Assembly (NCBI RefSeq): GCF_003350405.1
Contig: NZ_QQAW01000001.1
Coordinates: 1 to 64,000 of the forward strand
Reading direction: 5' to 3'
DNA length: 64,000 nt
Source: Gluconacetobacter liquefaciens
GTDB lineage: Bacteria > Pseudomonadota > Alphaproteobacteria > Acetobacterales > Acetobacteraceae
The translations under genes and the position numbers were made by a program. The notes under the pieces were generated by a model, which was not told the origin of the DNA, searched no databases, and saw nothing but the letters and a program-made list of their open reading frames with translations. Position 1 is the stretch's first letter, and each line of letters starts with the position of its first letter. This document shows positions 1-64,000 of this stretch, in pieces.

Positions 1-117
1 GCGGTCAATCTCTACACCGCCATGGGGGCGGGCTGGCAGGGTGTGGCCGTTACCGCCACCGCGCTGCCCGTCTCGCTGGAAAAGCAGAATATCCTCGCCC
101 GCGCCTTCAAGGAGTAA
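1..117 (+). CDS. Outer-membrane efflux protein, C-terminal fragment
   Basis: The open frame runs in from the window edge and ends at TAA 115-117, giving 38 residues that begin AVNLYTAMGAGWQG. An (L)Y-x-A-(L/M)-G-x-GW ending is typical of TolC/NodT-type outer-membrane factors of RND tripartite pumps, where it lies at the very C-terminus. No other part of the gene is visible, so the family assignment rests on this short tail. A hairpin follows at once, as expected at the end of an operon. An inner-membrane RND pump without partners lies at 43.8-47.1 kb, but nothing ties it to this fragment. Confidence 0.5.
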   Translation, partial: AVNLYTAMGAGWQGVAVTATALPVSLEKQNILARAFKE

Positions 118-124
118 TCGGATC

Positions 125-157
125 GCCTTTCTTTCTGTCCTGACAAGGAAGAAAGGC
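125..157 (+). terminator. Hairpin after the efflux gene
   Basis: Nine-base arms (GCCTTTCTT at 125-133 and AAGAAAGGC at 149-157) flank a 15-nt loop just after the stop codon at 117. There is no long T-run, so this is a possible rather than a classical terminator. The rest of 158-360 shows no gene. Confidence 0.4.
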
Positions 158-360
158 CGACCGAACATGCCGCTCCCCTTGCGTTCAGCCCCGGTGTCAG
201 CTTGATTATCCAGCATAATGACATCGCCCTTGTTTTTGCACAAAAGACCCCAGGCTGACGCACGCCCCATTCTTCACATAGCCGCGAAGAAATAAAAACC
301 ATATCTTTATTAAATCTTCACTCTTTATCCGCATGAAAATGCCGGCAGATATCCGGCCTT

Positions 361-876
361 ATGCGCAGAATGGTGAAAAATTTTACCTTATATTTACTTC
401 AAGTCGGTATCCAGAAAAAGAAATATCCATTTTACGGACTCTTTCTCTGGAGAAATATCGTGATTCTTTATTCTTCAGTTAAACGTTTAACGAAAACTGA
501 AAATGGAAAAGTTCTTATTCCAGAAGATGTTTTCAAATTCCTGATAACCGCCTACCTCAAGACCGTACCGTTCGACGAAGCAGCCTATCTACGGGCGAAT
601 CCCGATGTGGATGCCGCGATCCATCGCGGCGAACTAAAAAACGGCCATGACCATTTTATCCAGGTCGGTTTCTTCGAAGGCCGCGACACCGACGGCAAGG
701 AATTCGACGAAAAATGGTACCTGAAGAATAACCCCGATGTCGCCGCCTCCGTCCTACGCGGCGAATGGACCAATGGCAAAATGCATTGGCTGAATGTCGG
801 CCGTGCCGAGTTACGGGCCCCCTCCAAGACGCTGGAACCGGTCTATGACACCTGGCGTGGCTTCTGCGCCGCCTGA
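361..876 (+). CDS. Small protein with two YxxxNPDV-type repeats, glycan locus
   Basis: The product is up to 171 residues. The C-terminal half holds two tandem units of about 40 residues, each of the pattern F-D-E-x-x-Y-L-x-x-N-P-D-V, then N-G-x-x-H, then V-G-x-x-E-x-R. The same units occur inside the 982-residue glycosyltransferase encoded at 3934-6882, so this looks like a free-standing copy of that module. The first part of the frame is AT-rich and has no clear ribosome site before ATG 361. An in-frame GTG at 460 is preceded by GGAG with 7-nt spacing and may be the true start, giving 138 residues. It ends 7 nt before the next glycosyltransferase, suggesting one operon. The function of the repeat is not known to me. 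Confidence 0.65.
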   Translation: MRRMVKNFTLYLLQVGIQKKKYPFYGLFLWRNIVILYSSVKRLTKTENGKVLIPEDVFKFLITAYLKTVPFDEAAYLRANPDVDAAIHRGELKNGHDHFIQVGFFEGRDTDGKEFDEKWYLKNNPDVAASVLRGEWTNGKMHWLNVGRAELRAPSKTLEPVYDTWRGFCAA

Positions 877-883
877 CGTCCCC

Positions 884-3800
884 ATGACCGAACAAGCCGA
901 CCGCATAATGGAGACGACGATCGACGGCTTCGTGCGGGACATCGCCGCCCGGTACGGCGACGTTCTTTCGTCTCGCTACGAAGAACTGGAAGGCATTCCG
1001 CAAACCCCGGAATCCATCCTGCCCCGGCTGGAATATCTGCAACGATCGCATCCAAGCACGCGCGACATCACGCTGGGTATCGGCTTCTGCCGCCTGGCAC
1101 TGCACGAGCCACGCGCTTCGGAGGCTTTCGAATTTCTCTCTTCGGTCACCCCCTCGCCACTGGCGCGATTTTTCCTGCTGATCACCCGCATGCGTTTCGG
1201 CGCCCATGATCGCGCCTTTGTCGAACTGCGGGCTCTCCTGCGTGAAACCGCCGTCATTTTTCCCGATATCGCCTTTTCCCTTTTCAGCGCCGTCGCCGAA
1301 GCCAATCGCTGTTCGGGTTGGTGCGCCATGCTGCCCGACGGGCGCCTCGTCGTCGGCCTGCCGGATCATGCCGCCCACGACCTCATCCTGCGCCATGACG
1401 GAAAGGAACGCCCCGCCGACCTGGCCTTGCTGACCCGGCTATCCGGCTATCAGGTCTGGGCAATCGGCAACTTCATCCTGCCGCCCCACCTGCCGCGCAT
1501 CGACATCCTTCAGGAGGGCCGCGACCTGCTCGGTAGCGGCATCGATAGCCGGACAGTCTGGGCCTTCGAAGGATTCATTGAGGGCACCGCCGAGGGACTG
1601 AGCGGATGGTGCCGCTACCCCAACAATCCGGGAGCCGCCGACCAGATCCATGTGCGCGCCGTTCAAGACGACCACATGCTGTTCGATGCAACAGTCGGGC
1701 TGCCCGACGACGAAACGCTCCAGCCCGAAAAGCCGCGCACGGACTTTGTCATTCCGTGGCAGGCCCTCCTGGGCGCCCGGACACCGGCGGTCAAGGTCAC
1801 AGACCGCCTCGGCCGCGCCTTCTACGGCAGCCCGCTCGACCCCCTCGCCGGCGGGCGCTATGCCCGCACCCAGGCGGAATGGGTCGCCTCCTTGTTCCCC
1901 AGCGCACATCCCACGGCAGTACGGCCCAGTTTCAATCAACCCTTCCCGACCCTCTACACCCCCCTCTTCACAGTGCCCGAAGCCGCGGCTCCCACCATCC
2001 CTGCCCGTCAGGTCGCGGTCATCATTCCCGTCTATCGCGGCTACGAAGTCACCCGCACATGCATCACGCTGGTCCTCCAGCATCGTGGGCCGAACGAACG
2101 GATAGTCATCGTCAATGACTGCTCTCCTGATGAACGGATCATCGCCTTTCTCGACACACTGGCCGGGCTCGATGGCGTCACGGTCCTGACTAACGCCCGC
2201 AATGGCGGCTTCACCTTTTCCGCCAATCGCGGCCTGCGCGCCGTGGAGCGGGATGAAGACGCCATTCTCCTGAACAGCGACACACTGCCACCCCCGCACT
2301 GGATCGCGGCCTTGCGGCGCACCGTCTATCGCGCGCCCGATATCGGCACCGCCACACCGCTCTCCAACGCCGCAACGATTTTCAGCTACCCGAATGCGCA
2401 CGGCCAGAATCCCGTACCGGCCTATGAAGAGGTCATCGAGACGGCGGAGCGCCTCGCGGCATGCGAGAACGACGCCCTGATCGACGTCCCGACCGCGCAC
2501 GGCTACTGCATGTATATCCGCGCCGATTGCCTGCATCAGACCGGCCTGCTGCGCGAAGACGTCTTCGCACAAGGCTATGGCGAGGAAAATGACTTCAGCC
2601 GCCGCGCCGCCGCCCTGGGCTGGCGGCATGTGGCCTGCCTGCAAACCTTCGTCGGCCATGCGGAAGGACAGTCCTTCAGCGCCGTCCGAAACGACCTGAT
2701 CCGCCGTAACCTGGCAACCCTCAACGGCCTGCACCCCGGATATGACCGGATGGTCCAGGTCTGGCAGGCGCGCGATCCGCTACGCCCCTTGCGCCGGGAT
2801 CTCGATCTTTCCCGCCTGCGCCACGCCATCGCCGGGCGCCCCGTCGTGGCGCTGCTGACCCACGACCGCCAAGGCGGCGTCCAGCGTTTCGTGACCGAGC
2901 GCGCGGGTGAAAACCTGGCCGCCGGCCATGTGCCGCTGATCCTCTCGCCCCACCGTTCAGGCAGCGGAGACACGGGCTGGACGATCATCCCCTTCCTGCC
3001 GGAGGATTATCCGAACATCACCGCGCCGAGAAAGGGCGCGGAGCTGCGCACGCTGCTGCTCGATCTGGGATGCGACAGGATCGAAATCCACAGCTATATC
3101 GGGTCCGGAATCCGCGACGTGCACTGGGTCTCGCGCAGCGGCATCGATTATGCGGTGTATCTGCATGATTATTCCTGGTTCTGCCCACGCATCACGCTGG
3201 TGTCGCACAACAATCTTTATTGCGGCGAGCCGGCGCACGATGTCTGCCAGCGCTGCATCGCCGATCTGGGGCCCCTGAACAGCGACGACGCCCCCCTGGA
3301 CCTGCTGCGCGACCTGAGCGACGATCTGTTCCGACGCGCCGGCGCCATCATCGCCTCCTGCCAGGACGTCGCGGACCGCTATCGCCGCCACATCGACACC
3401 CCGATCACCCTGGGCCAATGGGAGCCGCCCGTCCCGACCCGCCCCGCGACCTTCCTGCCGAAGGCGCCGGACGAGATACGGCGCATCCTCCTGATCGGCG
3501 CCATCGGGATCGAGAAGGGCTATAATATCCTGCTCGCGCTGGCCCGGCATGTCGCGGACCACGCCCTGCCGATGCGCTTCGTCATCATCGGCTACACCTG
3601 TGACGATCCAAGGCTGCTGGCCACCGGCGTCGTCGAGATCACCGGCCGCTATGGCGAGCACGAACTGGCCGCCCTGATCCGGCGCCACCCGTGCGACTGG
3701 GGCTTCCTGCCCGCGATCTGGCCGGAAACCTGGTCCTATATCCTGACCGAATTCTGGCGGCAGAATGTGCCGGTCATCACCTTCGATATCGGCGCGCCGG

Positions 3801-3907
3801 CCGCACGCGTCAGGGCAACGGGCACCGGCCTGACCGTGCCGTTGCACCTGCCCATCGCCTCCCTGGCCACCGTGCTGCTGACACCCTGGCTGCTCCGCAT
3901 CCATTGA
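884..3907 (+). CDS. Two-domain glycosyltransferase (GT2 + GT4-like)
   Basis: About 1007 residues from ATG 884, which lies 7 nt after the previous stop; the frame is open further upstream but overlaps that gene. Residues 1-370 are an N-terminal region without a motif I recognise. Residues about 375-600 form a GT2 fold: VAVIIPVYRGYE, then IVIVNDCSPDE, NGGFTFSANRG and the acidic LLNSDT in the DXD position. From about 650 a GT-B/GT4-like module follows (VALLTHDRQGGVQRF, later ILLIGAIGIEKGYN near 865 and the donor-site stretch ending in ILTEFWRQNVPVITF). Two transferase active sites in one chain suggest sequential sugar additions to a polysaccharide or lipid-linked glycan at the cytoplasmic face. 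It is probably co-transcribed with the next gene (26-nt gap). The substrate cannot be inferred. Confidence 0.85.
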   Translation: MTEQADRIMETTIDGFVRDIAARYGDVLSSRYEELEGIPQTPESILPRLEYLQRSHPSTRDITLGIGFCRLALHEPRASEAFEFLSSVTPSPLARFFLLITRMRFGAHDRAFVELRALLRETAVIFPDIAFSLFSAVAEANRCSGWCAMLPDGRLVVGLPDHAAHDLILRHDGKERPADLALLTRLSGYQVWAIGNFILPPHLPRIDILQEGRDLLGSGIDSRTVWAFEGFIEGTAEGLSGWCRYPNNPGAADQIHVRAVQDDHMLFDATVGLPDDETLQPEKPRTDFVIPWQALLGARTPAVKVTDRLGRAFYGSPLDPLAGGRYARTQAEWVASLFPSAHPTAVRPSFNQPFPTLYTPLFTVPEAAAPTIPARQVAVIIPVYRGYEVTRTCITLVLQHRGPNERIVIVNDCSPDERIIAFLDTLAGLDGVTVLTNARNGGFTFSANRGLRAVERDEDAILLNSDTLPPPHWIAALRRTVYRAPDIGTATPLSNAATIFSYPNAHGQNPVPAYEEVIETAERLAACENDALIDVPTAHGYCMYIRADCLHQTGLLREDVFAQGYGEENDFSRRAAALGWRHVACLQTFVGHAEGQSFSAVRNDLIRRNLATLNGLHPGYDRMVQVWQARDPLRPLRRDLDLSRLRHAIAGRPVVALLTHDRQGGVQRFVTERAGENLAAGHVPLILSPHRSGSGDTGWTIIPFLPEDYPNITAPRKGAELRTLLLDLGCDRIEIHSYIGSGIRDVHWVSRSGIDYAVYLHDYSWFCPRITLVSHNNLYCGEPAHDVCQRCIADLGPLNSDDAPLDLLRDLSDDLFRRAGAIIASCQDVADRYRRHIDTPITLGQWEPPVPTRPATFLPKAPDEIRRILLIGAIGIEKGYNILLALARHVADHALPMRFVIIGYTCDDPRLLATGVVEITGRYGEHELAALIRRHPCDWGFLPAIWPETWSYILTEFWRQNVPVITFDIGAPAARVRATGTGLTVPLHLPIASLATVLLTPWLLRIH

Positions 3908-3933
3908 CCCAGGCCGACGACAAGGACGCGATC

Positions 3934-6882
3934 ATGACGCCCATGGACCAGCCGGCGGAACAACCGGCCTCGAAACCCGCTTGGTGGCGGTTCGACGCCG
4001 CGTGGTATCGTCGCCGCTACGCCTTCATCCCCGCCATCGCCGACCTGCGGGATGAGGCGGACATCCTGGCCTTCTACAAGGAATGCGGCGAACCCCTGGG
4101 TCATTCCCCCAACCCGTTCTTCGACGAGGAATGGTATCGCCAAGCCTATGCCGACATAGACGAGGCTATTCGCACACACCAGGTCCCGTCGGGCTTCGCC
4201 CATTATTGCGCGGAAGGCTTCAGGGACCGCAATCCGAACGGCTTCTTCGACGAACTCTTCTATCGGGAAACCCAGCTCGGCCTGTCGCTGGAAGAGGTCG
4301 AACGTCACGGCCTGCGCAACGGCTACGATCATTTCCTGTCCTACGGCGCCGGGGAAGGCCGGGATGCCTCTCTGTTCTTTTCCACCGCGCTCTTCCTCAA
4401 GGAAAACCCGGATTTCCTCCATGACACGCGGCTCGGCCCATTCATCGCCTTCATGGAAAACCTGCACGCGCCAGAGAACGCCGTCCGCCGGACATCCTGG
4501 TTCTTCGATCCCGTCTGGTATCTGCGGGCCTATCCCACCGTCTCGGACCAGATACAGGAGTGGGGGCACCCCCTGCGCCATTACCTGATCACCACGACGC
4601 CAACCGCTTTCGATCCCCTGCCGTTCTTCTCCGAACGGTTCTATGCAACCAGCCATCCGGACGTGGCCCATGCCGTTGCGACGGGCACTTTCCGCAACGG
4701 CTACGCGCATTTTCTGCAATACGGCCAGCAGGAAGCACGCCGCCCCCATCCGCAGGTCGATCTCGCCGCCTATGCAAAGGACCCCGGCGTAATCGAGGCG
4801 ATCGGCCTGGGGGGCTACCCTACCCCCTTCGCCGCCTATGCCGCCCTCTCCGGCACACTGCCGGACGGCAAGAAACCTGCGGAAAGCGCCGAACTGCATT
4901 GCCGCCGCGCCTTTCGCTTGCTGGCCGATGTACGCACCAGCACCCTGATGGCCCGCCCTCTCGATTTTTCCTGCGATCTTCCCGATTTCAGCGTCGTCAT
5001 GGTCGTCCACAACCAGTTCGCCTTCACCATGACGGCGCTGTCCTCGCTGCGGGCCACCTATCCGGGGCCGATGCAGGTGATCCTGATCGATGGCGCCTCG
5101 CGAGACGAGACCAGCCGGATCGAACGATATGTCCACGGGCTCGACATCGTCCGGCTGGCCGACAATATCGGCTTCCTCGCCGGCTCCAACGCCGGACTCG
5201 CACGGGTCGCCGCACCCTATGTGCTGTTCCTGAACAACGATGTCGAGGTCTTCCCAGGCGCGATCGCGGCCGCACTACACCGCCTGCGGCAGGAGGCCCG
5301 CACCGGCGCCGTCGGGGCGAAGCTGATCCGCACCACCGGCCAGCTTCAGGAAGCGGGCAGCATCATCTGGAATGACGGCACCACATCGGGCTATCTGCGC
5401 GACGCCTCCCCGTTCTGCCCTGAAGCCAATTACGCGCGGGCGGTCGATTTCTGCTCCGGCGCATTCCTGATGGTCCGTACCGAACTGGCGAAGGCACTGC
5501 ACGGCTTCGATCCGCATTTCAGCCCGGCCTATTATGAGGACACCGACCTCTGCGTCCGGATCCGCCAGCAAGGCTTCGACGTGCTCTACGACCCCGACGT
5601 AGCCGTACTGCATTACGAGTCCGGCAGCGGCAATCCGGCGGACATCGACACCATCCTGGGCCGGAATATCGGCAGGTTCTTCCACAGACACCGCGACGAG
5701 ATCGAGGGGTACTACACGCGGGACAGCGCGAACCTGCTGAGGGCACGCACCAGTACCAGAACGCAAAAACACGTCCTGTTCATCGAAGATTACCTGCCCC
5801 AACCGGCCATCGGCGCGGGCTTTCCCCGCTCGAACGACATCGTGCGCCTGATGGTCGAGGATCTGGGCCTGCATGTGACCGTCTATCCGGTCTTCCCGCC
5901 GCGCGAGGCCCCGGCGGGCCGTTATCGCGACCTGCCCGACCGCGCGGAAATCATCTGGGACCGCGGAATCGCCGACCTGGACGCCTTCCTGCACGCCCGA
6001 TCGGACTATTACGATGTCCTGTGGATCGGCCGGACCCATAATGCCGCCCGTCTGCGCCCGATCATCGCCGCCTGCCGCGCCGCGCTCACAGACTGCCGCA
6101 TCATTCTCGACACCGAAGCCATCGCCTCGCTACGCGAACGGGGCCGGATGCAGTTGGAGAACCGGCCGGACCTGCCCACGCTGGCGACCATGCTGCGCCA
6201 TGAATTCCGCGCCACCGATTTCATCGACCGGTTCGTGGCCGTCAGCCAGGCCGAAGCCGACCTGCTCGCCCCGGAGGTGCATTGCGCGGTCGCGGTACTG
6301 GGCCATGTCAAAACGCCCTCCCCGCAGCCCCGCCCCTTCGCCGCCCGCGCACACTTCCTGTTCGTCGGCGCGATCCAGAACCCGCAATCCCCCAATCTGG
6401 ACGCGCTGACATGGCTGAACGACCAAGTTCTACCCGAATATGGCCACCTTCTTCCCCCCGAGGCCCGAATCCGCGTCGCGGGCCATCTCGCGGAGGGCAT
6501 CGACCTCGCTTCGATCCTGACGCACCCACGCTTCGACCTGCTCGGCTTCGTCGAAGACCTGGGCCCACTCTATGAATCGCACCGCGTCTTCATCGCCCCG
6601 ACCCGCTTCGCGGCGGGGATTCCCTACAAGATTCACGAAGCCGCCGCCCATGGCCTTCCCATCGTCGCCACCGACCTCCTCTGCCAGCAGATCGGCTGGA
6701 CCGCCGGATCGGATCTCGCCTGCGCGCCGAGCAATTCCCCAGGCACGTTCGCGGCTGCCATGAATGAGAGCTACACGGACGAAGCGTTATGGAACACGCT
6801 GCGACGAAATGCAGTTCACCGAATCTTCATGGAAAACAGGAAGAGTACATCTCTCGACATTCTGGAATCGCTCCTCGACTGA
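3934..6882 (+). CDS. Repeat-bearing two-domain glycosyltransferase (GT2 + GT4-like)
   Basis: About 982 residues from ATG 3934, with AAGGA at 3922-3926 as ribosome site. The first 300 or so residues contain at least four degenerate copies of the unit FFDEEWYRQAY...GFAHY...EGFRDR (also FFDELFY, WFFDPVWYLRAYP and PFFSERFYATSHPDV). A GT2 domain follows from about residue 350: FSVVMVVHNQ, VILIDGASRDET, DNIGFLAGSNAG, LFLNNDVEV and the acceptor-side PAYYEDTDLCVR. The last part (about 610-970) is GT4-like, with HFLFVGAIQNPQSPNLD near 806 and a donor-binding FIAPTRFAAGIPYKIHEAAAHGLP... segment. The architecture points to synthesis of a surface polysaccharide or glycosylation of a surface protein. Which substrate it uses is unknown. 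Confidence 0.85.
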   Translation: MTPMDQPAEQPASKPAWWRFDAAWYRRRYAFIPAIADLRDEADILAFYKECGEPLGHSPNPFFDEEWYRQAYADIDEAIRTHQVPSGFAHYCAEGFRDRNPNGFFDELFYRETQLGLSLEEVERHGLRNGYDHFLSYGAGEGRDASLFFSTALFLKENPDFLHDTRLGPFIAFMENLHAPENAVRRTSWFFDPVWYLRAYPTVSDQIQEWGHPLRHYLITTTPTAFDPLPFFSERFYATSHPDVAHAVATGTFRNGYAHFLQYGQQEARRPHPQVDLAAYAKDPGVIEAIGLGGYPTPFAAYAALSGTLPDGKKPAESAELHCRRAFRLLADVRTSTLMARPLDFSCDLPDFSVVMVVHNQFAFTMTALSSLRATYPGPMQVILIDGASRDETSRIERYVHGLDIVRLADNIGFLAGSNAGLARVAAPYVLFLNNDVEVFPGAIAAALHRLRQEARTGAVGAKLIRTTGQLQEAGSIIWNDGTTSGYLRDASPFCPEANYARAVDFCSGAFLMVRTELAKALHGFDPHFSPAYYEDTDLCVRIRQQGFDVLYDPDVAVLHYESGSGNPADIDTILGRNIGRFFHRHRDEIEGYYTRDSANLLRARTSTRTQKHVLFIEDYLPQPAIGAGFPRSNDIVRLMVEDLGLHVTVYPVFPPREAPAGRYRDLPDRAEIIWDRGIADLDAFLHARSDYYDVLWIGRTHNAARLRPIIAACRAALTDCRIILDTEAIASLRERGRMQLENRPDLPTLATMLRHEFRATDFIDRFVAVSQAEADLLAPEVHCAVAVLGHVKTPSPQPRPFAARAHFLFVGAIQNPQSPNLDALTWLNDQVLPEYGHLLPPEARIRVAGHLAEGIDLASILTHPRFDLLGFVEDLGPLYESHRVFIAPTRFAAGIPYKIHEAAAHGLPIVATDLLCQQIGWTAGSDLACAPSNSPGTFAAAMNESYTDEALWNTLRRNAVHRIFMENRKSTSLDILESLLD

Positions 6883-6989
6883 AGACAGAATCCGTCCATC
6901 CCTACCTCACAGGGCTCTCCCGACACCATGCCGTAGCTTCCACACATTAGCAGATGCAAGAGCCATTTCTTAAAGACGAGAGACCTGCA

Positions 6990-8093
6990 ATGACCGAGAA
7001 AAACGGGTGGTTCGACATACATTTCCACCCCACGGACAGGCTGGAAGATTTCGGATATCTGCCGGAGCCCCATAAAATTGCCTACGGAAACCCTCTTCTG
7101 AGTGCGCCCACCCCTGCCATTTTAAATGAGGATAGCATCGGGGACAGGACGATCATCGACAGTCATCACAGACGGGATTTTGTTCCCGGTATAGAGTATT
7201 ATTGCCTTCCCGGCAAAAATCTCACCCTGGGTAGCGCAGGATTCATAAGAAATGAATCCAACTATATTTTCTCAAATTCAAATATTTATTCCACATTCGT
7301 CTCCGGTGCCATTATTGATTCTCTTCCGCAGAGCTGGCGAGGATCCATTTTCAATAAAAGTTCCGAACCGGTCTTCCATGACGAACCCATCGTAATCCTG
7401 ATCAATTATCCTTTCGTCTACGGACATGTTCTTCTGGAAATGTTTCCGAAAATCTATGCTTATACCAAACTTCAGGAAATAGGCATACGCTTCAAAGTCG
7501 CCATTCCCAAATCCATTCCCATATGGATGCATGACTTTGTTGATCTTTTCATAAATAAAGGTGATATAATATACTACGATCACGAAAACGTCGTCATTAA
7601 AGCAAGATCCTTTATCATGATCTCGACTCTCAATCGAGGATATATCTTCCATCCGGAAATGAATTGCTTAGTCGGCGAATCGATTCGTAAAATACAAACT
7701 ATTTCTCACAACAAAGAAAATAAGAAAATCTATTTATCCAGAAGACTGGCACGTGCCAGCGAACGCGCTGTCGAGAACGAAGCTGAATTGGAATATTTTT
7801 ATTCCGGCATCGGATACCAGATCATATACCCCGAGCAACTTACCCCCAAAGAGCAAATCTACATTTTTTGTCGTGCAACAAGAATAGTAGGTGTCTTCGG
7901 TTCCGGTCTTCACAATACCATCTTCTCACCCAGAGGTGCAAAAGTGCTTTGTATCGGATGGCTGAACGCAATCCAATCCTACATTTCCAACTTGAGAGGG
8001 CATACAATAGCCTACTACCTGAATGGTGCTGAACACGGAACCAAGATCGACATCCGGAATATCGAAAGAATAACAAGTCAGTATCTGTCCTAA
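6990..8093 (+). CDS. GT61 / DUF563-family glycosyltransferase
   Basis: About 367 residues from ATG 6990, with GAGAG a few bases upstream; an earlier in-frame ATG at 6954 is possible. The C-terminal part carries the family hallmark IVGVFGSGLHNTIFSPRGAKVL, a glycine-rich loop plus a conserved N and PxG. The middle holds an (F/Y)VYGHVLLEMFPKIYAY segment like the GHFxxExxP motif of the family. GT61 enzymes transfer pentose or hexose residues, and bacterial members usually sit in capsule or exopolysaccharide loci. Codon usage is clearly more AT-rich than the flanking glycosyltransferases, which suggests later acquisition. Confidence 0.75.
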   Translation: MTEKNGWFDIHFHPTDRLEDFGYLPEPHKIAYGNPLLSAPTPAILNEDSIGDRTIIDSHHRRDFVPGIEYYCLPGKNLTLGSAGFIRNESNYIFSNSNIYSTFVSGAIIDSLPQSWRGSIFNKSSEPVFHDEPIVILINYPFVYGHVLLEMFPKIYAYTKLQEIGIRFKVAIPKSIPIWMHDFVDLFINKGDIIYYDHENVVIKARSFIMISTLNRGYIFHPEMNCLVGESIRKIQTISHNKENKKIYLSRRLARASERAVENEAELEYFYSGIGYQIIYPEQLTPKEQIYIFCRATRIVGVFGSGLHNTIFSPRGAKVLCIGWLNAIQSYISNLRGHTIAYYLNGAEHGTKIDIRNIERITSQYLS

Positions 8094-8425
8094 AGGCATA
8101 TTCTTCCATCATGCCCCGACCCGGCAAAGGGCTTGCTGAGCCTTCGCATCGCAATGTCCCCGGCAGACTCTCTGCCAAGTGAATCGCTCAACTGCGAAAT
8201 TTTGCGACAAGCAGCATCAGTCCTACCGTCCGATATGCATTCGTTAAGATCCTTGCCCGATCATCCAGCTTCCAAGGCTGCTTGAAAGGTCCAGCCGAGC
8301 GAGGACGCCTCGCCGCTTTACGCCCGGTGTGTCTTTCTGATCCTCGGGCGAGGGGCGCGCGAAGGACATGCCGGCAGGATGACTTCGCAAGACGCCTCCC
8401 GCTCTATCAGGGATGGTTGCAAGTA
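8094..8425. other. Intergenic stretch without a clear gene
   Basis: These 332 bases lie between the GT61 gene and the secreted protein. The frame of the next gene is open from 8282, but that extension reads as low-complexity Arg-rich sequence and lacks a signal peptide, so I treat it as untranslated. A promoter for the gene at 8426 probably lies here; no convincing -35/-10 pair stands out. Confidence 0.4.
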
Positions 8426-9826
8426 ATGAAACACACGCGTTTCAGAGACATGATCCTCATCGTCGGGCTATCGTCCTGCACCCTCGCCGCGGCATCGGGC
8501 ACCTTGGGAACACACCCCGGTGGTCCGGGGTCCCGACCAGACGGCCGACATGACGTTCTCATCCATCAGGACGGCTCAATACGGCAGCAGGGCCCAATAC
8601 CTGCCTCCGGCCCTGATAGCCAGACCCTGATGATCTCGAACGATAACGGAGGCCTGGACGTCAATCGTTCCAACAACTGGCAGGACGAGTCACCCGTCAT
8701 GTTCCTGCATCATCACATGACCCATCCGATGGATGCAACGAATGGCAGCGGAAGCAATGCGCTCAAGGCCGAGTGTGACCAGAGCGCGATGCAAACCAGA
8801 CAACCTTACTATTGTGTCAATTCGATCATGATCGCGCGCGGCTATGCGGGTTGGGACAATAATTCGGCAGGCAATTTCTTCGCTATACGGCCATCCGATG
8901 CGCTGGCAGATGGCAACGGCCGTCGAAACCTCATAAATGGCGCCGATATCGGTGTTCGCGACGAGACCGGTTCAGAGGATGGCGGCGGCATGCTGGGCAT
9001 GGAAGTCGATCTCTATGCAGATGGAAAGGACGTTCATCAAAATCGCATGGTCCAGATGATCACGATCGGCGGTGTAAAATCGGAAGCAGGCATGACGGTG
9101 AACGAGGGTCTCGAGATCGCCGCAGGTCAGAATTCTTTCAATTTTCCAGTTAATATATCGGGAAAATTCAACAAGGCGGCCTTCGCATCATGGGCGGCCA
9201 CCCCAGCCTGCCGAGATCCGAACGATCTCGGCACCTGTGCTCCTGGCCTTTGGCTTGGCGACAACCAGCGAATCGTCCTGGATCAGGGACAGGATACATA
9301 TTTCGGTTTGAACAAGAAAACCGTTCGACTGGACTGGATTGTCAATAATCTGATGGCCCTGTCGTTCGATCGGAATGCCAATGCCGAAATTCGACAAAAC
9401 CTGAAGGTCGATGGCTCATCCGCGCTCGACACCGGGCGCATCACCACCGACGGAGACGGCAACCTGATTGTAGCCTCCCTGCGTTCCGGCGCGGTCATTG
9501 CGACGCACGAAAGTCATTTTTTCTACGATACCTATACCGATCCAGAAGTTGGTATTCGTCGTGACGCCAAGTTCGGAAGCCAGGGCATCTCGTCGATCGG
9601 AGATATCCACACCAACGGAGATATGGCGGCACGCGGGGATATCAGCGCCACCGGCTACATCAATATCGGCACGCACAGAAAAAGGGAGCTTCTTGTCCGA
9701 TCGGTGCCGGACGGAACCATCGCATTCTGCTCCGATTGCCGGCTCAACCAGCTGAAAGGCGTATTCGCCGTCTACCATCTGGATATCCGGACGTGGACGG
9801 ATGCCATGAACAATCATCTTAGGTAA
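8426..9826 (+). CDS. Secreted or lipid-anchored tail-fibre-like protein
   Basis: About 466 residues from ATG 8426. The start is chosen because it gives an N-terminal export signal (basic MKHTRFR, then hydrophobic MILIVGLSSCTLAAAS). LSSC could act as a lipobox, so the protein may be a lipoprotein. The mature part is rich in Gly, Asn and Asp. Near the C-terminus are short repeats GDIHTNGDMAARGDISATGYINIG and the cysteine pair FCSDC, a style typical of phage tail fibres and tail-spike beta-helices. I cannot name a family. Its place directly after three glycosyltransferases suggests a surface-exposed partner or target of the glycan locus, which is inference. Confidence 0.6.
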   Translation: MKHTRFRDMILIVGLSSCTLAAASGTLGTHPGGPGSRPDGRHDVLIHQDGSIRQQGPIPASGPDSQTLMISNDNGGLDVNRSNNWQDESPVMFLHHHMTHPMDATNGSGSNALKAECDQSAMQTRQPYYCVNSIMIARGYAGWDNNSAGNFFAIRPSDALADGNGRRNLINGADIGVRDETGSEDGGGMLGMEVDLYADGKDVHQNRMVQMITIGGVKSEAGMTVNEGLEIAAGQNSFNFPVNISGKFNKAAFASWAATPACRDPNDLGTCAPGLWLGDNQRIVLDQGQDTYFGLNKKTVRLDWIVNNLMALSFDRNANAEIRQNLKVDGSSALDTGRITTDGDGNLIVASLRSGAVIATHESHFFYDTYTDPEVGIRRDAKFGSQGISSIGDIHTNGDMAARGDISATGYINIGTHRKRELLVRSVPDGTIAFCSDCRLNQLKGVFAVYHLDIRTWTDAMNNHLR

Positions 9827-9926
9827 AACATTTTCGGATTTTTTAGATTACTGCCCGTATAGAGTGACAGTAGGAATAACGGGCGGTCCCACGAACTGAA
9901 AGCGATGATCGAACGGAGTGCGAGCC

Positions 9927-11354
9927 CTATAGAAAGAACCGCACCTGCGAAATACTGAGATACCGACCGCATCCCGGAAGGGATATCGTCATTTTTCTCA
10001 CGTTTTTATCTATTCCTTTTATCGCAACACATTCCCTGCTGGCTGTCGTTCCACTGCCAATAGACCGGACAGTTGTTTCGCCATTCCCATCTTCAAGAAT
10101 GATATCGAACGGAAACAGCCTGTCCTTAACACCCTCCTGATCGAAGCGATTGACGACTACTATTTCCTTCAGGGCGATGCCCTGACCGAAATCGGCACTC
10201 CACCATGGAGTGTCCTGATTGGCAGTGTGGTTGTAATTGTCTGGTCTCATCGAACCATTGATCAGCAGAGAAGAATCATCCTTCGTATTTTTTCTGATTG
10301 CCCAAACAGGATCGACGGAACTCTGCGATGTCTCGATATGTCCTTCATATTCCGGCAATGCAGGCATCTCTCCATATATCTCTCTTCTCTGGAAATGATC
10401 TCCTCGAACCCGATTCGAGATATCAGGGTATTCGTCTATTATTTTTCCAAAATCCCTAGCTAGCTCCATCGTGTATTTAAGCACCATCTGGATGCACTTA
10501 TCCTTGTAGTCCACGATTTCGGTATATTTCAGTTCAATTCCCAGATAAAAACCGGAGTCTTTTTCGAATAAATTCGGATTCGGCTTGACGAAAAAAAAAT
10601 CATTATTTTTTAATATAGCTTCAGTATTATTAACCAAGACATTGAATGGATGGATGTAATGGCTTCCCGTCCCCTTTTCTGTTTCCGCTCGGCCTGCGGC
10701 GGTAATTTTCAGCCGTCCTATCACCCACTTATAGATATCCTGCCATCCCGACCGCCTGGGATAATGAGAGATAAAGACATTGTCCGACCTCAAGGAGTTC
10801 ATCGGTACGCCATCCAGATATCCGCAATGGTTTCCCGCATGAATGGAAACCACCCCTTCGAGATTCCCTCTGACGATAACCTTGAAGACATCGAGAGGAT
10901 TTTTTGTCCGCCACAAAAGCCTGCGTGGAACGTTTCTTTCATTACCGTCGTCAAAAATACTGTCGGTATAATTGAACATATCCAGTGAAACGCTATCGAA
11001 ATTCTCCGGAATCCCCTCCAGATAGCGTTTCAGGTCATTGTCGACGCGCCTGACATCCACAAATTCATCCGCATCGAAAAACAGAACCCAGTCAGCGCAA
11101 AACTTATTTTTTGCTAGATTATATAATACGGTATTTCTATTTCCTTCATCAAATATCACACACCGCCTCTCTATAATGGAAACGGGCAATCCTTCTTCGA
11201 TCAGTGAATAGACAATTTCCGCCGTATTATCATTACTTCCATCGTCCATCACAATAACATGGTCAACAAGCGCCAGATGATGCCGAATGACGGATTCGAT
11301 AATATCATTTTCGTTCAAGGTTCTTGTTACGCCGACCAGTTTCATGTCATCCAT
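9927..11354 (-). CDS. GT2 glycosyltransferase with C-terminal discoidin-like domain
   Basis: 475 residues from ATG 11354 (a second ATG at 11345 is equally possible). The N-terminal third is a GT2 fold of the Glyco_tranf_2_4 kind: MKLVGVTRTLNENDIIES, HVIVMDDGSNDNT, and the DXD-containing VLFFDADEFVD near residue 115. The last 130 residues (about 345-475) read as an F5/8-type C (discoidin-like) carbohydrate-binding domain: SSLLINGSMRPDNYN, PWWSADFG, LKEIVVVNRFD and a C-terminal RYLSISQVRFF. The binding module may position the enzyme on a glycan acceptor. The gene is AT-rich against the backbone and points towards the tail-fibre-like gene, so the two converge. Confidence 0.8.
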   Translation of the reverse strand: MDDMKLVGVTRTLNENDIIESVIRHHLALVDHVIVMDDGSNDNTAEIVYSLIEEGLPVSIIERRCVIFDEGNRNTVLYNLAKNKFCADWVLFFDADEFVDVRRVDNDLKRYLEGIPENFDSVSLDMFNYTDSIFDDGNERNVPRRLLWRTKNPLDVFKVIVRGNLEGVVSIHAGNHCGYLDGVPMNSLRSDNVFISHYPRRSGWQDIYKWVIGRLKITAAGRAETEKGTGSHYIHPFNVLVNNTEAILKNNDFFFVKPNPNLFEKDSGFYLGIELKYTEIVDYKDKCIQMVLKYTMELARDFGKIIDEYPDISNRVRGDHFQRREIYGEMPALPEYEGHIETSQSSVDPVWAIRKNTKDDSSLLINGSMRPDNYNHTANQDTPWWSADFGQGIALKEIVVVNRFDQEGVKDRLFPFDIILEDGNGETTVRSIGSGTTASRECVAIKGIDKNVRKMTISLPGCGRYLSISQVRFFL

Positions 11355-11537
11355 CCATCACACATTCCGTCATCGCCGTGGAATCGGGGCGGATTCCACC
11401 TGCCCGGCGGACCGGAACAGATCGGGCATTCAAACCAGATTCATCTTTACAAATGGTTTGCGACCGAGGGGACGGGCCGGAATAACCAGCCCGTATCAGA
11501 TGGATATGGTGGAAAACAGCTCAGCAGTTTGCGCTAA

Positions 11538-11570
11538 GGCGGCGACGCGGCAACAAGACGCCACGCCGCC
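11538..11570 (-). terminator. GC-rich hairpin after xfp
   Basis: GGCGGCG at 11538-11544 can pair with CGCCGCC at 11564-11570, a few bases beyond the xfp stop on the minus strand. No U-run follows, so a terminator role is tentative. Confidence 0.35.
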
Positions 11571-11578
11571 TACCGGCC

Positions 11579-13960
11579 TTACGACCAGCGCCAGGCCTCG
11601 ATTTCCGGCAGGTCACGACCATGTTCCGCGATATAGCGGCTATGATCGACCAGCTTGTCGCGGATGGCCTGCTTGGCATAGGCGGCCCGTGTGGCCAGCC
11701 CCGGCACGCGGTCGATCACGTTCGACACCAGATGGAACCGGTCGAGATGGTTACGCACTACCATGTCGAACGGCGTCGTGGTCGATCCTTCCTCGCGGAA
11801 ACCGTGGACATGGAAATTCCGCGCATTCGCCCGGCGATAGATCAGCTTGTGAATCAGTTGCGGATAACCATGGAAGGCAAAGATCACTGGCCTGTCGAGG
11901 GTAAACAGCGCATCGAAACTGGCATCGTCCAGCCCATGCGGATGCTGGCTGGGGGAATCCAGCGTCATCAGGTCCACGACGTTGATCACGCGCACCTTCA
12001 GGTCCGGCGCATGCTCGCGCAGCAGCTTCACCGCCGCCAGTGTCTCCAGCGTCGGCACATCGCCGGCACAGGCCATCACCACATCGGGCGTGCCACCTTT
12101 GTCGTTGCTGGCCCACTCCCATATGCCGATGCCCGCCTCGCAATGGCGGATCGCATCATCCAGCCCTAGCCATTGCGGCTCGGGCTGCTTGCCGGCCACG
12201 ATCACGTTGATGCGGTCCCAGCTTTGCAGGCAGTGGGCCGTCGTCCACAGCAGGGTATTGGCATCGGGCGGCAGATAGACGCGGACGAATTCGGCCTTCT
12301 TGTTGATCACATGGTCGATGAAGCCAGGGTCCTGATGGCTGAAGCCGTTATGGTCCTGGCGCCAGACATGCGAGGTCAGCAGGTAGTTCAGCGACGCGAT
12401 CGACCGGCGCCACGGCACTTCGGCCGCCGTCTTCAGCCATTTGGCGTGCTGGTTCACCATCGAATCGACGATGTGGATGAAGGCCTCGTAGCAGGACAGG
12501 AAGCCGTGCCGCCCGGTCAGCAGATAGCCTTCCAGCCATCCCTGGCAGGTGTGCTCGCTCAGGATCTCCATCACATGGCCATCGCGCGCCAGATGGTCGT
12601 CATAATCGAACGTCTCGGCGTTCCACGCTCGGTTGGTGACATCCAGCACCGCATTCAGACGGTTGGAGTTGTTCTCGTCCGGCGACAGCACCCGAAAATT
12701 GCGCGCCTCGAGGTTCAGCTTCATCACATCGCGCAGCCATTCGCCCATCACGCGCGTGCTCTCGCCGGTCTCGTGCCCCGGACTGGTGACCGCAACCGCA
12801 TAATCGGCAATATCGGGCAACCGCAGCGGACGCTTCAACTGGCCGCCATTGGCATGCGGATTGGCACTCATGCGCAGCGTGCCCGAAGGCGCGAGGGCCG
12901 CGATCTCGGGGAACAGCCGACCTGACTCGTCGAACAGATCGTCCGGCCGGTAGCTGCGCAACCAGGTCTCCAACGCCTGAAGATGCCCCGGATGCGTCAG
13001 GTCGGAGAACGGAACCTGATGCGAGCGCCAATAGCCTTCGGTCCGCAGCCCGTCGATCTCCTTGGGGCCGGTCCAGCCCTTGGGGCTGCGCAGCACGATC
13101 ATCGGCCAAGCGGGGCGTTCCGTCTTGCCGTCCTCGCGCGCCGCCTTCTGGATGGCGGCAATGCGGTCGAACGCCAGATCCATGGCCGCCGCCATCTTCT
13201 GGTGCATCGGGTCGGGGTCATGCCCTTCGACGAAGATCGGATCATAGCCGTAGCCACGCAGCAGCGCCGCCAGTTCCCTCGGCGCAATACGGGCCAGGAT
13301 CGTCGGATTGGCGATCTTGTAGCCATTCAGATGCAGGATCGGCAGCACCGCGCCATCCGTCGCAGGATCGACGAATTTGTTGCTGTGCCACGAAGTCGCC
13401 AGCGGCCCGGTTTCCGCCTCGCCATCACCGATCACACAGGCGACGACCAGATCCGGGTTGTCGAACGCCGCGCCATAGGCGTGGGAAAGCGAATAACCGA
13501 GTTCACCACCCTCATGGATCGAACCCGGCGTGGTGGCTGCCGCATGGCTGGGAATGCCGCCGGGGAACGAGAACTGCTTCATCAGCCGTCCCAGCCCGTC
13601 CAGATCCTGCGACACCTCAGGGAAATATTCGCTGTAGGTGCCTTCCAGATAGGTGCTGGCGATCAGGCCCGGCGCCCCATGCCCCGGCCCGGCAATGAAG
13701 AGCACCGAAGTCTCGCGCGCCCGGATGATGCGGTTCAGATGCAGCCAGAGGAAATTCAGCCCCGGCGTGGTGCCCCAATGGCCCAGCAGGCGCGGCTTGG
13801 TATGTTCCAGTTGCAGCGGTTCGCGCAGCAGCGGGTTGGCCATCAGATAGATCTGGCCGACGGACAGGTAGTTGGCGGCATGCCACCAGCGGTTGAACAG
13901 GGCGAGTTCAGTTTCCGAAAGAGGCGCGACCGACGGAACCTCCGAAAGGGGCTCGTTCAT
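11579..13960 (-). CDS. xfp: Xylulose-5-phosphate/fructose-6-phosphate phosphoketolase
   Basis: 793 residues, the usual family length. The enzyme is thiamine-diphosphate dependent and cleaves xylulose 5-phosphate (and often fructose 6-phosphate) with phosphate to acetyl phosphate plus glyceraldehyde 3-phosphate or erythrose 4-phosphate. Diagnostic stretches are [12 protein letters not shown] (about 71-82), [19 protein letters not shown] (from 91), the cofactor-binding [19 protein letters not shown] and the C-terminal [13 protein letters not shown]. It starts 49 nt downstream of ackA on the same strand, so the acetyl phosphate made here can be turned to acetate and ATP by the neighbour. This is a standard carbon route in acetic acid bacteria. 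Confidence 0.97.
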
Positions 13961-14009
13961 TTTCGTTCCTTCCCTTTGACGTTGCCGGCGGCATCATGCC
14001 TGTGCCGGA

Positions 14010-15212
14010 CTATGCCTGCATGAGACTGGCCGCGACGTGACGCCGGATCATGCTTTCCTCATCCGTCGGGATCACCCGCACCTCCACCGTGCTGTCCGGC
14101 GTGCTGATCACGGCCGCATGGGCATCATTGGCGGCCTGGTCCAGCCGCACGCCCAGCCAAGCCAGGCGGGCACAGGCCGCCTGCCGCATGGCGGCGTCAT
14201 GCTCGCCGATCCCGGCAGTAAAGACCAGCCCGTCCAGCCCGCCCAGCACCGGGATCATGGCCCCGATCTGCTGCACCAGCCGATAAGTGAACATCTCCAG
14301 CGCCTCGCGGGCCGCCGCATCGCCCGCCGCGCGCTCCTGCAGGTCCCGCACGTCGCTGGATACACCCGACACACCCAGCAGGCCGGCCTGATGATACAGC
14401 ACCTTCTCGATCCCCGCCGCATCCAGCCCTTCGGCGCGCATCATGTACAACAGCACACCGGGGTCGATCTGTCCGCAGCGCGTGCCCATCACCAGCCCGT
14501 CGAGAACCGAAAACCCCATCGTGGTTTCCGTGCTGCGCCCCGCCGCCATGGCGCACAGGCTGGCACCATTGCCCAGATGCGCGACAATCGTGCGCCCCGC
14601 CGCCAGCCGGGGCGACAGGCCCGGCAGGCAGGAGGCGATATATTCGTAGGACAGGCCATGGAAACCATAGCGCCGCACACCCTTCGCCCCATAGCTGGCC
14701 GGCAGGGGCAGGCGCGTCGCGGTGTCGGGCAGCGTGTGGTGAAACGCGGTATCGAAACAGGCGATCTGCGGCAGGTCGGGCTGCAACGCCAGCAGTACAC
14801 GGATCGGCCCCAGGCTGGCCGGCTGATGCAGCGGCGCCAGCGGCGTCAGCGCCTCCAGCCGCGCAAGCGTCTCGGGTGTGATGCGGATCGGCGCCGCGAA
14901 TTCAGCCCCGCCATGCACCACACGGTGCCCCACCCCCAACAGCGGCACATCGCCCAGATGAGAGGTCACCCAGTCCAGCAGGCAGGCTACCGGGCCGTGA
15001 TGCGGGTCTTCACCTTCGGGGGCGGGCGCCGGCCACGTCTGGTCGACCAGCACCGCACCATCGGCACCGGTGGCCCGAAAATGCGGATGGGTGTTCAACC
15101 CTTCCAGTTGCCCATGCGCGATACGGCGCGCCTCGGCTCCCGGCTCCTGATGAAACAGGGTGAACTTTACGCTGGAAGAACCGGCATTGAGCGCCAGAAT
15201 TGCCGTCGCCAT
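14010..15212 (-). CDS. ackA: Acetate kinase
   Basis: 400 residues from ATG 15212. It interconverts acetyl phosphate + ADP and acetate + ATP in the cytosol. ASKHA-fold motifs are all present: LNAGSSSVKFTLF at the N-terminus, GHRVVHGG near 95, IVAHLGNGASLCAM near 200 and the adenine-loop FTAGIGEHDAAMR near 325. The gene lies upstream of xfp with a 49-nt gap, forming an ackA-xfp operon. No pta is seen, so acetyl phosphate supply from phosphoketolase is the natural reading here. Confidence 0.97.
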   Translation of the reverse strand: MATAILALNAGSSSVKFTLFHQEPGAEARRIAHGQLEGLNTHPHFRATGADGAVLVDQTWPAPAPEGEDPHHGPVACLLDWVTSHLGDVPLLGVGHRVVHGGAEFAAPIRITPETLARLEALTPLAPLHQPASLGPIRVLLALQPDLPQIACFDTAFHHTLPDTATRLPLPASYGAKGVRRYGFHGLSYEYIASCLPGLSPRLAAGRTIVAHLGNGASLCAMAAGRSTETTMGFSVLDGLVMGTRCGQIDPGVLLYMMRAEGLDAAGIEKVLYHQAGLLGVSGVSSDVRDLQERAAGDAAAREALEMFTYRLVQQIGAMIPVLGGLDGLVFTAGIGEHDAAMRQAACARLAWLGVRLDQAANDAHAAVISTPDSTVEVRVIPTDEESMIRRHVAASLMQA

Positions 15213-15313
15213 GGAAGCCCCATTCCCTTGTTGTCCGTCAAGCCGCGCATCCTAACGTCCGACAGGGGCGAGGATCATTGACTCGTATCAAGATTCCCAA
15301 GGGGCGCGTTGTT

Positions 15314-15334
15314 GTTCTTTTTTGAAAAAAGAAC
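15314..15334. terminator. Perfect A/T-rich hairpin (repeat module A, copy 1)
   Basis: Ten-base arms GTTCTTTTTT and AAAAAAGAAC flank a single G, followed on the plus strand by CAAAAAACTCTTATT. A near-identical module lies at 43724-43745. No plus-strand gene ends here; the site is between the hpnG terminator and the ackA promoter. Confidence 0.55.
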
Positions 15335-15391
15335 CAAAAAACTCTTATTCGGTCAGGAGCCATGTGCTTGAGCCATACGAAGGCCCTGAAC

Positions 15392-15432
15392 GAGCAAAAG
15401 TCTTTTTGCTTCTTTTTCTTCAGAAAAAGAAG
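15392..15432 (-). terminator. Rho-independent terminator of the hopanoid operon (repeat module B, copy 1)
   Basis: Read on the minus strand, the hpnG stop codon is followed within a few bases by CTTCTTTTTC, a TGAA loop, GAAAAAGAAG, then CAAAAAGACTTTT. The same stem and tail occur after pdc at 32727-32770. Confidence 0.75.
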
Positions 15433-15435
15433 ACC

Positions 15436-16113
15436 TTAGGCAACATCCCGCAACACCCGAACAGCCCGTGCCCGCGCCTGCGCCGCATCACGCCCCAGGG
15501 CGATCAACGCGGGAATCTGCACCGGCCGACGCAGCACACTCAGCAGAATACCCCCCAGCCCGATCCCGCCATCAGGCTGCAACGCCAGCACCGCCGCCGG
15601 CGGCAACGAACGCCCGGCCGGGTCGCACACCACCCGCAGCACGGCGAACGGCAGACCCGCCCGTTCCGCACCCTCGGCGACAAAACCGCTTTCCATATCC
15701 AGCCCGGCGCAACCGGTACTGCGGAACAACGCGCCCTTGCGCCCGGCGGTCGCCACGATATCGTCGCTATGCAGCAGATCGGTGCTCACCCGGTCGGGCC
15801 GTCCATCGCCCAGCCACGCAAGCAGCCGGGGCGCCGCCGCCAGAAGCCGCCCATCGGGCAGCCGCACATGCCGGGGCACCAGCACCGCACCGGGCCGCAG
15901 ATCGGGGTCAAGACCAGCCGCCAGCCCAAAGGAAAGCAGCGCATCCACCCCCTGCCGCACCAGATCATCGACGGCGGCGCGCGCCCCTTCGGCCGTGGCA
16001 CCGCTGATGCCGACCCGTGCGGCAGGCATCGCGGCCCGGACCAGAGCGGCCTCAGCCTCCATCCCGACCACGACACCCAGGCACGCGGCCGGCGGCACCT
16101 CAGGCCCGGTCAC
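15436..16113 (-). CDS. hpnG: Hopanoid-associated nucleoside phosphorylase HpnG
   Basis: 225 residues starting from GTG 16113, only 2 nt after the shc stop. The family resembles 5'-methylthioadenosine/S-adenosylhomocysteine nucleosidases; in hopanoid producers HpnG removes adenine from adenosylhopane on the way to bacteriohopanetetrol. Visible signs are the N-terminal VVVGMEAEAALV, the mid region LSFGLAAGLDPDLRPGAVLVP and the nucleoside-binding GLDMESGFVAEGAERAGLPFAVLRVVCDPA near residues 130-165. It is the last gene of the minus-strand hopanoid operon. The radical-SAM enzyme HpnH, which makes its substrate, is not in this window. Confidence 0.88.
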   Translation of the reverse strand: MTGPEVPPAACLGVVVGMEAEAALVRAAMPAARVGISGATAEGARAAVDDLVRQGVDALLSFGLAAGLDPDLRPGAVLVPRHVRLPDGRLLAAAPRLLAWLGDGRPDRVSTDLLHSDDIVATAGRKGALFRSTGCAGLDMESGFVAEGAERAGLPFAVLRVVCDPAGRSLPPAAVLALQPDGGIGLGGILLSVLRRPVQIPALIALGRDAAQARARAVRVLRDVA

Positions 16114-16115
16114 GC

Positions 16116-18107
16116 TCAGAAACCGAACGCGACGCGGCGGGTGTTGCTGGATTCCAGATTGCGGTAACGCGACAGCGCCATCAGCGGGAAGAACTGCCGA
16201 TAACCATGGTAGCGCAGATAGAAAACCTTGGGGAAACCGACGGCATTATACGGCTCCTCGTCCCATTCCCCGTCTTCCTTCTGGGTCCGGGCCAGATAGG
16301 CCATGCCCCGCGCCACGGCGGGGTCGTCACGCAGGCCGGCGGCCATCAGGCCCAGCGTCGCCCATGCGGTCTGCGACGGCAGGCTCTCGGTATAGATGCC
16401 CGGCGTCGCGCCCTCGAAGGTGGCGCAATCCTCGCCCCAACCGCCATCCTCGCGCTGGACGGAGCGCAGCCAGTCCACCGCCCGTACGATGGCCGGATCG
16501 TCATGCGACACGCCGGCCACGTTCAGCGCGCACAGCACCGACCATGTGCCATAGATGTAGTTGGTGCCCCAGCGGCCGAACCAGCACCCCTCGGCCTCCT
16601 GATCGGAGCGCAGGTAAGCGACCGCCCGCTCGATCACCGGCCGATCCTCGGGGTGGCCAAGCTGGGCCAGGAACGAGACGCAGCGCGCCGTCACGTCGGC
16701 GGTCGGCGGGTCCAGCAGCGCGCCATGATCGGCAAACGGGATATGGTTCAGAAAATCCATATTATTGTCGATATCGAACGCGCCCCAACCGCCGTTGGTG
16801 CTCTGCATGCCCAGTATCCACTGGCGCGCACGCTCGATCGCATCATGATGGGCCGGATCGCCCTCGCGATGCAGCAGCATGCCGACCACGGCCGTATCGT
16901 CGACGTCCGGGTAATAATCGTTGTTGTACTGGAACGCCCAGCCACCCGGCGCCACATCGGGGCAATTGATCGCCCAGTCACCCTTCACGTCCAGAATCTG
17001 CCGGCTCCGCAGCCACTCCGCCGCGGCGGCCAGCTTCTTCTTCGTCTCGTGAGGGCGGATGCCATCGGGGCCGGAGGCCGCCTCGATCATCGCATGGCCG
17101 GCCAGACCGGTATCCCAGATCGGCGAGACGCAGGGCTGGCAATAGGCCTCGTCCCCATTCTCCACCAGCAGCCGCCGCACCGACTCCCACGCCGTCGCGG
17201 CGCGCGGGTCGCTGTCGGGCACGCCCAGCGCGCGATACATCATCACGGAATTGGCCATGGCGGGATAGATCGCGCCCAGACCGTCCACCCCGTTCAGACG
17301 CGGCTCGATGAAGTCGACCGCCGCCTTGATCGCCCGGCGCCGCGTCGCCTCGGGGATCAGCCGCTCGCCGGGCCGCACCACCTTGTCCACATATTTGAAC
17401 ACCCGGCCCAGCGCCGACCGGTAAGGGCCACGGATCCAGTCCCGCACCTGCGCAGGCGGGGTGACGAACAGTTCGGGCACATGCACGTCGCGCGGATTGA
17501 CCGCGCGCGGCCTCAGCGCCGCCAGCACCAGCAGCGGCGCGATCACCGTCCGCGACCAGTAGGACATGTTCCAGACCGAAAACAGCGCCTTGCGCGGCAG
17601 CAGCATCAGTTCCACCGGCATGGCCGGCGTCGCGTGCCAGGGCACCTCGCCGAACAGCGCAAGCTGGAAGCGGGTAAAGACGTTGCTGCGCTCCGCCCCG
17701 CCATGGTCCAGGATCGCCGCCCGCGCCCGCGCCATGTGCGGCGCATCGATGTCGTCGCCGATCGCTTTCAGCGCGAAATACGCTTTCACGGTCGCCGAAA
17801 GATCGAACCGGCCGCCGTGATAAAGCGGCCAGCCGCCATGATCGCCCTGGATACGCCGCAGATAGACGCCGATCCGCGCTTCCAGATCCGGCTCGATCCG
17901 GTCCAGATAATGCTCCAGCAGAACATATTCCGCCGGAATGGTGGCATCGGCCTCAAGCTCGAACACCCAGTGCCCGTCATCGTTCTGCCGACGACCCAGT
18001 GCCGCATGGGCGGAATCGACCGCCTGGTCGATTTCGATCATCGGCACCACCGGGTCCGCCGCACCGGCGGAAGGACGTTCAAGGGTATCGGTCGCGTTCA
18101 CCATCAT
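16116..18107 (-). CDS. shc: Squalene-hopene cyclase
   Basis: 663 residues, typical of the family (also called HpnF). It is a monotopic membrane enzyme that folds squalene into the pentacyclic hopene in one proton-initiated cascade. The catalytic DXDD motif is D401-V-D-D404 in PDVDDTAVVGML. Several QW-type repeats stabilise the alpha/alpha barrels (GGWGAFD, GGWGEDC, DGEWDEE and others). It sits between hpnE (69-nt gap) and hpnG (2-nt gap), consistent with a single transcript from squalene synthesis to hopanoid side-chain building. Confidence 0.97.
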   Translation of the reverse strand: MMVNATDTLERPSAGAADPVVPMIEIDQAVDSAHAALGRRQNDDGHWVFELEADATIPAEYVLLEHYLDRIEPDLEARIGVYLRRIQGDHGGWPLYHGGRFDLSATVKAYFALKAIGDDIDAPHMARARAAILDHGGAERSNVFTRFQLALFGEVPWHATPAMPVELMLLPRKALFSVWNMSYWSRTVIAPLLVLAALRPRAVNPRDVHVPELFVTPPAQVRDWIRGPYRSALGRVFKYVDKVVRPGERLIPEATRRRAIKAAVDFIEPRLNGVDGLGAIYPAMANSVMMYRALGVPDSDPRAATAWESVRRLLVENGDEAYCQPCVSPIWDTGLAGHAMIEAASGPDGIRPHETKKKLAAAAEWLRSRQILDVKGDWAINCPDVAPGGWAFQYNNDYYPDVDDTAVVGMLLHREGDPAHHDAIERARQWILGMQSTNGGWGAFDIDNNMDFLNHIPFADHGALLDPPTADVTARCVSFLAQLGHPEDRPVIERAVAYLRSDQEAEGCWFGRWGTNYIYGTWSVLCALNVAGVSHDDPAIVRAVDWLRSVQREDGGWGEDCATFEGATPGIYTESLPSQTAWATLGLMAAGLRDDPAVARGMAYLARTQKEDGEWDEEPYNAVGFPKVFYLRYHGYRQFFPLMALSRYRNLESSNTRRVAFGF

Positions 18108-18176
18108 TCCATTGTCTCCCGCCCCATCGGCGGGACCTGTCCAAAATGCCAGCCATTCACAATTCCGGCGGCTGGC

Positions 18177-19475
18177 TCATCGCCGGAGAGGGTCGCGGAC
18201 GGCCCGGGCCGCGGTCACGCCGGACCTGATCGCACCTTCGATTGTCGCGGGCAATCCCGTCGCCGTCCAGTCCCCAGCCAGAAACAGGTTGTCCAGCGCG
18301 GTGCGCACCGGCGGCCGCAACCGCTCCTGGGCCGGGGTTGCGGCAAAGGTGGCGCGCCGCTCACGCACCATGCGCATGGGGGGCATGTCCAGCGGAAGAG
18401 GCCGCGCCAGGGCCGGTTCCACCGCCGCGCGAACCTCGTTCCAGATCACGGCCGCCAGTTCGTCATTGTCCCGGTCGGCATAGCGGTTGGCGGCGCTGAC
18501 GGTCACCGACAGGATATCGTCCTTCACGAACACCCATTCGCTGATCCCGCCGACGACACCGATAAAGCGGGCACGCTCCAGCGCCCCAAGGGCCACAGGC
18601 GCCGGATCAAGCCGGAAATGGACGTTGACGATGCTCTCGAAGGCATCAGGCACGCGCAAGTCCGGCAGCACACTCCCCAGCAGATCGGCCGCCACGGGTG
18701 CCGTAACGGCCATGATGAGACTATCGTCCTCATCCAGCGTCACTTCGCCGTCCGGCAGGCGCAAGCCGGTGGCACGGCCATCGGCGGTCGTAACGCCCGA
18801 CACGCGGCACCCGGTACGCACCTCCGCCTTCATCAGCGCCAGATGGTCCAGCGCCGGATCGACGAAACTCTCCGACAGGCCGACGGCAGGGAAACGCGGC
18901 AGGCAGGCCCGCCCCCCTTTGGCCAGGCTTTCACGGATCACCGCCCCCAGCAGGGCGGCGCTGCCGGTCTCGCACAGCGTGTTCAGGGCCGAAATCGCGA
19001 ACGGCTCCAGCAGCCGGGTCGAGAGCATGCCCGGCAGCAGGCGCTCCGCCACCGTCTGCTCCGGCGTCGCCTGCATCAGCCGGGTCAGCGACCGGATCTC
19101 GCCCAGCCGCATGCCCGGCACCCGCCGGTGCTTCGACAGCAGCCAGAACGGGATCAGCCCGCGCGACAGATCCAGCGTCCAGCGCGAGCGATCCCCCAGA
19201 TCGACGAAGGGAAAGATCGGCCGATCAGGACCGACCAGCGTCTTCTCCGCGCCGATCAGGCCCAGATAGCGGAACACCGCATCATTGGCCGACAGCAGCA
19301 GATGGTTGCCATTATCGATCCGGCAGCCCAGATGCCGGTCGTGATAGGACCGCGCCCGCCCGCCACAGGCCGGCCCGGCCTCGTAGACCGTCAGCCGCCC
19401 GCCGCTGCCCGCCAGTTCAACCGCCGCCGACAGGCCGGCCAGGCCGCCACCGACGATATGGACATGCCCCGCCAT
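18177..19475 (-). CDS. hpnE: Hydroxysqualene dehydroxylase HpnE
   Basis: 432 residues from ATG 19475; an in-frame TTG at 19487 overlaps hpnD and is less likely. It is an FAD-dependent amine-oxidase/phytoene-desaturase-like protein that reduces hydroxysqualene to squalene, the last step of the HpnC-HpnD-HpnE route. The Rossmann dinucleotide fold is plain at the N-terminus: HVHIVGGGLAGLSAAVELA followed by a Glu in VYEAGP and GGRARS. The C-terminal LFLAGDWTATGLPATIEGAIRSG is the second FAD contact. The start lies 4 nt from the hpnD stop, so translation is probably coupled. Confidence 0.93.
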   Translation of the reverse strand: MAGHVHIVGGGLAGLSAAVELAGSGGRLTVYEAGPACGGRARSYHDRHLGCRIDNGNHLLLSANDAVFRYLGLIGAEKTLVGPDRPIFPFVDLGDRSRWTLDLSRGLIPFWLLSKHRRVPGMRLGEIRSLTRLMQATPEQTVAERLLPGMLSTRLLEPFAISALNTLCETGSAALLGAVIRESLAKGGRACLPRFPAVGLSESFVDPALDHLALMKAEVRTGCRVSGVTTADGRATGLRLPDGEVTLDEDDSLIMAVTAPVAADLLGSVLPDLRVPDAFESIVNVHFRLDPAPVALGALERARFIGVVGGISEWVFVKDDILSVTVSAANRYADRDNDELAAVIWNEVRAAVEPALARPLPLDMPPMRMVRERRATFAATPAQERLRPPVRTALDNLFLAGDWTATGLPATIEGAIRSGVTAARAVRDPLRR

Positions 19476-19479
19476 CGTC

Positions 19480-20361
19480 CTATCCAACCAGGGCCCGGGC
19501 GGCGATCAGCAGCTTGCGCGGCCGCGAGAGCGACACCCGCCGTTCCGGATGGCGCCAGCCCTGCCGCTCCTGCGCCGTCAGGATGGCGCCGTAGGTCGCC
19601 CCCATCAGCCGGGCCGGGCGCATCGCCAGTCGGTTGCAGCGCGCCATTGCCCGATGCGCGGCGCGGAAATGGTCGCGCGCCCGCCCTGCCAGCACCCGGC
19701 ACACACCTTCCAGCCCTTGGGCGCGCGGCGCCCGCGCAGGGTCGAGCGGCACATTGAAGCGGGTCAGCAGTTCGCGCGGCAGATACAGCCGGCCGAGCCG
19801 CGAATCCTCCGCCACGTCACGCAGGATATTGGTAATCTGCAAGGCGCGGCCCAGATGGTATGCCACACGGTCGGCCTCTTCCGACGCATCGCCGAATACC
19901 CGCACCGACAGGCGCCCCACCGCCGAGGCCACCCGGTCGCAATACAGGTCGAACGTCGCCTCGTCCGGCGCGACGACGGGGCCGCGCGCATCCATCATCA
20001 TCCCGTCGATCACCGCGTCGAAATCCGCCTGCCGCAGCGAAAAACGGGCGATCACCACCGCCAGCACCCGGTCCAGCGCATCGTCGGTGCGGCCTTCAAA
20101 CAGCCCGGCAATCCGCTGCCGCCAGGCTTCCAGCCGCGCTTCCTTGTCATCGACCGCGCCTTCGTCATCCGCCACATCGTCCACCAGTCGGCAGAAGGCA
20201 TAAACGGCATACATACCGTAGCGCCGGTCGGGCGGCAGGATACGCATCCCCTTGCCGAACGAGGTTCCCGACGCGCTCACCACCGCCTCGACCTGCGCCA
20301 GATCGGCCGGATCGCATCCCAGGGGAGGCGCCTGAACCGTGCGTGCCCGCGTCAATTCCAT
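19480..20361 (-). CDS. hpnD: Presqualene diphosphate synthase HpnD
   Basis: 293 residues of the squalene/phytoene synthase fold. It condenses two farnesyl diphosphates to presqualene diphosphate. Both Mg-diphosphate aspartate-rich motifs are visible: FCRLVDDVADDEG near residues 56-68 and the later LQITNILRDVAEDSRLGRLYLP. The C-terminal part has the family ARDHFRAAHRAMAR. It lies between hpnC (81-nt gap) and hpnE (start 4 nt past its stop). Together with hpnC and hpnE it makes squalene without a classical NADPH-dependent squalene synthase. Confidence 0.93.
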   Translation of the reverse strand: MELTRARTVQAPPLGCDPADLAQVEAVVSASGTSFGKGMRILPPDRRYGMYAVYAFCRLVDDVADDEGAVDDKEARLEAWRQRIAGLFEGRTDDALDRVLAVVIARFSLRQADFDAVIDGMMMDARGPVVAPDEATFDLYCDRVASAVGRLSVRVFGDASEEADRVAYHLGRALQITNILRDVAEDSRLGRLYLPRELLTRFNVPLDPARAPRAQGLEGVCRVLAGRARDHFRAAHRAMARCNRLAMRPARLMGATYGAILTAQERQGWRHPERRVSLSRPRKLLIAARALVG

Positions 20362-20442
20362 TCCCGCCTTCCCGCTTCCATCATCCGTTCACACCGCAGC
20401 AGGGTTTAGGGCGGATTGGCGCCCAAGACAAAACCCCATCCA

Positions 20443-21351
20443 TCAGGGCAGTACGCGCAGCGCGCCCACCAGCGCGCCGACGGCATCACCCCGCGTCAGT
20501 TTCACCCGGCCGGCCAACGGGTCCTGGCGCCGCAACCGCGCCGCCAAGCGGCGCGCCAGACCGACGATCACGGCACATTCCAGCCGCATGCGCCGGTCAC
20601 GCACCAACCCAGACAGCCGCCCGGCCTCATCATTCAATGCATCCACGCGGTCCAGCAGGGCGTTCATCACCCGCCGCAACCCCGGCGAGGCATGGCCCGC
20701 CCGCAGATCGTCCACCGATGCTCCCTCGCGCGCCAGCCAGGACAGCGGCAGATAGCAGCGATCCAGCGTGCGCAGATCATCCGCGCAATCCTGCAAATGG
20801 TTCAACACCTGCAAGGACGTGCACAGCGCGTCGGATGGGCCGAAGGTCGCAGCACTCTCGCCATGCAGTTCCAGCAGGAAACGCCCGACCGGATTGGCGG
20901 AATACCGGCAGTAATCGGCCAGTTCCTCCCAGGACTCATAGCGGTTCTTCACCGCGTCCTGCCGAAAGGCCACGATCAGGTCGGTCGCGGTTTCGACCGA
21001 CACCCCGGTCACCGCCAGCGTCCGCCCCACGCGCACCGCCGTCTGCGCGTCACGGCGCAACGGGGCCTCGCGCCGGCCCCGCACCACGTCTTCCATTGCA
21101 TTCAGCCGCGCGATCTTGGCCTCGGGCGTCAACCGCTCATTGTCGACGATATCGTCGATCACCCGCGCAAAATCATAATAGGCATGCACGTGCGGTCGCA
21201 GCCGCCGGCTGATCAGCAGTGAGCCGACGGGAAAATTCTCGTCGGAAGCCCCCTTGCCGGACGACACATCCTCGGTTCCCCACACGTCCTGATCGGTCTG
21301 CGCGGCGGTATCCTGCGGGTTCTGGGTCGCGTTCACGTGCTGTCCTGTCAT
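20443..21351 (-). CDS. hpnC: Hydroxysqualene synthase HpnC
   Basis: 302 residues from ATG 21351, which shares an ATGA with the hpnB stop; longer readings of the frame run inside hpnB. It belongs to the squalene/phytoene synthase family and converts presqualene diphosphate to hydroxysqualene. Motifs: DENFPVGSLLISRRLRPHVHAYYDFARVIDDIVDNERLT (first aspartate-rich site) and LNHLQDCADDLRTLDRCYLP (second site). The paralogue HpnD follows. The overlap with hpnB indicates translational coupling in the operon. Confidence 0.92.
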   Translation of the reverse strand: MTGQHVNATQNPQDTAAQTDQDVWGTEDVSSGKGASDENFPVGSLLISRRLRPHVHAYYDFARVIDDIVDNERLTPEAKIARLNAMEDVVRGRREAPLRRDAQTAVRVGRTLAVTGVSVETATDLIVAFRQDAVKNRYESWEELADYCRYSANPVGRFLLELHGESAATFGPSDALCTSLQVLNHLQDCADDLRTLDRCYLPLSWLAREGASVDDLRAGHASPGLRRVMNALLDRVDALNDEAGRLSGLVRDRRMRLECAVIVGLARRLAARLRRQDPLAGRVKLTRGDAVGALVGALRVLP

Positions 21352-22514
21352 TTTGGCGGGGCATTCCCGTTCGGTTCGCGATAGGCGCGGCTTTTCCACA
21401 CCACGCCGCGCCCGCGATGATGGTCGATGGCCGACCCGATGGTGGCGGCGGTATAGAACACCGCGACCAGCGGCAACAGCAGGGCCCAGGCCGGCGAAAG
21501 ACGGAAGCGCCGCAGAGTCGGCACGAAGGACGCCATCGAGACGACCCACGCCACCGCCCCCAGCAGGCGCGGCAACCCGTGGCCGAATAGCGCCAGCAGC
21601 ACGGGCGCGATCCAGACAAGCGCCATGCCCAGCACGGTGCCCACCAGCATCAGCGGCGAATAGCGCAACTGCACATAGGCGGTCCGCGCCACCATGCGCC
21701 AGATGTCGGCCGGGTGCGGATAGGGCCGGATCGAACGCGCCAGCCGGCTATGCCCGAGATACAGCCGTCCCCCACTGCGCTTCACATGCATGGCCAGGGT
21801 GCAATCGTCGATCAGGGCCCCGCGCAGCGATTCGATGCCACCGATGCGCGCCAGCGCCTCCCGATGGATCAAAATCGACCCACCCGCCGCCCCGGCGACG
21901 CGGCTGCCCGGATCATTGACCCGCGCGAACGGATAGAGCAGCGCGAAGAAGAAGACGAAGGCCGGCACCAGCATTTGTTCCGCAACACTGGCGCAGTTCA
22001 GCGCGACCATCTCCGACACCATGTCCAGCCCGTCGGTCCGGGCCTTGGCCACCAGGGTCGCGATATGCGCCGGGTCATGCGTGATGTCGGCATCGGTCAG
22101 GAACACATACCCCGAATCCGCAGGCACCTGGCGCCGCACCTCGGCCACGCCCTGCGCCACCGCCCACAGCTTGCCGCTCCACCCGGAAGGCCGCTCGCCA
22201 CCGGTCACGACGGTCAGCCGGCGCAACGGGTCGGGCACCGCGCGGGCCAGATGGCCGGTCCCGTCGGTGCTGTTGTCATCCACCAGAACCAGCGACAGCG
22301 GGCCGGGATAGGACTGCTCCAGCAGCGACGCCACACAGGCCTGCACCGACCCGGCCTCGTCGCGGGCCGGGACGACGATGCAGACCGGCGGCCAATCGTC
22401 CCCGGCAATGGCAACCGGGTCCAGAATCGGCCCACCTTGCCAGAAACGACCATGAAAACAGATCAGAACCAGCCAGACCAGGGCGCAGAGCAACGCCGTC
22501 AGCAGCAGGACCAT
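21348..22514 (-). CDS. hpnB: Hopanoid-associated glycosyltransferase HpnB
   Basis: 388 residues. A hydrophobic N-terminal anchor (MVLLLTALLCALVWLVLICF) is followed by a GT2 domain: VCIVVPARDEAGSV, LVLVDDNSTDGTG, VFLTDADITHD as DXD, and three or four further membrane segments at the C-terminus. The family occurs in hopanoid clusters and is thought to act on the hopanoid head group or a linked lipid; the exact reaction is not settled. It lies 16 nt after hpnA and overlaps hpnC by four bases. Confidence 0.88.
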   Translation of the reverse strand: MVLLLTALLCALVWLVLICFHGRFWQGGPILDPVAIAGDDWPPVCIVVPARDEAGSVQACVASLLEQSYPGPLSLVLVDDNSTDGTGHLARAVPDPLRRLTVVTGGERPSGWSGKLWAVAQGVAEVRRQVPADSGYVFLTDADITHDPAHIATLVAKARTDGLDMVSEMVALNCASVAEQMLVPAFVFFFALLYPFARVNDPGSRVAGAAGGSILIHREALARIGGIESLRGALIDDCTLAMHVKRSGGRLYLGHSRLARSIRPYPHPADIWRMVARTAYVQLRYSPLMLVGTVLGMALVWIAPVLLALFGHGLPRLLGAVAWVVSMASFVPTLRRFRLSPAWALLLPLVAVFYTAATIGSAIDHHRGRGVVWKSRAYREPNGNAPPK

Positions 22515-22530
22515 CGTCTTGGCATCCGTC

Positions 22531-23526
22531 TTATTTCAGCATGCCATTCTGGCGGAACCACGCCACCGCATCCGTCACCGCGTCACGCGCCGGACGCGGC
22601 GCATAGCCCAGTTCCCGCTCGGCCTTGTCGGAGGAGAAGAACATCTTCTTCCGCGACATGGCCAGCATTTCGCGCGTCACGCGCGGCGCGATACCGAACC
22701 CGCGCGACAGCCATTCCGACACCACCGCCACCGGCCAGATCACCTCCTGCGGCAGGCTGACGCGCGGCGGCTTCACGCCCGCGATCTGCGACGTCATGGC
22801 GAACAGGTCGCGCAGCGCCAGGTTCTCGCTGCCCAGGATGTATTTCTCGCCGATCCGTCCCCGTTCCAGCGCCAGGGCATGCCCCTCCGCCACGTCATCG
22901 ACATGGACGAGGTTCACGCCCGTATCGACATAGGCCGGCATCTTGCCCGCCGCACAATCCAGGATCATCTGCCCGGTCGGCGTAGGCTTGATGTCGCGCG
23001 GCCCCACGGGCGTCGAGGGGTTCACGATCACCGCCGGCAGGCCGCGCTCGCGCACCAGGCGCAGCACTTCCTGCTCCGCCCGGTATTTCGACCGCTTGTA
23101 GATGCCGATCACCGCATGCTCATGCACCGGCGTGGCCTCGTCCGACACCGTGCCGTCGCCGATCAGCCCTAGCGCCGCCACCGAGGAACAATAGACGATC
23201 CGCTCCACCCCCGCATCCTGCGCCGCCAGCATCAGCCGCCGCGTGCCCTCCACATTCGCCGTCATCATCGGCGCCGGGTCAGGCACCCACAGCCGGTAGT
23301 CGGCAGCGACGTGAAACACATAGCGGCAGCCGCGCACCGCCTCGGCAAACGTCGCGGGGTTGGAGAGATCGCCCTCGACCATTTCGGCCGGCAGGTCGCG
23401 GATATTGCTCAGGTCGGCGCCCTTGCGGGCCATCAGCCGCAGGCTGTGCCCCCGCTTCAATAGCGTGCGGGCAACGGCCGAACCGACGAATCCGGTCGCG
23501 CCGGTAACAAGCGTGGGGGCAGTCAT
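22531..23526 (-). CDS. hpnA: Hopanoid-associated NAD-dependent sugar epimerase HpnA
   Basis: 331 residues from ATG 23526; the frame is open further upstream but the NAD-binding fold starts here (LVTGATGFVGSAVARTLLKRG). The extended SDR active site is present as YCSSVAALG followed by YKRSKYRAE (Y-x-x-x-K). HpnA is an epimerase-like enzyme marking the start of many hopanoid clusters; its sugar substrate is not defined. It is the first gene of the seven-gene minus-strand operon, divergent from hpnL with a shared intergenic region 23527-23693 that probably carries both promoters. Confidence 0.92.
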   Translation of the reverse strand: MTAPTLVTGATGFVGSAVARTLLKRGHSLRLMARKGADLSNIRDLPAEMVEGDLSNPATFAEAVRGCRYVFHVAADYRLWVPDPAPMMTANVEGTRRLMLAAQDAGVERIVYCSSVAALGLIGDGTVSDEATPVHEHAVIGIYKRSKYRAEQEVLRLVRERGLPAVIVNPSTPVGPRDIKPTPTGQMILDCAAGKMPAYVDTGVNLVHVDDVAEGHALALERGRIGEKYILGSENLALRDLFAMTSQIAGVKPPRVSLPQEVIWPVAVVSEWLSRGFGIAPRVTREMLAMSRKKMFFSSDKAERELGYAPRPARDAVTDAVAWFRQNGMLK

Positions 23527-23693
23527 GATCCGATCAAATGCTCCGGAAGGTCCCGTCCGCACGACCCCGGGGGGCCGACCGGACGGCGGAAGGCGGGGCA
23601 CCATTTATCCCGACACCACATGGTGGCGCCAGACCCTCCTCTGGTGTAAGTCAGGCCCAACCCATGCGTCGGCCCCCTCCTGGCGGAGTGGCC

Positions 23694-24770
23694 ATGGCGC
23701 GGCAGACGAAGTGCGGTCAATCCTTGAAAAAACTCACGATCCTGCTGGCCTTCCTGGGACTGGCCCTGATTACCGGATGCACCGCATGGCTTGGCGCCGG
23801 GTCCGTGCTGAAGGCGGTCCTGTCCATCGGCATCGTCGGATTCGGCGCCACCATCCTCGCCCAGCTTGCAGTGGATGCAATCCTGGGTGTTGCCTGGCAC
23901 GCGGCCTGCCGCGAGATCGGGCTGGCCCACCTGACCATGGCCCGCATGGTCCGCGACGCGGCGGCGACCTGCCTGCCCTTCTCGCAGCTCGGCGGCATCC
24001 TGATCGGCATCCGCGCCACCGGCGCCGAGGCCTCGCCGCGCACCGGCGGCCGGTCGATCGACTGGCCCGAGGCCGCCAGCGCCAATATCGTGGACCTGAC
24101 GACCGAGGTGCTCGGCCAGATCGTGTTCGTGCTGATCGCGGTGGTGTTCCTGGTCGCACACCAGCAATCCAGCCCGTTCGCCAAGCCGGTCATCATCGGC
24201 ACGCTGCTGCTGGCCCTGGGCATCGGCGGCTTCATCTGGACCCAGCAGCACGGCGGCACCATCCTCAAGCGCATGGCGCGCGGACTCAGCCGCAACATCG
24301 CCTCGCAATGGCACAGCGCGATGCTCAGCAGCGCCGACACATTGCAGGAGAAACTGGACGAGATGTGGTCGCACCCCGGCCGCATCGCCGAGGCCGCGGC
24401 GGTCCATCTCATCGCCTGGATCGGCAGCGCCGCCGCCATCTGGGTCGGCTATTATTTCCTCGGCGCGCATCTCAGCCTCAGCGGCGCCATCGCGATCGAG
24501 GGCGTGGCCTGCGGCATCATGTCCGCCTCGTTCCTGGTACCCGCCGGCCTGGGCGTGCAGGAAGCCGCCTACATCGCGCTGGGCTCGGCCTTCGGCATCG
24601 ACCCCTCGATCTCGCTGGGCCTGTCGCTGCTGCGCCGGGGCCGCGACCTGGTCATCGGCATCCCCGTCCTGCTCCTGTGGCAGGCCGCCGAGGTGCGCCG
24701 CCTGCGTGGCAGCCGCGCGAATGCCACCCCCGAGGACGGCCCCTACCCCGCCTCCGAACGCTCGCGCTAA
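23694..24770 (+). CDS. hpnL: Hopanoid-associated integral membrane protein (HpnL-like)
   Basis: About 358 residues from ATG 23694, preceded by GGAG with 6-nt spacing; an ATG at 23664 is also in frame. It has roughly eight hydrophobic segments of the lysylphosphatidylglycerol-synthase transmembrane-region type (FLVPAGLGVQEAAYIALGSAFG is the conserved signature near the C-terminus). Members placed beside hopanoid genes are called HpnL and are thought to help move or place modified lipids. It is divergent from hpnA and runs into tyrA with a 13-nt gap. The family is fairly clear; the role is inference. Confidence 0.75.
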   Translation: MARQTKCGQSLKKLTILLAFLGLALITGCTAWLGAGSVLKAVLSIGIVGFGATILAQLAVDAILGVAWHAACREIGLAHLTMARMVRDAAATCLPFSQLGGILIGIRATGAEASPRTGGRSIDWPEAASANIVDLTTEVLGQIVFVLIAVVFLVAHQQSSPFAKPVIIGTLLLALGIGGFIWTQQHGGTILKRMARGLSRNIASQWHSAMLSSADTLQEKLDEMWSHPGRIAEAAAVHLIAWIGSAAAIWVGYYFLGAHLSLSGAIAIEGVACGIMSASFLVPAGLGVQEAAYIALGSAFGIDPSISLGLSLLRRGRDLVIGIPVLLLWQAAEVRRLRGSRANATPEDGPYPASERSR

Positions 24771-24783
24771 ACCGACCCGCGCC

Positions 24784-25686
24784 ATGACCGATACCCCGAC
24801 CGTCTCTCCCCTGTTCGGCACGCTCGCCGTCATCGGCCCCGGCCTGATCGGCTCGTCCATCCTGCGCCGTGCCCAACGCGACGGCACCATCGCCCGCGAG
24901 CTGGTGGCCTGCGACATCGACCCCGCCGTCCGCCAGCGCGTCACGGAACTCGGCATCGCCAACCGCGTGGAGGCCGATCCCCTCCATGCCGCCGCCGACG
25001 CCGACTGCGTCATCCTCTGCGTGCCCGTGGGCGCCATCGCCACGGTCGGCGCCCAGATCCTGCCGGTCATGAAACCCGGCGCGATCCTCAGCGAGGTCGG
25101 ATCGACCAAGCAGTCGATCATCAACGCCATCGCTCCCGCCCTGCGGCCCGATATCCCCTTCGTGCCCACCCACCCGATGGCCGGCACCGAATATTCCGGC
25201 CCCGATGCTGGCTTCGCCACCCTGTTCGACGACCGCTGGTGCCTGCTGACACCGCTGGAAGACACCGACCCGGCCGCCACCGCGCTGGTGGAAACGATGT
25301 GGCACCGCCTGGGCGCACGCACGCGCATCATGGACCCGGCCCATCACGACCGCGTCTGCGCCATCGTCAGCCACCTGCCGCATCTTCTGGCCTTCACCAT
25401 CTGCGGCACCGCCGACGATCTGGCAGACGAAACGCGCTCCGAAGTGCTGGATTTCGCGGCCTCCGGCTTCCGCGACTTCACCCGCATCGCGGCATCCGAC
25501 CCGGTGATGTGGCGCGACATCTTCCTGAACAACCGCGAAGCCCTGCTGGAAATGCTGGCCCGCTTCATGGAAGACGCCCAGGCCATGGCCCGCGCCATCC
25601 GCTGGGGCGACGAGGATTTCATCGTCGACCGCATCGAACGCGGCCGCCATATCCGCCGCAGCCTGCTGGAAAACCGCCAGGCCTGA
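24784..25686 (+). CDS. tyrA: Prephenate/arogenate (cyclohexadienyl) dehydrogenase
   Basis: 300 residues from ATG 24784, just after hpnL. It oxidatively decarboxylates prephenate (or arogenate) with NAD(P)+ in tyrosine synthesis. The Rossmann fold starts at LAVIGPGLIGSSILRRA; substrate-side residues lie in SEVGSTKQSI, the catalytic-His segment FVPTHPMAGTEYSG and the later HHDRVCAIVSHLPHLLAF. No chorismate mutase domain is fused. The gene probably rides on the hpnL transcript. Whether it prefers prephenate or arogenate cannot be told from sequence. Confidence 0.9.
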   Translation: MTDTPTVSPLFGTLAVIGPGLIGSSILRRAQRDGTIARELVACDIDPAVRQRVTELGIANRVEADPLHAAADADCVILCVPVGAIATVGAQILPVMKPGAILSEVGSTKQSIINAIAPALRPDIPFVPTHPMAGTEYSGPDAGFATLFDDRWCLLTPLEDTDPAATALVETMWHRLGARTRIMDPAHHDRVCAIVSHLPHLLAFTICGTADDLADETRSEVLDFAASGFRDFTRIAASDPVMWRDIFLNNREALLEMLARFMEDAQAMARAIRWGDEDFIVDRIERGRHIRRSLLENRQA

Positions 25687-25716
25687 AGACCGGCGCGCGA
25701 TACGACGCTTGAAGCC

Positions 25717-25757
25717 CCGCCCAATAAGATGCATAAAAAATATATCTTATTGGGCGG
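25717..25757. promoter_or_regulatory. 14-bp inverted repeat containing an NsrR-like operator
   Basis: Perfect 14-base arms (CCGCCCAATAAGAT and its complement) flank 13 AT-rich bases. Nested within, 25726-25748 is a 23-bp 11-1-11 palindrome with left half AAGATGCATAA and right half AAATATATCTT. That is close to the known NsrR consensus half AAGATGCATTT. It lies 31 bp upstream of the HPP gene start, and an nsrR gene is 2.4 kb away. As RNA it would also form a strong stem. Confidence 0.6.
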
Positions 25758-25779
25758 TCGTAACGACCTGAAAACACGC

Positions 25780-26421
25780 ATGAGCCAGAGCCAGTCCCTC
25801 CGCGCCGCCACCGGCAGCCTGATCGGAATCACGCTGTCCTGCCTCGCGGGCATCGCCCTTGCCCCGGCCGGGGCAGCCGCCATCGTGGCACCGATCGGCG
25901 CATCGGCCGTCCTGGCCTTCGCCGTACCATCCAGCCCTCTGGCCACGCCGCGCGCCATCATTCTGGGCAATACGCTATCGGCAGCCATCGGCACGCTGGT
26001 CTCCTGCCTGCCGGGCCTGCCTCTCGCACTCGCGGCCGGGTTGGCGGTCATGCTGGCCATCGCCGCCATGTCCGCCACACGCACCCTTCATCCTCCGGGG
26101 GGCGCTGCCGCCCTGACGGCCGTGCTGGCCCACCCCGCCGCCCACGGCCTCGCCGGCGCGCTGCTGTTCCCCTTCCTTCCCGTCGCGCTGAATTCCATCA
26201 TCCTGACGGTAGCCGCAATCGCCTTCCATCGCGCGACAGGCCACGTCTATCCGCATGTGCCCGTGCCGGCTCCCACCACCCCGACACCGCACTTCACCCA
26301 TACGGACATCCAGACGGCGCTCGACCGCATGCCGGACCCGCTCGACGTGGTTCCCGGCGACATCGAACAGCTTCTGGTCCTGGCTGAAGAGGCCGCCGCC
26401 GCACGCCGCAGCCGCCGCTGA
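25780..26421 (+). CDS. HPP-family integral membrane protein
   Basis: About 213 residues from ATG 25780; an earlier in-frame ATG at 25729 falls inside the inverted repeat and is unlikely. Four hydrophobic segments are visible, with the family name motif in TRTLHPPGGAAALTAVL and a preceding conserved IVAPIGASAVLAFAVPSSPLATPRAIILGN. HPP proteins have been linked to nitrite transport in chloroplasts and cyanobacteria. The NsrR-like operator just upstream and the NO-detoxifying neighbours fit a role in nitrogen-oxide handling, which is inference. The gene converges with the DUF488 gene. Confidence 0.85.
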   Translation: MSQSQSLRAATGSLIGITLSCLAGIALAPAGAAAIVAPIGASAVLAFAVPSSPLATPRAIILGNTLSAAIGTLVSCLPGLPLALAAGLAVMLAIAAMSATRTLHPPGGAAALTAVLAHPAAHGLAGALLFPFLPVALNSIILTVAAIAFHRATGHVYPHVPVPAPTTPTPHFTHTDIQTALDRMPDPLDVVPGDIEQLLVLAEEAAAARRSRR

Positions 26422-26440
26422 GATCCGTCAACGCGGGCCA

Positions 26441-26809
26441 TCACGCCCCGCGCAGAAAATCCCTCAACACCAGCGCATGGTTATGCACAAGGTCATGTGC
26501 CGCATACAGCAGCGTGACCTTTTCCCTGCCCGCCAGCGCCCCCAGTTGCGCAATCTCCGGATTTCCAGCCTCAAGTTCCCGGCGATACCGGGCCTGGAAT
26601 TCCTCCCAGCGCACCGGATCATGCCCGAACCAGTGCCGCAGATCCGGGCTGGGCGCCACGTCCTTCAGCCACAGATCCATCTTCAGCGCGTCCTTGCGCA
26701 CCCCGCGCGGCCACAGTCGATCCACCAGCACGCGCACCCCGTCGCCGGGTTCAGGCGCGTCATACACGCGCTTCAACCCGATTTCGGACCGATGATCTTC
26801 CCTCACCAT
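26441..26809 (-). CDS. DUF488-family protein
   Basis: 122 residues from ATG 26809. The family signature RVLVDRLWPRGVRKD near residues 25-40 is clear, with a later HWFGHDPVRWEEFQARYRREL and VTLLYAAHDLVHNHALVL. DUF488 proteins are small and lack a firmly assigned reaction. It follows hmp on the same strand with a 66-nt gap and is probably in the same NsrR-controlled transcript. Confidence 0.85.
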   Translation of the reverse strand: MVREDHRSEIGLKRVYDAPEPGDGVRVLVDRLWPRGVRKDALKMDLWLKDVAPSPDLRHWFGHDPVRWEEFQARYRRELEAGNPEIAQLGALAGREKVTLLYAAHDLVHNHALVLRDFLRGA

Positions 26810-26875
26810 AGCCGCCCCCTCCGTTCGCGCCGGCCGTCCGAAGGGCATCCCTCCGGACAGCCGTACGACCATCGA

Positions 26876-28086
26876 TCAGACGACAAGTTCCGGATCAACC
26901 GCCGACCCGAAGAACTCATAGCGGATCTGCGCCGCCGGCAATTCCGCCGCCCGCAACGTCCCCACCATGTCCCGCATGAACGAGTCCGGCCCACAGATAT
27001 AATAGGTCGCCCCCCCCGGTCGAGCGTCTCGCGCAGCCAGCCCGTGCCGATGCGCCCGGCATGCCGCGTCACCCCCGGCCCGCCATCCTGAACCGCCCCA
27101 TCGGCATGGGCGAAGAAGAAATCCGCCGTCAGCACGCCGCGCGCGGCCAGATCACACACATCCGGCACGAAGGCCGCCGTCTCCGGCGTGTCCGACCCAT
27201 GCACATACCGCACCGACCGCCCGGCCTTCGCCGCCAGTTCCGCCAGCATCGAGACCGCGGGCGTCAGGCCCACACCGGCCGTCAGCAGCACCACCGCACC
27301 ATCCGCCGCCTCGTCCAGCACGAAATCGCCGGCCGGATTGGCAACCTGAAGCTCGGCCCCTTCCCGCACACTGTCCTGCAACCACGGCGAGACCACGCCC
27401 CCCTCGGCCCGACGGACGCTGATCCGGTAATGATCCGCCCCCGGCGCCGAGGAAATGCTGTAATTGCGGCGCTGCGTCCCATGGCCCGGCACATCCAGCC
27501 TGAAGCTCAGATACTGCCCCGCCTTATGCCGCGCGATCGGCCCGCCATCGACCGGCACCAGTTCGAACGACACGATCACCGGCGTCTCCTGCCTGCGCGC
27601 CCGCACGCGGAACGCACGCCAGCCCACCCAGCCGCCCGGCTCCGCCTCATGCGCGTCATAGATCTGCTTTTCCCGGCCGATCAGGATATCGGCCAGGAAC
27701 CAGTACGCCTTGCCCCACGCATCCAGGATTTCCGGCGTCGCGGCATCGCCCAGCACCTGCGCGATGGCCCCCAGCAGGGCCTCGGCCACATACGGATAAT
27801 GCTCGGGCAGAATGTTCAGCCCGACATGCTTCTCCGCGATCCGCTCGACCATGCCGCCCAGCGCGCCCAGCCGGTCGATATGCTCGGCATAGGCCAGCAC
27901 CGCCAGCGCCAGCGCCTTCGGCTGCTCGCCGTCGCGCTGATGCGACATGTTGAACAGATCGCGGATCTGCGGATGCGCCAGCAGGCGCTTGTACATTTCC
28001 GTGGTGATATCCACCCCGTGCGCCTTCAGCGCGGGGACGGTGGCACGGATGATCGCACGGGTCGCGTCGTCAAGAGGAGCGGACAT
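26876..28086 (-). CDS. hmp: Flavohemoprotein (NO dioxygenase) with an apparent frameshift
   Basis: The product would have about 403 residues, matching the family. It oxidises nitric oxide to nitrate with O2 and NAD(P)H. The globin domain (1-140, with HVGLNILPEHYPYV), FAD-binding RRNYSISSAPG and NAD-binding VVLLTAGVGLTPAVSMLAEL are intact. At a run of eight G on the coding strand (27010-27017) the frame is lost. With nine G the chain would continue ATYYICGPDSFMRDMVGTL and end RYEFFGSAVDPELVV at TGA 26876-26878. As written, translation continues out of frame to 26803 and loses the last flavin/NAD contacts. A sequencing error or slippage in the homopolymer are both possible. Confidence 0.9.
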
Positions 28087-28099
28087 GGGTCCATCCTTT

Positions 28100-28122
28100 A
28101 AGGTTTATTTTCAATACACCTT
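28100..28122. promoter_or_regulatory. NsrR-like operator between hmp and nsrR
   Basis: A 23-bp imperfect palindrome of the 11-1-11 type, left half AAGGTTTATTT and right half CAATACACCTT (nine of eleven positions complementary). It ends 13 bp before the hmp start codon and 46 bp before nsrR, so it can serve both divergent genes. It resembles the site at 25726-25748. Confidence 0.65.
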
Positions 28123-28168
28123 TTCGGACGCATTGGAAAACCTGTCAAGAACGCGCATCTTTCCGATC

Positions 28169-28612
28169 ATGAAATTGACGTTGCAAACCGACTATGCACT
28201 GCGCGCATTGATCTATCTCGGCAGCCGGACCGAACGCCTGTCCTCGATCCGCGAGATCGCGGAAGCCTACGGCATTTCCGAAGCCCACATGGTCAAGGTC
28301 ATCCACCGTCTGGGCATGGCCGGCTTCATCGACACCATTCGCGGCCGCAACGGCGGCATCCGGCTCGCCCGCCCGGCCGCCGACATCAATATCGGCGCCG
28401 TCGTGCGCTATATGGAAGACGACATGGCCCTGCTGGCCTGCATGGGCGCCAATGCGGATACCGATCCCCGCGCCCAGTGCCTGCTCATGCCCGCCTGCCG
28501 CCTGCGCGGCGTCCTGGGCGAGGCGTTACAGGCCATGACCACGGTCCTGGACCGTCACACGCTGGCCGACGTCATCACCCCCTTCGAACGCGGCAGGCTG
28601 AACACCCCCTGA
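28169..28612 (+). CDS. nsrR: Rrf2-family NO sensor repressor NsrR
   Basis: 147 residues from ATG 28169. An N-terminal winged helix (MKLTLQTDYALRALIYLG, then IREIAEAYGISEAHMVKVIHRLG) precedes three cysteines in LLACMGANADTDPRAQCLLMPACRL, the expected iron-sulfur cluster ligands. NsrR senses NO through this cluster and releases its DNA sites. The divergent hmp gene and the palindrome between them fit this assignment better than IscR or RirA. It probably represses hmp, itself and the HPP gene. Confidence 0.88.
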   Translation: MKLTLQTDYALRALIYLGSRTERLSSIREIAEAYGISEAHMVKVIHRLGMAGFIDTIRGRNGGIRLARPAADINIGAVVRYMEDDMALLACMGANADTDPRAQCLLMPACRLRGVLGEALQAMTTVLDRHTLADVITPFERGRLNTP

Positions 28613-28628
28613 CCGCATAAAGCGGTTT

Positions 28629-28670
28629 CCAAAGGCACCGCCTTTGGCGGGGTGCGGGGCAGAGCCCCGC
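28629..28670. terminator. Tandem hairpins between convergent nsrR and flavodoxin genes
   Basis: CCAAAGGC/GCCTTTGG (loop ACC, 28629-28647) is followed by GCGGGGC/GCCCCGC (loop AGA, 28654-28670). Both stems are perfect, and the pair sits between the ends of two converging genes, so it can end both transcripts. Confidence 0.6.
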
Positions 28671-28678
28671 GAAAGCGC

Positions 28679-29230
28679 CTATTTCAACCGCGCCGCAATC
28701 CCGGCCACCCGCTTGCCATAAAGCGCGGCCGTCTCCAGATCGCCCTTGTGCACCTCATCCGCCCCCGCATCGGCCGGCGAACGCGCCAGCAGACCGACCG
28801 AACCACCCAGATTGTTCGGATCGTCCGATGTCGCGGCCTTGGTGTTGGAGGGCAGAACGCCCAGGCTCACCCAGATCCCGCCATGCTGCGAAGCCAGCGT
28901 CTGCAACGTGATCAGCGCCACCTGCTTGTCGCCGTTCGGGCTAGCCGAGTTGGTAAAGCCGCCGAACACCTTGTCCTGCCACCCGCGCGTAAACCACACT
29001 TTCGAGGTCGCATCGGCGAATTTCTTGAACTGCCAGCTCACGTTGCCCATGTAGGTCGGCGTGCCGAAAATGATGGCATCCGCCGCATTCAGCGCATCCC
29101 AGTCCGCTTCGGCAATCTCGCCCTGCGCATCGATCGCGATGATCTGCGCCTCGGCGCCGCGCGCCACATGCTCGGCAACAGTCTTCGTGTGGCCATAGCC
29201 GGAATGATAGATAACGACCGTCTTGCTCAT
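28679..29230 (-). CDS. Flavodoxin-family NAD(P)H-dependent oxidoreductase
   Basis: 183 residues from ATG 29230 (the upstream open frame overlaps the operator). The FMN phosphate loop is VVIYHSGYGHTKTVAEHVA, and the isoalloxazine-contact segments are FGTPTYMGNVSWQFKKFAD and a later FTNSASPNGDKQVAL. It is WrbA-like but shorter than typical WrbA quinone reductases. It is divergent from an HxlR regulator with a palindrome between them, so it is likely induced by electrophiles or quinones, as other HxlR/YodB-controlled reductases are. Confidence 0.8.
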   Translation of the reverse strand: MSKTVVIYHSGYGHTKTVAEHVARGAEAQIIAIDAQGEIAEADWDALNAADAIIFGTPTYMGNVSWQFKKFADATSKVWFTRGWQDKVFGGFTNSASPNGDKQVALITLQTLASQHGGIWVSLGVLPSNTKAATSDDPNNLGGSVGLLARSPADAGADEVHKGDLETAALYGKRVAGIAARLK

Positions 29231-29275
29231 GTCTCGTTCCCTCGCGCTGACGCGGATTGCGATCCGTCCCAACCA

Positions 29276-29292
29276 GGTTTCATATTGAAACC
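29276..29292. promoter_or_regulatory. Palindromic operator between flavodoxin and hxlR genes
   Basis: Arms GGTTTCA and TGAAACC around TAT form a perfect palindrome. The pattern ACCAGGTTTC is also directly repeated (29272-29281 and 29290-29299). It lies 46 bp from the reductase start and 60 bp from the regulator start, as expected for an HxlR binding site. Confidence 0.6.
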
Positions 29293-29352
29293 AGGTTTCG
29301 ATTCCTGATACGCACCGACGCCACCGCCAGCAAGAAGGCACTTTTCCGAAAC

Positions 29353-29817
29353 ATGGTTACACCAAGGAAACCGCCGCCCTGCCCGACCGCCGGCACCAAC
29401 CGGCCCACCGGCGCGCGGACGACACCGGAGCCGGAGACCGGCATCCCCGCCTTCAACGTCTATGCCAGCGCCTGCCCCGCCCGCATGGTGCTGGACCGCA
29501 TCGGCGACAAATGGGCGCTTCTGGTGCTCGGCCGCCTGCGGTACGAGGCCGCGCGCTTCAACGTCATCCGGCGCGACATCAGCGGCATCTCGCAGAAAGT
29601 CCTCTCGCAGGTTCTCAAGAACCTGGAACGCGACGGGCTGGTGCTGCGCACGGTTCACGCCACCGTCCCCGTCGCCGTCACCTACAGCCTCACCCCGCTG
29701 GGCGAGACCCTGACCCAGGCCGCCACCAGCCTGATCCACTGGGCCGAGAGCCATATGGAACAGATCCAGCACGCCCAGCGCCTGTACGATGACCGCATGG
29801 CCAACGCGGCCCCCTGA
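29353..29817 (+). CDS. HxlR-family transcriptional regulator
   Basis: 154 residues from ATG 29353. The first 35 residues are Pro/Thr-rich, then the HxlR winged-helix domain begins: CPARMVLDRIGDKWALLVLGRL, followed by FNVIRRDISGISQKVLSQVLKNLERDGLVLR and a VAVTYSLTPLGETL wing. The Cys before the first helix is often the redox sensor in this family. It is divergent from the flavodoxin-type reductase and probably controls it through the palindrome between them. Confidence 0.88.
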   Translation: MVTPRKPPPCPTAGTNRPTGARTTPEPETGIPAFNVYASACPARMVLDRIGDKWALLVLGRLRYEAARFNVIRRDISGISQKVLSQVLKNLERDGLVLRTVHATVPVAVTYSLTPLGETLTQAATSLIHWAESHMEQIQHAQRLYDDRMANAAP

Positions 29818-29848
29818 CCAGCCGCCCTTGCGTCGCTCCCTCCCGGAG

Positions 29849-30011
29849 CCTGCCTTGCAATGCGCGCTGGCAAGCGAGAGCCGCCCAAAGGACCGCGCCC
29901 GACATGTGTCTCCGGGCCTCGCTCGGAACGGCGTGGCCTCAATGGCCATGAGCACCGAAGCGCAGGAAACACGCATCGGACCGCCACCGGCACGCCCGCC
30001 CGGTCAGGCGC
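29849..30011 (+). repeat. Dispersed intergenic repeat, degenerate copy
   Basis: This segment matches 38623-38786 along nearly its whole length. Shared blocks include ATGCGCGCTGGC followed by AGCGAGAG, GGCCTCAATGGCC and GGAAACACGCATCGG. Its ends are less well matched to each other than in the other copy. It fills the gap between hxlR and the lysR stop. Confidence 0.7.
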
Positions 30012-30917
30012 TCACACCAGCGCCGTCGCCCGCACCTGCTCGCGCACCGTCTCCACAAACCGCCGCAGCAGCGGCGTCGGCGGCTCCGGCCGCGTCGCCA
30101 CCGCCAGCGTTGCCCGCGGTGCCGTCCCCGCAATCGGCCGGAACACCGCCCCACCGGCATGGATCTGGTCCAGGCTCGCCGGCACGATCGACACCCCCAG
30201 CCCGGCCGCCACCAGCGGCACCGCCGCCGTAATCTGCGGCGCCTCCTGCCCCAGTTGCGGCGTAAACCCCGCATTCTGGCACGCCGCCAGAATCGCATCG
30301 AAAAAACCCGGCCCCAGCGCACGCGGAAACAGGATCAACGGGTCCCCCGCCACATCCTGCAACGCCACCCGCGCCTGCCCCGCCGCCTTGTGCCCGACCG
30401 GCACCGCCAGCAGCGTCGGCTCGTCGAATAGCGTCTCGATCGTAAACACCCCACCCGGCGCCGGCGGCCGGATAATCGCCACGTCGATCGTCCGCTCCGT
30501 CAGCGCCGCACACAGCGCCGGCGTGTTGCTCTCCTCCATCGTGATCACCGCATGCGGCAGCGCCAGCCGCAATTGCCGGATCGCCGCCGGAATCAACGGC
30601 AGCAGCGACACCGCGCCGGCCAAGCCCACGCGCAGGCTACCGCGCTCGCCACGCCCCAGCCCCGTCGCCACCTCCACGAACTCCTGGCGCATCTGCAACA
30701 GGATGCCCGCCCGCTTCACCAGTTCGGCCCCCGCCTCGGTCGGCACCGCCCCCTGCCGCGAACGCACGAACAGCTTCAGCCCCAGCATCTGCTCCAGCGC
30801 ACGGATCTGCTGGCTTAGCGGCGGCTGTTCCATGTGCAGCGCCCGTGCCGCATGCGTGAAGCTGCCATGCTCGGCGATCGCGGCGATGTAGCGCAGATGG
30901 CGGAATTCGATATTCAT
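30012..30917 (-). CDS. LysR-family transcriptional regulator
   Basis: 301 residues from ATG 30917. The N-terminal HTH is textbook (FRHLRYIAAIAEHGSFTHAARALHMEQPPLSQQIRALEQMLGLKLFVR), followed by a LysR substrate-binding domain with RVGLAGAVSLLPLIP and a C-terminal AAGLGVSIVPASL. It is divergent from pdc with a 123-bp intergenic region, the usual arrangement for a LysR regulator and its target. The effector is unknown; an aromatic or carboxylic acid is typical for this subgroup. Confidence 0.9.
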   Translation of the reverse strand: MNIEFRHLRYIAAIAEHGSFTHAARALHMEQPPLSQQIRALEQMLGLKLFVRSRQGAVPTEAGAELVKRAGILLQMRQEFVEVATGLGRGERGSLRVGLAGAVSLLPLIPAAIRQLRLALPHAVITMEESNTPALCAALTERTIDVAIIRPPAPGGVFTIETLFDEPTLLAVPVGHKAAGQARVALQDVAGDPLILFPRALGPGFFDAILAACQNAGFTPQLGQEAPQITAAVPLVAAGLGVSIVPASLDQIHAGGAVFRPIAGTAPRATLAVATRPEPPTPLLRRFVETVREQVRATALV

Positions 30918-31040
30918 ATCTCAGACATATGGATAGCGGTGCTCGCATATATTGGACAGAAGAATATTCGCCTCCCAGTCTGCCCCCAACGCAGCCGGGA
31001 CGAACGGGTCGCCCCGGACACCTCCGGGAGAGTCCACGCC
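30918..31040. promoter_or_regulatory. Divergent lysR/pdc promoter region
   Basis: This AT-richer 123-bp gap holds imperfect dyad elements (CATATGGATAGCG against CGCATATAT) near 30928-30953 that could be a LysR box. No -35/-10 pair can be assigned with confidence. Confidence 0.4.
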
Positions 31041-32717
31041 ATGACCACCACAGTCGGCCAGTATCTTTCCGCCCGCCTCGGCCAGATCGGCCTGAAGCAC
31101 CATTTCGCCGTCGCCGGCGATTTCAACCTCATCCTGCTCGACGAACTGCTCGCCGAAGGCTCCACCAAACAGATCTATAGCTGTAACGAGCTGAACTGCG
31201 GCTACAGCGCCGAGGGCTACGGTCGCGCCAACGGCGCCGCCGCCATGGTCGTCACCTTCAGCGTCGGCGCCCTCTCGGCCATGAACGCCATCGGCAGCGC
31301 CTACGCCGAAAACGTCCCGGTCATCATCGTCTCCGGCGCCCCCAACACCAACGATCACGGTTCGGGTCACCTGCTGCACCACACGCTGGGCAACACCAAT
31401 TACGGCTATCAGGCCGAGATGATGCGCCACATCACCTGCGCCACCGAAGTCATCTTCTCCGCCGACAACGCCCCGCAGCAGATCGACAACGCCATCCGCA
31501 CCGCCCTGCGCGAGCGCAAGCCCGCCTATATCGAAATTCCCTGCAACCTCGCCAACGCCGCCTGCGCCGCTCCCGGCCCCGTCAGCAGCCTGCTGTCCGA
31601 ACCGGCCGCCGACCCCGCCAGCCTGGAGGCCGCGCTGGAAGAAACCGGCCGCTTCCTCTACGCCCGCGACAAGGTCGTGCTGCTGGTCGGCAGCCGCATG
31701 CGCGCCTCCGGCGTCATCGACCTGCTGCCCGCCCTCGCCGACCGCATGGGCTGCGCCGTCACCGTCATGGCCGCCGCCAAGGGCTTCTTCCCCGAAGACC
31801 ACCCCGCCTATCGCGGCGTCTATTGGGGCGAAGTCAGTTCCCCCGGCGCGCAGGAGATCGTCGAAGGCGCCGACGGCATCCTCTGCCTCGGCCCGATCTT
31901 CAACGACTACGCCACCGTCGGCTGGCGCGCCACGCTCAAGCCCGAGAACACCCTTCTGGCCGACCTGCACGGCATCACCGTCAACGGCCGCGTCTTCGAA
32001 GGCTTCTCCATCCGCCAGTATCTCGAAGCCCTGTCCGCCCGCGCCCCGCGCCGCGCCGGCTCCGCCGAAACCCCGCGCCAGCCTCTGCCCACCATCGCCC
32101 CGGCCCCCCGCGACGCCCGCCTGACCAACGACGAGATGACCCGCCAGATCAACGCCCTGGTCGACGGCAACACCACACTGACGGCCGAAACCGGCGATAG
32201 CTGGTTCAACGCCGTCCGCATGGACCTGCCCGGCGGCGCGAAGGTCGAAAGCGAAATGCAGTGGGGCAGCATCGGCTGGTCCGTCCCCGCCGCGCTGGGG
32301 GGCGCCCTGGCCGCCCCCGACCGCCGCCACGTCCTGATGGTCGGCGACGGCTCGTTCCAGCTCACCGCGCAGGAAGTCGCCCAAATGGTGCGCTACGAAC
32401 TGCCGATCATCATCTTCCTCGTGAACAATCACGGCTACGTCATCGAAATCAAGATCCATGACGGCCCGTACAACTACATCAAGAACTGGGACTACGCCGG
32501 CCTGATCGCCGCCTTCAACGCCGAAGACGGACACGGACTCGGCCTCCGCGCCACCACCGCCGGCGAACTGGCGGGCGCCATCGAACAGGCCAAAGCCAAC
32601 ACGCGCGGCCCCACCCTGATCGAATGCGACCTGGACCGTTCGGACTGCACCGAAACCCTGGTCAAATGGGGCACCAAAGTCGCCGCCGCCAACAGCCGTG
32701 CGCCCAAGGTGAACTGA
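31041..32717 (+). CDS. pdc: Pyruvate decarboxylase
   Basis: 558 residues from ATG 31041. The enzyme is a thiamine-diphosphate/Mg decarboxylase turning pyruvate to acetaldehyde and CO2. Key residues fall at the Zymomonas positions: Glu50 in CNELNCGYSAEGY, His113-His114 in GHLLHHTLGN, and the cofactor loop GDGSFQLTAQEV...IFLVNNHGY in the C-terminal domain. Pyruvate decarboxylase is rare in bacteria but common in acetic acid bacteria, where acetaldehyde feeds acetate formation. It has its own strong terminator, and the divergent lysR may regulate it. Confidence 0.97.
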   Translation: MTTTVGQYLSARLGQIGLKHHFAVAGDFNLILLDELLAEGSTKQIYSCNELNCGYSAEGYGRANGAAAMVVTFSVGALSAMNAIGSAYAENVPVIIVSGAPNTNDHGSGHLLHHTLGNTNYGYQAEMMRHITCATEVIFSADNAPQQIDNAIRTALRERKPAYIEIPCNLANAACAAPGPVSSLLSEPAADPASLEAALEETGRFLYARDKVVLLVGSRMRASGVIDLLPALADRMGCAVTVMAAAKGFFPEDHPAYRGVYWGEVSSPGAQEIVEGADGILCLGPIFNDYATVGWRATLKPENTLLADLHGITVNGRVFEGFSIRQYLEALSARAPRRAGSAETPRQPLPTIAPAPRDARLTNDEMTRQINALVDGNTTLTAETGDSWFNAVRMDLPGGAKVESEMQWGSIGWSVPAALGGALAAPDRRHVLMVGDGSFQLTAQEVAQMVRYELPIIIFLVNNHGYVIEIKIHDGPYNYIKNWDYAGLIAAFNAEDGHGLGLRATTAGELAGAIEQAKANTRGPTLIECDLDRSDCTETLVKWGTKVAAANSRAPKVN

Positions 32718-32726
32718 AGAAAGAAC

Positions 32727-32770
32727 CTTCTTTTTCTGAAGAAAAAGAAGCAAAAAGACTTTTATTCGTT
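32727..32770 (+). terminator. Terminator of pdc (repeat module B, copy 2)
   Basis: Stem CTTCTTTTTC, loop TGAA, GAAAAAGAAG, then CAAAAAGACTTTTATTCG. The stem-loop matches the one after hpnG at 15392-15432 base for base and the tail almost so. Confidence 0.8.
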
Positions 32771-32802
32771 GGTTTTTGGCGGATTGTTCCGCCAGAAACC
32801 AA
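32769..32802. terminator. Second hairpin downstream of pdc
   Basis: TTGGTTT plus GGCGGA pairs with TCCGCC plus AAACCAA around a short loop, with an internal mismatch, then AAAAAAG. From here to 33005 no gene is seen. Confidence 0.5.
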
Positions 32803-33005
32803 AAAAGAATCAGACGAGAAGCCAACCGCCTGTGATAGACTGGCAACAGGGCATGCAACGGCTTACAGACAGCATCAGGACCAAGAAACACGAGGGAAAT
32901 CCCTCAATGTTCTGATGATCACAAAAAGCGTTCTTGTGTATCTGGTTAAGAAAGATCGTGTCCTACAGCACGCACTCCACTCATCCCACAACCCACGCTC
33001 TTCGC

Positions 33006-33452
33006 TCAACGGGAGCGGAGCAAATATCGCCACACACCATTTCGATAAGAAAAAACGATTGTCCCCACGATAAGACCCAGCAGAAACAATAAACTCTTTG
33101 GCTGAAAAATAAAAAACGACGCAATGGCGGGTCCGGGACACAGACCGGTCAATCCCCAACCCAATCCAAACAAACAGCTTCCTACGATCAACGATTTATC
33201 GATTTGTCTCGATGCCGGGATTTGAAAGGTAGCACCAAGAAGTGGCTGCGACAGATTCTTTTTCAGCCAGAACCCGCAGAATGTCACAAAGACGGCGCTC
33301 CCCAGAACGAATACCAAAGCAGGATTCCAATGCCCGGCAACATTCAGAAAAGACAGAACGTTGGAAGGATTAAGCATCCCGCCCAGAATCAACCCGAGAC
33401 TGAATACGATCCCACATAGAAATGCTGCAATAGTTCTCATAACCGCGAACAT
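33006..33452 (-). CDS. YeeE/YedE-type sulfur transport half-protein (second half)
   Basis: 148 residues from ATG 33452, one base past the stop of the other half. Four hydrophobic segments are present, with the family motif GLGWGLTGLCPGPAIASF, whose cysteine is thought to handle thiosulfate or persulfide in YeeE-like channels. With the preceding gene it would form a complete two-part transporter (PmpB-like). The operon is headed by a BigR-type sensor, pointing to reactive sulfur species as the signal and cargo. Confidence 0.82.
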   Translation of the reverse strand: MFAVMRTIAAFLCGIVFSLGLILGGMLNPSNVLSFLNVAGHWNPALVFVLGSAVFVTFCGFWLKKNLSQPLLGATFQIPASRQIDKSLIVGSCLFGLGWGLTGLCPGPAIASFFIFQPKSLLFLLGLIVGTIVFSYRNGVWRYLLRSR

Positions 33453-33453
33453 G

Positions 33454-33870
33454 TTAAGTCCCCGTCAAAAGATGAACGATTGTAGCAGTTGCCATTCCCG
33501 TTCCGAGAAAACAGATTACAGCCACTATTGAGCGTGGTGATAAACGAGCCAGTCCAATCACGCCGTGACCACTGGTACAGCCATTTCCCAAACGCGTGCC
33601 GAAACCGACCAGAAAGCCGGATATGAGGACAACACTCCAAGGCGCTCGGATTGTCATTTCAGGCCATACACCGGTCATAAGGCGCCAGAGCAGCGGACCA
33701 CTGACCAGCCCCAACAGCAAAGCGGCTCCCGGCCAGATATTTCTCCCCGAAAGTGTTTGAGCAAGCAATCCGCTGATGCCGGCAATGCGGCCGTTCAGCA
33801 GCAGATAGGCTGAGCAAGCCAGACCGATCAGGCTTCCTCCCGCAAGACTGTTCCAGTATATCGGGGACAT
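33454..33870 (-). CDS. YeeE/YedE-type sulfur transport half-protein (first half)
   Basis: 138 residues from ATG 33870, just past the bigR stop, with GGAA in the end of that gene as ribosome site; a longer frame to 33891 overlaps bigR. Hydrophobic segments and the motif GFGTRLGNGCTSGHGVIGLARLSPRS identify the N-terminal half of the YeeE/YedE family (PmpA-like). It is translationally linked to the neighbours on both sides. Confidence 0.82.
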   Translation of the reverse strand: MSPIYWNSLAGGSLIGLACSAYLLLNGRIAGISGLLAQTLSGRNIWPGAALLLGLVSGPLLWRLMTGVWPEMTIRAPWSVVLISGFLVGFGTRLGNGCTSGHGVIGLARLSPRSIVAVICFLGTGMATATIVHLLTGT

Positions 33871-33872
33871 CT

Positions 33873-34169
33873 TTATTCCTTCCGCTCGCAATAGATATGA
33901 TGAAGAGCGGCGATAACCTGCCCTGCCTTCTCATCTGAAAGACGGTAGAAAACAGAAAGACCTTCCTTTCGGAACGTCACTATTCTCGCCGCCTTCAGGA
34001 CTGTCAGATGCCTGGACAGATTGGGTTGATATATACTCAGCTCGCTTTGTATCTGCCCAACCGACATCTCCCCTTGAGCCAATGCACAGGCGATAAGGAG
34101 GCGATCGGAATGCGACAATGTTTTCAGCAATTCCGCCACACGAAACACATTGGCCTGCAAATCGTCCAT
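33873..34169 (-). CDS. bigR: ArsR-family reactive-sulfur sensor (BigR/SqrR type)
   Basis: 98 residues. An ArsR winged helix (LKTLSHSDRLLIACALAQGEMSVGQIQSELSIYQPNLSRHLTVLKAARIV) with a C-terminal helix ending HHIYCERKE. Two cysteines, C28 and C94, are 66 residues apart, the same spacing as the disulfide/tetrasulfide pair in BigR and SqrR, so a persulfide-sensing role is well supported. In other bacteria BigR controls a persulfide dioxygenase plus YeeE/YedE proteins; only the latter are present here. Confidence 0.85.
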   Translation of the reverse strand: MDDLQANVFRVAELLKTLSHSDRLLIACALAQGEMSVGQIQSELSIYQPNLSRHLTVLKAARIVTFRKEGLSVFYRLSDEKAGQVIAALHHIYCERKE

Positions 34170-34204
34170 TATCTCTATCTCTGCACCACCACAAAATTAT
34201 CGTT

Positions 34205-34214
34205 TTATCGATAA
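34205..34214. promoter_or_regulatory. Possible bigR operator
   Basis: The perfect palindrome TTATCGATAA lies about 36 bp upstream of bigR in an AT-rich stretch with a partial second copy (AGATATCGT). BigR/SqrR sites are AT-rich dyads, so this is a plausible but unproven operator. Confidence 0.35.
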
Positions 34215-34611
34215 ATAGATATCGTCTCATAGAGTCAACCAAATTGTTGCATGGAGAAATATGTGGCTGTCGCGTGCTCGCACTTCGCTCCCGTCAAAGG
34301 ACCGTCTGCTTTCGCCTTCATCTCGATCGCCGAGGTGGTGATGGTGGTTGCCTGAAAGCCGACATTTTTAGGCGAACTGCCGTAGATTGCGTTTAGGACT
34401 TTCCTGCCGATCACCATTGATACGGAAAACTGCGGGCAATGCCGAAACTGACAGTTTGTAGAGTCTCTTAGCGGTCAGGTTGTGAGACGTGTATCGGCTA
34501 ATTGCTCTCAACTCATACGAAATCCGAAACTGTCTTGACGTTTTTTACAATTACAATCTAGGTTTTACACCATAAAGTTATAGCTATCGAGTTGAGGTGT
34601 AACGAATAATT
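34215..34611. other. Intergenic stretch between bigR and the PIN-like gene
   Basis: Nearly 400 bases with no convincing gene. A minus-strand frame at 34235-34417 (60 residues) is open, but its composition and lack of a ribosome site give no reason to accept it. The last 100 bases are AT-rich and probably hold the promoter of the gene at 34612. Confidence 0.4.
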
Positions 34612-35856
34612 ATGTCGGATGCTAGCAAGCGGGGTGGTCCCGAGCCGATTGTGCCTCTCAAGGATGACGATGCCTTTTGGCTCTCTGACTTGTATCCCGA
34701 CGCCAAGGCCTTGTTCGGGCACGAGCAAGTTAGCTTAGATTTTGCCAGCAAAGAATCCATTGTGGTTCTTGATGCTAACGTTCTGCTACTTCCATTTGAA
34801 TTTACATCTGCTTCCGTTAAAGAGGTAGAAAGAGTCTATAGGGAATTGTGTTCTTCTAAGCGTTTGGTTGTGCCGGGTCAGGCAGCACGTGAGTTTTATA
34901 AAAATCGAAGCAATAAAATCACGGTTATTGCTGACGCCATCGATGCCTCTATAGTTAAAGCAAAGAAACAGATATTCGATAAAACTATTCCACTTCTAGA
35001 ATCCGACGCTGATTACCTCAAGGCTCGCGCACTAGGAGCGGAGTTGGTAAAACTGGGTCAGGAAATCGCTTTGAAGCTAGAGATAGTCAACAAGCGCTTA
35101 AAGGATGAGATTGGGGGGGATCGCGTTTCCCTGCTCTACCGTACATTGCTTGGCGACTGCGTTTCTGACTTTGAGGTTAAACCAGATGATCGCCAAGCCA
35201 TTAGCAAAGAAGTCGCTCGCCGTGCTCGTTTGAAAATCGCGCCGGGTTACAAGGATCAGCAAAAAGAAGATGGCGGGATAGGTGACTATCTCGTTTGGAA
35301 GTCAATTTTGCACGAGGGCGAGAAGCGTAAGGCTCACTGCATCTTTGTCACTGAGGAAGAGAAACCCGATTGGTGGGTTAAACGACATGGCACTTTTCAG
35401 CCTCGCCCTGAGTTAATCGACGAATATCGTCGCGCATCAGATGGTAAGTCTATTCATTTGGTGCCTCTGTCCGGCCTGCTCAGTGTATTCAAAGCTAATG
35501 AGGAGGTAGTCCAGCAGGTTCAGAAACTGGAACAACGCAAACGGGTCGTCGTTGAAATCAAGAAGAAAAAACCGCTATCGTCCGCTTCCAATCGAATCTC
35601 TGTTGAGCCGAATCCAGGGATCGGACAATACATACGGTTTCGTAATGAAATGAAAAATATCGACAATGAGATAGAACTCGTCAGAAATATGGAGCGCGAT
35701 GGAATAATTTCTCAAATGAATGCGGTTAAAATGATAAATAACCTAAAAATTAAAAAGGAATCTATAACCGAAAATCTAAATAATTCTGAAATTTTTCTCA
35801 AAAAAATTGGTTCACTGCGTGAATCTCAATCAACTTCTGATAATGATTTGTTATGA
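34612..35856 (+). CDS. PIN-like domain protein (PIN_8 type)
   Basis: 414 residues from ATG 34612. An N-terminal nuclease-like fold starts with IVVLDANVLLLPFEFT near residue 50 and continues with VPGQAAREFYKNRSNK, an acidic GGIGDYLVWKSILHEG and IFVTEEEKPDWW, the order of acidic residues expected for a PIN-like RNase. Residues 100-180 and 340-405 are helical and charged. The family is known from bacterial defence and toxin settings, but no partner is adjacent. The gene is visibly more AT-rich than the backbone, in a patch with vapBC and the sulfur module, suggesting horizontal transfer. Confidence 0.75.
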   Translation: MSDASKRGGPEPIVPLKDDDAFWLSDLYPDAKALFGHEQVSLDFASKESIVVLDANVLLLPFEFTSASVKEVERVYRELCSSKRLVVPGQAAREFYKNRSNKITVIADAIDASIVKAKKQIFDKTIPLLESDADYLKARALGAELVKLGQEIALKLEIVNKRLKDEIGGDRVSLLYRTLLGDCVSDFEVKPDDRQAISKEVARRARLKIAPGYKDQQKEDGGIGDYLVWKSILHEGEKRKAHCIFVTEEEKPDWWVKRHGTFQPRPELIDEYRRASDGKSIHLVPLSGLLSVFKANEEVVQQVQKLEQRKRVVVEIKKKKPLSSASNRISVEPNPGIGQYIRFRNEMKNIDNEIELVRNMERDGIISQMNAVKMINNLKIKKESITENLNNSEIFLKKIGSLRESQSTSDNDLL

Positions 35857-36100
35857 GATATTATTTTTTCAACTTAATCCGCGCCAGCTAGCTTGAATTT
35901 TCATTCACCAGCTCTTTTGCTAGCGACCAAATTACGGATATCAAAGTCCGATCCGCCGAATGAACGGACATCTGGTCTCGGGGCTCCGATGCGGCAATAT
36001 CGTGGGCGGCTTTCTAAGTAACACCGATCGAAAAGACATAGAATGCGAAGTGGCTGCTTTCGGTTATTGTTTTCAGATAACCGACATTCTGCTTTCCCCC

Positions 36101-36505
36101 CTAACTTGCCATCCAGTCCTCGACGCGCAATCCTTCAACTCTCATGAACTCACGGGAGTTACTGGTCACAACAACAAGTCCTCTGCTGCGTGCATGTCCC
36201 ACAATCATCAGATCATAAAGACCGATCACACAGCCTCGGCGCTCCAGATCGGCTCTGATGTCCGCCGTGTGCACTGCCGCTTCATCATCAAACGGCAAAA
36301 CGGACAGGCGCGCCGCGAACTGCTCCACCTGCCGCCGGACCCTGACGGGTTCAGAAGATTTTTCAGCCCCATACAGAAGTTCATATAATACGACATCGGA
36401 AATACAGAGTGCTTCCGCATTGTCGTTGAACCGCTCACGCAACCCCTTCGGGCGGTCACGCAGCACGCGGATGCAGAAATTCGTATCCAGCAGGTAACGT
36501 AGCAT
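36101..36505 (-). CDS. vapC: VapC toxin (PIN-domain RNase)
   Basis: 134 residues. PIN-domain acidic residues are in place: D7 in YLLDTNFCIR, the Glu in VLYELLYGAEKS, and aspartates in GLYDLMIVGHARSRG and the following strand. VapC toxins cleave tRNA or rRNA loops when freed from VapB. The start codon overlaps the vapB stop by one base (TGATG), so the two are translated together. Confidence 0.92.
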   Translation of the reverse strand: MLRYLLDTNFCIRVLRDRPKGLRERFNDNAEALCISDVVLYELLYGAEKSSEPVRVRRQVEQFAARLSVLPFDDEAAVHTADIRADLERRGCVIGLYDLMIVGHARSRGLVVVTSNSREFMRVEGLRVEDWMAS

Positions 36506-36729
36506 CAGAAGCTGTCACGCTCCTGCATCGCAGGCTGATTACGCAACGCCAGATCAATGCCGGGCGCGGCAAAAAAATCATCCCACGCAGCATCCGCCGG
36601 CGCGATAATCCGGCGCGCACCATCGGGAATGATGACCACCTCTTTCAGATCACCATCAAAAGCCACCGCTTTGGGCAAACGTACGGCTTGGGAACGATTT
36701 GAAAGGAACAGAGTCGTACGGGCCAGCAT
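36505..36729 (-). CDS. vapB: VapB antitoxin
   Basis: 74 residues from ATG 36729 (ATG 36741 also possible). AbrB-like N-terminus with the usual LFLSNRSQAVRLPKAVAF, then a C-terminal tail with AWDDFFAAPG for wrapping VapC. It probably binds, with VapC, the large palindrome just upstream. Confidence 0.9.
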   Translation of the reverse strand: MLARTTLFLSNRSQAVRLPKAVAFDGDLKEVVIIPDGARRIIAPADAAWDDFFAAPGIDLALRNQPAMQERDSF

Positions 36730-36741
36730 GACACGCTCCAT

Positions 36742-36768
36742 ATTGGATATACACTTTGTATATCCAAT
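36742..36768. promoter_or_regulatory. vapBC operator palindrome
   Basis: Perfect 12-base arms (ATTGGATATACA and its complement) around CTT lie 12 bp upstream of the vapB start. This is the expected binding site for VapBC autoregulation. Confidence 0.8.
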
Positions 36769-36902
36769 TCAGCACCCATAATCAATGAAATCCGCAGGCT
36801 CGCTGTCCACCTGCTCGCAGAACAGGGCAAGTCCTGAAATTCCTACAGGATAGAAATCTCAGGCAAGCAGCCTACGGCAAAGCAGAAGCCGGAAGGCCCG
36901 CC

Positions 36903-38552
36903 TCAGCCTCCCGCCACCGCCTCAATCGCCCCATACTCCGCGCTGTAGCACATCCCCTCGATCCACGCCCGAATGTCATCCGGGCGCGCCACCGCCGCCA
37001 TCCCGTTCGCGAACAGGTACTCCGCCAGCCGGCAGGCCGACGTAACCTCAACTTCCAGAATCTGCGATTGCGGCGGATACAGCATCCCCCGCGCCTGCGC
37101 CGAGGGCGAAACCTGATCGGCCAGCGCATGCGCGGCCTCGATAATCAGCCCGTCGGTAATCAGATGCGGCCGCGTGGCATAAACCGCCAGCCCCAGACCG
37201 GGGAAGATATAGAAATTATTGGCCTGCCCAGGCCGGAACACCATGTCCCCCCGCATCACCTGCGGAAACTGGATGCCGGCCGCATACAGCGCCCGCCCGT
37301 CCGACCAGCCATAGGCCTGCTCCGCCGTGCATTCCGGGCGCGGGATCGACAGCGGAAAGATGATCGGCCGCGCATTGATCTCGGCCATCAGTTCCACCAC
37401 CGGCTGGGTAAACGCCCCCCCGGCGGTGGAAACCCCGATCAGCACGCTGGGCCGCACCCGGCGGATGGTCTCCAGCAGGTCACGCGTCGGGGCCGCCGCA
37501 TGGGCATAGCGCCGCTGTTCATCGGTCAGGTCGGTGCGCGAAGGCTCCACCAGCCCCTTCACATCCATCATGACGATGCGCGACCGCGCTTCCGCCACCG
37601 TCAGCCCCTCGGCCTCCATCGCCGTCACCAGCAGGTCCGACGTCCCCAGCGCCGAAGACCCGGCACCGAGGAACAGGAAAGTCTGGTCCGCCAGTTGCTC
37701 GCCCTTGATGCGCAGCGCCGTCACCAGCCCCGCCAGCGTCACCGAGGCCGTGCCCTGAATGTCGTCGTTGTAGCACAGCACCCGGTCGCGATACCGCTCC
37801 AGATACCGGATCGCATCCGTGCCCTTCCAGTCCTCGAAATGGATGCAGCAGGCCGGAAACACCTCCTGCACCGCCGCGACGAATTCCTCGACGAACGCAT
37901 CCAGTTCCGCCTCCGGCGGCGGCTCCCGCCGCAGGCCCAGATAGAGCGGATCGGCGCGCAGGGCAGCATTGGTGGTGCCGATATCCAACTGCACCGGCAG
38001 CGTGGTGTGCGGCGGCACCGCGCCGCAGGCGGTGTAAAGCTGCAACTTGCCGATCGGAATACCCATGCCGTTGGCACCGATATCGCCCAGCCCCAGAATG
38101 CGCCCGCCGGTGGTCACGCACAGAAAGCGCACATCCGGCGCCGGCCAGTTACGCAGCACCTCGGCAATGCGCCCCTTCATATCGAGGCTGATATACATGC
38201 CCCGGGGCCGACGGTACAGATGGCTGAACGACTTGCACACCTCGCCCAGCGTCGGCGCATAGACGATCGGCACGAAACGCGCCGGGTCCGACATCAGCAC
38301 CTTGTAGAACAGCGTCTCGTTCCGATCGACCAGCGCGGAGAGGTAGATATACCGCTCCAGATCGGTCGGCTTGGCGTCCAGATGCGCCATCACCCGCTCG
38401 GCCTGCCGCTCCAGCGTCTCCACCTGCGGCGGCAGCAACCCTTCCAGCCCCAGCGCCCGCCGCTCGTCAGCGGTAAAGGCGGTTCCACGGTTCAGGAACG
38501 GATCGGTCAGCAAAGCCGTGCCACGCAGGCTCTGGCGGTCGGATGACGTCAT
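36903..38552 (-). CDS. maeA: NAD-dependent malic enzyme
   Basis: 549 residues of the long MaeA/SfcA type. It decarboxylates malate to pyruvate with NAD+. Signatures: VYAPTLGEVCKSFSHLYRRPRG, VTTGGRILGLGDIGANGMGIPIGK, the metal-site EDWKG and CYNDDIQGTASVTLAG, and the NAD-binding FLFLGAGSSALGTSDLLV. Pyruvate made here could feed the pdc product nearby. No third domain (phosphotransacetylase-like) is attached, which separates it from MaeB. Confidence 0.95.
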   Translation of the reverse strand: MTSSDRQSLRGTALLTDPFLNRGTAFTADERRALGLEGLLPPQVETLERQAERVMAHLDAKPTDLERYIYLSALVDRNETLFYKVLMSDPARFVPIVYAPTLGEVCKSFSHLYRRPRGMYISLDMKGRIAEVLRNWPAPDVRFLCVTTGGRILGLGDIGANGMGIPIGKLQLYTACGAVPPHTTLPVQLDIGTTNAALRADPLYLGLRREPPPEAELDAFVEEFVAAVQEVFPACCIHFEDWKGTDAIRYLERYRDRVLCYNDDIQGTASVTLAGLVTALRIKGEQLADQTFLFLGAGSSALGTSDLLVTAMEAEGLTVAEARSRIVMMDVKGLVEPSRTDLTDEQRRYAHAAAPTRDLLETIRRVRPSVLIGVSTAGGAFTQPVVELMAEINARPIIFPLSIPRPECTAEQAYGWSDGRALYAAGIQFPQVMRGDMVFRPGQANNFYIFPGLGLAVYATRPHLITDGLIIEAAHALADQVSPSAQARGMLYPPQSQILEVEVTSACRLAEYLFANGMAAVARPDDIRAWIEGMCYSAEYGAIEAVAGG

Positions 38553-38622
38553 GTTCGGGGTCCTCCATGCACTGATCAGCGGCCAAAGCCGCCCTACCGG
38601 GTCATTTCAGCAATAATCCTCA

Positions 38623-38786
38623 AAAACCTGCCCGGAGATGCGCGCTGGCGAGCGAGAGCGCCGCAAAACGCCGCGCCCGTCATGGGTTTCTCAGCACCGA
38701 AGCGGAGCGGCCTCAATGGCCGTGGGCATCGGAGCACAGGAAACACGCATCGGCCCGCCGCCAGCGCGCATCTCCAGGCAGGTTTT
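38623..38786. repeat. Dispersed repeat with near-perfect terminal inverted repeats (MITE-like)
   Basis: The left end (38623-38650) and right end (38759-38786) are 28-base inverted repeats with one mismatch; the inner arm is GAGATGCGCGCTGGCG. The interior matches 29849-30011. It codes for nothing evident, lies between the malic enzyme start and the phosphatase stop, and its right end touches that stop codon. No target-site duplication is clear. Confidence 0.7.
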
Positions 38787-39451
38787 CATACGCCCGGCAA
38801 TTCGTTGACGGCGACGATGCGCCACGCTTCCGGGAAACGCTCGATAATCGTCAGGGAAAGATTCTGGATCGAGAAATGCAGCGCCGTATCGGCATGCACG
38901 CGCAGCGCATGCGCCAGCGCCGCGCGGATCGCCCCGCCATGGCTCACCACGATCATGTTCCGACCCGCATGCACCTCGGCCATCCGGTCCATCGTCTCGC
39001 CCACGCGGGCGCACACATCCAGCATGCTCTCGCCGCCGGGCGGCCGTTCCGAGGCCGCGACCGACCAGAACAGATGCGGCGCCAGCTTCAGCTGGTCCAG
39101 CAATTCATGGTGGCGCAACCCCTGCCACGCCCCCAGCGACTGCTCCAGAAATCCGGGCTCCACCGCCCAGTCCCGCTCGCCATAGCCGGCCTCCTGGATG
39201 GTCCGCGCGGTATGCTGCGTGCGCCCCAGGGGCGAGGTAAACCATTGCGCGTTCTGCGGCAGCCGCGCGGCCAGCGCCTCGTACATGCCGCGCTGCGCCA
39301 CCAGGCTGTCGGGACACAGCGGCACGTCCAGCGTGCCATACACCCGCATCCGAGCATTTTCCTCGACCACCGCATGGCGGATCAGCCAGAAACGGGTGAC
39401 ACCGTCCGTCAGCTTGGGGGTGTCGAGGAAGTGACCGTGATTCTGGTTCAT
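38786..39451 (-). CDS. Histidine phosphatase family protein
   Basis: 221 residues from ATG 39451, chosen over upstream frame that overlaps the neighbour. The phosphoacceptor loop is FWLIRHAVVEENARMRVYG (RHA instead of the common RHG), with the second catalytic His in IVVSHGGAIRAALAHAL and GESMLDVCARV between them. The family includes phosphoglycerate mutases and CobC/PhoE-like phosphatases; the RHA variant argues for a small-molecule phosphatase. It starts 15 nt after the PLP-enzyme gene, so both are likely on one message. Confidence 0.85.
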   Translation of the reverse strand: MNQNHGHFLDTPKLTDGVTRFWLIRHAVVEENARMRVYGTLDVPLCPDSLVAQRGMYEALAARLPQNAQWFTSPLGRTQHTARTIQEAGYGERDWAVEPGFLEQSLGAWQGLRHHELLDQLKLAPHLFWSVAASERPPGGESMLDVCARVGETMDRMAEVHAGRNMIVVSHGGAIRAALAHALRVHADTALHFSIQNLSLTIIERFPEAWRIVAVNELPGV

Positions 39452-39465
39452 GCAAGCCGGTCCAA

Positions 39466-41610
39466 TCAGGGCAGGATAACGGGTGGTCCGGTATCCATAG
39501 CCGGAAGCGGCGCGTAGGTCTGTACCGGGTCGGCCGCCGCCAGCCTCTCCCAATAGCGCAGGATCAGCCCGATCTTGGCCAGAACACGCTGCGCATCGGC
39601 AATTTCCCGATCCATGCGCAGATCGGGCACCAGCCCGTCATGCGACGGCTCGCCCGAAACCAGCCGCGCCCCGGCCGACAGCCGCAGCGCCCCCGCCACC
39701 CCGCCCGGCAGCATCGGGTGCGGCAACGGCACCGGCTGGCCGACATGGCACAACTGCCCGGCCAGCGCCCGGTCAGCCCCCTCCGGCACCACGCGCGACA
39801 GGTCGGCATTCAGCCACCGATAAAGCGCCCGCGCCGGCTCCAGCCCCAACGGTACGAACCCCGGCGGCACGGAATCGTCCCCACAGGGGGGCGACGCCAG
39901 CGGGTCGCGCACGAAAAAGCTCAGGATGGTCCCGCGATCGTCCCACGCATCGGCCAGCGGCGGCCGCGCCGGATGCGGCACCGCCAGCCGCCGCAGGTCG
40001 GGGTCGGTGTCGATCGCCGCTTCCAGCGCGCCCAGAAACCGCGCCAGCCGCGCCCGCACCACCGGCCGGGGCACCTCCCGCAGCGCCGTCATCTCGGCCA
40101 ATGCGGCATACCAGCGCAGCATCAGCCCCACATTCTCGCCCGCCGGCAGCCCCTGCGCCGCCGGCAGCGCCGGCCACGCGGCCCGATGGCAGTAATCCGC
40201 CAGCCCCGCCGGCAACGCCCCATCCCGCAACCGCGCCGTCACCCCCTCGGGCAGCAGCAGCGCGCCGCAGAAAGGCGGGCCGGTAAAGAATTTGGAACCG
40301 GTGATCATCACCATCCAGCCCCGGTCCAGGTAATCGCGCACCCGCGCCGGGTCCAGCCGCGCCTGGCAGGCATCCACCACGATATCGGGCACCGGCACGC
40401 CATCGGCACGGGCCGCCTCGGCCAGCCCGTCCAGCATCTCCAGCCCCGGCGCCAGCAGCCCGGTCTTGGACAGGTCCAGCCGATGCAGCAGCACATGCCG
40501 CCCCGCCTGCCAGGCCCGCCTCGCCAGTGCGCTGCAATCCCGGTCGATCTCGGCCAGCGCGCGCGACGCCCCGTCCGGCTGGCGCAACGGCACCGCCAGC
40601 AGCAGCGTGTCCGCCGGAAATCCGTCGATCAGCCCGCCCTTGGCCACCTGCGCGCCCAGCGCGGTGTCATTCGCGAAATGGCAACCTTTTGCCGCTAACG
40701 GTACGCCGCTCCCCGTTTCCTCGGGGGCGAGAAGGATGTTGCTGACCGAATGGCCATCAGAACCCAGCATCGCCAGCGCCAGGGCATACAGTTCGCAATC
40801 GGTCCCCGATGGCGCCAGCACGACGCCCTGGGTCCCGGCCATCCCGTAATGGTCCGCGATCCGGCGGCGAACCTCCGCGACCATCTCCGCCCGGACCCGC
40901 GCCCCATCCCCCGTCAGCCCGCCCAGCACCAGCCGCACGCGCGCCGCCTCGGCCCCCGCGAAACCCCGTTCGGAGACCGAGGACGCGGTAGAGGACGCAT
41001 AGGTCACAGCCCAGGGGCGCGGCCGATGAGACGACCCATAGTGATTCAACCCGGTCGCCGGGTCGATCGCCAGCCGGGCATCGCCACCCTCGGCCATCAA
41101 TTGCTCCGCCGGCCCCAACAGCGGCCACAGCGTCTCCAGCCGGACCACCAGCCGGTCGAATGCGCCCGCATCGGCGCACCCGGCGGCAACCGGGGGCTGC
41201 AAGCCCGCCAGTTCCGCCCATATCTGCCGCAAGCGGTCGGCACCGGGCGACGCCACGGCGGCCATGTCGGCATGCCACCACGGCCCCGGCGACGGCCCCG
41301 GCGGCCCACCCGGCCCATCCAGTTCCGCGAACAGGGCGGCGGTGCGCGCCGCGCACAGCCCGGCCAGCACGCCATCCTCGGGCACGGCCTCGACCAGCCG
41401 GGCCAGTTCCAGTGCATGACGCAGCACGACCGGCGCGCAGGCCGGCCTCCGCAGGCAGGGCGCCCCCAGCACGACCATGCCGTCGGCCCGCACCACGAAC
41501 GCCCGCTCCAGCGCCGTATCCAGCCCGATGCGCCGCCCACCCGCGATCACGCGCAGGTCGGGGCGTTCCAGGACGCAGGCCAGGTCATGGGTCAATCGTT
41601 CGGCGAGCAC
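39466..41610 (-). CDS. Unassigned PLP-dependent (fold-type I) enzyme
   Basis: About 714 residues from GTG 41610, which has AGGGA seven bases upstream; ATG 41814 would add 68 unlikely residues. The central part has the aminotransferase class V/decarboxylase fold: an [15 protein letters not shown] loop, [15 protein letters not shown] ahead of the strand, and a Lys440 in [22 protein letters not shown], which I read as the cofactor-binding lysine. The N-terminal 200 and C-terminal 150 residues are family-specific and unknown to me. The SSSTASS-like [14 protein letters not shown] near 260 is unusual. Its reaction is not known; linkage to a phosphatase suggests a phosphorylated substrate or product. 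Confidence 0.65.
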
Positions 41611-41714
41611 GCAAAAATCCCTGTTGCCATCATCATTATGCGCGCAGGCCCCCGGCGCGGCAATCGCCCCGCCCCCCGACGGACCATCACGAACCATCAG
41701 GAAAGGAGCGACCC

Positions 41715-42719
41715 ATGCAAACCCCAGGATCGGACCCCACCCCGATGACCAACCTGTCGCACCTGCACCCCTATCGCGCGAACGCGCCTGCGGCAAACGA
41801 CCGCACGACCGCACCCGCGATGAAAGGCATCCTCCTGGCCGGCGGGTCGGGCACCCGGCTGCACCCCATGACGCTGGCCACCAGCAAGCAGTTGCTGCCG
41901 GTCTACGACAAACCGATGATCTATTATCCGCTCTCGACGCTGATGCTGGCCGGCATCCGCGATATCATGATCATCTCCACCCCCGACGACCTGCCGCAGT
42001 TCCAGCGCCTGCTGGGCGACGGGGCGCAATACGGCGCACGCTTCAGCTACCGTACCCAGCCCAGCCCGGACGGCATCGCCCAGGCCTTCCTGATCGCCGA
42101 GGACTGGCTGGCCGGCGCCCCCTGCGCCCTGGCGCTGGGCGATAACCTGATCTTCGCCGACCATCTCGGCACGCTGCTGCAAGGCGCGGCAAAACGCGAC
42201 AGCGGGGCCACCGTCTTCGCCTATCAGGTGCGCGACCCCGAACGCTACGGCGTGGTCAGCTTCGATGCCGAGGGCCGCGCCAGTTCGCTGGTCGAAAAGC
42301 CCGCCACCCCGGCCTCCCCGTGGGCGGTCACGGGGCTGTATTTCTACGATGCCCGCGTCAGCACCTTCGCCCGCCAGATCCGCCCCTCGCCCCGAGGCGA
42401 ACTGGAAATCACGGACCTGAACCGCATCTATCTCGAAGAAGGCTCCCTCCAGGTCGAAAAACTCGGCCGGGGCTGTGCGTGGCTCGATGCCGGCGTGCCC
42501 GACGCTCTGCTCCAGGCCGGCATGTTCGTGCAGACCATCCAGTCCCGCCAGGGCATGCTGGTCGGCTCGCCGGCCGAAGTCGCCTTCCGCATGGGCTTCA
42601 TCGACGCCGCGCAGCTCCGCACGATCGCCGGCAGCGTTTTCAAGACCGAACTCGGCCGGCACCTGCACGACGTGGCCGAGGCAGCCGCGCCATCCACCCC
42701 CATGCCGATCTCGGCATAA
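41715..42719 (+). CDS. rmlA: Glucose-1-phosphate thymidylyltransferase
   Basis: 334 residues from ATG 41715, which has a strong AAAGGAG six bases upstream. The classical enzyme would begin at the internal ATG 41820 ([18 protein letters not shown]), so this protein carries a 35-residue extension. It makes dTDP-glucose from glucose 1-phosphate and dTTP. Signatures: [65 protein letters not shown] and [11 protein letters not shown]. No rmlB, C or D lies beside it. The next gene, 11 nt on, is a glycosyltransferase. Confidence 0.93.
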
Positions 42720-42730
42720 ACCGGCACGCG

Positions 42731-43717
42731 ATGGACATCCTGCCTCCGTCTTCCGATGCCCCGCCGCCCTGGTCCGCAAGCGGGCCGGAGGCGGCACCGG
42801 CCTGGCCGGCCGCTCTCCCCCGCCCCGCACGCCGCGCCCCCCGGGTCGCGATCCTGCTCTCCACGTTCAACGGCGCGTCCTGGCTTCAGGCCATGCTCGA
42901 TTCGATCCTGGCGCAGGACTGGATGCAATGGATGCTCCTGTGGCGCGACGACGGGTCGGTCGACGGCTCGGTGGCCATCATGCGGCAATTCCAGAGCGGC
43001 CCCGGGGCCGGGCGCTGCCGGGAAATTGCCCCCGGCGGCGGCCATCTGGGCATCGCCGCCTCCTACCAGATGCTCCTGCGCGCGGCACCGCCCGCCTCGA
43101 CCATCGCCTTCGCCGAGCAGGACGATGTCTGGCTGCCCGAGAAACTCGCACGCGGCCTGGCCTGCCTGGCCGACATGCAGGCGGACGGCCCCGCGCTCTA
43201 TTGCGGCCGGCAGATCCTGGTGGATTCCGCCCTGCGCCCGCTCGGCCTGTCGTCACCCCGCACCGAACGACCGGGCCTGCTCGCGGCCCTGGCGCAGAAC
43301 GCGGCCGCCGGATGCACCGTCATGATGAACGACGCGGCACGCGCCCTGGCCACGTCCAGCACCCTGCCCGACGCACCCGTCGCCCACGACTGGTGGGCCT
43401 GCCTGCTGGTACTGGCCGCCGGCGGCACGGTGCGGGTCGATCCACACCCCACAGTGCTGCACCGTCGGCATCGCGGGGGGCTACACCAGTACGGCCCCGA
43501 TCGTTTCATGACGGCCTTCCGCCGGAATGTCCGCCAGTTGCTGGCCCATGAAGGGTTGCTCTCCGCAACGGCCCGCAGCGATCTCGGTCGCATCGAAGCC
43601 GTCCTCGACGGCCGCCGCCGCGACCGCCTGCGGCTGCTCAGGACCATGCCGGGGCTGCACCGGCCCCGATGGTTGGAAAACATGATTTTCCGGCTGCGTT
43701 TTATCGCAGGGGCGTAA
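42731..43717 (+). CDS. GT2-family glycosyltransferase (rhamnosyltransferase-like)
   Basis: 328 residues from ATG 42731, 11 nt after rmlA. After a Pro/Ala-rich lead of about 35 residues comes a GT2 domain: RVAILLSTFNGASWLQAMLDSIL, LLWRDDGSVDGSV, GHLGIAASYQMLL and the acidic IAFAEQDDVWLPEKL, a pattern typical of enzymes using dTDP-rhamnose. Pairing with rmlA supports a dTDP-sugar donor. The C-terminal third is basic and may bind membrane. Confidence 0.85.
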   Translation: MDILPPSSDAPPPWSASGPEAAPAWPAALPRPARRAPRVAILLSTFNGASWLQAMLDSILAQDWMQWMLLWRDDGSVDGSVAIMRQFQSGPGAGRCREIAPGGGHLGIAASYQMLLRAAPPASTIAFAEQDDVWLPEKLARGLACLADMQADGPALYCGRQILVDSALRPLGLSSPRTERPGLLAALAQNAAAGCTVMMNDAARALATSSTLPDAPVAHDWWACLLVLAAGGTVRVDPHPTVLHRRHRGGLHQYGPDRFMTAFRRNVRQLLAHEGLLSATARSDLGRIEAVLDGRRRDRLRLLRTMPGLHRPRWLENMIFRLRFIAGA

Positions 43718-43723
43718 GTCTTC

Positions 43724-43745
43724 GTTCTTTTTTGCAAAAAAGAAC
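43724..43745 (+). terminator. Terminator after the glycosyltransferase (repeat module A, copy 2)
   Basis: Ten-base arms GTTCTTTTTT and AAAAAAGAAC around GC, then CAAAAAACTCTGATT. It starts 6 bp past the stop codon and lies between two converging genes. It matches 15314-15334 apart from one loop base. Confidence 0.7.
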
Positions 43746-43796
43746 CAAAAAACTCTGATTCTTTCAGAAATTTTGTGCTGGGGACATGCGATGTTC

Positions 43797-46700
43797 CTAT
43801 CCGGCCGGCCGCATATGGCCCCGCCAGCGGCGCGAAGCCTGCCGCGTCACCCACGCCCGGATGCGCTCCAGCAGCAGATAGACGACCGGCGTCGTGTAAA
43901 GCGTCAGCAACTGGCTCATCACCAGTCCACCAACCACAGCAATGCCCAGCGGGCGACGCAGTTCGATCCCATAACCGCTGCTGACGATCAGCGGCACGGC
44001 CCCGAAGGCGGCGGCCAGCGTCGTCATCAGGATCGGCCGGAAACGCTTGGCGCAGGCTTCGCGGATCGCCTCCTCAGGCGACATGCTGCCGTCACGTTCG
44101 GCATGCAGCGCGAAATCCACCATCAGGATCGCGTTCTTCTTCACGATACCGACCAGCAGGATCACGCCGATCATCGCAATCAGCGAGAACTCCTCGCCGG
44201 TTATCCAAAGCGCCAGCACCGCCCCCACCGCCGCCGACGGCAGGGTGGAAAGAATGGTCAGCGGATGCACATAGCTTTCGTACAGAATGCCGAGCGTGAC
44301 ATACATCGTCGCCAGCGCGGCCAGAAACACCAGCAATTCGTTGATCATCGCGGTCTGGAACTGTTCCGCCTGCCCGGTAAAGCCGCCCTGGATCGACCCC
44401 GGCACATGCAGCCGCACCATCGCATCGCGAATTTCCGACGTCGCTTCGTCCAGCGACCGCCCCGCGGCCAGGTTGAAGGAAATGGCACCCGAGACGAAGC
44501 CATCGCGATGCCCGACCGAAATCGAGGTCGGGCGTTCATGGATCGCGGCCACCACCGGCAGCGGCACCATCGTCTCGATGCTGGACGACACGGCCGACCC
44601 GCTCGAAGCCCCCGCCCCGCCCGCCAGCCGGTTGGCGATGGCATTGCGGAAGGATTGCTGGCTCAGCGTCGTGACCCGCGAGGCATCGCCGCTGCTGGGC
44701 GTGGGCACGCGCACCGTGTTGGACGCCGTGCCGCCTCCGGCGGTCCCGCCCGAGGTCGAAACCCAGAACGCCTTCATGATGTCGGGCGACTGGCGATAGA
44801 CCGGCGCAACCTCCATCACCACATGATAGGTGGCCAGTGGGGTGGAAATGTTCGAGGCACTGCGCTGGCCATAGGCGTCATACAACGCCTGGCTGACCAG
44901 TTGCGGCGTCACCAGATAGCGCGCGGCAGTATCGCGGACGATATCGACATGCGTGGCCACCCCGTGACCGGTCAGGTTGGTGGTGATGTCGGTCATCACC
45001 TTGCTGCCCTTCAGGGCCTCGACGATGCGCGGCGTCCACTCATAGATCTGCTCGGCATTGTCGCTGCGCAGCACGTAGCGATAGGCGCCCTGCTGCTGCC
45101 GCCCGCCGCCGCCATTCACATCTCCCGCCGAAAACAGCGACAGCCGCACGCCCGGCAGTCCCTTCAGACGCTCGCGCACGCGGGCGATCATCTCGTCGGG
45201 TCCGTCGCCGCGCGCATGCTTGCCGACCATCTGCGCGAAGGCCTGCCCCTCCACCCGCGTATCGCCCGAAAACGCCGCCACCGATTCCGTGTCCTTGTCG
45301 GCCATCATCGCGGCACTCACGGCCTGGATCTTCTGGTTCATCTTCTGGAACGAGCCGGATTCGTCACCACGGAAATAACCGACGACCAGCGCCACATCCT
45401 CCTTGGGGATAATGGTCTTGGGCATCAGGATGATAATGCCCACGGTCGCCAGCAGGCTGAACGGCAGGGTCGCCAGCACCAGCCACCGGTGCCGCAGCGC
45501 CCGGTCCAGCGAGCGGACATAACCATTCAGAACCGCCTCGAACACGGACTCGAAGCCATCGCCCAGGCGGCGCAGGCCGCGCCGCAGGGCCGACGCACCG
45601 GCGGGCAGCGGCGCCCCGTGCGCCACATCCAGCAGCAGGCTGCACATCATCGGCGTCAGCGTCACCGACAGGAACAGCGAAACCGTGACGGCGGTCGCCA
45701 GCGTCATGGCGAATTCGAAGAAGATCTTGCCCGGCGTCCCCGGCATCAGCAGCAGCGGCAGAAACACCGCGACCAGCGCGATGGTGATCGACAGCACGGT
45801 AAAGGCGATCTCGCCCGAGCCCAGCAGCGCGGCCTCGCGGCGGGGCATCCCGTCTTCCATGTGGCGGGCGATGTTCTCCACCACCACGATCGCGTCATCG
45901 ACCACGAAGCCGGTCGCGATCGTCAGCGCCATCAGCGACAGCGTATCCAGCGAAAAGCCCAGCAGGTACATCACCGCCAGCGTGCCAGCCAACGAGATCG
46001 GCACCGTCACCGCCGGGATCAGGGTCGAACGCGGCGCCCGCAGGAACACCAGCACCACCCCCACCACCAGCAGCACCGAGATCAGCAGCGTCAACTGCGT
46101 ATCGGCCAGCGAGGCACGGATGGTGATCGACCGATCCATGCCCGGCGTCAGCGTCACGCCCGAGGGCAATGCCGCCCGCATGCTCGGAATACGCTCGCGG
46201 ATCGCATCCATCACATGAATGACGTTGGCGCCCGGCTGCGGCCGCACCACGGCCATGACCGCGCGATGCCCGCTGAAATAGCCCGTCTGCCGCTCGTCCT
46301 CCACCCCGTTCGCCACCGAGGCCACGTCGGCCAGCCGCACCGGCCGCCCGGACCGGTATCCCACCACCAGGTCCCGATATTCCTCCGCCCGCCGGGCCTG
46401 GTCATTGGTCGCGATCGTGTAGCGTTGCGGCCCCACATCGACATAACCCTTGGGCGTGTTGGCATTGGCAGAAGCCAGGGCCGAGCGGATATCCTCGAAA
46501 CCAATACCGTATTTGAACAGCGCATACGGGTTCATCTCCACCCGCACGGCGGGGGCCGAACTGCCCGCGATCTCGATCCAGCCCACACCCTTGATCTGCG
46601 ATAGCATCGGCTGAAGATGCGTCTTCATGACATCGTACAGTTCGGACATCGGCCGGCTGTCCGATGTCAGCGCCATGATCATGATCGGATTGTCGGACGG

Positions 46701-47099
46701 ATTGGCCTTCCAGTACTGCGGCACCATCTGCAAGGTGGTGGGCATGTCCTGCGCCGCCGCCCGCAATGCCGCCTGCACGTCATTGGCCGCACCGTCGATG
46801 TTCCGGCTGTCGTCGAACGTCAGCAGGATGAAGGCGGTGCTGTCGGTCGAATCCGACTCGATCGAACTGATCCCGGCAATCTGGCCCAGCCGCCGCTCCA
46901 GCGGCGTGGTCACCGAGGTCGCCATCTGCTGCGGCGAGGCCCCCGGCTGGGTCGCCACCACATAGATCACAGGAACCGAAATGTTCGGCAGGTCCCCCAC
47001 CGGCAACGCGCGGTAGGCAAACAGGCCCGCAAGCACCAGCGCAACCGCAATCAGCGTTGTCGTGACCGGGCGCAGAATAAAAGGACGGCAGGGGTTCAT
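43797..47099 (-). CDS. RND multidrug efflux transporter (inner-membrane pump)
   Basis: 1100 residues, full length for HAE1-type pumps. It exports drugs or other amphiphiles by proton exchange as a trimer with a periplasmic adaptor and an outer-membrane factor. The N-terminal first membrane helix ([34 protein letters not shown]) and the proton-relay aspartate pair in [25 protein letters not shown] near residue 400 are clear, as is the second repeat of twelve helices. It is MdtB/MdtC-like. No adaptor or outer-membrane gene lies next to it. It converges with the glycosyltransferase gene. Confidence 0.93.
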   Translation of the reverse strand: [1100 protein letters not shown]

Positions 47100-47136
47100 A
47101 CGGAAATGCGCATAGCGGATGACAACGGCCTGTGCA

Positions 47137-48486
47137 TCAGCTTTCCATCACGCCCGTCCGAACCCCGCCCCGACCGTACCACAGCGCCGCGACGAAGAAG
47201 CCCACATAATAGCCGATATCGGCCCCACCCAGCCAGCGGGCGACAGGACCGGTATAAATCTGGCTGGTCGAGAAAAGCAGAATGGTCACCACCGAAACGA
47301 CGATGAAGATCGTCGCCCCCCGTGTCCAGCCGGCAGGGACCGGATGCACCGTACGGTCGCCGAAATACCAGTCAGCCAGCACGATGCCGATCCAGGGCGC
47401 GATCCAGTACATCGTCACCACCAGGTAATCGGTATAAAGCGCCGCATACCGCCCGGCCCCGGCCACCGCCAGCCCATAGCCGAGCGATGCGGTGATAATC
47501 GCGGCCAGAACGCGCGGAATATGCACGCCGGCCGAAATCAGGCTGTAGCTGGCGGTATTGTCGTTGAACGAATTGCCGGTCACCGACGACAGCGCGATCA
47601 CGGCCAGCACCATCGGCCCCAGCGGCCCCGCCGCATGTTGCAGGCTGGCGATCACCGCCGTCGGCGACGGCTCGGCAATGCTGGCCGCCGTCAGCAGGCC
47701 GAGGATCTGAAACGGCACCGCCGAGCCCAGCAACCCGGCCAGCGCCAGCCACACCACCCGCCCCGGCGCGGTATCGGCCGGCAGATAGCGCGTATAGTCC
47801 GAGGAATAGGACGCCCAGGACAGGTTGAAACTGGCCAGGATCGCCACCGCCAGCAGCATGGTCGCCAGCGTGGGCGGATGCGCCGTATGCGGCAGCGCCA
47901 CGCCATGCCACGCCGATTGCAGCCCGATCACCGCAAAGGCCGCCAGCAGCGCGGCGCCGAGATATTTCTGCAACGCCTGCACCACGTCGTGGCCGTAGAT
48001 GCTGGCCACCATCTGTGCCGCGGCCAGCACGCCCAGCGCCAGCCAGAACGGCGGCGCAACCCCCGCCACGATCGACAGAAACGCGATCAGCGCCGTGGCG
48101 GCGGGCACATTGTTCACCGCATCCCATCCGACGCAGTAGATCCAGTTGAGAAAGGCCGGCGGCCGGATACCCAGCCGCCCCAGCGCCCGGCGCGAAGCCT
48201 CCATCTGCGTCAGCCCGGTCGGCGGGCCGATCGCGGCCGCCAGCGCCACCGGCACCGCCCCGATCACATTGCCGATCACGATCGCCAGCAGCCCGAAGCG
48301 GAAATCCAGCCCCAGCGAAACCAGCAGCGCCCCCGTCACCCAGCCACCGGGGCCGAGATTGGGCGAGAAATGGCTCCAGAACACCCGGTCCAGCTTCATC
48401 GTCTTGCGCTGGGCCGGAACCGGGCGCGACACGGCGGCGGCGCCTAGCTCCTCCATCGCCGGGGGACGCATAAAGGACATCGGCAA
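47137..48486 (-). CDS. NCS1-family nucleobase/cation symporter
   Basis: 449 residues with about twelve hydrophobic segments. NCS1 proteins import cytosine, purines, allantoin or hydantoins with H+ or Na+. Signatures include FWSHFSPNLGPGGWVTGALLV near the start, GWDAVNNVPAATALIA, ASYSSDYTRYLPAD and NSFNDNTASYSL. It resembles the CodB/purine-cytosine permease group. It lies 37 nt upstream of the RND gene on the same strand. No deaminase is nearby, so the substrate is open. Confidence 0.85.
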   Translation of the reverse strand: MPMSFMRPPAMEELGAAAVSRPVPAQRKTMKLDRVFWSHFSPNLGPGGWVTGALLVSLGLDFRFGLLAIVIGNVIGAVPVALAAAIGPPTGLTQMEASRRALGRLGIRPPAFLNWIYCVGWDAVNNVPAATALIAFLSIVAGVAPPFWLALGVLAAAQMVASIYGHDVVQALQKYLGAALLAAFAVIGLQSAWHGVALPHTAHPPTLATMLLAVAILASFNLSWASYSSDYTRYLPADTAPGRVVWLALAGLLGSAVPFQILGLLTAASIAEPSPTAVIASLQHAAGPLGPMVLAVIALSSVTGNSFNDNTASYSLISAGVHIPRVLAAIITASLGYGLAVAGAGRYAALYTDYLVVTMYWIAPWIGIVLADWYFGDRTVHPVPAGWTRGATIFIVVSVVTILLFSTSQIYTGPVARWLGGADIGYYVGFFVAALWYGRGGVRTGVMES

Positions 48487-48559
48487 CAGTCCGGACCCCC
48501 GATCATGATGACGTCGAAAGTAATCGTGGCGCGAACCCTCACCGCTGGCAAGCCGTCCG

Positions 48560-49378
48560 TCAGGACGACATGCCCCCCGTCTCGGGCATCGAGCCGGCCT
48601 GCCCGGCGGGCTGGCGGCTGTAATAGAGTTCGGCCAGACGCGGCGGCAGCAGGTCCATCAGCCGCGACCCGGCCACCAGCCACCACGGAAACACGATCCG
48701 CCGCCGTCCGGCCGCCACCCCGCGCAGGATCGCGGCGGCGGCGTCATCAACCTCGGTCAGGCCCGGCATCGGAAAATCATTGGCCGCCACCATCGGCGTA
48801 CGGACGAAGCCACAGCACACGCTGGACAGCAGAATACCGTCCCGCGCCGTATTGCCCCCCGTCGCGACCATAAACCGGTCCACCGCCGCCTTCGACGCGC
48901 AATAGGACGGCGTGCCGGGAAACGCGACCAGCCCCGCCACGGAGGCAATCGCGCAGATCCGCCCCCGCACGCCCCGCCCATCCCGCGCCTGCCCGCTCAT
49001 CGTCTCCAGCGCCGGCAGTACGGTATTGATCACACCGCCCACATTCACATCCAGCACCCGCCGCACCTGCCCCGGCGCCTCGCGCGGCGCGCCGGCGGCA
49101 CGCGAAGCCGTGGAGGCCGTAATGCCGGCACAGGCAAACACCAGGTCCAGCGGCCCGGCACCGCCGATCCATTCCGCCATGCCCTCCACGTCGCGCACGT
49201 CCTGGCGCCGCGTCAGCACCCGCGCGCCACGCGCGGCACAGTCCCGCGCCACGGCCTCCAGCCGGTCCGGATCGCGCCCGCCCAGGTGCAGCAGCACTCC
49301 GGGGGCCGCCAGATGAAGGGCGATCGCGCGCCCGATGCCCGACGACGCGCCGGTAATCAGAATCATGTCCCGTTTCAT
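48560..49378 (-). CDS. Short-chain dehydrogenase/reductase
   Basis: 272 residues from ATG 49378; the open frame upstream overlaps the divergent gmk start region. Classical SDR motifs: ILITGASSGIGRAIAL (NAD(P) loop), FACAGI in place of NNAG, and the catalytic SYCASKAAVDRF (Y-x-x-x-K) preceded by the Ser in ICAIASVAG. Acts on an unknown alcohol or ketone. It is divergent from gmk with a 95-bp gap and lies upstream of the NCS1 gene. Confidence 0.88.
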   Translation of the reverse strand: MKRDMILITGASSGIGRAIALHLAAPGVLLHLGGRDPDRLEAVARDCAARGARVLTRRQDVRDVEGMAEWIGGAGPLDLVFACAGITASTASRAAGAPREAPGQVRRVLDVNVGGVINTVLPALETMSGQARDGRGVRGRICAIASVAGLVAFPGTPSYCASKAAVDRFMVATGGNTARDGILLSSVCCGFVRTPMVAANDFPMPGLTEVDDAAAAILRGVAAGRRRIVFPWWLVAGSRLMDLLPPRLAELYYSRQPAGQAGSMPETGGMSS

Positions 49379-49473
49379 GTTCGCCAGAATAGAGACTGCC
49401 TGATAAAAGACCGCAAATCCGCGCCGGGCCGGTGCGGAACGGTAGTGGTTACAGACCAGGATAGACGGGGGAT

Positions 49474-50145
49474 ATGCCGACGATGACGCCCAGCAGGGAA
49501 CGACATGGCCCATCCGTCCGGCCGCACGTTGCGCGGCGCGGGGTCTGCCTGGTGATCTCCGCCCCCTCGGGTGCCGGAAAATCCACCATCGCCAACGCCC
49601 TGCGCGCGGCCGAGCCCCAGTTGCTGCACTCCGTCTCGGTCACCACCCGCCAGCCCCGTCCGGGCGAGAGCGAGGGCGTGCATTATCATTTCCGCACCAT
49701 GGAACAGTTCGAGCAGATGGCCGCGACCGGCGACCTGCTGGAATGGGCGACCGTGTTCGGCCGGGGCTACGGCACGCCGCGCGGCCCGGTCGAAGCCGCC
49801 CTGGCCGAAGGGCGCGACATGGTCTTCGATATCGACTGGCAGGGCCATCGCCAGATCCGCGCGGCCTTGCCCGACGACGTGATCAGCCTGTTCGTGCTGC
49901 CCCCCTCGCTGGCCGAACTGGAACGCCGCCTGCATGGCCGCGCCTCCGACCATGCGGAGGAAATCGCCAAGCGCATGACGGCGGCACGGGATGAAATCGC
50001 CCATTGGCAGGAATTCGACCACGTCATCGTGAATACCGACCTGGACCAGGCGATTGCCGAAGCCCGCTCGATCCTGGTCGCCGCCCGGCTCCAGACGGCA
50101 CGCCAGAAGGGTCTCCCCGCATTCGTCGCCAGCTTCGAGGGCTGA
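49474..50145 (+). CDS. gmk: Guanylate kinase
   Basis: 223 residues from ATG 49474 (ATG 49483 also possible). It phosphorylates GMP to GDP with ATP. P-loop VISAPSGAGKSTIANAL near residue 27, GMP-binding SVTTRQPRPGESEGVHYHF and the lid segment DIDWQGHRQIRAALP are typical. A short basic N-terminal extension precedes the fold. It is followed by dnaB on the same strand. Confidence 0.96.
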   Translation: MPTMTPSRERHGPSVRPHVARRGVCLVISAPSGAGKSTIANALRAAEPQLLHSVSVTTRQPRPGESEGVHYHFRTMEQFEQMAATGDLLEWATVFGRGYGTPRGPVEAALAEGRDMVFDIDWQGHRQIRAALPDDVISLFVLPPSLAELERRLHGRASDHAEEIAKRMTAARDEIAHWQEFDHVIVNTDLDQAIAEARSILVAARLQTARQKGLPAFVASFEG

Positions 50146-50234
50146 ATAACGGCAAGCCTGCCTGCCATGCACCCGCATCATCCCGCGGGCAGCAATCCCT
50201 GTGTCGTCGCCCGCCTGTCTGCTAGGATGGGAAC

Positions 50235-51767
50235 GTGAACCAGATCGATACCTCCCAGACCGAATCCCGCCCCGCAGAAGGCTCCCTGCTGGGCCTGACC
50301 CAACGCCAGCCCCCCGCCAACATGCAGGCGGAACAGGCCCTGCTGGGCGCGCTGCTGACCAATAACCGTGCCTATGAGCGGGTGTCGGACTTCCTGACCG
50401 GCGCCCATTTCGCCGATGCGGTCAACGGCCGGATCTACGATGCCATTGCCCGGCGGATCGAGGCCGGTCAACTGGCCGATCCCGTCACCCTGCGCGGCGA
50501 GTTCGAACATTCCGGCATGCTGGAGCCGGTCGGCGGCATGGCCTATCTGGCCCGCCTGCTCACATCGATGGTCGGCATCATCAATGCCGGCGATTACGGC
50601 CGGGTGATCCACGACGCCTGGGTGCGCCGCCAGTTGATCGAAGTCGGCGAAGAAGTCGTGAACAACGCCTTCGGCGCCCGCCCGGACCTGACAGGCGTCG
50701 ACCAGATCGCGGCAGGCGAAGAAGCACTGTTCCGCCTGGCCACCGACAAGGGGCAGGATGGCGGCTTCACCAGCTTCGACCGCGCCCTGGCCGATGCACT
50801 GGACGTAGCCGAGAAGGCCTTCCACCGCGAAGGCGACGTGGTGGGCCTGACGACCGGCCTGCGCGACCTCGACAAGAAGACCGGCGGCCTGCATCCCTCC
50901 GATCTGCTGATCCTGGCCGGACGTCCGGCGATGGGTAAAACGGCACTCGCCACCAAGATCGCCTTCAGCGCCGCCCGCGCCCTGATGCGCGAGGCCCAGG
51001 ACGCCGCACCGGGCACCCAGCCCAAAGGCTCGGTCGCCATCTTCTCGCTGGAAATGTCGGCCGAGCAGTTGGCCACCCGTATCCTGTCCGAACAGGCCAG
51101 CGTCTCGGGCGAACGCATCCGCCGGGGCGAGATCGGGCAGAAGGAATTCGACCGCTTCGTCCACGTCACGCGCGAACTGGCGCAATTGCCGCTGCATATC
51201 GACGATACCCCCGCCATCTCGCTGTCGGCCATGCGCACGCGCTGCCGCCGCCTGGCCCGCACCAAGGGCCTCAGCCTGGTAGTGGTCGATTACCTGCAAC
51301 TGATGCGCCCGTCGGTCGGCACCCGGCCGGAAAGCCGCGTGCTGGAAATCTCCATGATCACCCAGGGCCTGAAGGCGATCGCCAAGGAACTCAGCGTACC
51401 GGTCATCGCCCTGTCCCAGCTCTCGCGTCAGGTCGAAAGCCGCGAGGACAAACGGCCGATGCTGTCGGACCTGCGTGAATCGGGCTCGATCGAACAGGAC
51501 GCCGACGCGGTGATGTTCGTCTACCGTGACCAGTATTACCTGCAACAGCGCCAGCCCAAGGAAACGGCCTACGATTCGACCGACAAATTCCAGACGGCGC
51601 TGGAAGACTGGCAACGCAAGATGGACCTGGCGCACAACCGCGCCGAACTGATCCTGGAAAAACAGCGTCACGGCCCTACCGGTACCGTGCATCTGTTCTT
51701 CGAGGGCGAATTCACCCGCTTCGGCGATCTCGACCTGGTGCATGAAGGCGGATACCCGCCTTCCTGA
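50235..51767 (+). CDS. dnaB: Replicative DNA helicase DnaB
   Basis: 510 residues from GTG 50235. The primase-binding N-terminal domain (PPANMQAEQALLGALLTNNRAYERVSDFL) is followed by a RecA-type hexameric helicase domain: Walker A GRPAMGKTAL near 228, SLEMSAEQLATRIL, Walker B VVVDYLQLM, and the C-terminal VIALSQLSRQVESREDKRPMLSDLRESGSIEQDADAV. There is no intein. It is the chromosomal replicative copy, distinct from the island replication genes at 61.6-64 kb. Confidence 0.97.
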   Translation: MNQIDTSQTESRPAEGSLLGLTQRQPPANMQAEQALLGALLTNNRAYERVSDFLTGAHFADAVNGRIYDAIARRIEAGQLADPVTLRGEFEHSGMLEPVGGMAYLARLLTSMVGIINAGDYGRVIHDAWVRRQLIEVGEEVVNNAFGARPDLTGVDQIAAGEEALFRLATDKGQDGGFTSFDRALADALDVAEKAFHREGDVVGLTTGLRDLDKKTGGLHPSDLLILAGRPAMGKTALATKIAFSAARALMREAQDAAPGTQPKGSVAIFSLEMSAEQLATRILSEQASVSGERIRRGEIGQKEFDRFVHVTRELAQLPLHIDDTPAISLSAMRTRCRRLARTKGLSLVVVDYLQLMRPSVGTRPESRVLEISMITQGLKAIAKELSVPVIALSQLSRQVESREDKRPMLSDLRESGSIEQDADAVMFVYRDQYYLQQRQPKETAYDSTDKFQTALEDWQRKMDLAHNRAELILEKQRHGPTGTVHLFFEGEFTRFGDLDLVHEGGYPPS

Positions 51768-51822
51768 TCATCAGAACCCGCACCTGATCCGCAACCGCCT
51801 TCCTCCCTGCGATCCTCCCGAG

Positions 51823-52464
51823 ATGTCCATGCAAACCATCACCATGTCTCTGGCTGCCTTTACGGCATCGGCAGCCATTTTCACGATGTCGCCCGGCCTG
51901 GACACGGCAACCGTCCTGCGCACCTCGACCACATCGGGGACGAAAAGCGGGCTGAGCGCGTCGCTCGGGATCACGGGCGGCCTTCTGGTGTGGGGCATCG
52001 GTGCGGCGTTCGGGCTGACGGCGCTGCTGGCGGCATCGACGCTCGCCTTCAATATCGTGAAATGGGCTGGTGCCGCCTATCTGTTCTATCTGGGTATCGG
52101 CATGCTGCTGCGCCCGCGCACGGCTTTTTCGGGCGACCCCACGGCGGCAACCCGCAGGCTGTCTCCCGCCGCCGGCTTCCGGCAGGGGTTCATGAGCAAT
52201 ATCCTCAACCCGAAAGTCGGCATTTTCTACATCACGTTCCTGCCGCAATTCATTCCTCACGGCGTCAACGTGATTCTCTTTTCCCTGCTGCTGGCCGGTC
52301 TTCAGGCCGTCATGTCCATGTCCTGGCTTTCCCTGCTCGTCGCCCTGACGGTTCCGTTCAGCCACATCCTGTCACGCCCCGCCGTCGTCAGAAGGCTCGA
52401 CCGCCTGACCGGCTGCATTTTCATGGGCTTCGGCCTCAAACTGGCCCTGACCGACCGACATTGA
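51823..52464 (+). CDS. LysE/RhtB-family exporter
   Basis: 213 residues from ATG 51823. Six hydrophobic segments and the family FTMSPGLDTATVLRTS near the N-terminus, then GFMSNILNPKVGIFYITFLPQFI, the conserved second-half motif. LysE/RhtB proteins export amino acids or small metabolites. It follows dnaB by 55 nt. Confidence 0.88.
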   Translation: MSMQTITMSLAAFTASAAIFTMSPGLDTATVLRTSTTSGTKSGLSASLGITGGLLVWGIGAAFGLTALLAASTLAFNIVKWAGAAYLFYLGIGMLLRPRTAFSGDPTAATRRLSPAAGFRQGFMSNILNPKVGIFYITFLPQFIPHGVNVILFSLLLAGLQAVMSMSWLSLLVALTVPFSHILSRPAVVRRLDRLTGCIFMGFGLKLALTDRH

Positions 52465-52541
52465 ACGAGCCGCCACGTGACGGACACATCGAAAGACGCA
52501 CCATTCCATCCGGAAGACCAGTATATCGCGCATAACAAGGC

Positions 52542-52898
52542 TCACGCCCGCATCATGCCCCGCAGGGCGGCGACAACGCTTGACATCGTATAGGGTTTCG
52601 CAAGCACCGGAACCTCCGAAAATGCTCCCACCGCCGACGAAGCCGCCTCGCACCCCGTGGCAAACAGGAACGGAATGCCCCGTTCGGACAGAACCCGAGC
52701 GACGGGGAAGGAACTTTCGCCCGCAATATTGACATCGAGAATGGCCCCATCGACCGGATATCTCTCCAGGATATCGAGCGCAGCCTGAGGCGTGGACGCG
52801 ATATGGACATGCGCCCCATGCTCCATGCCCAGCACGTCTTCCAACTCCATCGCGATGATGAACTCGTCTTCCAGCACAAGGATGGTCCGGTCTTTCAC
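52542..52898 (-). CDS. Single-domain response regulator (receiver only)
   Basis: 118 residues from GTG 52898, with GGAG nine bases upstream; the frame is open to 53093, but that extension reads through hairpin-like A/T-rich DNA. The receiver fold is clear: TILVLEDEFIIAMELEDVL, phospho-acceptor Asp in PVDGAILDVNIAGES and the switch Lys in VPVLAKPYTMSSVV. There is no output domain, so it may act by protein contact. No histidine kinase is adjacent. Confidence 0.8.
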   Translation of the reverse strand: MKDRTILVLEDEFIIAMELEDVLGMEHGAHVHIASTPQAALDILERYPVDGAILDVNIAGESSFPVARVLSERGIPFLFATGCEAASSAVGAFSEVPVLAKPYTMSSVVAALRGMMRA

Positions 52899-53187
52899 GG
52901 TCGCAGGCTCCGCTGCTTCATTCTTCTTTTTCAGCAGAAGAAAGATCATCGGCCCGCAGATGTTCCACGATGGCAGCGTACGGCAGGTAAATATCCAGAC
53001 CGCTCCCCCCAGATCAAAATGGCAGGAGGCCTCACGGATCAGACACTGCCCGGGCTCCGAGAACACCAGGAGCCACCCATTGGGTGTACGCACGCCGGGG
53101 TATCACGGGGTTCTCAACCATCAGTCAACCACCGAAAGCCTCCATCACCGCCCCATGAGCGCCCCACCTCTACCCCTCTGCCCCCCC

Positions 53188-53475
53188 CTATCGTCCCCAT
53201 GACGTTTCCCCGATGCTGAGGCCGGGCAGCACATTCGTGATATCGGCCGAACTCATCGGCACGGCGCCGCGCCCATGCCCAGGGCTTGCCGCCACGCCCA
53301 CCGTGACCTGCCCATGCATCTTGCCGTCGTCAGGCTTGTAGGCCTCCCCATCCAGCGACGGATCACCGCCGACATGACGAAAGAGAACGGCCCGAGGATC
53401 ATCATGCCGGGCAGCAGGATGGGCACAGCCGGACAAGGCGACTCCGACCATGACAAAGACTGCAACACATTTCAT
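53188..53475 (-). CDS. Small lipoprotein
   Basis: 95 residues from ATG 53475, chosen because it gives a lipoprotein signal MKCVAVFVMVGVALSGCAH with lipobox ALSGC. The mature part is hydrophilic with Asp, Gly and Pro and no known domain. It is probably an inner- or outer-membrane anchored periplasmic protein of unknown role. Confidence 0.6.
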   Translation of the reverse strand: MKCVAVFVMVGVALSGCAHPAARHDDPRAVLFRHVGGDPSLDGEAYKPDDGKMHGQVTVGVAASPGHGRGAVPMSSADITNVLPGLSIGETSWGR

Positions 53476-53969
53476 TAGAGCAATGACACCTCTGCACCAC
53501 AGCCCTGTTCTACCACCGTTTTCCAACACACGCCGAGGGCGATACCTGTCAGATATCTGTTTCAAAAAATCCCTGAATATTTTGGAATGTTTCGCCCTTG
53601 CATGATCACATGCATTCATCCGGCGACTTACCTAGTCAGCCCGCAGAGCAGCGCAGTAGCATCGCATCCAAGTGCGTAATCCACGCAGAAACGGACACCG
53701 TACCGCATCATTCACGAAATCAGCGACAACGTCGAAAATGGCGGGCTGACATATCAGAAGGCAGCGCCGACAAGGGCTTCCCTATGTACCAGTCTCTGGG
53801 CCTCCAACAGAACATACCCAGGATCAAACTCAGCGGAAGCGACACCACCCAGGCTCCAAAGCCGGGATACGCGCGTCGGCCGTTTCCGGACACGAACCTG
53901 TCCTGAGACCGGCGAAATCCGCTAGTTTTGCCCCTTAACAGGAAGCAATACATCTAATTTTAAGGAGAA
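53476..53969. other. Intergenic stretch next to the island
   Basis: About 490 bases between the lipoprotein start and the tRNA remnant. A plus-strand frame at 53598-53906 is open but has no ribosome site and reads as low-likelihood protein. I see no other feature. Confidence 0.35.
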
Positions 53970-54016
53970 TGGCGCACCCGAAAGGACTCGAACCTCTAAC
54001 CCCCAGATTCGTAGTC
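53970..54016 (-). tRNA. 3' half of a tRNA-Arg gene (attachment site remnant)
   Basis: Read on the minus strand, the sequence runs from the anticodon loop (CTACGAA, anticodon ACG) through the anticodon-stem 3' strand TCTGG, a T-arm with GGTTCGAGTCC, acceptor 3' strand CGGGTGC, a discriminator G and encoded CCA. The 5' half is absent: the bases before CTACGAA do not form CCAGA. This is the pattern left where an element integrated in the 3' end of a tRNA gene. The intact tRNA would be expected at the far, right end of the island. Confidence 0.75.
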
Positions 54017-54233
54017 ACAAGGGCAGAATTGGCAGTAAGATGCAAAGAGCCGCAAAGACACGAAATAACAACAGGTTAAACAGTGGGTTGGATGAAGAGT
54101 TCACGCAACGAGACGCAGCGAATCGCAGGGATTACGATTTCAGATGAGTCCGGAAAGAGTCCGGAGAATCGACCCGATAGCCCGCCAGACAGGGTGACGG
54201 AGGGCTGGCGCATTCATTGGGAAACACTTTTGT
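54017..54233. other. Island left-end DNA without a gene
   Basis: No open frame of note. Short direct repeats occur: GAGTCCGGA twice near 54146-54164. Together with the repeat array that follows, these 340 bases before int probably serve integration and control of int. Confidence 0.4.
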
Positions 54234-54344
54234 AGGTGTAAAGGTGTAAGAGGTGTAACACACATATATTATACACTGTTTTTATTGACTTTTTCTCTCC
54301 CCAGCCGGTTACACCTTTCGGTTTTCAAGGTGTAACAGGTGTAA
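54234..54344. repeat. AGGTGTAA repeat array upstream of int
   Basis: Six copies of AGGTGTAA: direct at 54234, 54242 and 54251, inverted at 54309, and direct at 54328 and 54337 (start positions). Copies are spaced 8 or 9 bp apart within the groups, with an AT-rich stretch between. Likely binding sites for Int arms, an excisionase or a replication initiator. Confidence 0.7.
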
Positions 54345-54357
54345 TCGAGACCGCCGG

Positions 54358-55638
54358 ATGAAGCTGACAAAACGGGAAATAGACGCCCTGGCCTGCCCGC
54401 CGGGTAAGCGCGACGCCATGTTCATGGACGATTCGCTGCCGGGTTTCGCGATCCGCGTGACCGAGGCCGGGTCCAAGGTCTTCCTGTTCCAGTATCGCTT
54501 CGCCGGCCGCATCCGGCGCCTGGTCATCGGCCCTTATGGCGAGGTCACGCCCGCCCAGGCGCGGAAGGAAGCCGAGGAAGCGCGCGGCCGGGTGCGGGCC
54601 GGTGGCGATCCAGCCGGGGAAAGAAAGACCCTCGCCCTGGCCGCTCAGGCCGAGATGGCCCGCCAGAAGGCGGAAGAAGCTGCCGATGCCCTGACGCTGG
54701 ATGCGCTGATAGACCGCTGGCGTGACGGGGCACTGAGGGACCGGAGCGCGTCCTATCGTAAAGAAGCCCCGGATCGGCTCCGCACCGGCTTCCCTGCCCT
54801 TCTGGGCCAGCCCGCACGGTCAATCACACCGGGCGAGGTCCAAGCCCGTCTGGACGAGGTAGCGGCACAGCACCCGGTCACGGCCCGCCGGATTCATGCC
54901 TATGGCCGGGCCATGTTCGGCTGGGCCGAGAAACGGCAGTTCGTGCCCGCCAACGTGTTCGCCAGCGTGATCGTGGAAGGCCGGGAGACCTCGCGCGACC
55001 GCGTGCTGACAGATACCGAGTTGGCCGAGCTGTGGAACGCCGCCGGCCGCCAGCCATTCCCCTTTGGCCCGTTCTTCCGGCTACTGGCCCTGACGCTGCA
55101 ACGGCGGGACGAAGTGGCTCACATGAAATGGGCCGAGTTGGCCCCGGACCTGACCGCCTGGCTGATCCCGGCCGACCGGACAAAGAACGGCCGCGCGCAT
55201 ATCGTCCATCTGGCCGAACCTGCCCGCCAGATCCTTGCCGGCCTGCCACGTCAAGCCGACCCGAAGACTGGCGCACTGTCGCCCTACGTCTTCACCAGCA
55301 ACGGGCGCACCCCGATTTCCGGCTTTTCCGACGCCAAGGAGCGGCTTGAAGCCCTGATAGCTGACATGCGGGCCGAACAGACAGGAAAGAAGGCCAGAAA
55401 GCCAGCGGCCCCACCGCCCAGGGCAGACTGGCGGCTGCACGATCTGCGGCGAACGGGCGTAACGATCATGGCGCGACTGGGGATCGGCCCGCATGTTGCG
55501 GACCGGGTTCTGAACCATGTGCAGGGCACGATCCAGGGGGTGGCTGCGGTCTACCAGCGCCATGAGTTTGAAGCCGAACGGGCGGCGGCACTCGATACTT
55601 GGGCTCGGCATGTCCAGGCCGTGGCCGAAACGGCGTAA
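54358..55638 (+). CDS. int: Tyrosine-type site-specific integrase
   Basis: 426 residues. N-terminal DUF4102-like arm-binding domain (MKLTKREIDALACPPGKRDAMFMDDSLPGFAIRV), a central core-binding domain (about 115-205), then the catalytic domain. The catalytic set is present: Arg in LQRRDEV (249/250), H361 and R364 in LHDLRRTG, H387 in VLNHVQG and Y399 in VYQRHEF. P4-family integrases with this N-terminus use tRNA 3' ends, matching the tRNA-Arg remnant 340 bp upstream. Confidence 0.93.
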   Translation: MKLTKREIDALACPPGKRDAMFMDDSLPGFAIRVTEAGSKVFLFQYRFAGRIRRLVIGPYGEVTPAQARKEAEEARGRVRAGGDPAGERKTLALAAQAEMARQKAEEAADALTLDALIDRWRDGALRDRSASYRKEAPDRLRTGFPALLGQPARSITPGEVQARLDEVAAQHPVTARRIHAYGRAMFGWAEKRQFVPANVFASVIVEGRETSRDRVLTDTELAELWNAAGRQPFPFGPFFRLLALTLQRRDEVAHMKWAELAPDLTAWLIPADRTKNGRAHIVHLAEPARQILAGLPRQADPKTGALSPYVFTSNGRTPISGFSDAKERLEALIADMRAEQTGKKARKPAAPPPRADWRLHDLRRTGVTIMARLGIGPHVADRVLNHVQGTIQGVAAVYQRHEFEAERAAALDTWARHVQAVAETA

Positions 55639-55714
55639 AGCGGTACCGATAACGTGCACATATAAATAAAATCTATACTACAAACAAAAATAATATACCG
55701 AAATAAATATTTAA

Positions 55715-55754
55715 ATTACGGAATATTATTATAATATAAAGAATATTCCGTAAT
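55715..55754. terminator. AT-rich inverted repeat between converging int and cargo gene
   Basis: Perfect 13-base arms ATTACGGAATATT and its complement flank 14 AT bases. It lies between two gene ends (55638 and 55776) and could end both transcripts, or be a protein-binding dyad. Confidence 0.5.
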
Positions 55755-55775
55755 ATTTATATTATGAAAATATTT

Positions 55776-57140
55776 TTATTTATTGTGTAATTTTTCCCCA
55801 AAAACTTCTTCAAACTTAGTTATAAACTCTTCGTTTTTTCTTAATGACTTAAATACTGGCCATTCTTTAAAACAAGACAAATCAAAATCATCACATGACT
55901 CTACGGCTATTTTCATTTTTTTTATAACATAGCCCACATCATCTTTAATAGATGCGACGCATATTTTATAGTTTTCTGTCGAAGTTTCCCAGTCTATTTT
56001 ATTTATTATTTCAACAGCTTCTTCTTTTTTTCCGCCGAGCTTCAATGCGTTTGCATAATTTATTGTGATACGTTTTTTTGTGGAGTCTGGTATTGTTGGG
56101 TTGCTCTCTATTTTTTTATTTATATATCTATATATCGCAGAAGAAGTTTTAATATTCCCTTCTAACATCAGCTCATACGCACTTTCATCAATAGTTGAAA
56201 ATAATTCTGGTATTTTTGTTTTATTTATCTTCGAATAAACATTAAAAAAAATGGAAATAAAAATCGAAATAACTACATTTACTGAATTATTATAATAAAA
56301 TCTATCTATTTTTGCAAAATCCCCAATACTAAATTCTGTTTTTATAGAATTCTCCTTACACACACCAACATACTGGCTCGAAACGATAGAATTTGTGTGA
56401 GTATATAAATTTCTTCTTTCACAAATTTCTATAAAATCCTTCAATCCATCAATTTCATCTTCCATTTTGAAATGCATTTTGTCGGATATCCAGCGTATCT
56501 GATCTTTATGACTTCCTCTCATTAGCTTATCGATCTGCCTATCGATTAGATAAACTTTAACATCATCTATACTAGAAAACCTAAAAATTTCTTCGGCAGT
56601 TATATTTTTTTCTGACTTATCTATTATTTTCGGATAGATATTTAATATTATTCTTATTAAATCTGATAGATATGCATCATAAGAACTAATGAGGCCAGAA
56701 AGAAACATTCCAGGAAAATGCGACGCCTTTTCTTTATCTTCTAATGATTTTCTCAAATTACGCGATATTGTCATCAAACTATCTTCATTTACTGAATAAA
56801 TCACCTCTTTATCATTATCTTTACTTATCCAAACCTGCTCCCCATGCTCCTCTACATAACGTCGTATTTTTTTATCGTCCCGAGCCCGCCTAAACGACTC
56901 GAGCAAAAAGATAACCTGCCTGGATGTATCCAAGTGTATTTGAGAAGATTTCATATAATTTAAATATAAATCAAGAAATTCATCGTTGTTTTTTTCCAAG
57001 ATAACTTTTTGCTCTCCACCAACTTCCTCTCTATCTATATCACTTAAAATATTTTCAATACTTTGAGATGTTATGCATTTTATTATTTTATTATTTTCAT
57101 TTTCTCCGGAAGTTTCTATAAAAACATAATATTTTTCCAT
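55776..57140 (-). CDS. HEPN-like putative RNase, island cargo
   Basis: 454 residues from ATG 57140, preceded by GGAGAG six bases upstream. The gene is extremely AT-rich next to its GC-rich neighbours. Residues about 150-170 (SSYDAYLSDLIRIIL) and 233-258 (DFIEICERRNLYTHTNSIVSSQYV) look like the two core helices of a HEPN domain, with the catalytic R-x4-H as R243-N-L-Y-T-H248. The C-terminal 100 residues are helical and TPR-like (INYANALKLGGKKEEAVEII). HEPN proteins act as RNases in toxin and anti-phage systems. The role in defence is inference from the motif, the cargo position and base composition. Confidence 0.6.
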   Translation of the reverse strand: MEKYYVFIETSGENENNKIIKCITSQSIENILSDIDREEVGGEQKVILEKNNDEFLDLYLNYMKSSQIHLDTSRQVIFLLESFRRARDDKKIRRYVEEHGEQVWISKDNDKEVIYSVNEDSLMTISRNLRKSLEDKEKASHFPGMFLSGLISSYDAYLSDLIRIILNIYPKIIDKSEKNITAEEIFRFSSIDDVKVYLIDRQIDKLMRGSHKDQIRWISDKMHFKMEDEIDGLKDFIEICERRNLYTHTNSIVSSQYVGVCKENSIKTEFSIGDFAKIDRFYYNNSVNVVISIFISIFFNVYSKINKTKIPELFSTIDESAYELMLEGNIKTSSAIYRYINKKIESNPTIPDSTKKRITINYANALKLGGKKEEAVEIINKIDWETSTENYKICVASIKDDVGYVIKKMKIAVESCDDFDLSCFKEWPVFKSLRKNEEFITKFEEVFGEKLHNK

Positions 57141-57190
57141 TGAGATCTCTCCAAAATAGCAAATTTATCGTGGCGTTTATTCTTTATCAC

Positions 57191-57206
57191 CGATAAAATA
57201 TTATCG
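57191..57206. promoter_or_regulatory. Dyad upstream of the HEPN-like gene
   Basis: CGATAA-AATA-TTATCG is a perfect 6-4-6 dyad in the 71-bp gap between the XRE gene and the HEPN-like gene, about 50 bp before the latter's start. A likely operator for the XRE regulator. Confidence 0.5.
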
Positions 57207-57211
57207 CTTTG

Positions 57212-57448
57212 TCATTTTTTTAGTCGCACACCGACTCCGCCTCCATTTTCTGGTATAAACACCACACCTACAGATTCGAATGCAGAACGAATCGCACAGA
57301 GCGTCGAAAGCCTCGGGGCTGTTTCGCCACGCTCTAAGCGAGCCAAAGTTCTGACAGTTGTACCTGCAGCATCAGCAAGTTGCTCACGGGTCCAATCCAC
57401 CAGTCCACGTGCAGCTCTCAGCTGTGCGGGCGTAATGTCTTTTTTCAT
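57212..57448 (-). CDS. XRE-family helix-turn-helix regulator
   Basis: 78 residues from ATG 57448. Cro/C1-type HTH: LRAARGLVDWTREQLADAAGTTVRTLARLERGETAPRLSTLCAIRSAFESVGVVFI, then a short Gly-rich tail. It is GC-rich, unlike the HEPN-like gene it precedes by 71 nt on the same strand. It may repress that gene or the element's plus-strand operon, which starts 120 bp away in the other direction. Confidence 0.85.
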   Translation of the reverse strand: MKKDITPAQLRAARGLVDWTREQLADAAGTTVRTLARLERGETAPRLSTLCAIRSAFESVGVVFIPENGGGVGVRLKK

Positions 57449-57506
57449 GACATTTCCACTTGAAAGTGTCTTGAAACATGACATACGACTCAAGGGCTAT
57501 CAAGAT

Positions 57507-57541
57507 GGTCCGGACTGAAGCTGGAACCTTCAGTCCGGACC
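57507..57541. promoter_or_regulatory. Perfect 14-bp inverted repeat before the small-gene operon
   Basis: Arms GGTCCGGACTGAAG (57507-57520) and CTTCAGTCCGGACC (57528-57541) flank CTGGAAC. It sits 28 bp before ATG 57570 in what is probably the leader of the plus-strand operon. There is no T-run, so an operator or leader RNA structure is more likely than a terminator. Confidence 0.6.
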
Positions 57542-57569
57542 TAACCACAACCGAAGGATACTTTCGGCA

Positions 57570-57740
57570 ATGGCTGAACACGCCCATAGCACACCCGCAC
57601 CAACGCGGGCAGCGGAGTCACGCGCCCACATTCTGGCGGCGCTGATCGCCCCTTTCCTGATCGCCCTGGCCGTCTTCGGTCTCGGCACGCCCGATCCCGT
57701 CACGACAGGCCGCCCCACCGCCATCGAGGTCGTGCGATGA
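57570..57740 (+). CDS. Small membrane protein (56 residues)
   Basis: From ATG 57570, with GAAGGA about 12 bases upstream. One hydrophobic segment HILAALIAPFLIALAVFGLG (about residues 20-39) makes it a single-pass membrane protein. The stop codon overlaps the next ATG (ATGA at 57737-57740). No family recognised; it opens a run of five overlapping genes. Confidence 0.6.
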   Translation: MAEHAHSTPAPTRAAESRAHILAALIAPFLIALAVFGLGTPDPVTTGRPTAIEVVR

Positions 57741-57961
57741 GCCAGGCGCATATGGACAGCATCGCGGCTGCTGGCTTCAAGGTGCAGAATCTCGCAACCC
57801 TTCTGGCCTGGGCCGGAAACGCCGCTGGCCAGGTGTGCTTCGAAGCGACCGGGGAGCGCCTGTCCGCCCTCGGGTTCGCTATCCAGTGGGCAGGGGAAGA
57901 ACTGTCTCGACTATCGGAGGAAATCACCACCGGCATCGAGATGGTGGAGAGGCAGCGATGA
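57737..57961 (+). CDS. Small helical protein of unknown function
   Basis: 74 residues, overlapping its neighbours on both sides by ATGA. Mostly amphipathic helix (VQNLATLLAWAGNAAGQ, then GFAIQWAGEELSRLSEEI). It resembles the next small protein in length and pattern, so the two may be distant paralogues. Function unknown. Confidence 0.6.
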   Translation: MSQAHMDSIAAAGFKVQNLATLLAWAGNAAGQVCFEATGERLSALGFAIQWAGEELSRLSEEITTGIEMVERQR

Positions 57962-58203
57962 GCTGCGCCAGAACGCCCGGCCATGATCGTATCATCGGCG
58001 CGACCAAAGACGCCTTACATGACGTAAGTCTGGCCCTGTCGGGCCTGACGCTCCTGCTCGGCCAGATGGTCGATTCCGAGGGCGACGTCAGCGGCGATAC
58101 AGTGATGGACTGGGCCCATGCGCTGCAATGGCTCCGGGATTCCATCAAAACGGCCATAGCCGACCCTCAAAAGGAAATCGCAACGCGGGAGACAGGCCAA
58201 TGA
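57958..58203 (+). CDS. Small helical protein of unknown function
   Basis: 81 residues from ATG 57958, starting in the ATGA shared with the previous gene. Helical, with LALSGLTLLLGQMVDSEGDV and WAHALQWLRDSIKTAI. No family recognised. It overlaps the next gene by four bases. Confidence 0.6.
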   Translation: MSCARTPGHDRIIGATKDALHDVSLALSGLTLLLGQMVDSEGDVSGDTVMDWAHALQWLRDSIKTAIADPQKEIATRETGQ

Positions 58204-58616
58204 GCGGTACCAGCCCCACCCTCTCCCGCCGCACGACCCTTGCCAGTTGCTTTGCCCTTGGCGCCACCGCCACCGCTTCCTGTGCCCCTCAGGCGGCAGA
58301 TGACACCACCCTGCTACGCCGGGCAGAAGCCGCCCTGTCCGCCCATGCTGCCTTCGTGGGGTTGGCTGACCGGTGGGGCGCGACAGTCCACGTGCCGGCC
58401 GGCATCCGGGCCGAACGGGGCCGTCTTTGGGACGTCGCGAACGATCTGCGGTTAGCGGCCATGGAATTGCCAGCACGCACAGTGGCGGGGCTGCGAGCCA
58501 AGGCACGGCTGGTCCTGACCACGCTGGACCTGCGCGCCGATGCCACGATCCGCCCGGATCAAGACGATTTCGCGGCCTGGTCACTGTGCCGCGATCTGAT
58601 CGGTGGTGCCGCATGA
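58200..58616 (+). CDS. Exported small protein with twin-arginine-like signal
   Basis: 138 residues from ATG 58200. The N-terminus TLSRRTTLASCFALGATATASC looks like a Tat signal (S-R-R-x-x-L) followed by a possible lipobox ATASC. The mature part is helical (LLRRAEAALSAHAAFVGLADRWGA, AAMELPARTVAGLRAKARLVLTTLD). No family recognised. It overlaps its neighbours by four bases at each end. Confidence 0.6.
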   Translation: MSGTSPTLSRRTTLASCFALGATATASCAPQAADDTTLLRRAEAALSAHAAFVGLADRWGATVHVPAGIRAERGRLWDVANDLRLAAMELPARTVAGLRAKARLVLTTLDLRADATIRPDQDDFAAWSLCRDLIGGAA

Positions 58617-59947
58617 TCGCCCTCAGCCATGTCCCCCCACTACAAGGCTTGCCTGTTCCCGTTTTGTGCCAGATGATGCAGGGAGGCGCGGCTAGGTTTG
58701 GCCGCCGAACGCCTGGTCCCCATGACTGGCCCGCCGCGCCGTCTGTTCTCAATCATGGGGATGACCGGCGTGGGGCGGTTGTGACTGGCAAAACCATACT
58801 CCCGTTCGTGGCCGACAGGCTGCGGTACGGCATCCAGCTTTCCTCGGCGGTCGACGTTTTCGACGGTATCAAACCGCATTTGTCTGAGTTGGAAGATGCC
58901 TTTGCTCAAGACAATTACGCGTGCTGGATGGCGAATGTTCCGGGTTCTTGGGCCGAGAACCCGGAACGTTGGTGGCCGAAAGTCCGCAATCACAAAAATA
59001 ACGGCTATGGCATTGCGCCTCAGCAAGAGCGGCAAATGGACGCTTTCCTTGCTTACGGACAGAGCTTGGCAAGCCTCCAACGCGCGATCAGTAAGCTATT
59101 GGCGATAGGCGAATTGACGGCTTGCGGACGCAAGAAAACACCCGATGGGGCATGGACTCGAATGGACCCTTACTATTTTGGGTCTGCGGGAAATGTCACG
59201 TTCTCATCTTCGTCAGTCGTTGTCGAAAAACTGCGCTTTTTCGATGTCAGAATCGGCTATGAAACCGGCGTCTCGCTCGCGTCAGCTATGATCGCTTACG
59301 GGGCACCAGAACTTGTTTCCCATTACCTGCTATTACGTCGCACGCCACCGGACAGCCCGGAACGCAGGGAACATGCCGACTATTTCGAGGAACTGAGAGA
59401 ATGCTTGCAAAGCGACTTGTTGGCTTTGCTAAAGGATAACCATCTCCAAGCGGTAAGAGATGAAGACCACAAACCGGTCAACCCCCGCGATTTGTCCGAA
59501 GCATCCATGGACTTCGCCTCGTCCTCAATCATATATCCCGACCAGCCGACACAACGGGTTCTTGTTCCAATACGGATCGGTGTTGCCCGACACGCCGACC
59601 TATTCGAATGGCGACCGGCTTCTTCCTCTGCCACTGGTCTACCTATCGCTCGTGTCGGCTCTGAATCTCTCTCGAAATCAAGCCAACCCAAGCGCGGCCG
59701 AAGCGAACGCGGCATCAAGGCTGAATCGCTGGCCCGCGAATTCTGGCTGGACGAAGGAGAGGTATTCACAAGCGGAGACGGACAGGTCGCCCGCTGCATC
59801 CGCCATGTGCAGGATGGCCTCGTCAATTGTGGTCTGGCCGAGATGAGCAAATCCTCACTCTCCGAGATTGCCAAGCGCACTGCACGCAGCTTGCAGTCCG
59901 AAAAAGCCTGTCAACGTACGGAGACCGGAAAGGTCAAAAAGACCTAA
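58613..59947 (+). CDS. Unknown island protein (444 residues)
   Basis: From ATG 58613 in the ATGA shared with the previous gene; an in-frame GTG at about 58782 (VTGKTILPF) is an alternative. I do not recognise the family. Visible features: a stretch DNYACWMANVPGSWAENPERWWPKVRNHKNNGYGI rich in Trp, an aliphatic VSLASAMIAYGAPELVSHYLLLRRTPP, and a basic Ser-rich tail. No transmembrane segment or clear catalytic motif. It is less GC-rich in its second half. It closes the five-gene overlapping run. Confidence 0.6.
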   Translation: MIALSHVPPLQGLPVPVLCQMMQGGAARFGRRTPGPHDWPAAPSVLNHGDDRRGAVVTGKTILPFVADRLRYGIQLSSAVDVFDGIKPHLSELEDAFAQDNYACWMANVPGSWAENPERWWPKVRNHKNNGYGIAPQQERQMDAFLAYGQSLASLQRAISKLLAIGELTACGRKKTPDGAWTRMDPYYFGSAGNVTFSSSSVVVEKLRFFDVRIGYETGVSLASAMIAYGAPELVSHYLLLRRTPPDSPERREHADYFEELRECLQSDLLALLKDNHLQAVRDEDHKPVNPRDLSEASMDFASSSIIYPDQPTQRVLVPIRIGVARHADLFEWRPASSSATGLPIARVGSESLSKSSQPKRGRSERGIKAESLAREFWLDEGEVFTSGDGQVARCIRHVQDGLVNCGLAEMSKSSLSEIAKRTARSLQSEKACQRTETGKVKKT

Positions 59948-60056
59948 TTCGGATATCCCGGACGACACGGGCAGCCATTCTTCCAATCATTCCCCAGTCA
60001 CGCACCAAACCGCACCACTCTGCGAACAGGTGCTCTTGTGAACAGGGAGCCATACG

Positions 60057-60335
60057 ATGCACCGCGTGAAAACACGCAACAGACCGACTCTGCCCACCGC
60101 CCCAGCGGTGCCCACGCCTCCGCTGGTGGTTTCTGAACCCGAAGCCGCCCGCCTGGTCGGGCTGGGTATCCGCACGATGCAACAGCTCCGCGCCGATGGC
60201 GCAGGCCCGCCGTTCGTGAAACTGACCAGCCGCCGCATCGGTTACAGCATGACCGGCCTTCAGGACTGGATTGCGTCGCGCTCTGCCCGCTCCACCTCCG
60301 ACGCCACCGTGCGCCTGATCGGCGGTGCGGCATGA
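60057..60335 (+). CDS. AlpA/excisionase-like helix-turn-helix protein
   Basis: 92 residues from ATG 60057. A MerR-like HTH of the AlpA kind: VVSEPEAARLVGLGIRTMQQLRADGAGPPFVKLTSRRIGYSMTGLQDWIASR. AlpA-type proteins of P4-like elements activate int or act as excisionase. It overlaps the next gene by four bases (ATGA). Confidence 0.8.
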   Translation: MHRVKTRNRPTLPTAPAVPTPPLVVSEPEAARLVGLGIRTMQQLRADGAGPPFVKLTSRRIGYSMTGLQDWIASRSARSTSDATVRLIGGAA

Positions 60336-61075
60336 ACGCGCTGGTCCAGCAATACGCCTTTCAGGGTCATCCGGTTGGCACTGTCACGATTGACGGCTTG
60401 CCGTTCTTCATCGGCAAGGACGTGTGCGAGCGGCTAGGCTATGCCAATGCGGCTGATGCCATGGCCAAACATTGTAAGGGGGTCGCGAAACGCTACCCCC
60501 TTCAAACACCGGGCGGTATGCAGGAAGTCCGAGTTCTATCCGAACCCGATGTCATGCGCCTGATTGTCCGAAGCAAGCGCCCTGAGGCAGAGCCGTTCGA
60601 ACGATGGGTCTTCGAAGAGGTTCTGCCCTCGATCCGCCGAACCGGTGGCTATGTCATGTCCGCCGCCGGCGACAGTCAGGCCGATCTTGTCGCCCGCGCC
60701 TTGTCAGCCGCTGAGGAAGCCATCCGGCGACAGGGGGCGGCGATCGATACACTGGCGCCCAAGGCGGCGGCCTATGACCGTCTGGCACAGTCCACGGATC
60801 AGGTCAGCCTGACCGAAGGGGCAAAAGCCCTTGGGCGCCCTCGTGCCCGGTTCCTTTCGATGCTTCACGCGCATCGGTGGATTTATCGCCAGAAACCTAA
60901 CGGACCGTGGCTGGCCCATGCCGACAAGGAACGATCGGGCTTTCTCGCCTACCGTATCACCGACATTCCCGATCGTGACGGCCACCTTGTTCCACGCCAT
61001 CAGGTCTTATTGACCGCCAAGGGCCTGACGCACCTGGGGCAGCTTCTACCGAAGTGGGAGGTCGCCTCATGCTGA
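60332..61075 (+). CDS. Bro-N phage antirepressor with KilAC-like C-terminus
   Basis: 247 residues. Bro-N domain (about 1-110): VGTVTIDGLPFFIGKDVCERLGYANAADAMAKHCKG ... RLIVRSKRPEAEPFERWVFEEVLPSIRRTGGY. The C-terminal part (about 130-245) with VSLTEGAKALGRPRARFLSMLHAHRWIYR and VLLTAKGLTHLGQLL is the ANT/KilAC antirepressor fold. Such proteins switch prophage or satellite gene expression. It overlaps the next gene. Confidence 0.9.
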   Translation: MNALVQQYAFQGHPVGTVTIDGLPFFIGKDVCERLGYANAADAMAKHCKGVAKRYPLQTPGGMQEVRVLSEPDVMRLIVRSKRPEAEPFERWVFEEVLPSIRRTGGYVMSAAGDSQADLVARALSAAEEAIRRQGAAIDTLAPKAAAYDRLAQSTDQVSLTEGAKALGRPRARFLSMLHAHRWIYRQKPNGPWLAHADKERSGFLAYRITDIPDRDGHLVPRHQVLLTAKGLTHLGQLLPKWEVASC

Positions 61076-61638
61076 CCACCGCACAGATGGCCACGATAGA
61101 CGCACGGCACGAAGACACCCTTCTGCATTGGCTCTGGTCCGACTGGACCGCCACCGGCCCGTGCCTGTTGTGCAGGGTGCTGACCCTGTTTCAAGGGGCG
61201 GATACCTACCTCCGCAACACCCCCTGGCGTCCGGACATGGCCACAATCCTGCGCCAGCATGGTCGGGCCGATTTCAACCCTGTTCCCTCGCAGGAAGCCA
61301 TCCTTGGCCTTCTGTCCGCCTGGCCGCATGCCGGCAAGGTTCTCACGGCGGACCGGACATTTGATGATCTGACAGCGAGCGAACCACCAGCGGACGCGAC
61401 AGACCGTTTCCGGTCGATGCGCTCGGCCCTGATTCAGTTCCGTACCGCTCTGGATCATGATCTGCGAACGCTTGAGCTGCGAAACTGGCTCAAGGTCATC
61501 GGGTGGGGCACGGTGCTGCAACAGGCCGAAGAACGCGACCAAGCCGCACATGCCTTGATCGAAGGAAGGGCGTTCCTGCCGGCAGAAGGGGGCATTGCCG
61601 AGGTTCCGCCTGATAGGCCGGACTATGCAAAGACCTGA
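61069..61638 (+). CDS. Unknown island protein before the primase
   Basis: 189 residues from ATG 61069, overlapping the antirepressor stop by seven bases, and its own end overlaps the primase start by 14 bases. There is a CLLCR cysteine pair near residue 34, but no family I recognise. Mostly helical. Its position suggests a replication or regulatory accessory. Confidence 0.6.
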   Translation: MLTTAQMATIDARHEDTLLHWLWSDWTATGPCLLCRVLTLFQGADTYLRNTPWRPDMATILRQHGRADFNPVPSQEAILGLLSAWPHAGKVLTADRTFDDLTASEPPADATDRFRSMRSALIQFRTALDHDLRTLELRNWLKVIGWGTVLQQAEERDQAAHALIEGRAFLPAEGGIAEVPPDRPDYAKT

Positions 61639-62689
61639 CGCGGCAACGCTCGCGCAGCTCCTGGCCGAGCGGGTCCACCCTCTCGTGCTGGAGCTGTTGC
61701 CGCATGGCCACCGCGAGGGTGCGGAATGGCGGTGCGGTAGTTGCGCGGGCGAGAAAGGCCAAAGCCTCGCCGTGCGTCTGACCGGGCCACGGCGGGGCGT
61801 ATGGTGCGATTTCTCCAGCGGCGAACGCGGGGATGCGCTTGATCTGGTGGCGGCGATCCTGTTCGGCGGCAATCGGCGGGACGCCATGGCTTGGGCTCGC
61901 ACCTGGCTGGGGCTGGATGACAGTCCAGTTCCGGCGATTGCCCGGCGGGCGGTGGCGACCAAAGCCACCACCGCCGAGCAAGACCAGGACGAACAGCGCC
62001 GGCGGGCCAAGGCTCGCCAGCTTTGGCATAGTGCCCCCACCGGGATCGCCGGCACACCGGTCGAAGCCTATCTGCGCGGTCGGGGCATCGACCTGCGCGA
62101 GATGGGTCGCCAGCCGGGCAGTCTGCGTTTTCATCATGCTGTCTGGTGCGGCGAGGTCAGCCGCCCGCTGCCGGCGATGCTGGCCGCGATCTGCGCGGCG
62201 AATGGCAAGATGGTTGCGGTGCATCGCACCTGGCTGGCCTCGGCCCCTGACGGTGGATGGACAAAGGCCGATCTGCGGGCACCCAAAAAGGTGCTGGGCA
62301 GCTTCGCGGGTGGCTGTATCCGCCTATGGCGCGGGGCATCAGGCAAGAGCCTGAGCATGGCGGAGCCGGGCGAAAGCGTCGTCCTCGCGGAAGGGATCGA
62401 AACCGGTCTGTCCGTCGCCCTCGCCTGCCCGGAGCGCCGTGTGCTGTGCGGGGTCAGTCTCTCGAATCTCGGCCGGCTGATCCTGCCCGACACCATCACC
62501 GAAATCACCATCGCGGCCGACAATGACACCGGGAACGATACCGCCCGGAAGGCACTGGACGCCGCATGTCGTCAGTTCATTGAGCAAGGCCGCGTCGTGC
62601 GCGTTGCCATGCCAGAAACAGAAGGCGGGGACTGGAATGATGTCGCCCGGCAAGACAATGACCGAGAAGAAAGCAACACGCGGGCGTAA
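61625..62689 (+). CDS. Toprim-domain primase
   Basis: 354 residues from ATG 61625. The N-terminal part has a degenerate zinc-binding WRCGSCAG and VWCDFSSGERGDALDLVAAI, as in phage CHC2-type primases. The Toprim domain has VVLAEGIETGLSVALA (catalytic Glu) and ITIAADNDTGND (the aspartate motif). With the following ATPase it would start element DNA replication. Its end overlaps the start of that gene by 53 bases. Confidence 0.85.
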   Translation: MQRPDAATLAQLLAERVHPLVLELLPHGHREGAEWRCGSCAGEKGQSLAVRLTGPRRGVWCDFSSGERGDALDLVAAILFGGNRRDAMAWARTWLGLDDSPVPAIARRAVATKATTAEQDQDEQRRRAKARQLWHSAPTGIAGTPVEAYLRGRGIDLREMGRQPGSLRFHHAVWCGEVSRPLPAMLAAICAANGKMVAVHRTWLASAPDGGWTKADLRAPKKVLGSFAGGCIRLWRGASGKSLSMAEPGESVVLAEGIETGLSVALACPERRVLCGVSLSNLGRLILPDTITEITIAADNDTGNDTARKALDAACRQFIEQGRVVRVAMPETEGGDWNDVARQDNDREESNTRA

Positions 62690-64000
62690 GCGCGTACGAG
62701 ATGGCATCGAGGGCGCACAGGTCGTCAGCTTTCCGACCAGCGCCGCGCAGACCGAGCAAGGCCGACCACCGCCGGGCGTGTCCAGACGCTTCAAACGGAC
62801 AGAGGATGGCTGGTTTCGTCGCGCACCCGACCCCGATACGCCGGATATGTTCGTCTGCGGCCCAGTCGATCTTCTGGCCGAAACCCGCGATGCCGAAGGC
62901 AATGGCTGGGGCCTGCTGCTGGGCTGGACAGATCGCGATGGCGTCCAGCATGAAAAAGCCTTTCCACGCAGTCTATTTTCCGGAGATTGCGGCGAGCTGC
63001 GAAGCCAATTGGCCAATGGTGGCTTGACACTGGCCAGCAGTCCCGCCGCGAAGTCCGCCTTTGCCGAGTTCCTTGCGACAGTCTCGACCGAAGAACGGGC
63101 GCGCAGCGTGGCGCGGGTTGGCTGGCACGCTTTCCACGACAGCATGAGCTACGTGCTGCCCAGCGCCGTTTTCGGAGCGACAGCCGAGCGGATCGTCTTA
63201 CAGACCGATGGTGCCGAGGATGATCTGTTCGGGATCGCCGGCACGGCCGAAGCCTGGCGGGATCGCATCGGGTCCGTGTGCCGGGGCAACAGCCGCCTTG
63301 TCCTGTCCGCCTCTGCTGCTTTCGCAACACCCCTGCTGACCTTGATGGGCGAGGATGGCGGCGGGTTCTCATTGATGGGGGCCTCACGCCTCGGCAAGTC
63401 CACGGCGCTGAGGGTCGCGGCCTCGATCTGCGGTGGTACCATGCAGGCAGGGGCCGAGGGCTATGTCCGGTCCTGGCGCAGCACGGGCAATGCTCTGGAA
63501 TCCGTTGCCCTGGCGTCGTGTGACAGCCTGCTGTGCCTGGATGAGTTGGGCCAACTTGATCCGCGCGAGGCTGGTGATACCGCCTATATGCTGGCCAACG
63601 GGGCCGGCAAGGCACGGGCCAGCCGAACCGGTGGAGCGCGGGCTGTGGCGCGGTGGCGGGTTCTGTTCCTGTCCACAGGCGAACGGACGCTGGCGGACAT
63701 GAATGCCGAAGCCGGCCGGGCGACCAAGGCGGGGCAGGAAGTCCGATTTGTCGATATGCCGGCGGACGCGGGCGCAGGGCTCGGCCTGTTCGAGAAGCTG
63801 CATCATGCCGATGCACCGGGCGACCTGGCCGAGTATCTGCGCGCGGAGACTGGGCAGCTATATGGTGCGCCCTTTCGTGTCTTCCTCGATCGACTGACCC
63901 AGCGGCTTGCCGACGACAGCGTGCCAGTGGTGCGCGAAGCACTACGGGCGCGTGTGACCGAGCTGACAGACCATTACCTGCGGAACTGGCCCCTGGCATC
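62637..64000 (+). CDS. DUF927-family helicase-like ATPase, cut by the window end
   Basis: The frame starts at ATG 62637 (ATG 62658 is also possible) and is open to the last base. Residues about 55-200 hold the DUF927 lead (GPVDLLAETRDAEGNGWGLLLGW), and a P-loop follows as GASRLGKSTALRVAASICGG with Walker B in SLLCLDELGQLDP. DUF927 proteins pair with Toprim primases in satellites and mobile islands and probably unwind the origin. The C-terminus is outside the window. Confidence 0.85.
   Translation, partial: MMSPGKTMTEKKATRGRKRVRDGIEGAQVVSFPTSAAQTEQGRPPPGVSRRFKRTEDGWFRRAPDPDTPDMFVCGPVDLLAETRDAEGNGWGLLLGWTDRDGVQHEKAFPRSLFSGDCGELRSQLANGGLTLASSPAAKSAFAEFLATVSTEERARSVARVGWHAFHDSMSYVLPSAVFGATAERIVLQTDGAEDDLFGIAGTAEAWRDRIGSVCRGNSRLVLSASAAFATPLLTLMGEDGGGFSLMGASRLGKSTALRVAASICGGTMQAGAEGYVRSWRSTGNALESVALASCDSLLCLDELGQLDPREAGDTAYMLANGAGKARASRTGGARAVARWRVLFLSTGERTLADMNAEAGRATKAGQEVRFVDMPADAGAGLGLFEKLHHADAPGDLAEYLRAETGQLYGAPFRVFLDRLTQRLADDSVPVVREALRARVTELTDHYLRNWPLA

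Follow-up and report, generated by a model that had tools for sequence, protein, structure and literature searches.

What is the role of an AT-rich gene that lies directly beside the integrase of a tRNA-targeted island in Gluconacetobacter liquefaciens? The gene is found in the first 64,000 nucleotides of contig NZ_QQAW01000001.1 (the window), at positions 55776-57140 of the minus strand. It is a complete ORF with an ATG start, and encodes a protein of 454 amino acids (P0001). An earlier note on this DNA had proposed, from the letters of the sequence, that it encodes an HEPN-like protein and is a candidate for phage defence. The length of the protein and its R243-N-L-Y-T-H248 sequence are both borne out by the ORF translation, and the DNA is indeed far more AT-rich than its surroundings. 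The GC content of the gene is 0.293 (GC3 0.246), compared with 0.624 for the window and 0.671 for the integrase gene, and just 11 of 597 sliding windows of 1,365 bases fall below 0.40 GC, all 11 overlapping the gene. The protein has no second match in its own 4.17-Mb genome.

The ORF coordinates agree with the description of the gene as flanked by int and an XRE regulator. The tyrosine integrase of the island (54358-55638, plus strand; identified in the ORF list and by profile matches to Arm-DNA-bind_3 and Phage_integrase) is convergent with the HEPN gene, and between the two lies an AT-rich inverted repeat (55706-55763) with 25-nt arms that are 84% complementary and separated by 8 nt. The RNA fold of this gap (55660-55775) has a z of -2.1, and the repeat is possibly a two-way terminator. 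Upstream of the HEPN gene, on the same minus strand, is a gene for an XRE-type HTH regulator of 78 amino acids (57212-57448, with its ATG at 57448; residues 2-78 were used in searches). The intervening gap of 71 bp (57141-57211) contains a Shine-Dalgarno-like GGAGAG (57147-57152) 6 nt before the ATG, in agreement with the ribosome site that had been reported. The dyad reported at 57191-57206 is also present, with 6-bp arms, but it is weak and near chance: when the bases of the gap were shuffled 2,000 times, 13.8% of the shuffled versions contained at least one such dyad, and the real gap has two. Sigma-70-like sites in 55600-57600 number 9 against 9.3 expected, none of the 9 lying wholly inside the gap between XRE and HEPN genes, and an Rfam search of 53500-64000 returned nothing at gathering scores.

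The earlier note had placed the gene in a tRNA-targeted island. No tRNA is found by ARAGORN within the window itself, but the designation is correct, because the 53-bp left attachment repeat (53964-54016), which represents the 3' end of tRNA-Arg(acg), has an identical copy at contig positions 66791-66843 that overlaps an intact tRNA-Arg(acg) gene just outside the window (contig 66797-66873, minus strand). The two repeats therefore define an element of about 12.9 kb. Its genes run in the order int, HEPN gene, XRE, small ORFs, a Bro-N/KilAC antirepressor (60332-61075, plus strand; profile matches), a phage-type primase (61595-62689, plus strand; profile match), a large ORF, conserved in sister islands, that extends past the window end, and, towards the right end, a BrnT-type toxin gene (contig 64976-65338, or L045:2976-3338, minus strand; PF04365, 2.4e-19). 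The toxin gene has a possible BrnA partner ORF, and the ORF that follows it outside the window is read as a resolvase.

Comparison with related islands reveals how the DNA around the gene varies. A close integrase (E <= 1e-100) occurs in 7 of 60 genomes, the organism's own included. The island of a congeneric genome (G010) has an integrase that is 97% identical, lies at the same tRNA and is bounded on either side by the same att core. Its DNA is 92.8% identical to the window up to position 55625 and the match resumes at 57523 (88.8%), leaving a block that contains the HEPN gene and the XRE gene (55626-57522) with no DNA match. The counterpart of this block (L065:2923-6192) consists of about 3.3 kb of other DNA that is toxin-antitoxin-like. 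It contains a PIN_10 gene and its HTH/DUF433 partner and, where the DNA is AT-rich, two small ORFs that include hydrophobic stretches; its XRE gene also differs, the product being 49% identical to that of the window. Within the slot between int and XRE, the exchange is complete. The window stretches 57746-57968, 58844-60056 and 60339-61617 (the antirepressor region), and the contig stretches 64578-64868 and 65119-65292, are likewise unmatched in G010. The HEPN block is therefore one of several, and the swap alone does not single it out.

In G005 this slot is filled by a PIN_3 gene and one for a possible HATPase protein (0.017), in G006 by a PemK-like gene, and in G007 by small ORFs only. These varied contents identify the slot as a cargo slot, and such islands evidently exist without the HEPN gene. 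An AT-rich ORF of 371 amino acids (L066:5435-6547, minus strand) with weak similarity to HATPase (0.017) is an unnamed cargo of this slot. Because the XRE gene was exchanged too, it may travel with the HEPN cargo; yet XRE relatives accompany unrelated cargo in four sister islands (G010, G005, G006 and G007), and the G008 and G029 stretches that were compared contain none. The slot of block 55626-57522 is thus a variable one within an integrative element. Its replacement in a sister island that shares the tRNA supports the designation of the gene as cargo, with the proviso that other blocks vary too.

The AlphaFold model of the protein (mean pLDDT 87 at full length) consists of three parts, all encoded on the minus strand. 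The N-terminal part, residues 1-139 (56724-57140), begins with 40 residues of low confidence, followed by long helices (42-99 and 119-139) that flank a beta hairpin (101-116). Residues 142-305 (56226-56717) form a helical bundle that is HEPN-like by the model and by profile comparisons, and that folds alike by itself (mean pLDDT 88.6 for this part alone). The remainder, residues 307-447 (55800-56222), is a TPR-like helical tail in which DW(S) and WP(L)F motifs are conserved. The TPR-like tail had been part of the original proposal, and it is supported by the helix pairs of the model; the accompanying matches are weak, with TPR profiles matching in a few relatives only and Foldseek returning mostly TPR proteins among the best 50 for the full-length model (top E 0.08). 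One relative (L034:530-2050, plus strand) carries a C-terminal extension, residues 413-493, that matches the end of the PADLOC candidate PDC-S34 (1.6e-14), possibly as a shared accessory domain.

The predicted active site, R243-N-x3-H248 (56397-56414, minus strand), lies in the helical bundle at the end of helix 233-249. Its conservation was assessed in an alignment of 34 rows (A3), drawn from 36 loci (33 from genomes and 3 from viral contigs) without L011, L039 and L041 (two of these being truncated ORFs and one not extracted). R243, N244 and H248 are identical in all 34 rows, as is the E238-x3-R242 motif just before them, and 10 of the 14 invariant positions fall within F236-H248, the most conserved stretch. 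The scans that supplied 33 of the rows were seeded partly with FIEI[CT]ERR, which includes E238 and R242/R243, and the conservation of the two arginines is therefore partly a matter of selection; N244 and H248 lie outside the seed. The motif is also kept in L115, a full-length alphaproteobacterial relative found by profile, in plasmid copies found by tblastn and in E. coli copies found by blastn. According to a passage of PMC3710099, the HEPN consensus includes E-x3-[KR] and a polar residue after R, and both E238-x3-R242 and the polar residue after R243 agree with it. The spacing of R243 and H248 also conforms to the R-x4-6-H pattern of the superfamily.

Based on these and the following data, the family very probably belongs to the HEPN superfamily. 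Two relatives match the Pfam HEPN_RiboL-PSP profile (PF18735) over a region that includes the motif: L115 (8.5e-5), a clear family member at 1e-48 against the window protein, and the Rhodococcus relative P0005 (9.1e-5). Their scores of 23 and 22.9 bits are below the curated cut-off of 28.4 bits, and PF18735 has no match in the window protein, nor, at E 0.1, in any of the 34 A3 rows. When the family was compared by hhalign with 13 PF18735 members, the score was 28.6 (P 0.00094, probability 22%), and the controls reached at most 21.3 (200 column shuffles), 14.3 (reversed alignment) and 11.2 (globins). The input for these comparisons was 13 of the 14 PF18735 matches, one short one being omitted, and 16 of the 24 globin matches. 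With single PF18735 sequences the scores were 27.3 (L078) and 28.1 (L079), the other 11 of the 13 giving at most 18.7.

Foldseek with the HEPN part against the PDB found no HEPN structure among the best 50 of 113 matches (top E 0.55); the globin domains, phycobiliproteins and other helical proteins that it did return, at E of 0.55 or above, were judged meaningless. A structure search of BFVD found one uncharacterised siphovirus protein (E 0.0012). The alignment used for the structure had 28 rows (A4, without L018, L019, L024, L030, L036 and L042), and a further one (A7, also without L029) had 27. The HEPN assignment that had been read from the sequence gains support from conservation, a confident helical model, the two relatives with sub-threshold Pfam matches and the profile-profile comparison, but the fold search brought up no HEPN structure among its best 50 of 113. 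The statement that the architecture matches no named system holds as well for the profile libraries searched. No model of Pfam, NCBIfam or PADLOC, the last a set of defence models, passes for the window protein, and these three libraries name none of 34 members; PHROGs, searched with the window protein only, gave nothing better than 0.02, and PDB sequence searches assigned it to no family.

How widespread is this family? A profile-seeded scan of 84,980 genomes yielded 33 loci, and an alignment-based scan of viral contigs yielded 3, where a scan with the single protein had found nothing. No match was found by tblastn in 50,697 phage records, either with the window protein or with another family member. 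By tblastn, relatives with 28-29% identity were detected on 3 cyanobacterial plasmids, and two Rhodococcus opacus PD630 records carry a weaker relative. Judged by record titles, plasmid records and tree labels, the family is spread over at least seven phyla (Pseudomonadota, Bacteroidota, Cyanobacteriota, Planctomycetota, Spirochaetota, Chloroflexota and Campylobacterota); including the weak match of Rhodococcus would add Actinomycetota and bring the number to eight. Its members are sparse: 2 of 100 genomes of relatives and 4 of 398 genomes of the same phylum contain a match, the organism's own included in each count, and two of the latter match only over the HEPN part at about 1e-11. A tree of 36 rows (without L022 and L029) groups the window protein with three alphaproteobacterial members with 98/99 support and a long-branch warning. 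In the metagenome-assembled copy L003/L009, N-terminal residues like those of the window protein are visible by eye in another frame just upstream, and this copy may be frameshifted or misassembled; L003, a contig stretch of G027, is identical to a piece of L009.

The low GC content is shared by the family. The gene is below its flanks in 36 of 38 loci, and by at least 5 points in 30 of them, compared with 15 of the 137 other ORFs of at least 300 amino acids in the same loci that are lower by this margin. The composition is thus a family trait and not evidence for a particular recent donor.

The neighbourhoods of the relatives bear on function. E. coli copies were found in 5 of 5,426 genomes, all of them between int and psu of P4-like satellites at tRNA-Sec. 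The search was by blastn with an Erwinia query, and more distant copies could be missed; the query counted 299 genomes, and among the 20 matches listed 5 are the gene at 60-80% identity and 15 are 50-base matches to the query end. The gene, which encodes WP_126316185.1, overlaps the integrase gene by 4 bp and is followed by psu. The psu-int locus is described in PMC9122126 as a reservoir of antiviral systems with HEPN proteins among its uncharacterised cargo, and phage resistance is reported there from 7 of 19 cloned sets (P4's own and 18 others) of this hotspot. The presence of relatives in the P4 anti-phage hotspot is the most telling hint at function and supports the gene as a defence candidate, as had been suggested. 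The order of int followed by the gene recurs in Erwinia (L024) and in viral contig L043, or 2 of 38 loci, when these are searched with an integrase profile built from four sequences, those of L024 and L043 among them.

Other relatives have different neighbours. The Nostoc copies belong to a gene row that also includes a TaqI-like specificity-domain gene, which type IIG models match, and a helicase-related gene; the Crinalium copy adjoins type I restriction genes. Families listed among 78 ORFs of 21 loci include REase_I, AbiQ, AbiD, AriA/AriAB, mREase_IV, capP, mad3 and PDC-S35. These scans covered 142 of 153 listed ORFs in two sets, with the L004 reverse transcriptase added and the 25 commonest families listed for all loci together. 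The restriction and abortive-infection genes among these neighbours point to defence in a manner that is suggestive only, and L115 lies beside an ORF read as UvrA-like, which is not an obvious defence locus. No constant partner gene recurs in most of the 38 loci; even the most widespread neighbour groups, among them the Nostocales helicase, reach no more than 4. This search used ORFs of at least 70 amino acids and blastp at 1e-5, a setting at which small or fast-changing antitoxins could be missed.

Several known systems resemble the window protein in part. The RiboL-PSP-HEPN proteins (PF18735) likewise consist of an HEPN bundle with an R-x4-H motif, to which the window protein adds N-terminal helices and the TPR-like tail; no L-PSP domain was found in it. 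Tha, from a Staphylococcus prophage, is also a single protein of a mobile element with an R-N-x3-H HEPN motif, described in PMC11087260 as R265NSIMH270, where H270A abolishes defence and the protein acts as a non-specific RNase of the abortive type. As described there, Tha differs in being 301 amino acids long with its HEPN domain at the C-terminus and no tail after it. The LA2681 family (PF18733) is listed in a table of PMC3710099 as HEPN joined to TPRs, but the window protein has no match to it at E up to 1, and in the example L113 the match is in the C-terminal part of the ORF, unlike the window protein, whose tail follows the HEPN part. LA2681 matches occur in 1 of 150 genomes, too small a number for a profile comparison.

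The RTasHEPN component of DRT systems (PADLOC PDLC03820) matches 15 of 34 family members weakly (best 4e-4), the match lying over the motif region in those that were scanned singly, and the G027 relative (L004) has a reverse transcriptase gene adjoining its end. In contrast, the window protein has no match, and no reverse transcriptase was recognised among the island ORFs scanned; RTasHEPN has 1 weak and uninformative match in 398 genomes. The reverse-transcriptase ORF (L004:661-1308, plus strand; PADLOC RT 2.3e-23, RT_UG26 5.6e-21) is convergent to a C-terminal fragment of the G027 relative, in a genome with a listed contamination of 7%. The family member WP_126316185.1 shares its location with the int-psu cargo of P4 satellites described in PMC9122126 (5 of the 5 E. 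coli copies found are in that slot), and the window gene is similarly placed next to the int of a tRNA-integrated element. The island is nonetheless not P4, its integrase being 26% identical and its backbone different. In the passages of literature considered on HEPN proteins in anti-phage defence and in P4-like satellites, the architecture is nowhere named; the four HEPN systems of PMC13092281 are outside this comparison.

Taken together, the gene probably encodes an HEPN RNase that constitutes an abortive system by itself, with the TPR tail as its sensor, and that is carried next to int in a tRNA-integrated island as exchangeable phage-defence cargo. In the proposed mechanism, the protein would be dimeric and idle at rest. 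The TPR tail, with the N-terminal helices, would sense or dock a product of an incoming phage, and docking would open a composite site formed from the R243-N-x3-H248 motifs of two subunits. This site would then cut cellular RNA, perhaps tRNA, and the resulting stop in translation would abort the infection before phage release. By analogy with Tha and with the HEPN protein of type IX retrons, for which tRNA cleavage is reported, it is likely that the protein first binds a trigger, which opens a site shared by two subunits, and that RNA is then cleaved and the cell arrested. A bolder version, offered tentatively, is that the family constitutes an unnamed and scattered one-protein immune system, in which the C-terminal TPR tail recognises a phage product and unlocks the HEPN RNase, and that P4-like satellites and the tRNA-Arg island independently loaded it beside their integrases.

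The arrangement of the block could also be read as an addiction or stabilisation module, in which an HEPN toxin is checked or repressed by the neighbouring XRE protein and keeps the island in the cell. The XRE gene is upstream on the same strand, across the 71-bp gap and within the exchanged block; the slots of sister islands hold genes of the PIN and PemK toxin families, and a BrnT toxin gene lies towards the right end. Even so, this reading is unlikely. The XRE relatives in four sister islands stand beside unrelated cargo, and the XRE protein is therefore not specific to the HEPN gene. Moreover, among ORFs of at least 70 amino acids no partner gene recurs in most of the 38 loci, and the direct neighbours of the E. 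coli gene are int and psu, with no XRE gene beside it.

Two further readings dispense with the nuclease. The protein might bind RNA or act as a scaffold without RNase activity, any defence arising through assembly of a complex. TPR-like tails are typically binding modules, and AbiA has an HEPN domain that retains the motif and is reported in PMC11077055 to have no RNase activity on the RNAs tried. We consider the scaffold reading improbable, because the invariance of R, N and H across all 34 rows is more in keeping with catalysis than with a role in folding only, and no other catalytic domain that a scaffold might serve was recognised in the protein. It is still less probable, at most an outside chance, that the protein is not HEPN at all and is instead a helical repeat protein with a coincidental R-x4-H and some regulatory or housekeeping role for the island. 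The fold searches are what would favour it: the full-length model resembles mostly TPR proteins, weakly, and the HEPN part retrieves no HEPN structure among its best 50 of 113. Against this stand the two relatives that match an HEPN profile over the motif region, the controls of the profile-profile comparison, and the location of the motif in the stretch with 10 of the 14 invariant columns, part of which the seed covers.

HEPN RNases are already a known weapon of defence, and the architecture described here, present in at least seven phyla, is unnamed in the profile libraries searched. Its E. coli and plasmid copies are annotated 'hypothetical protein', and one member already lies within a published E. 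coli anti-phage hotspot. If the reading of the HEPN-TPR gene as defence cargo is true, HEPN immunity would gain a type of sensor, the TPR tail, and the integrase-adjacent slots of unrelated satellites would draw on the same pool of genes.
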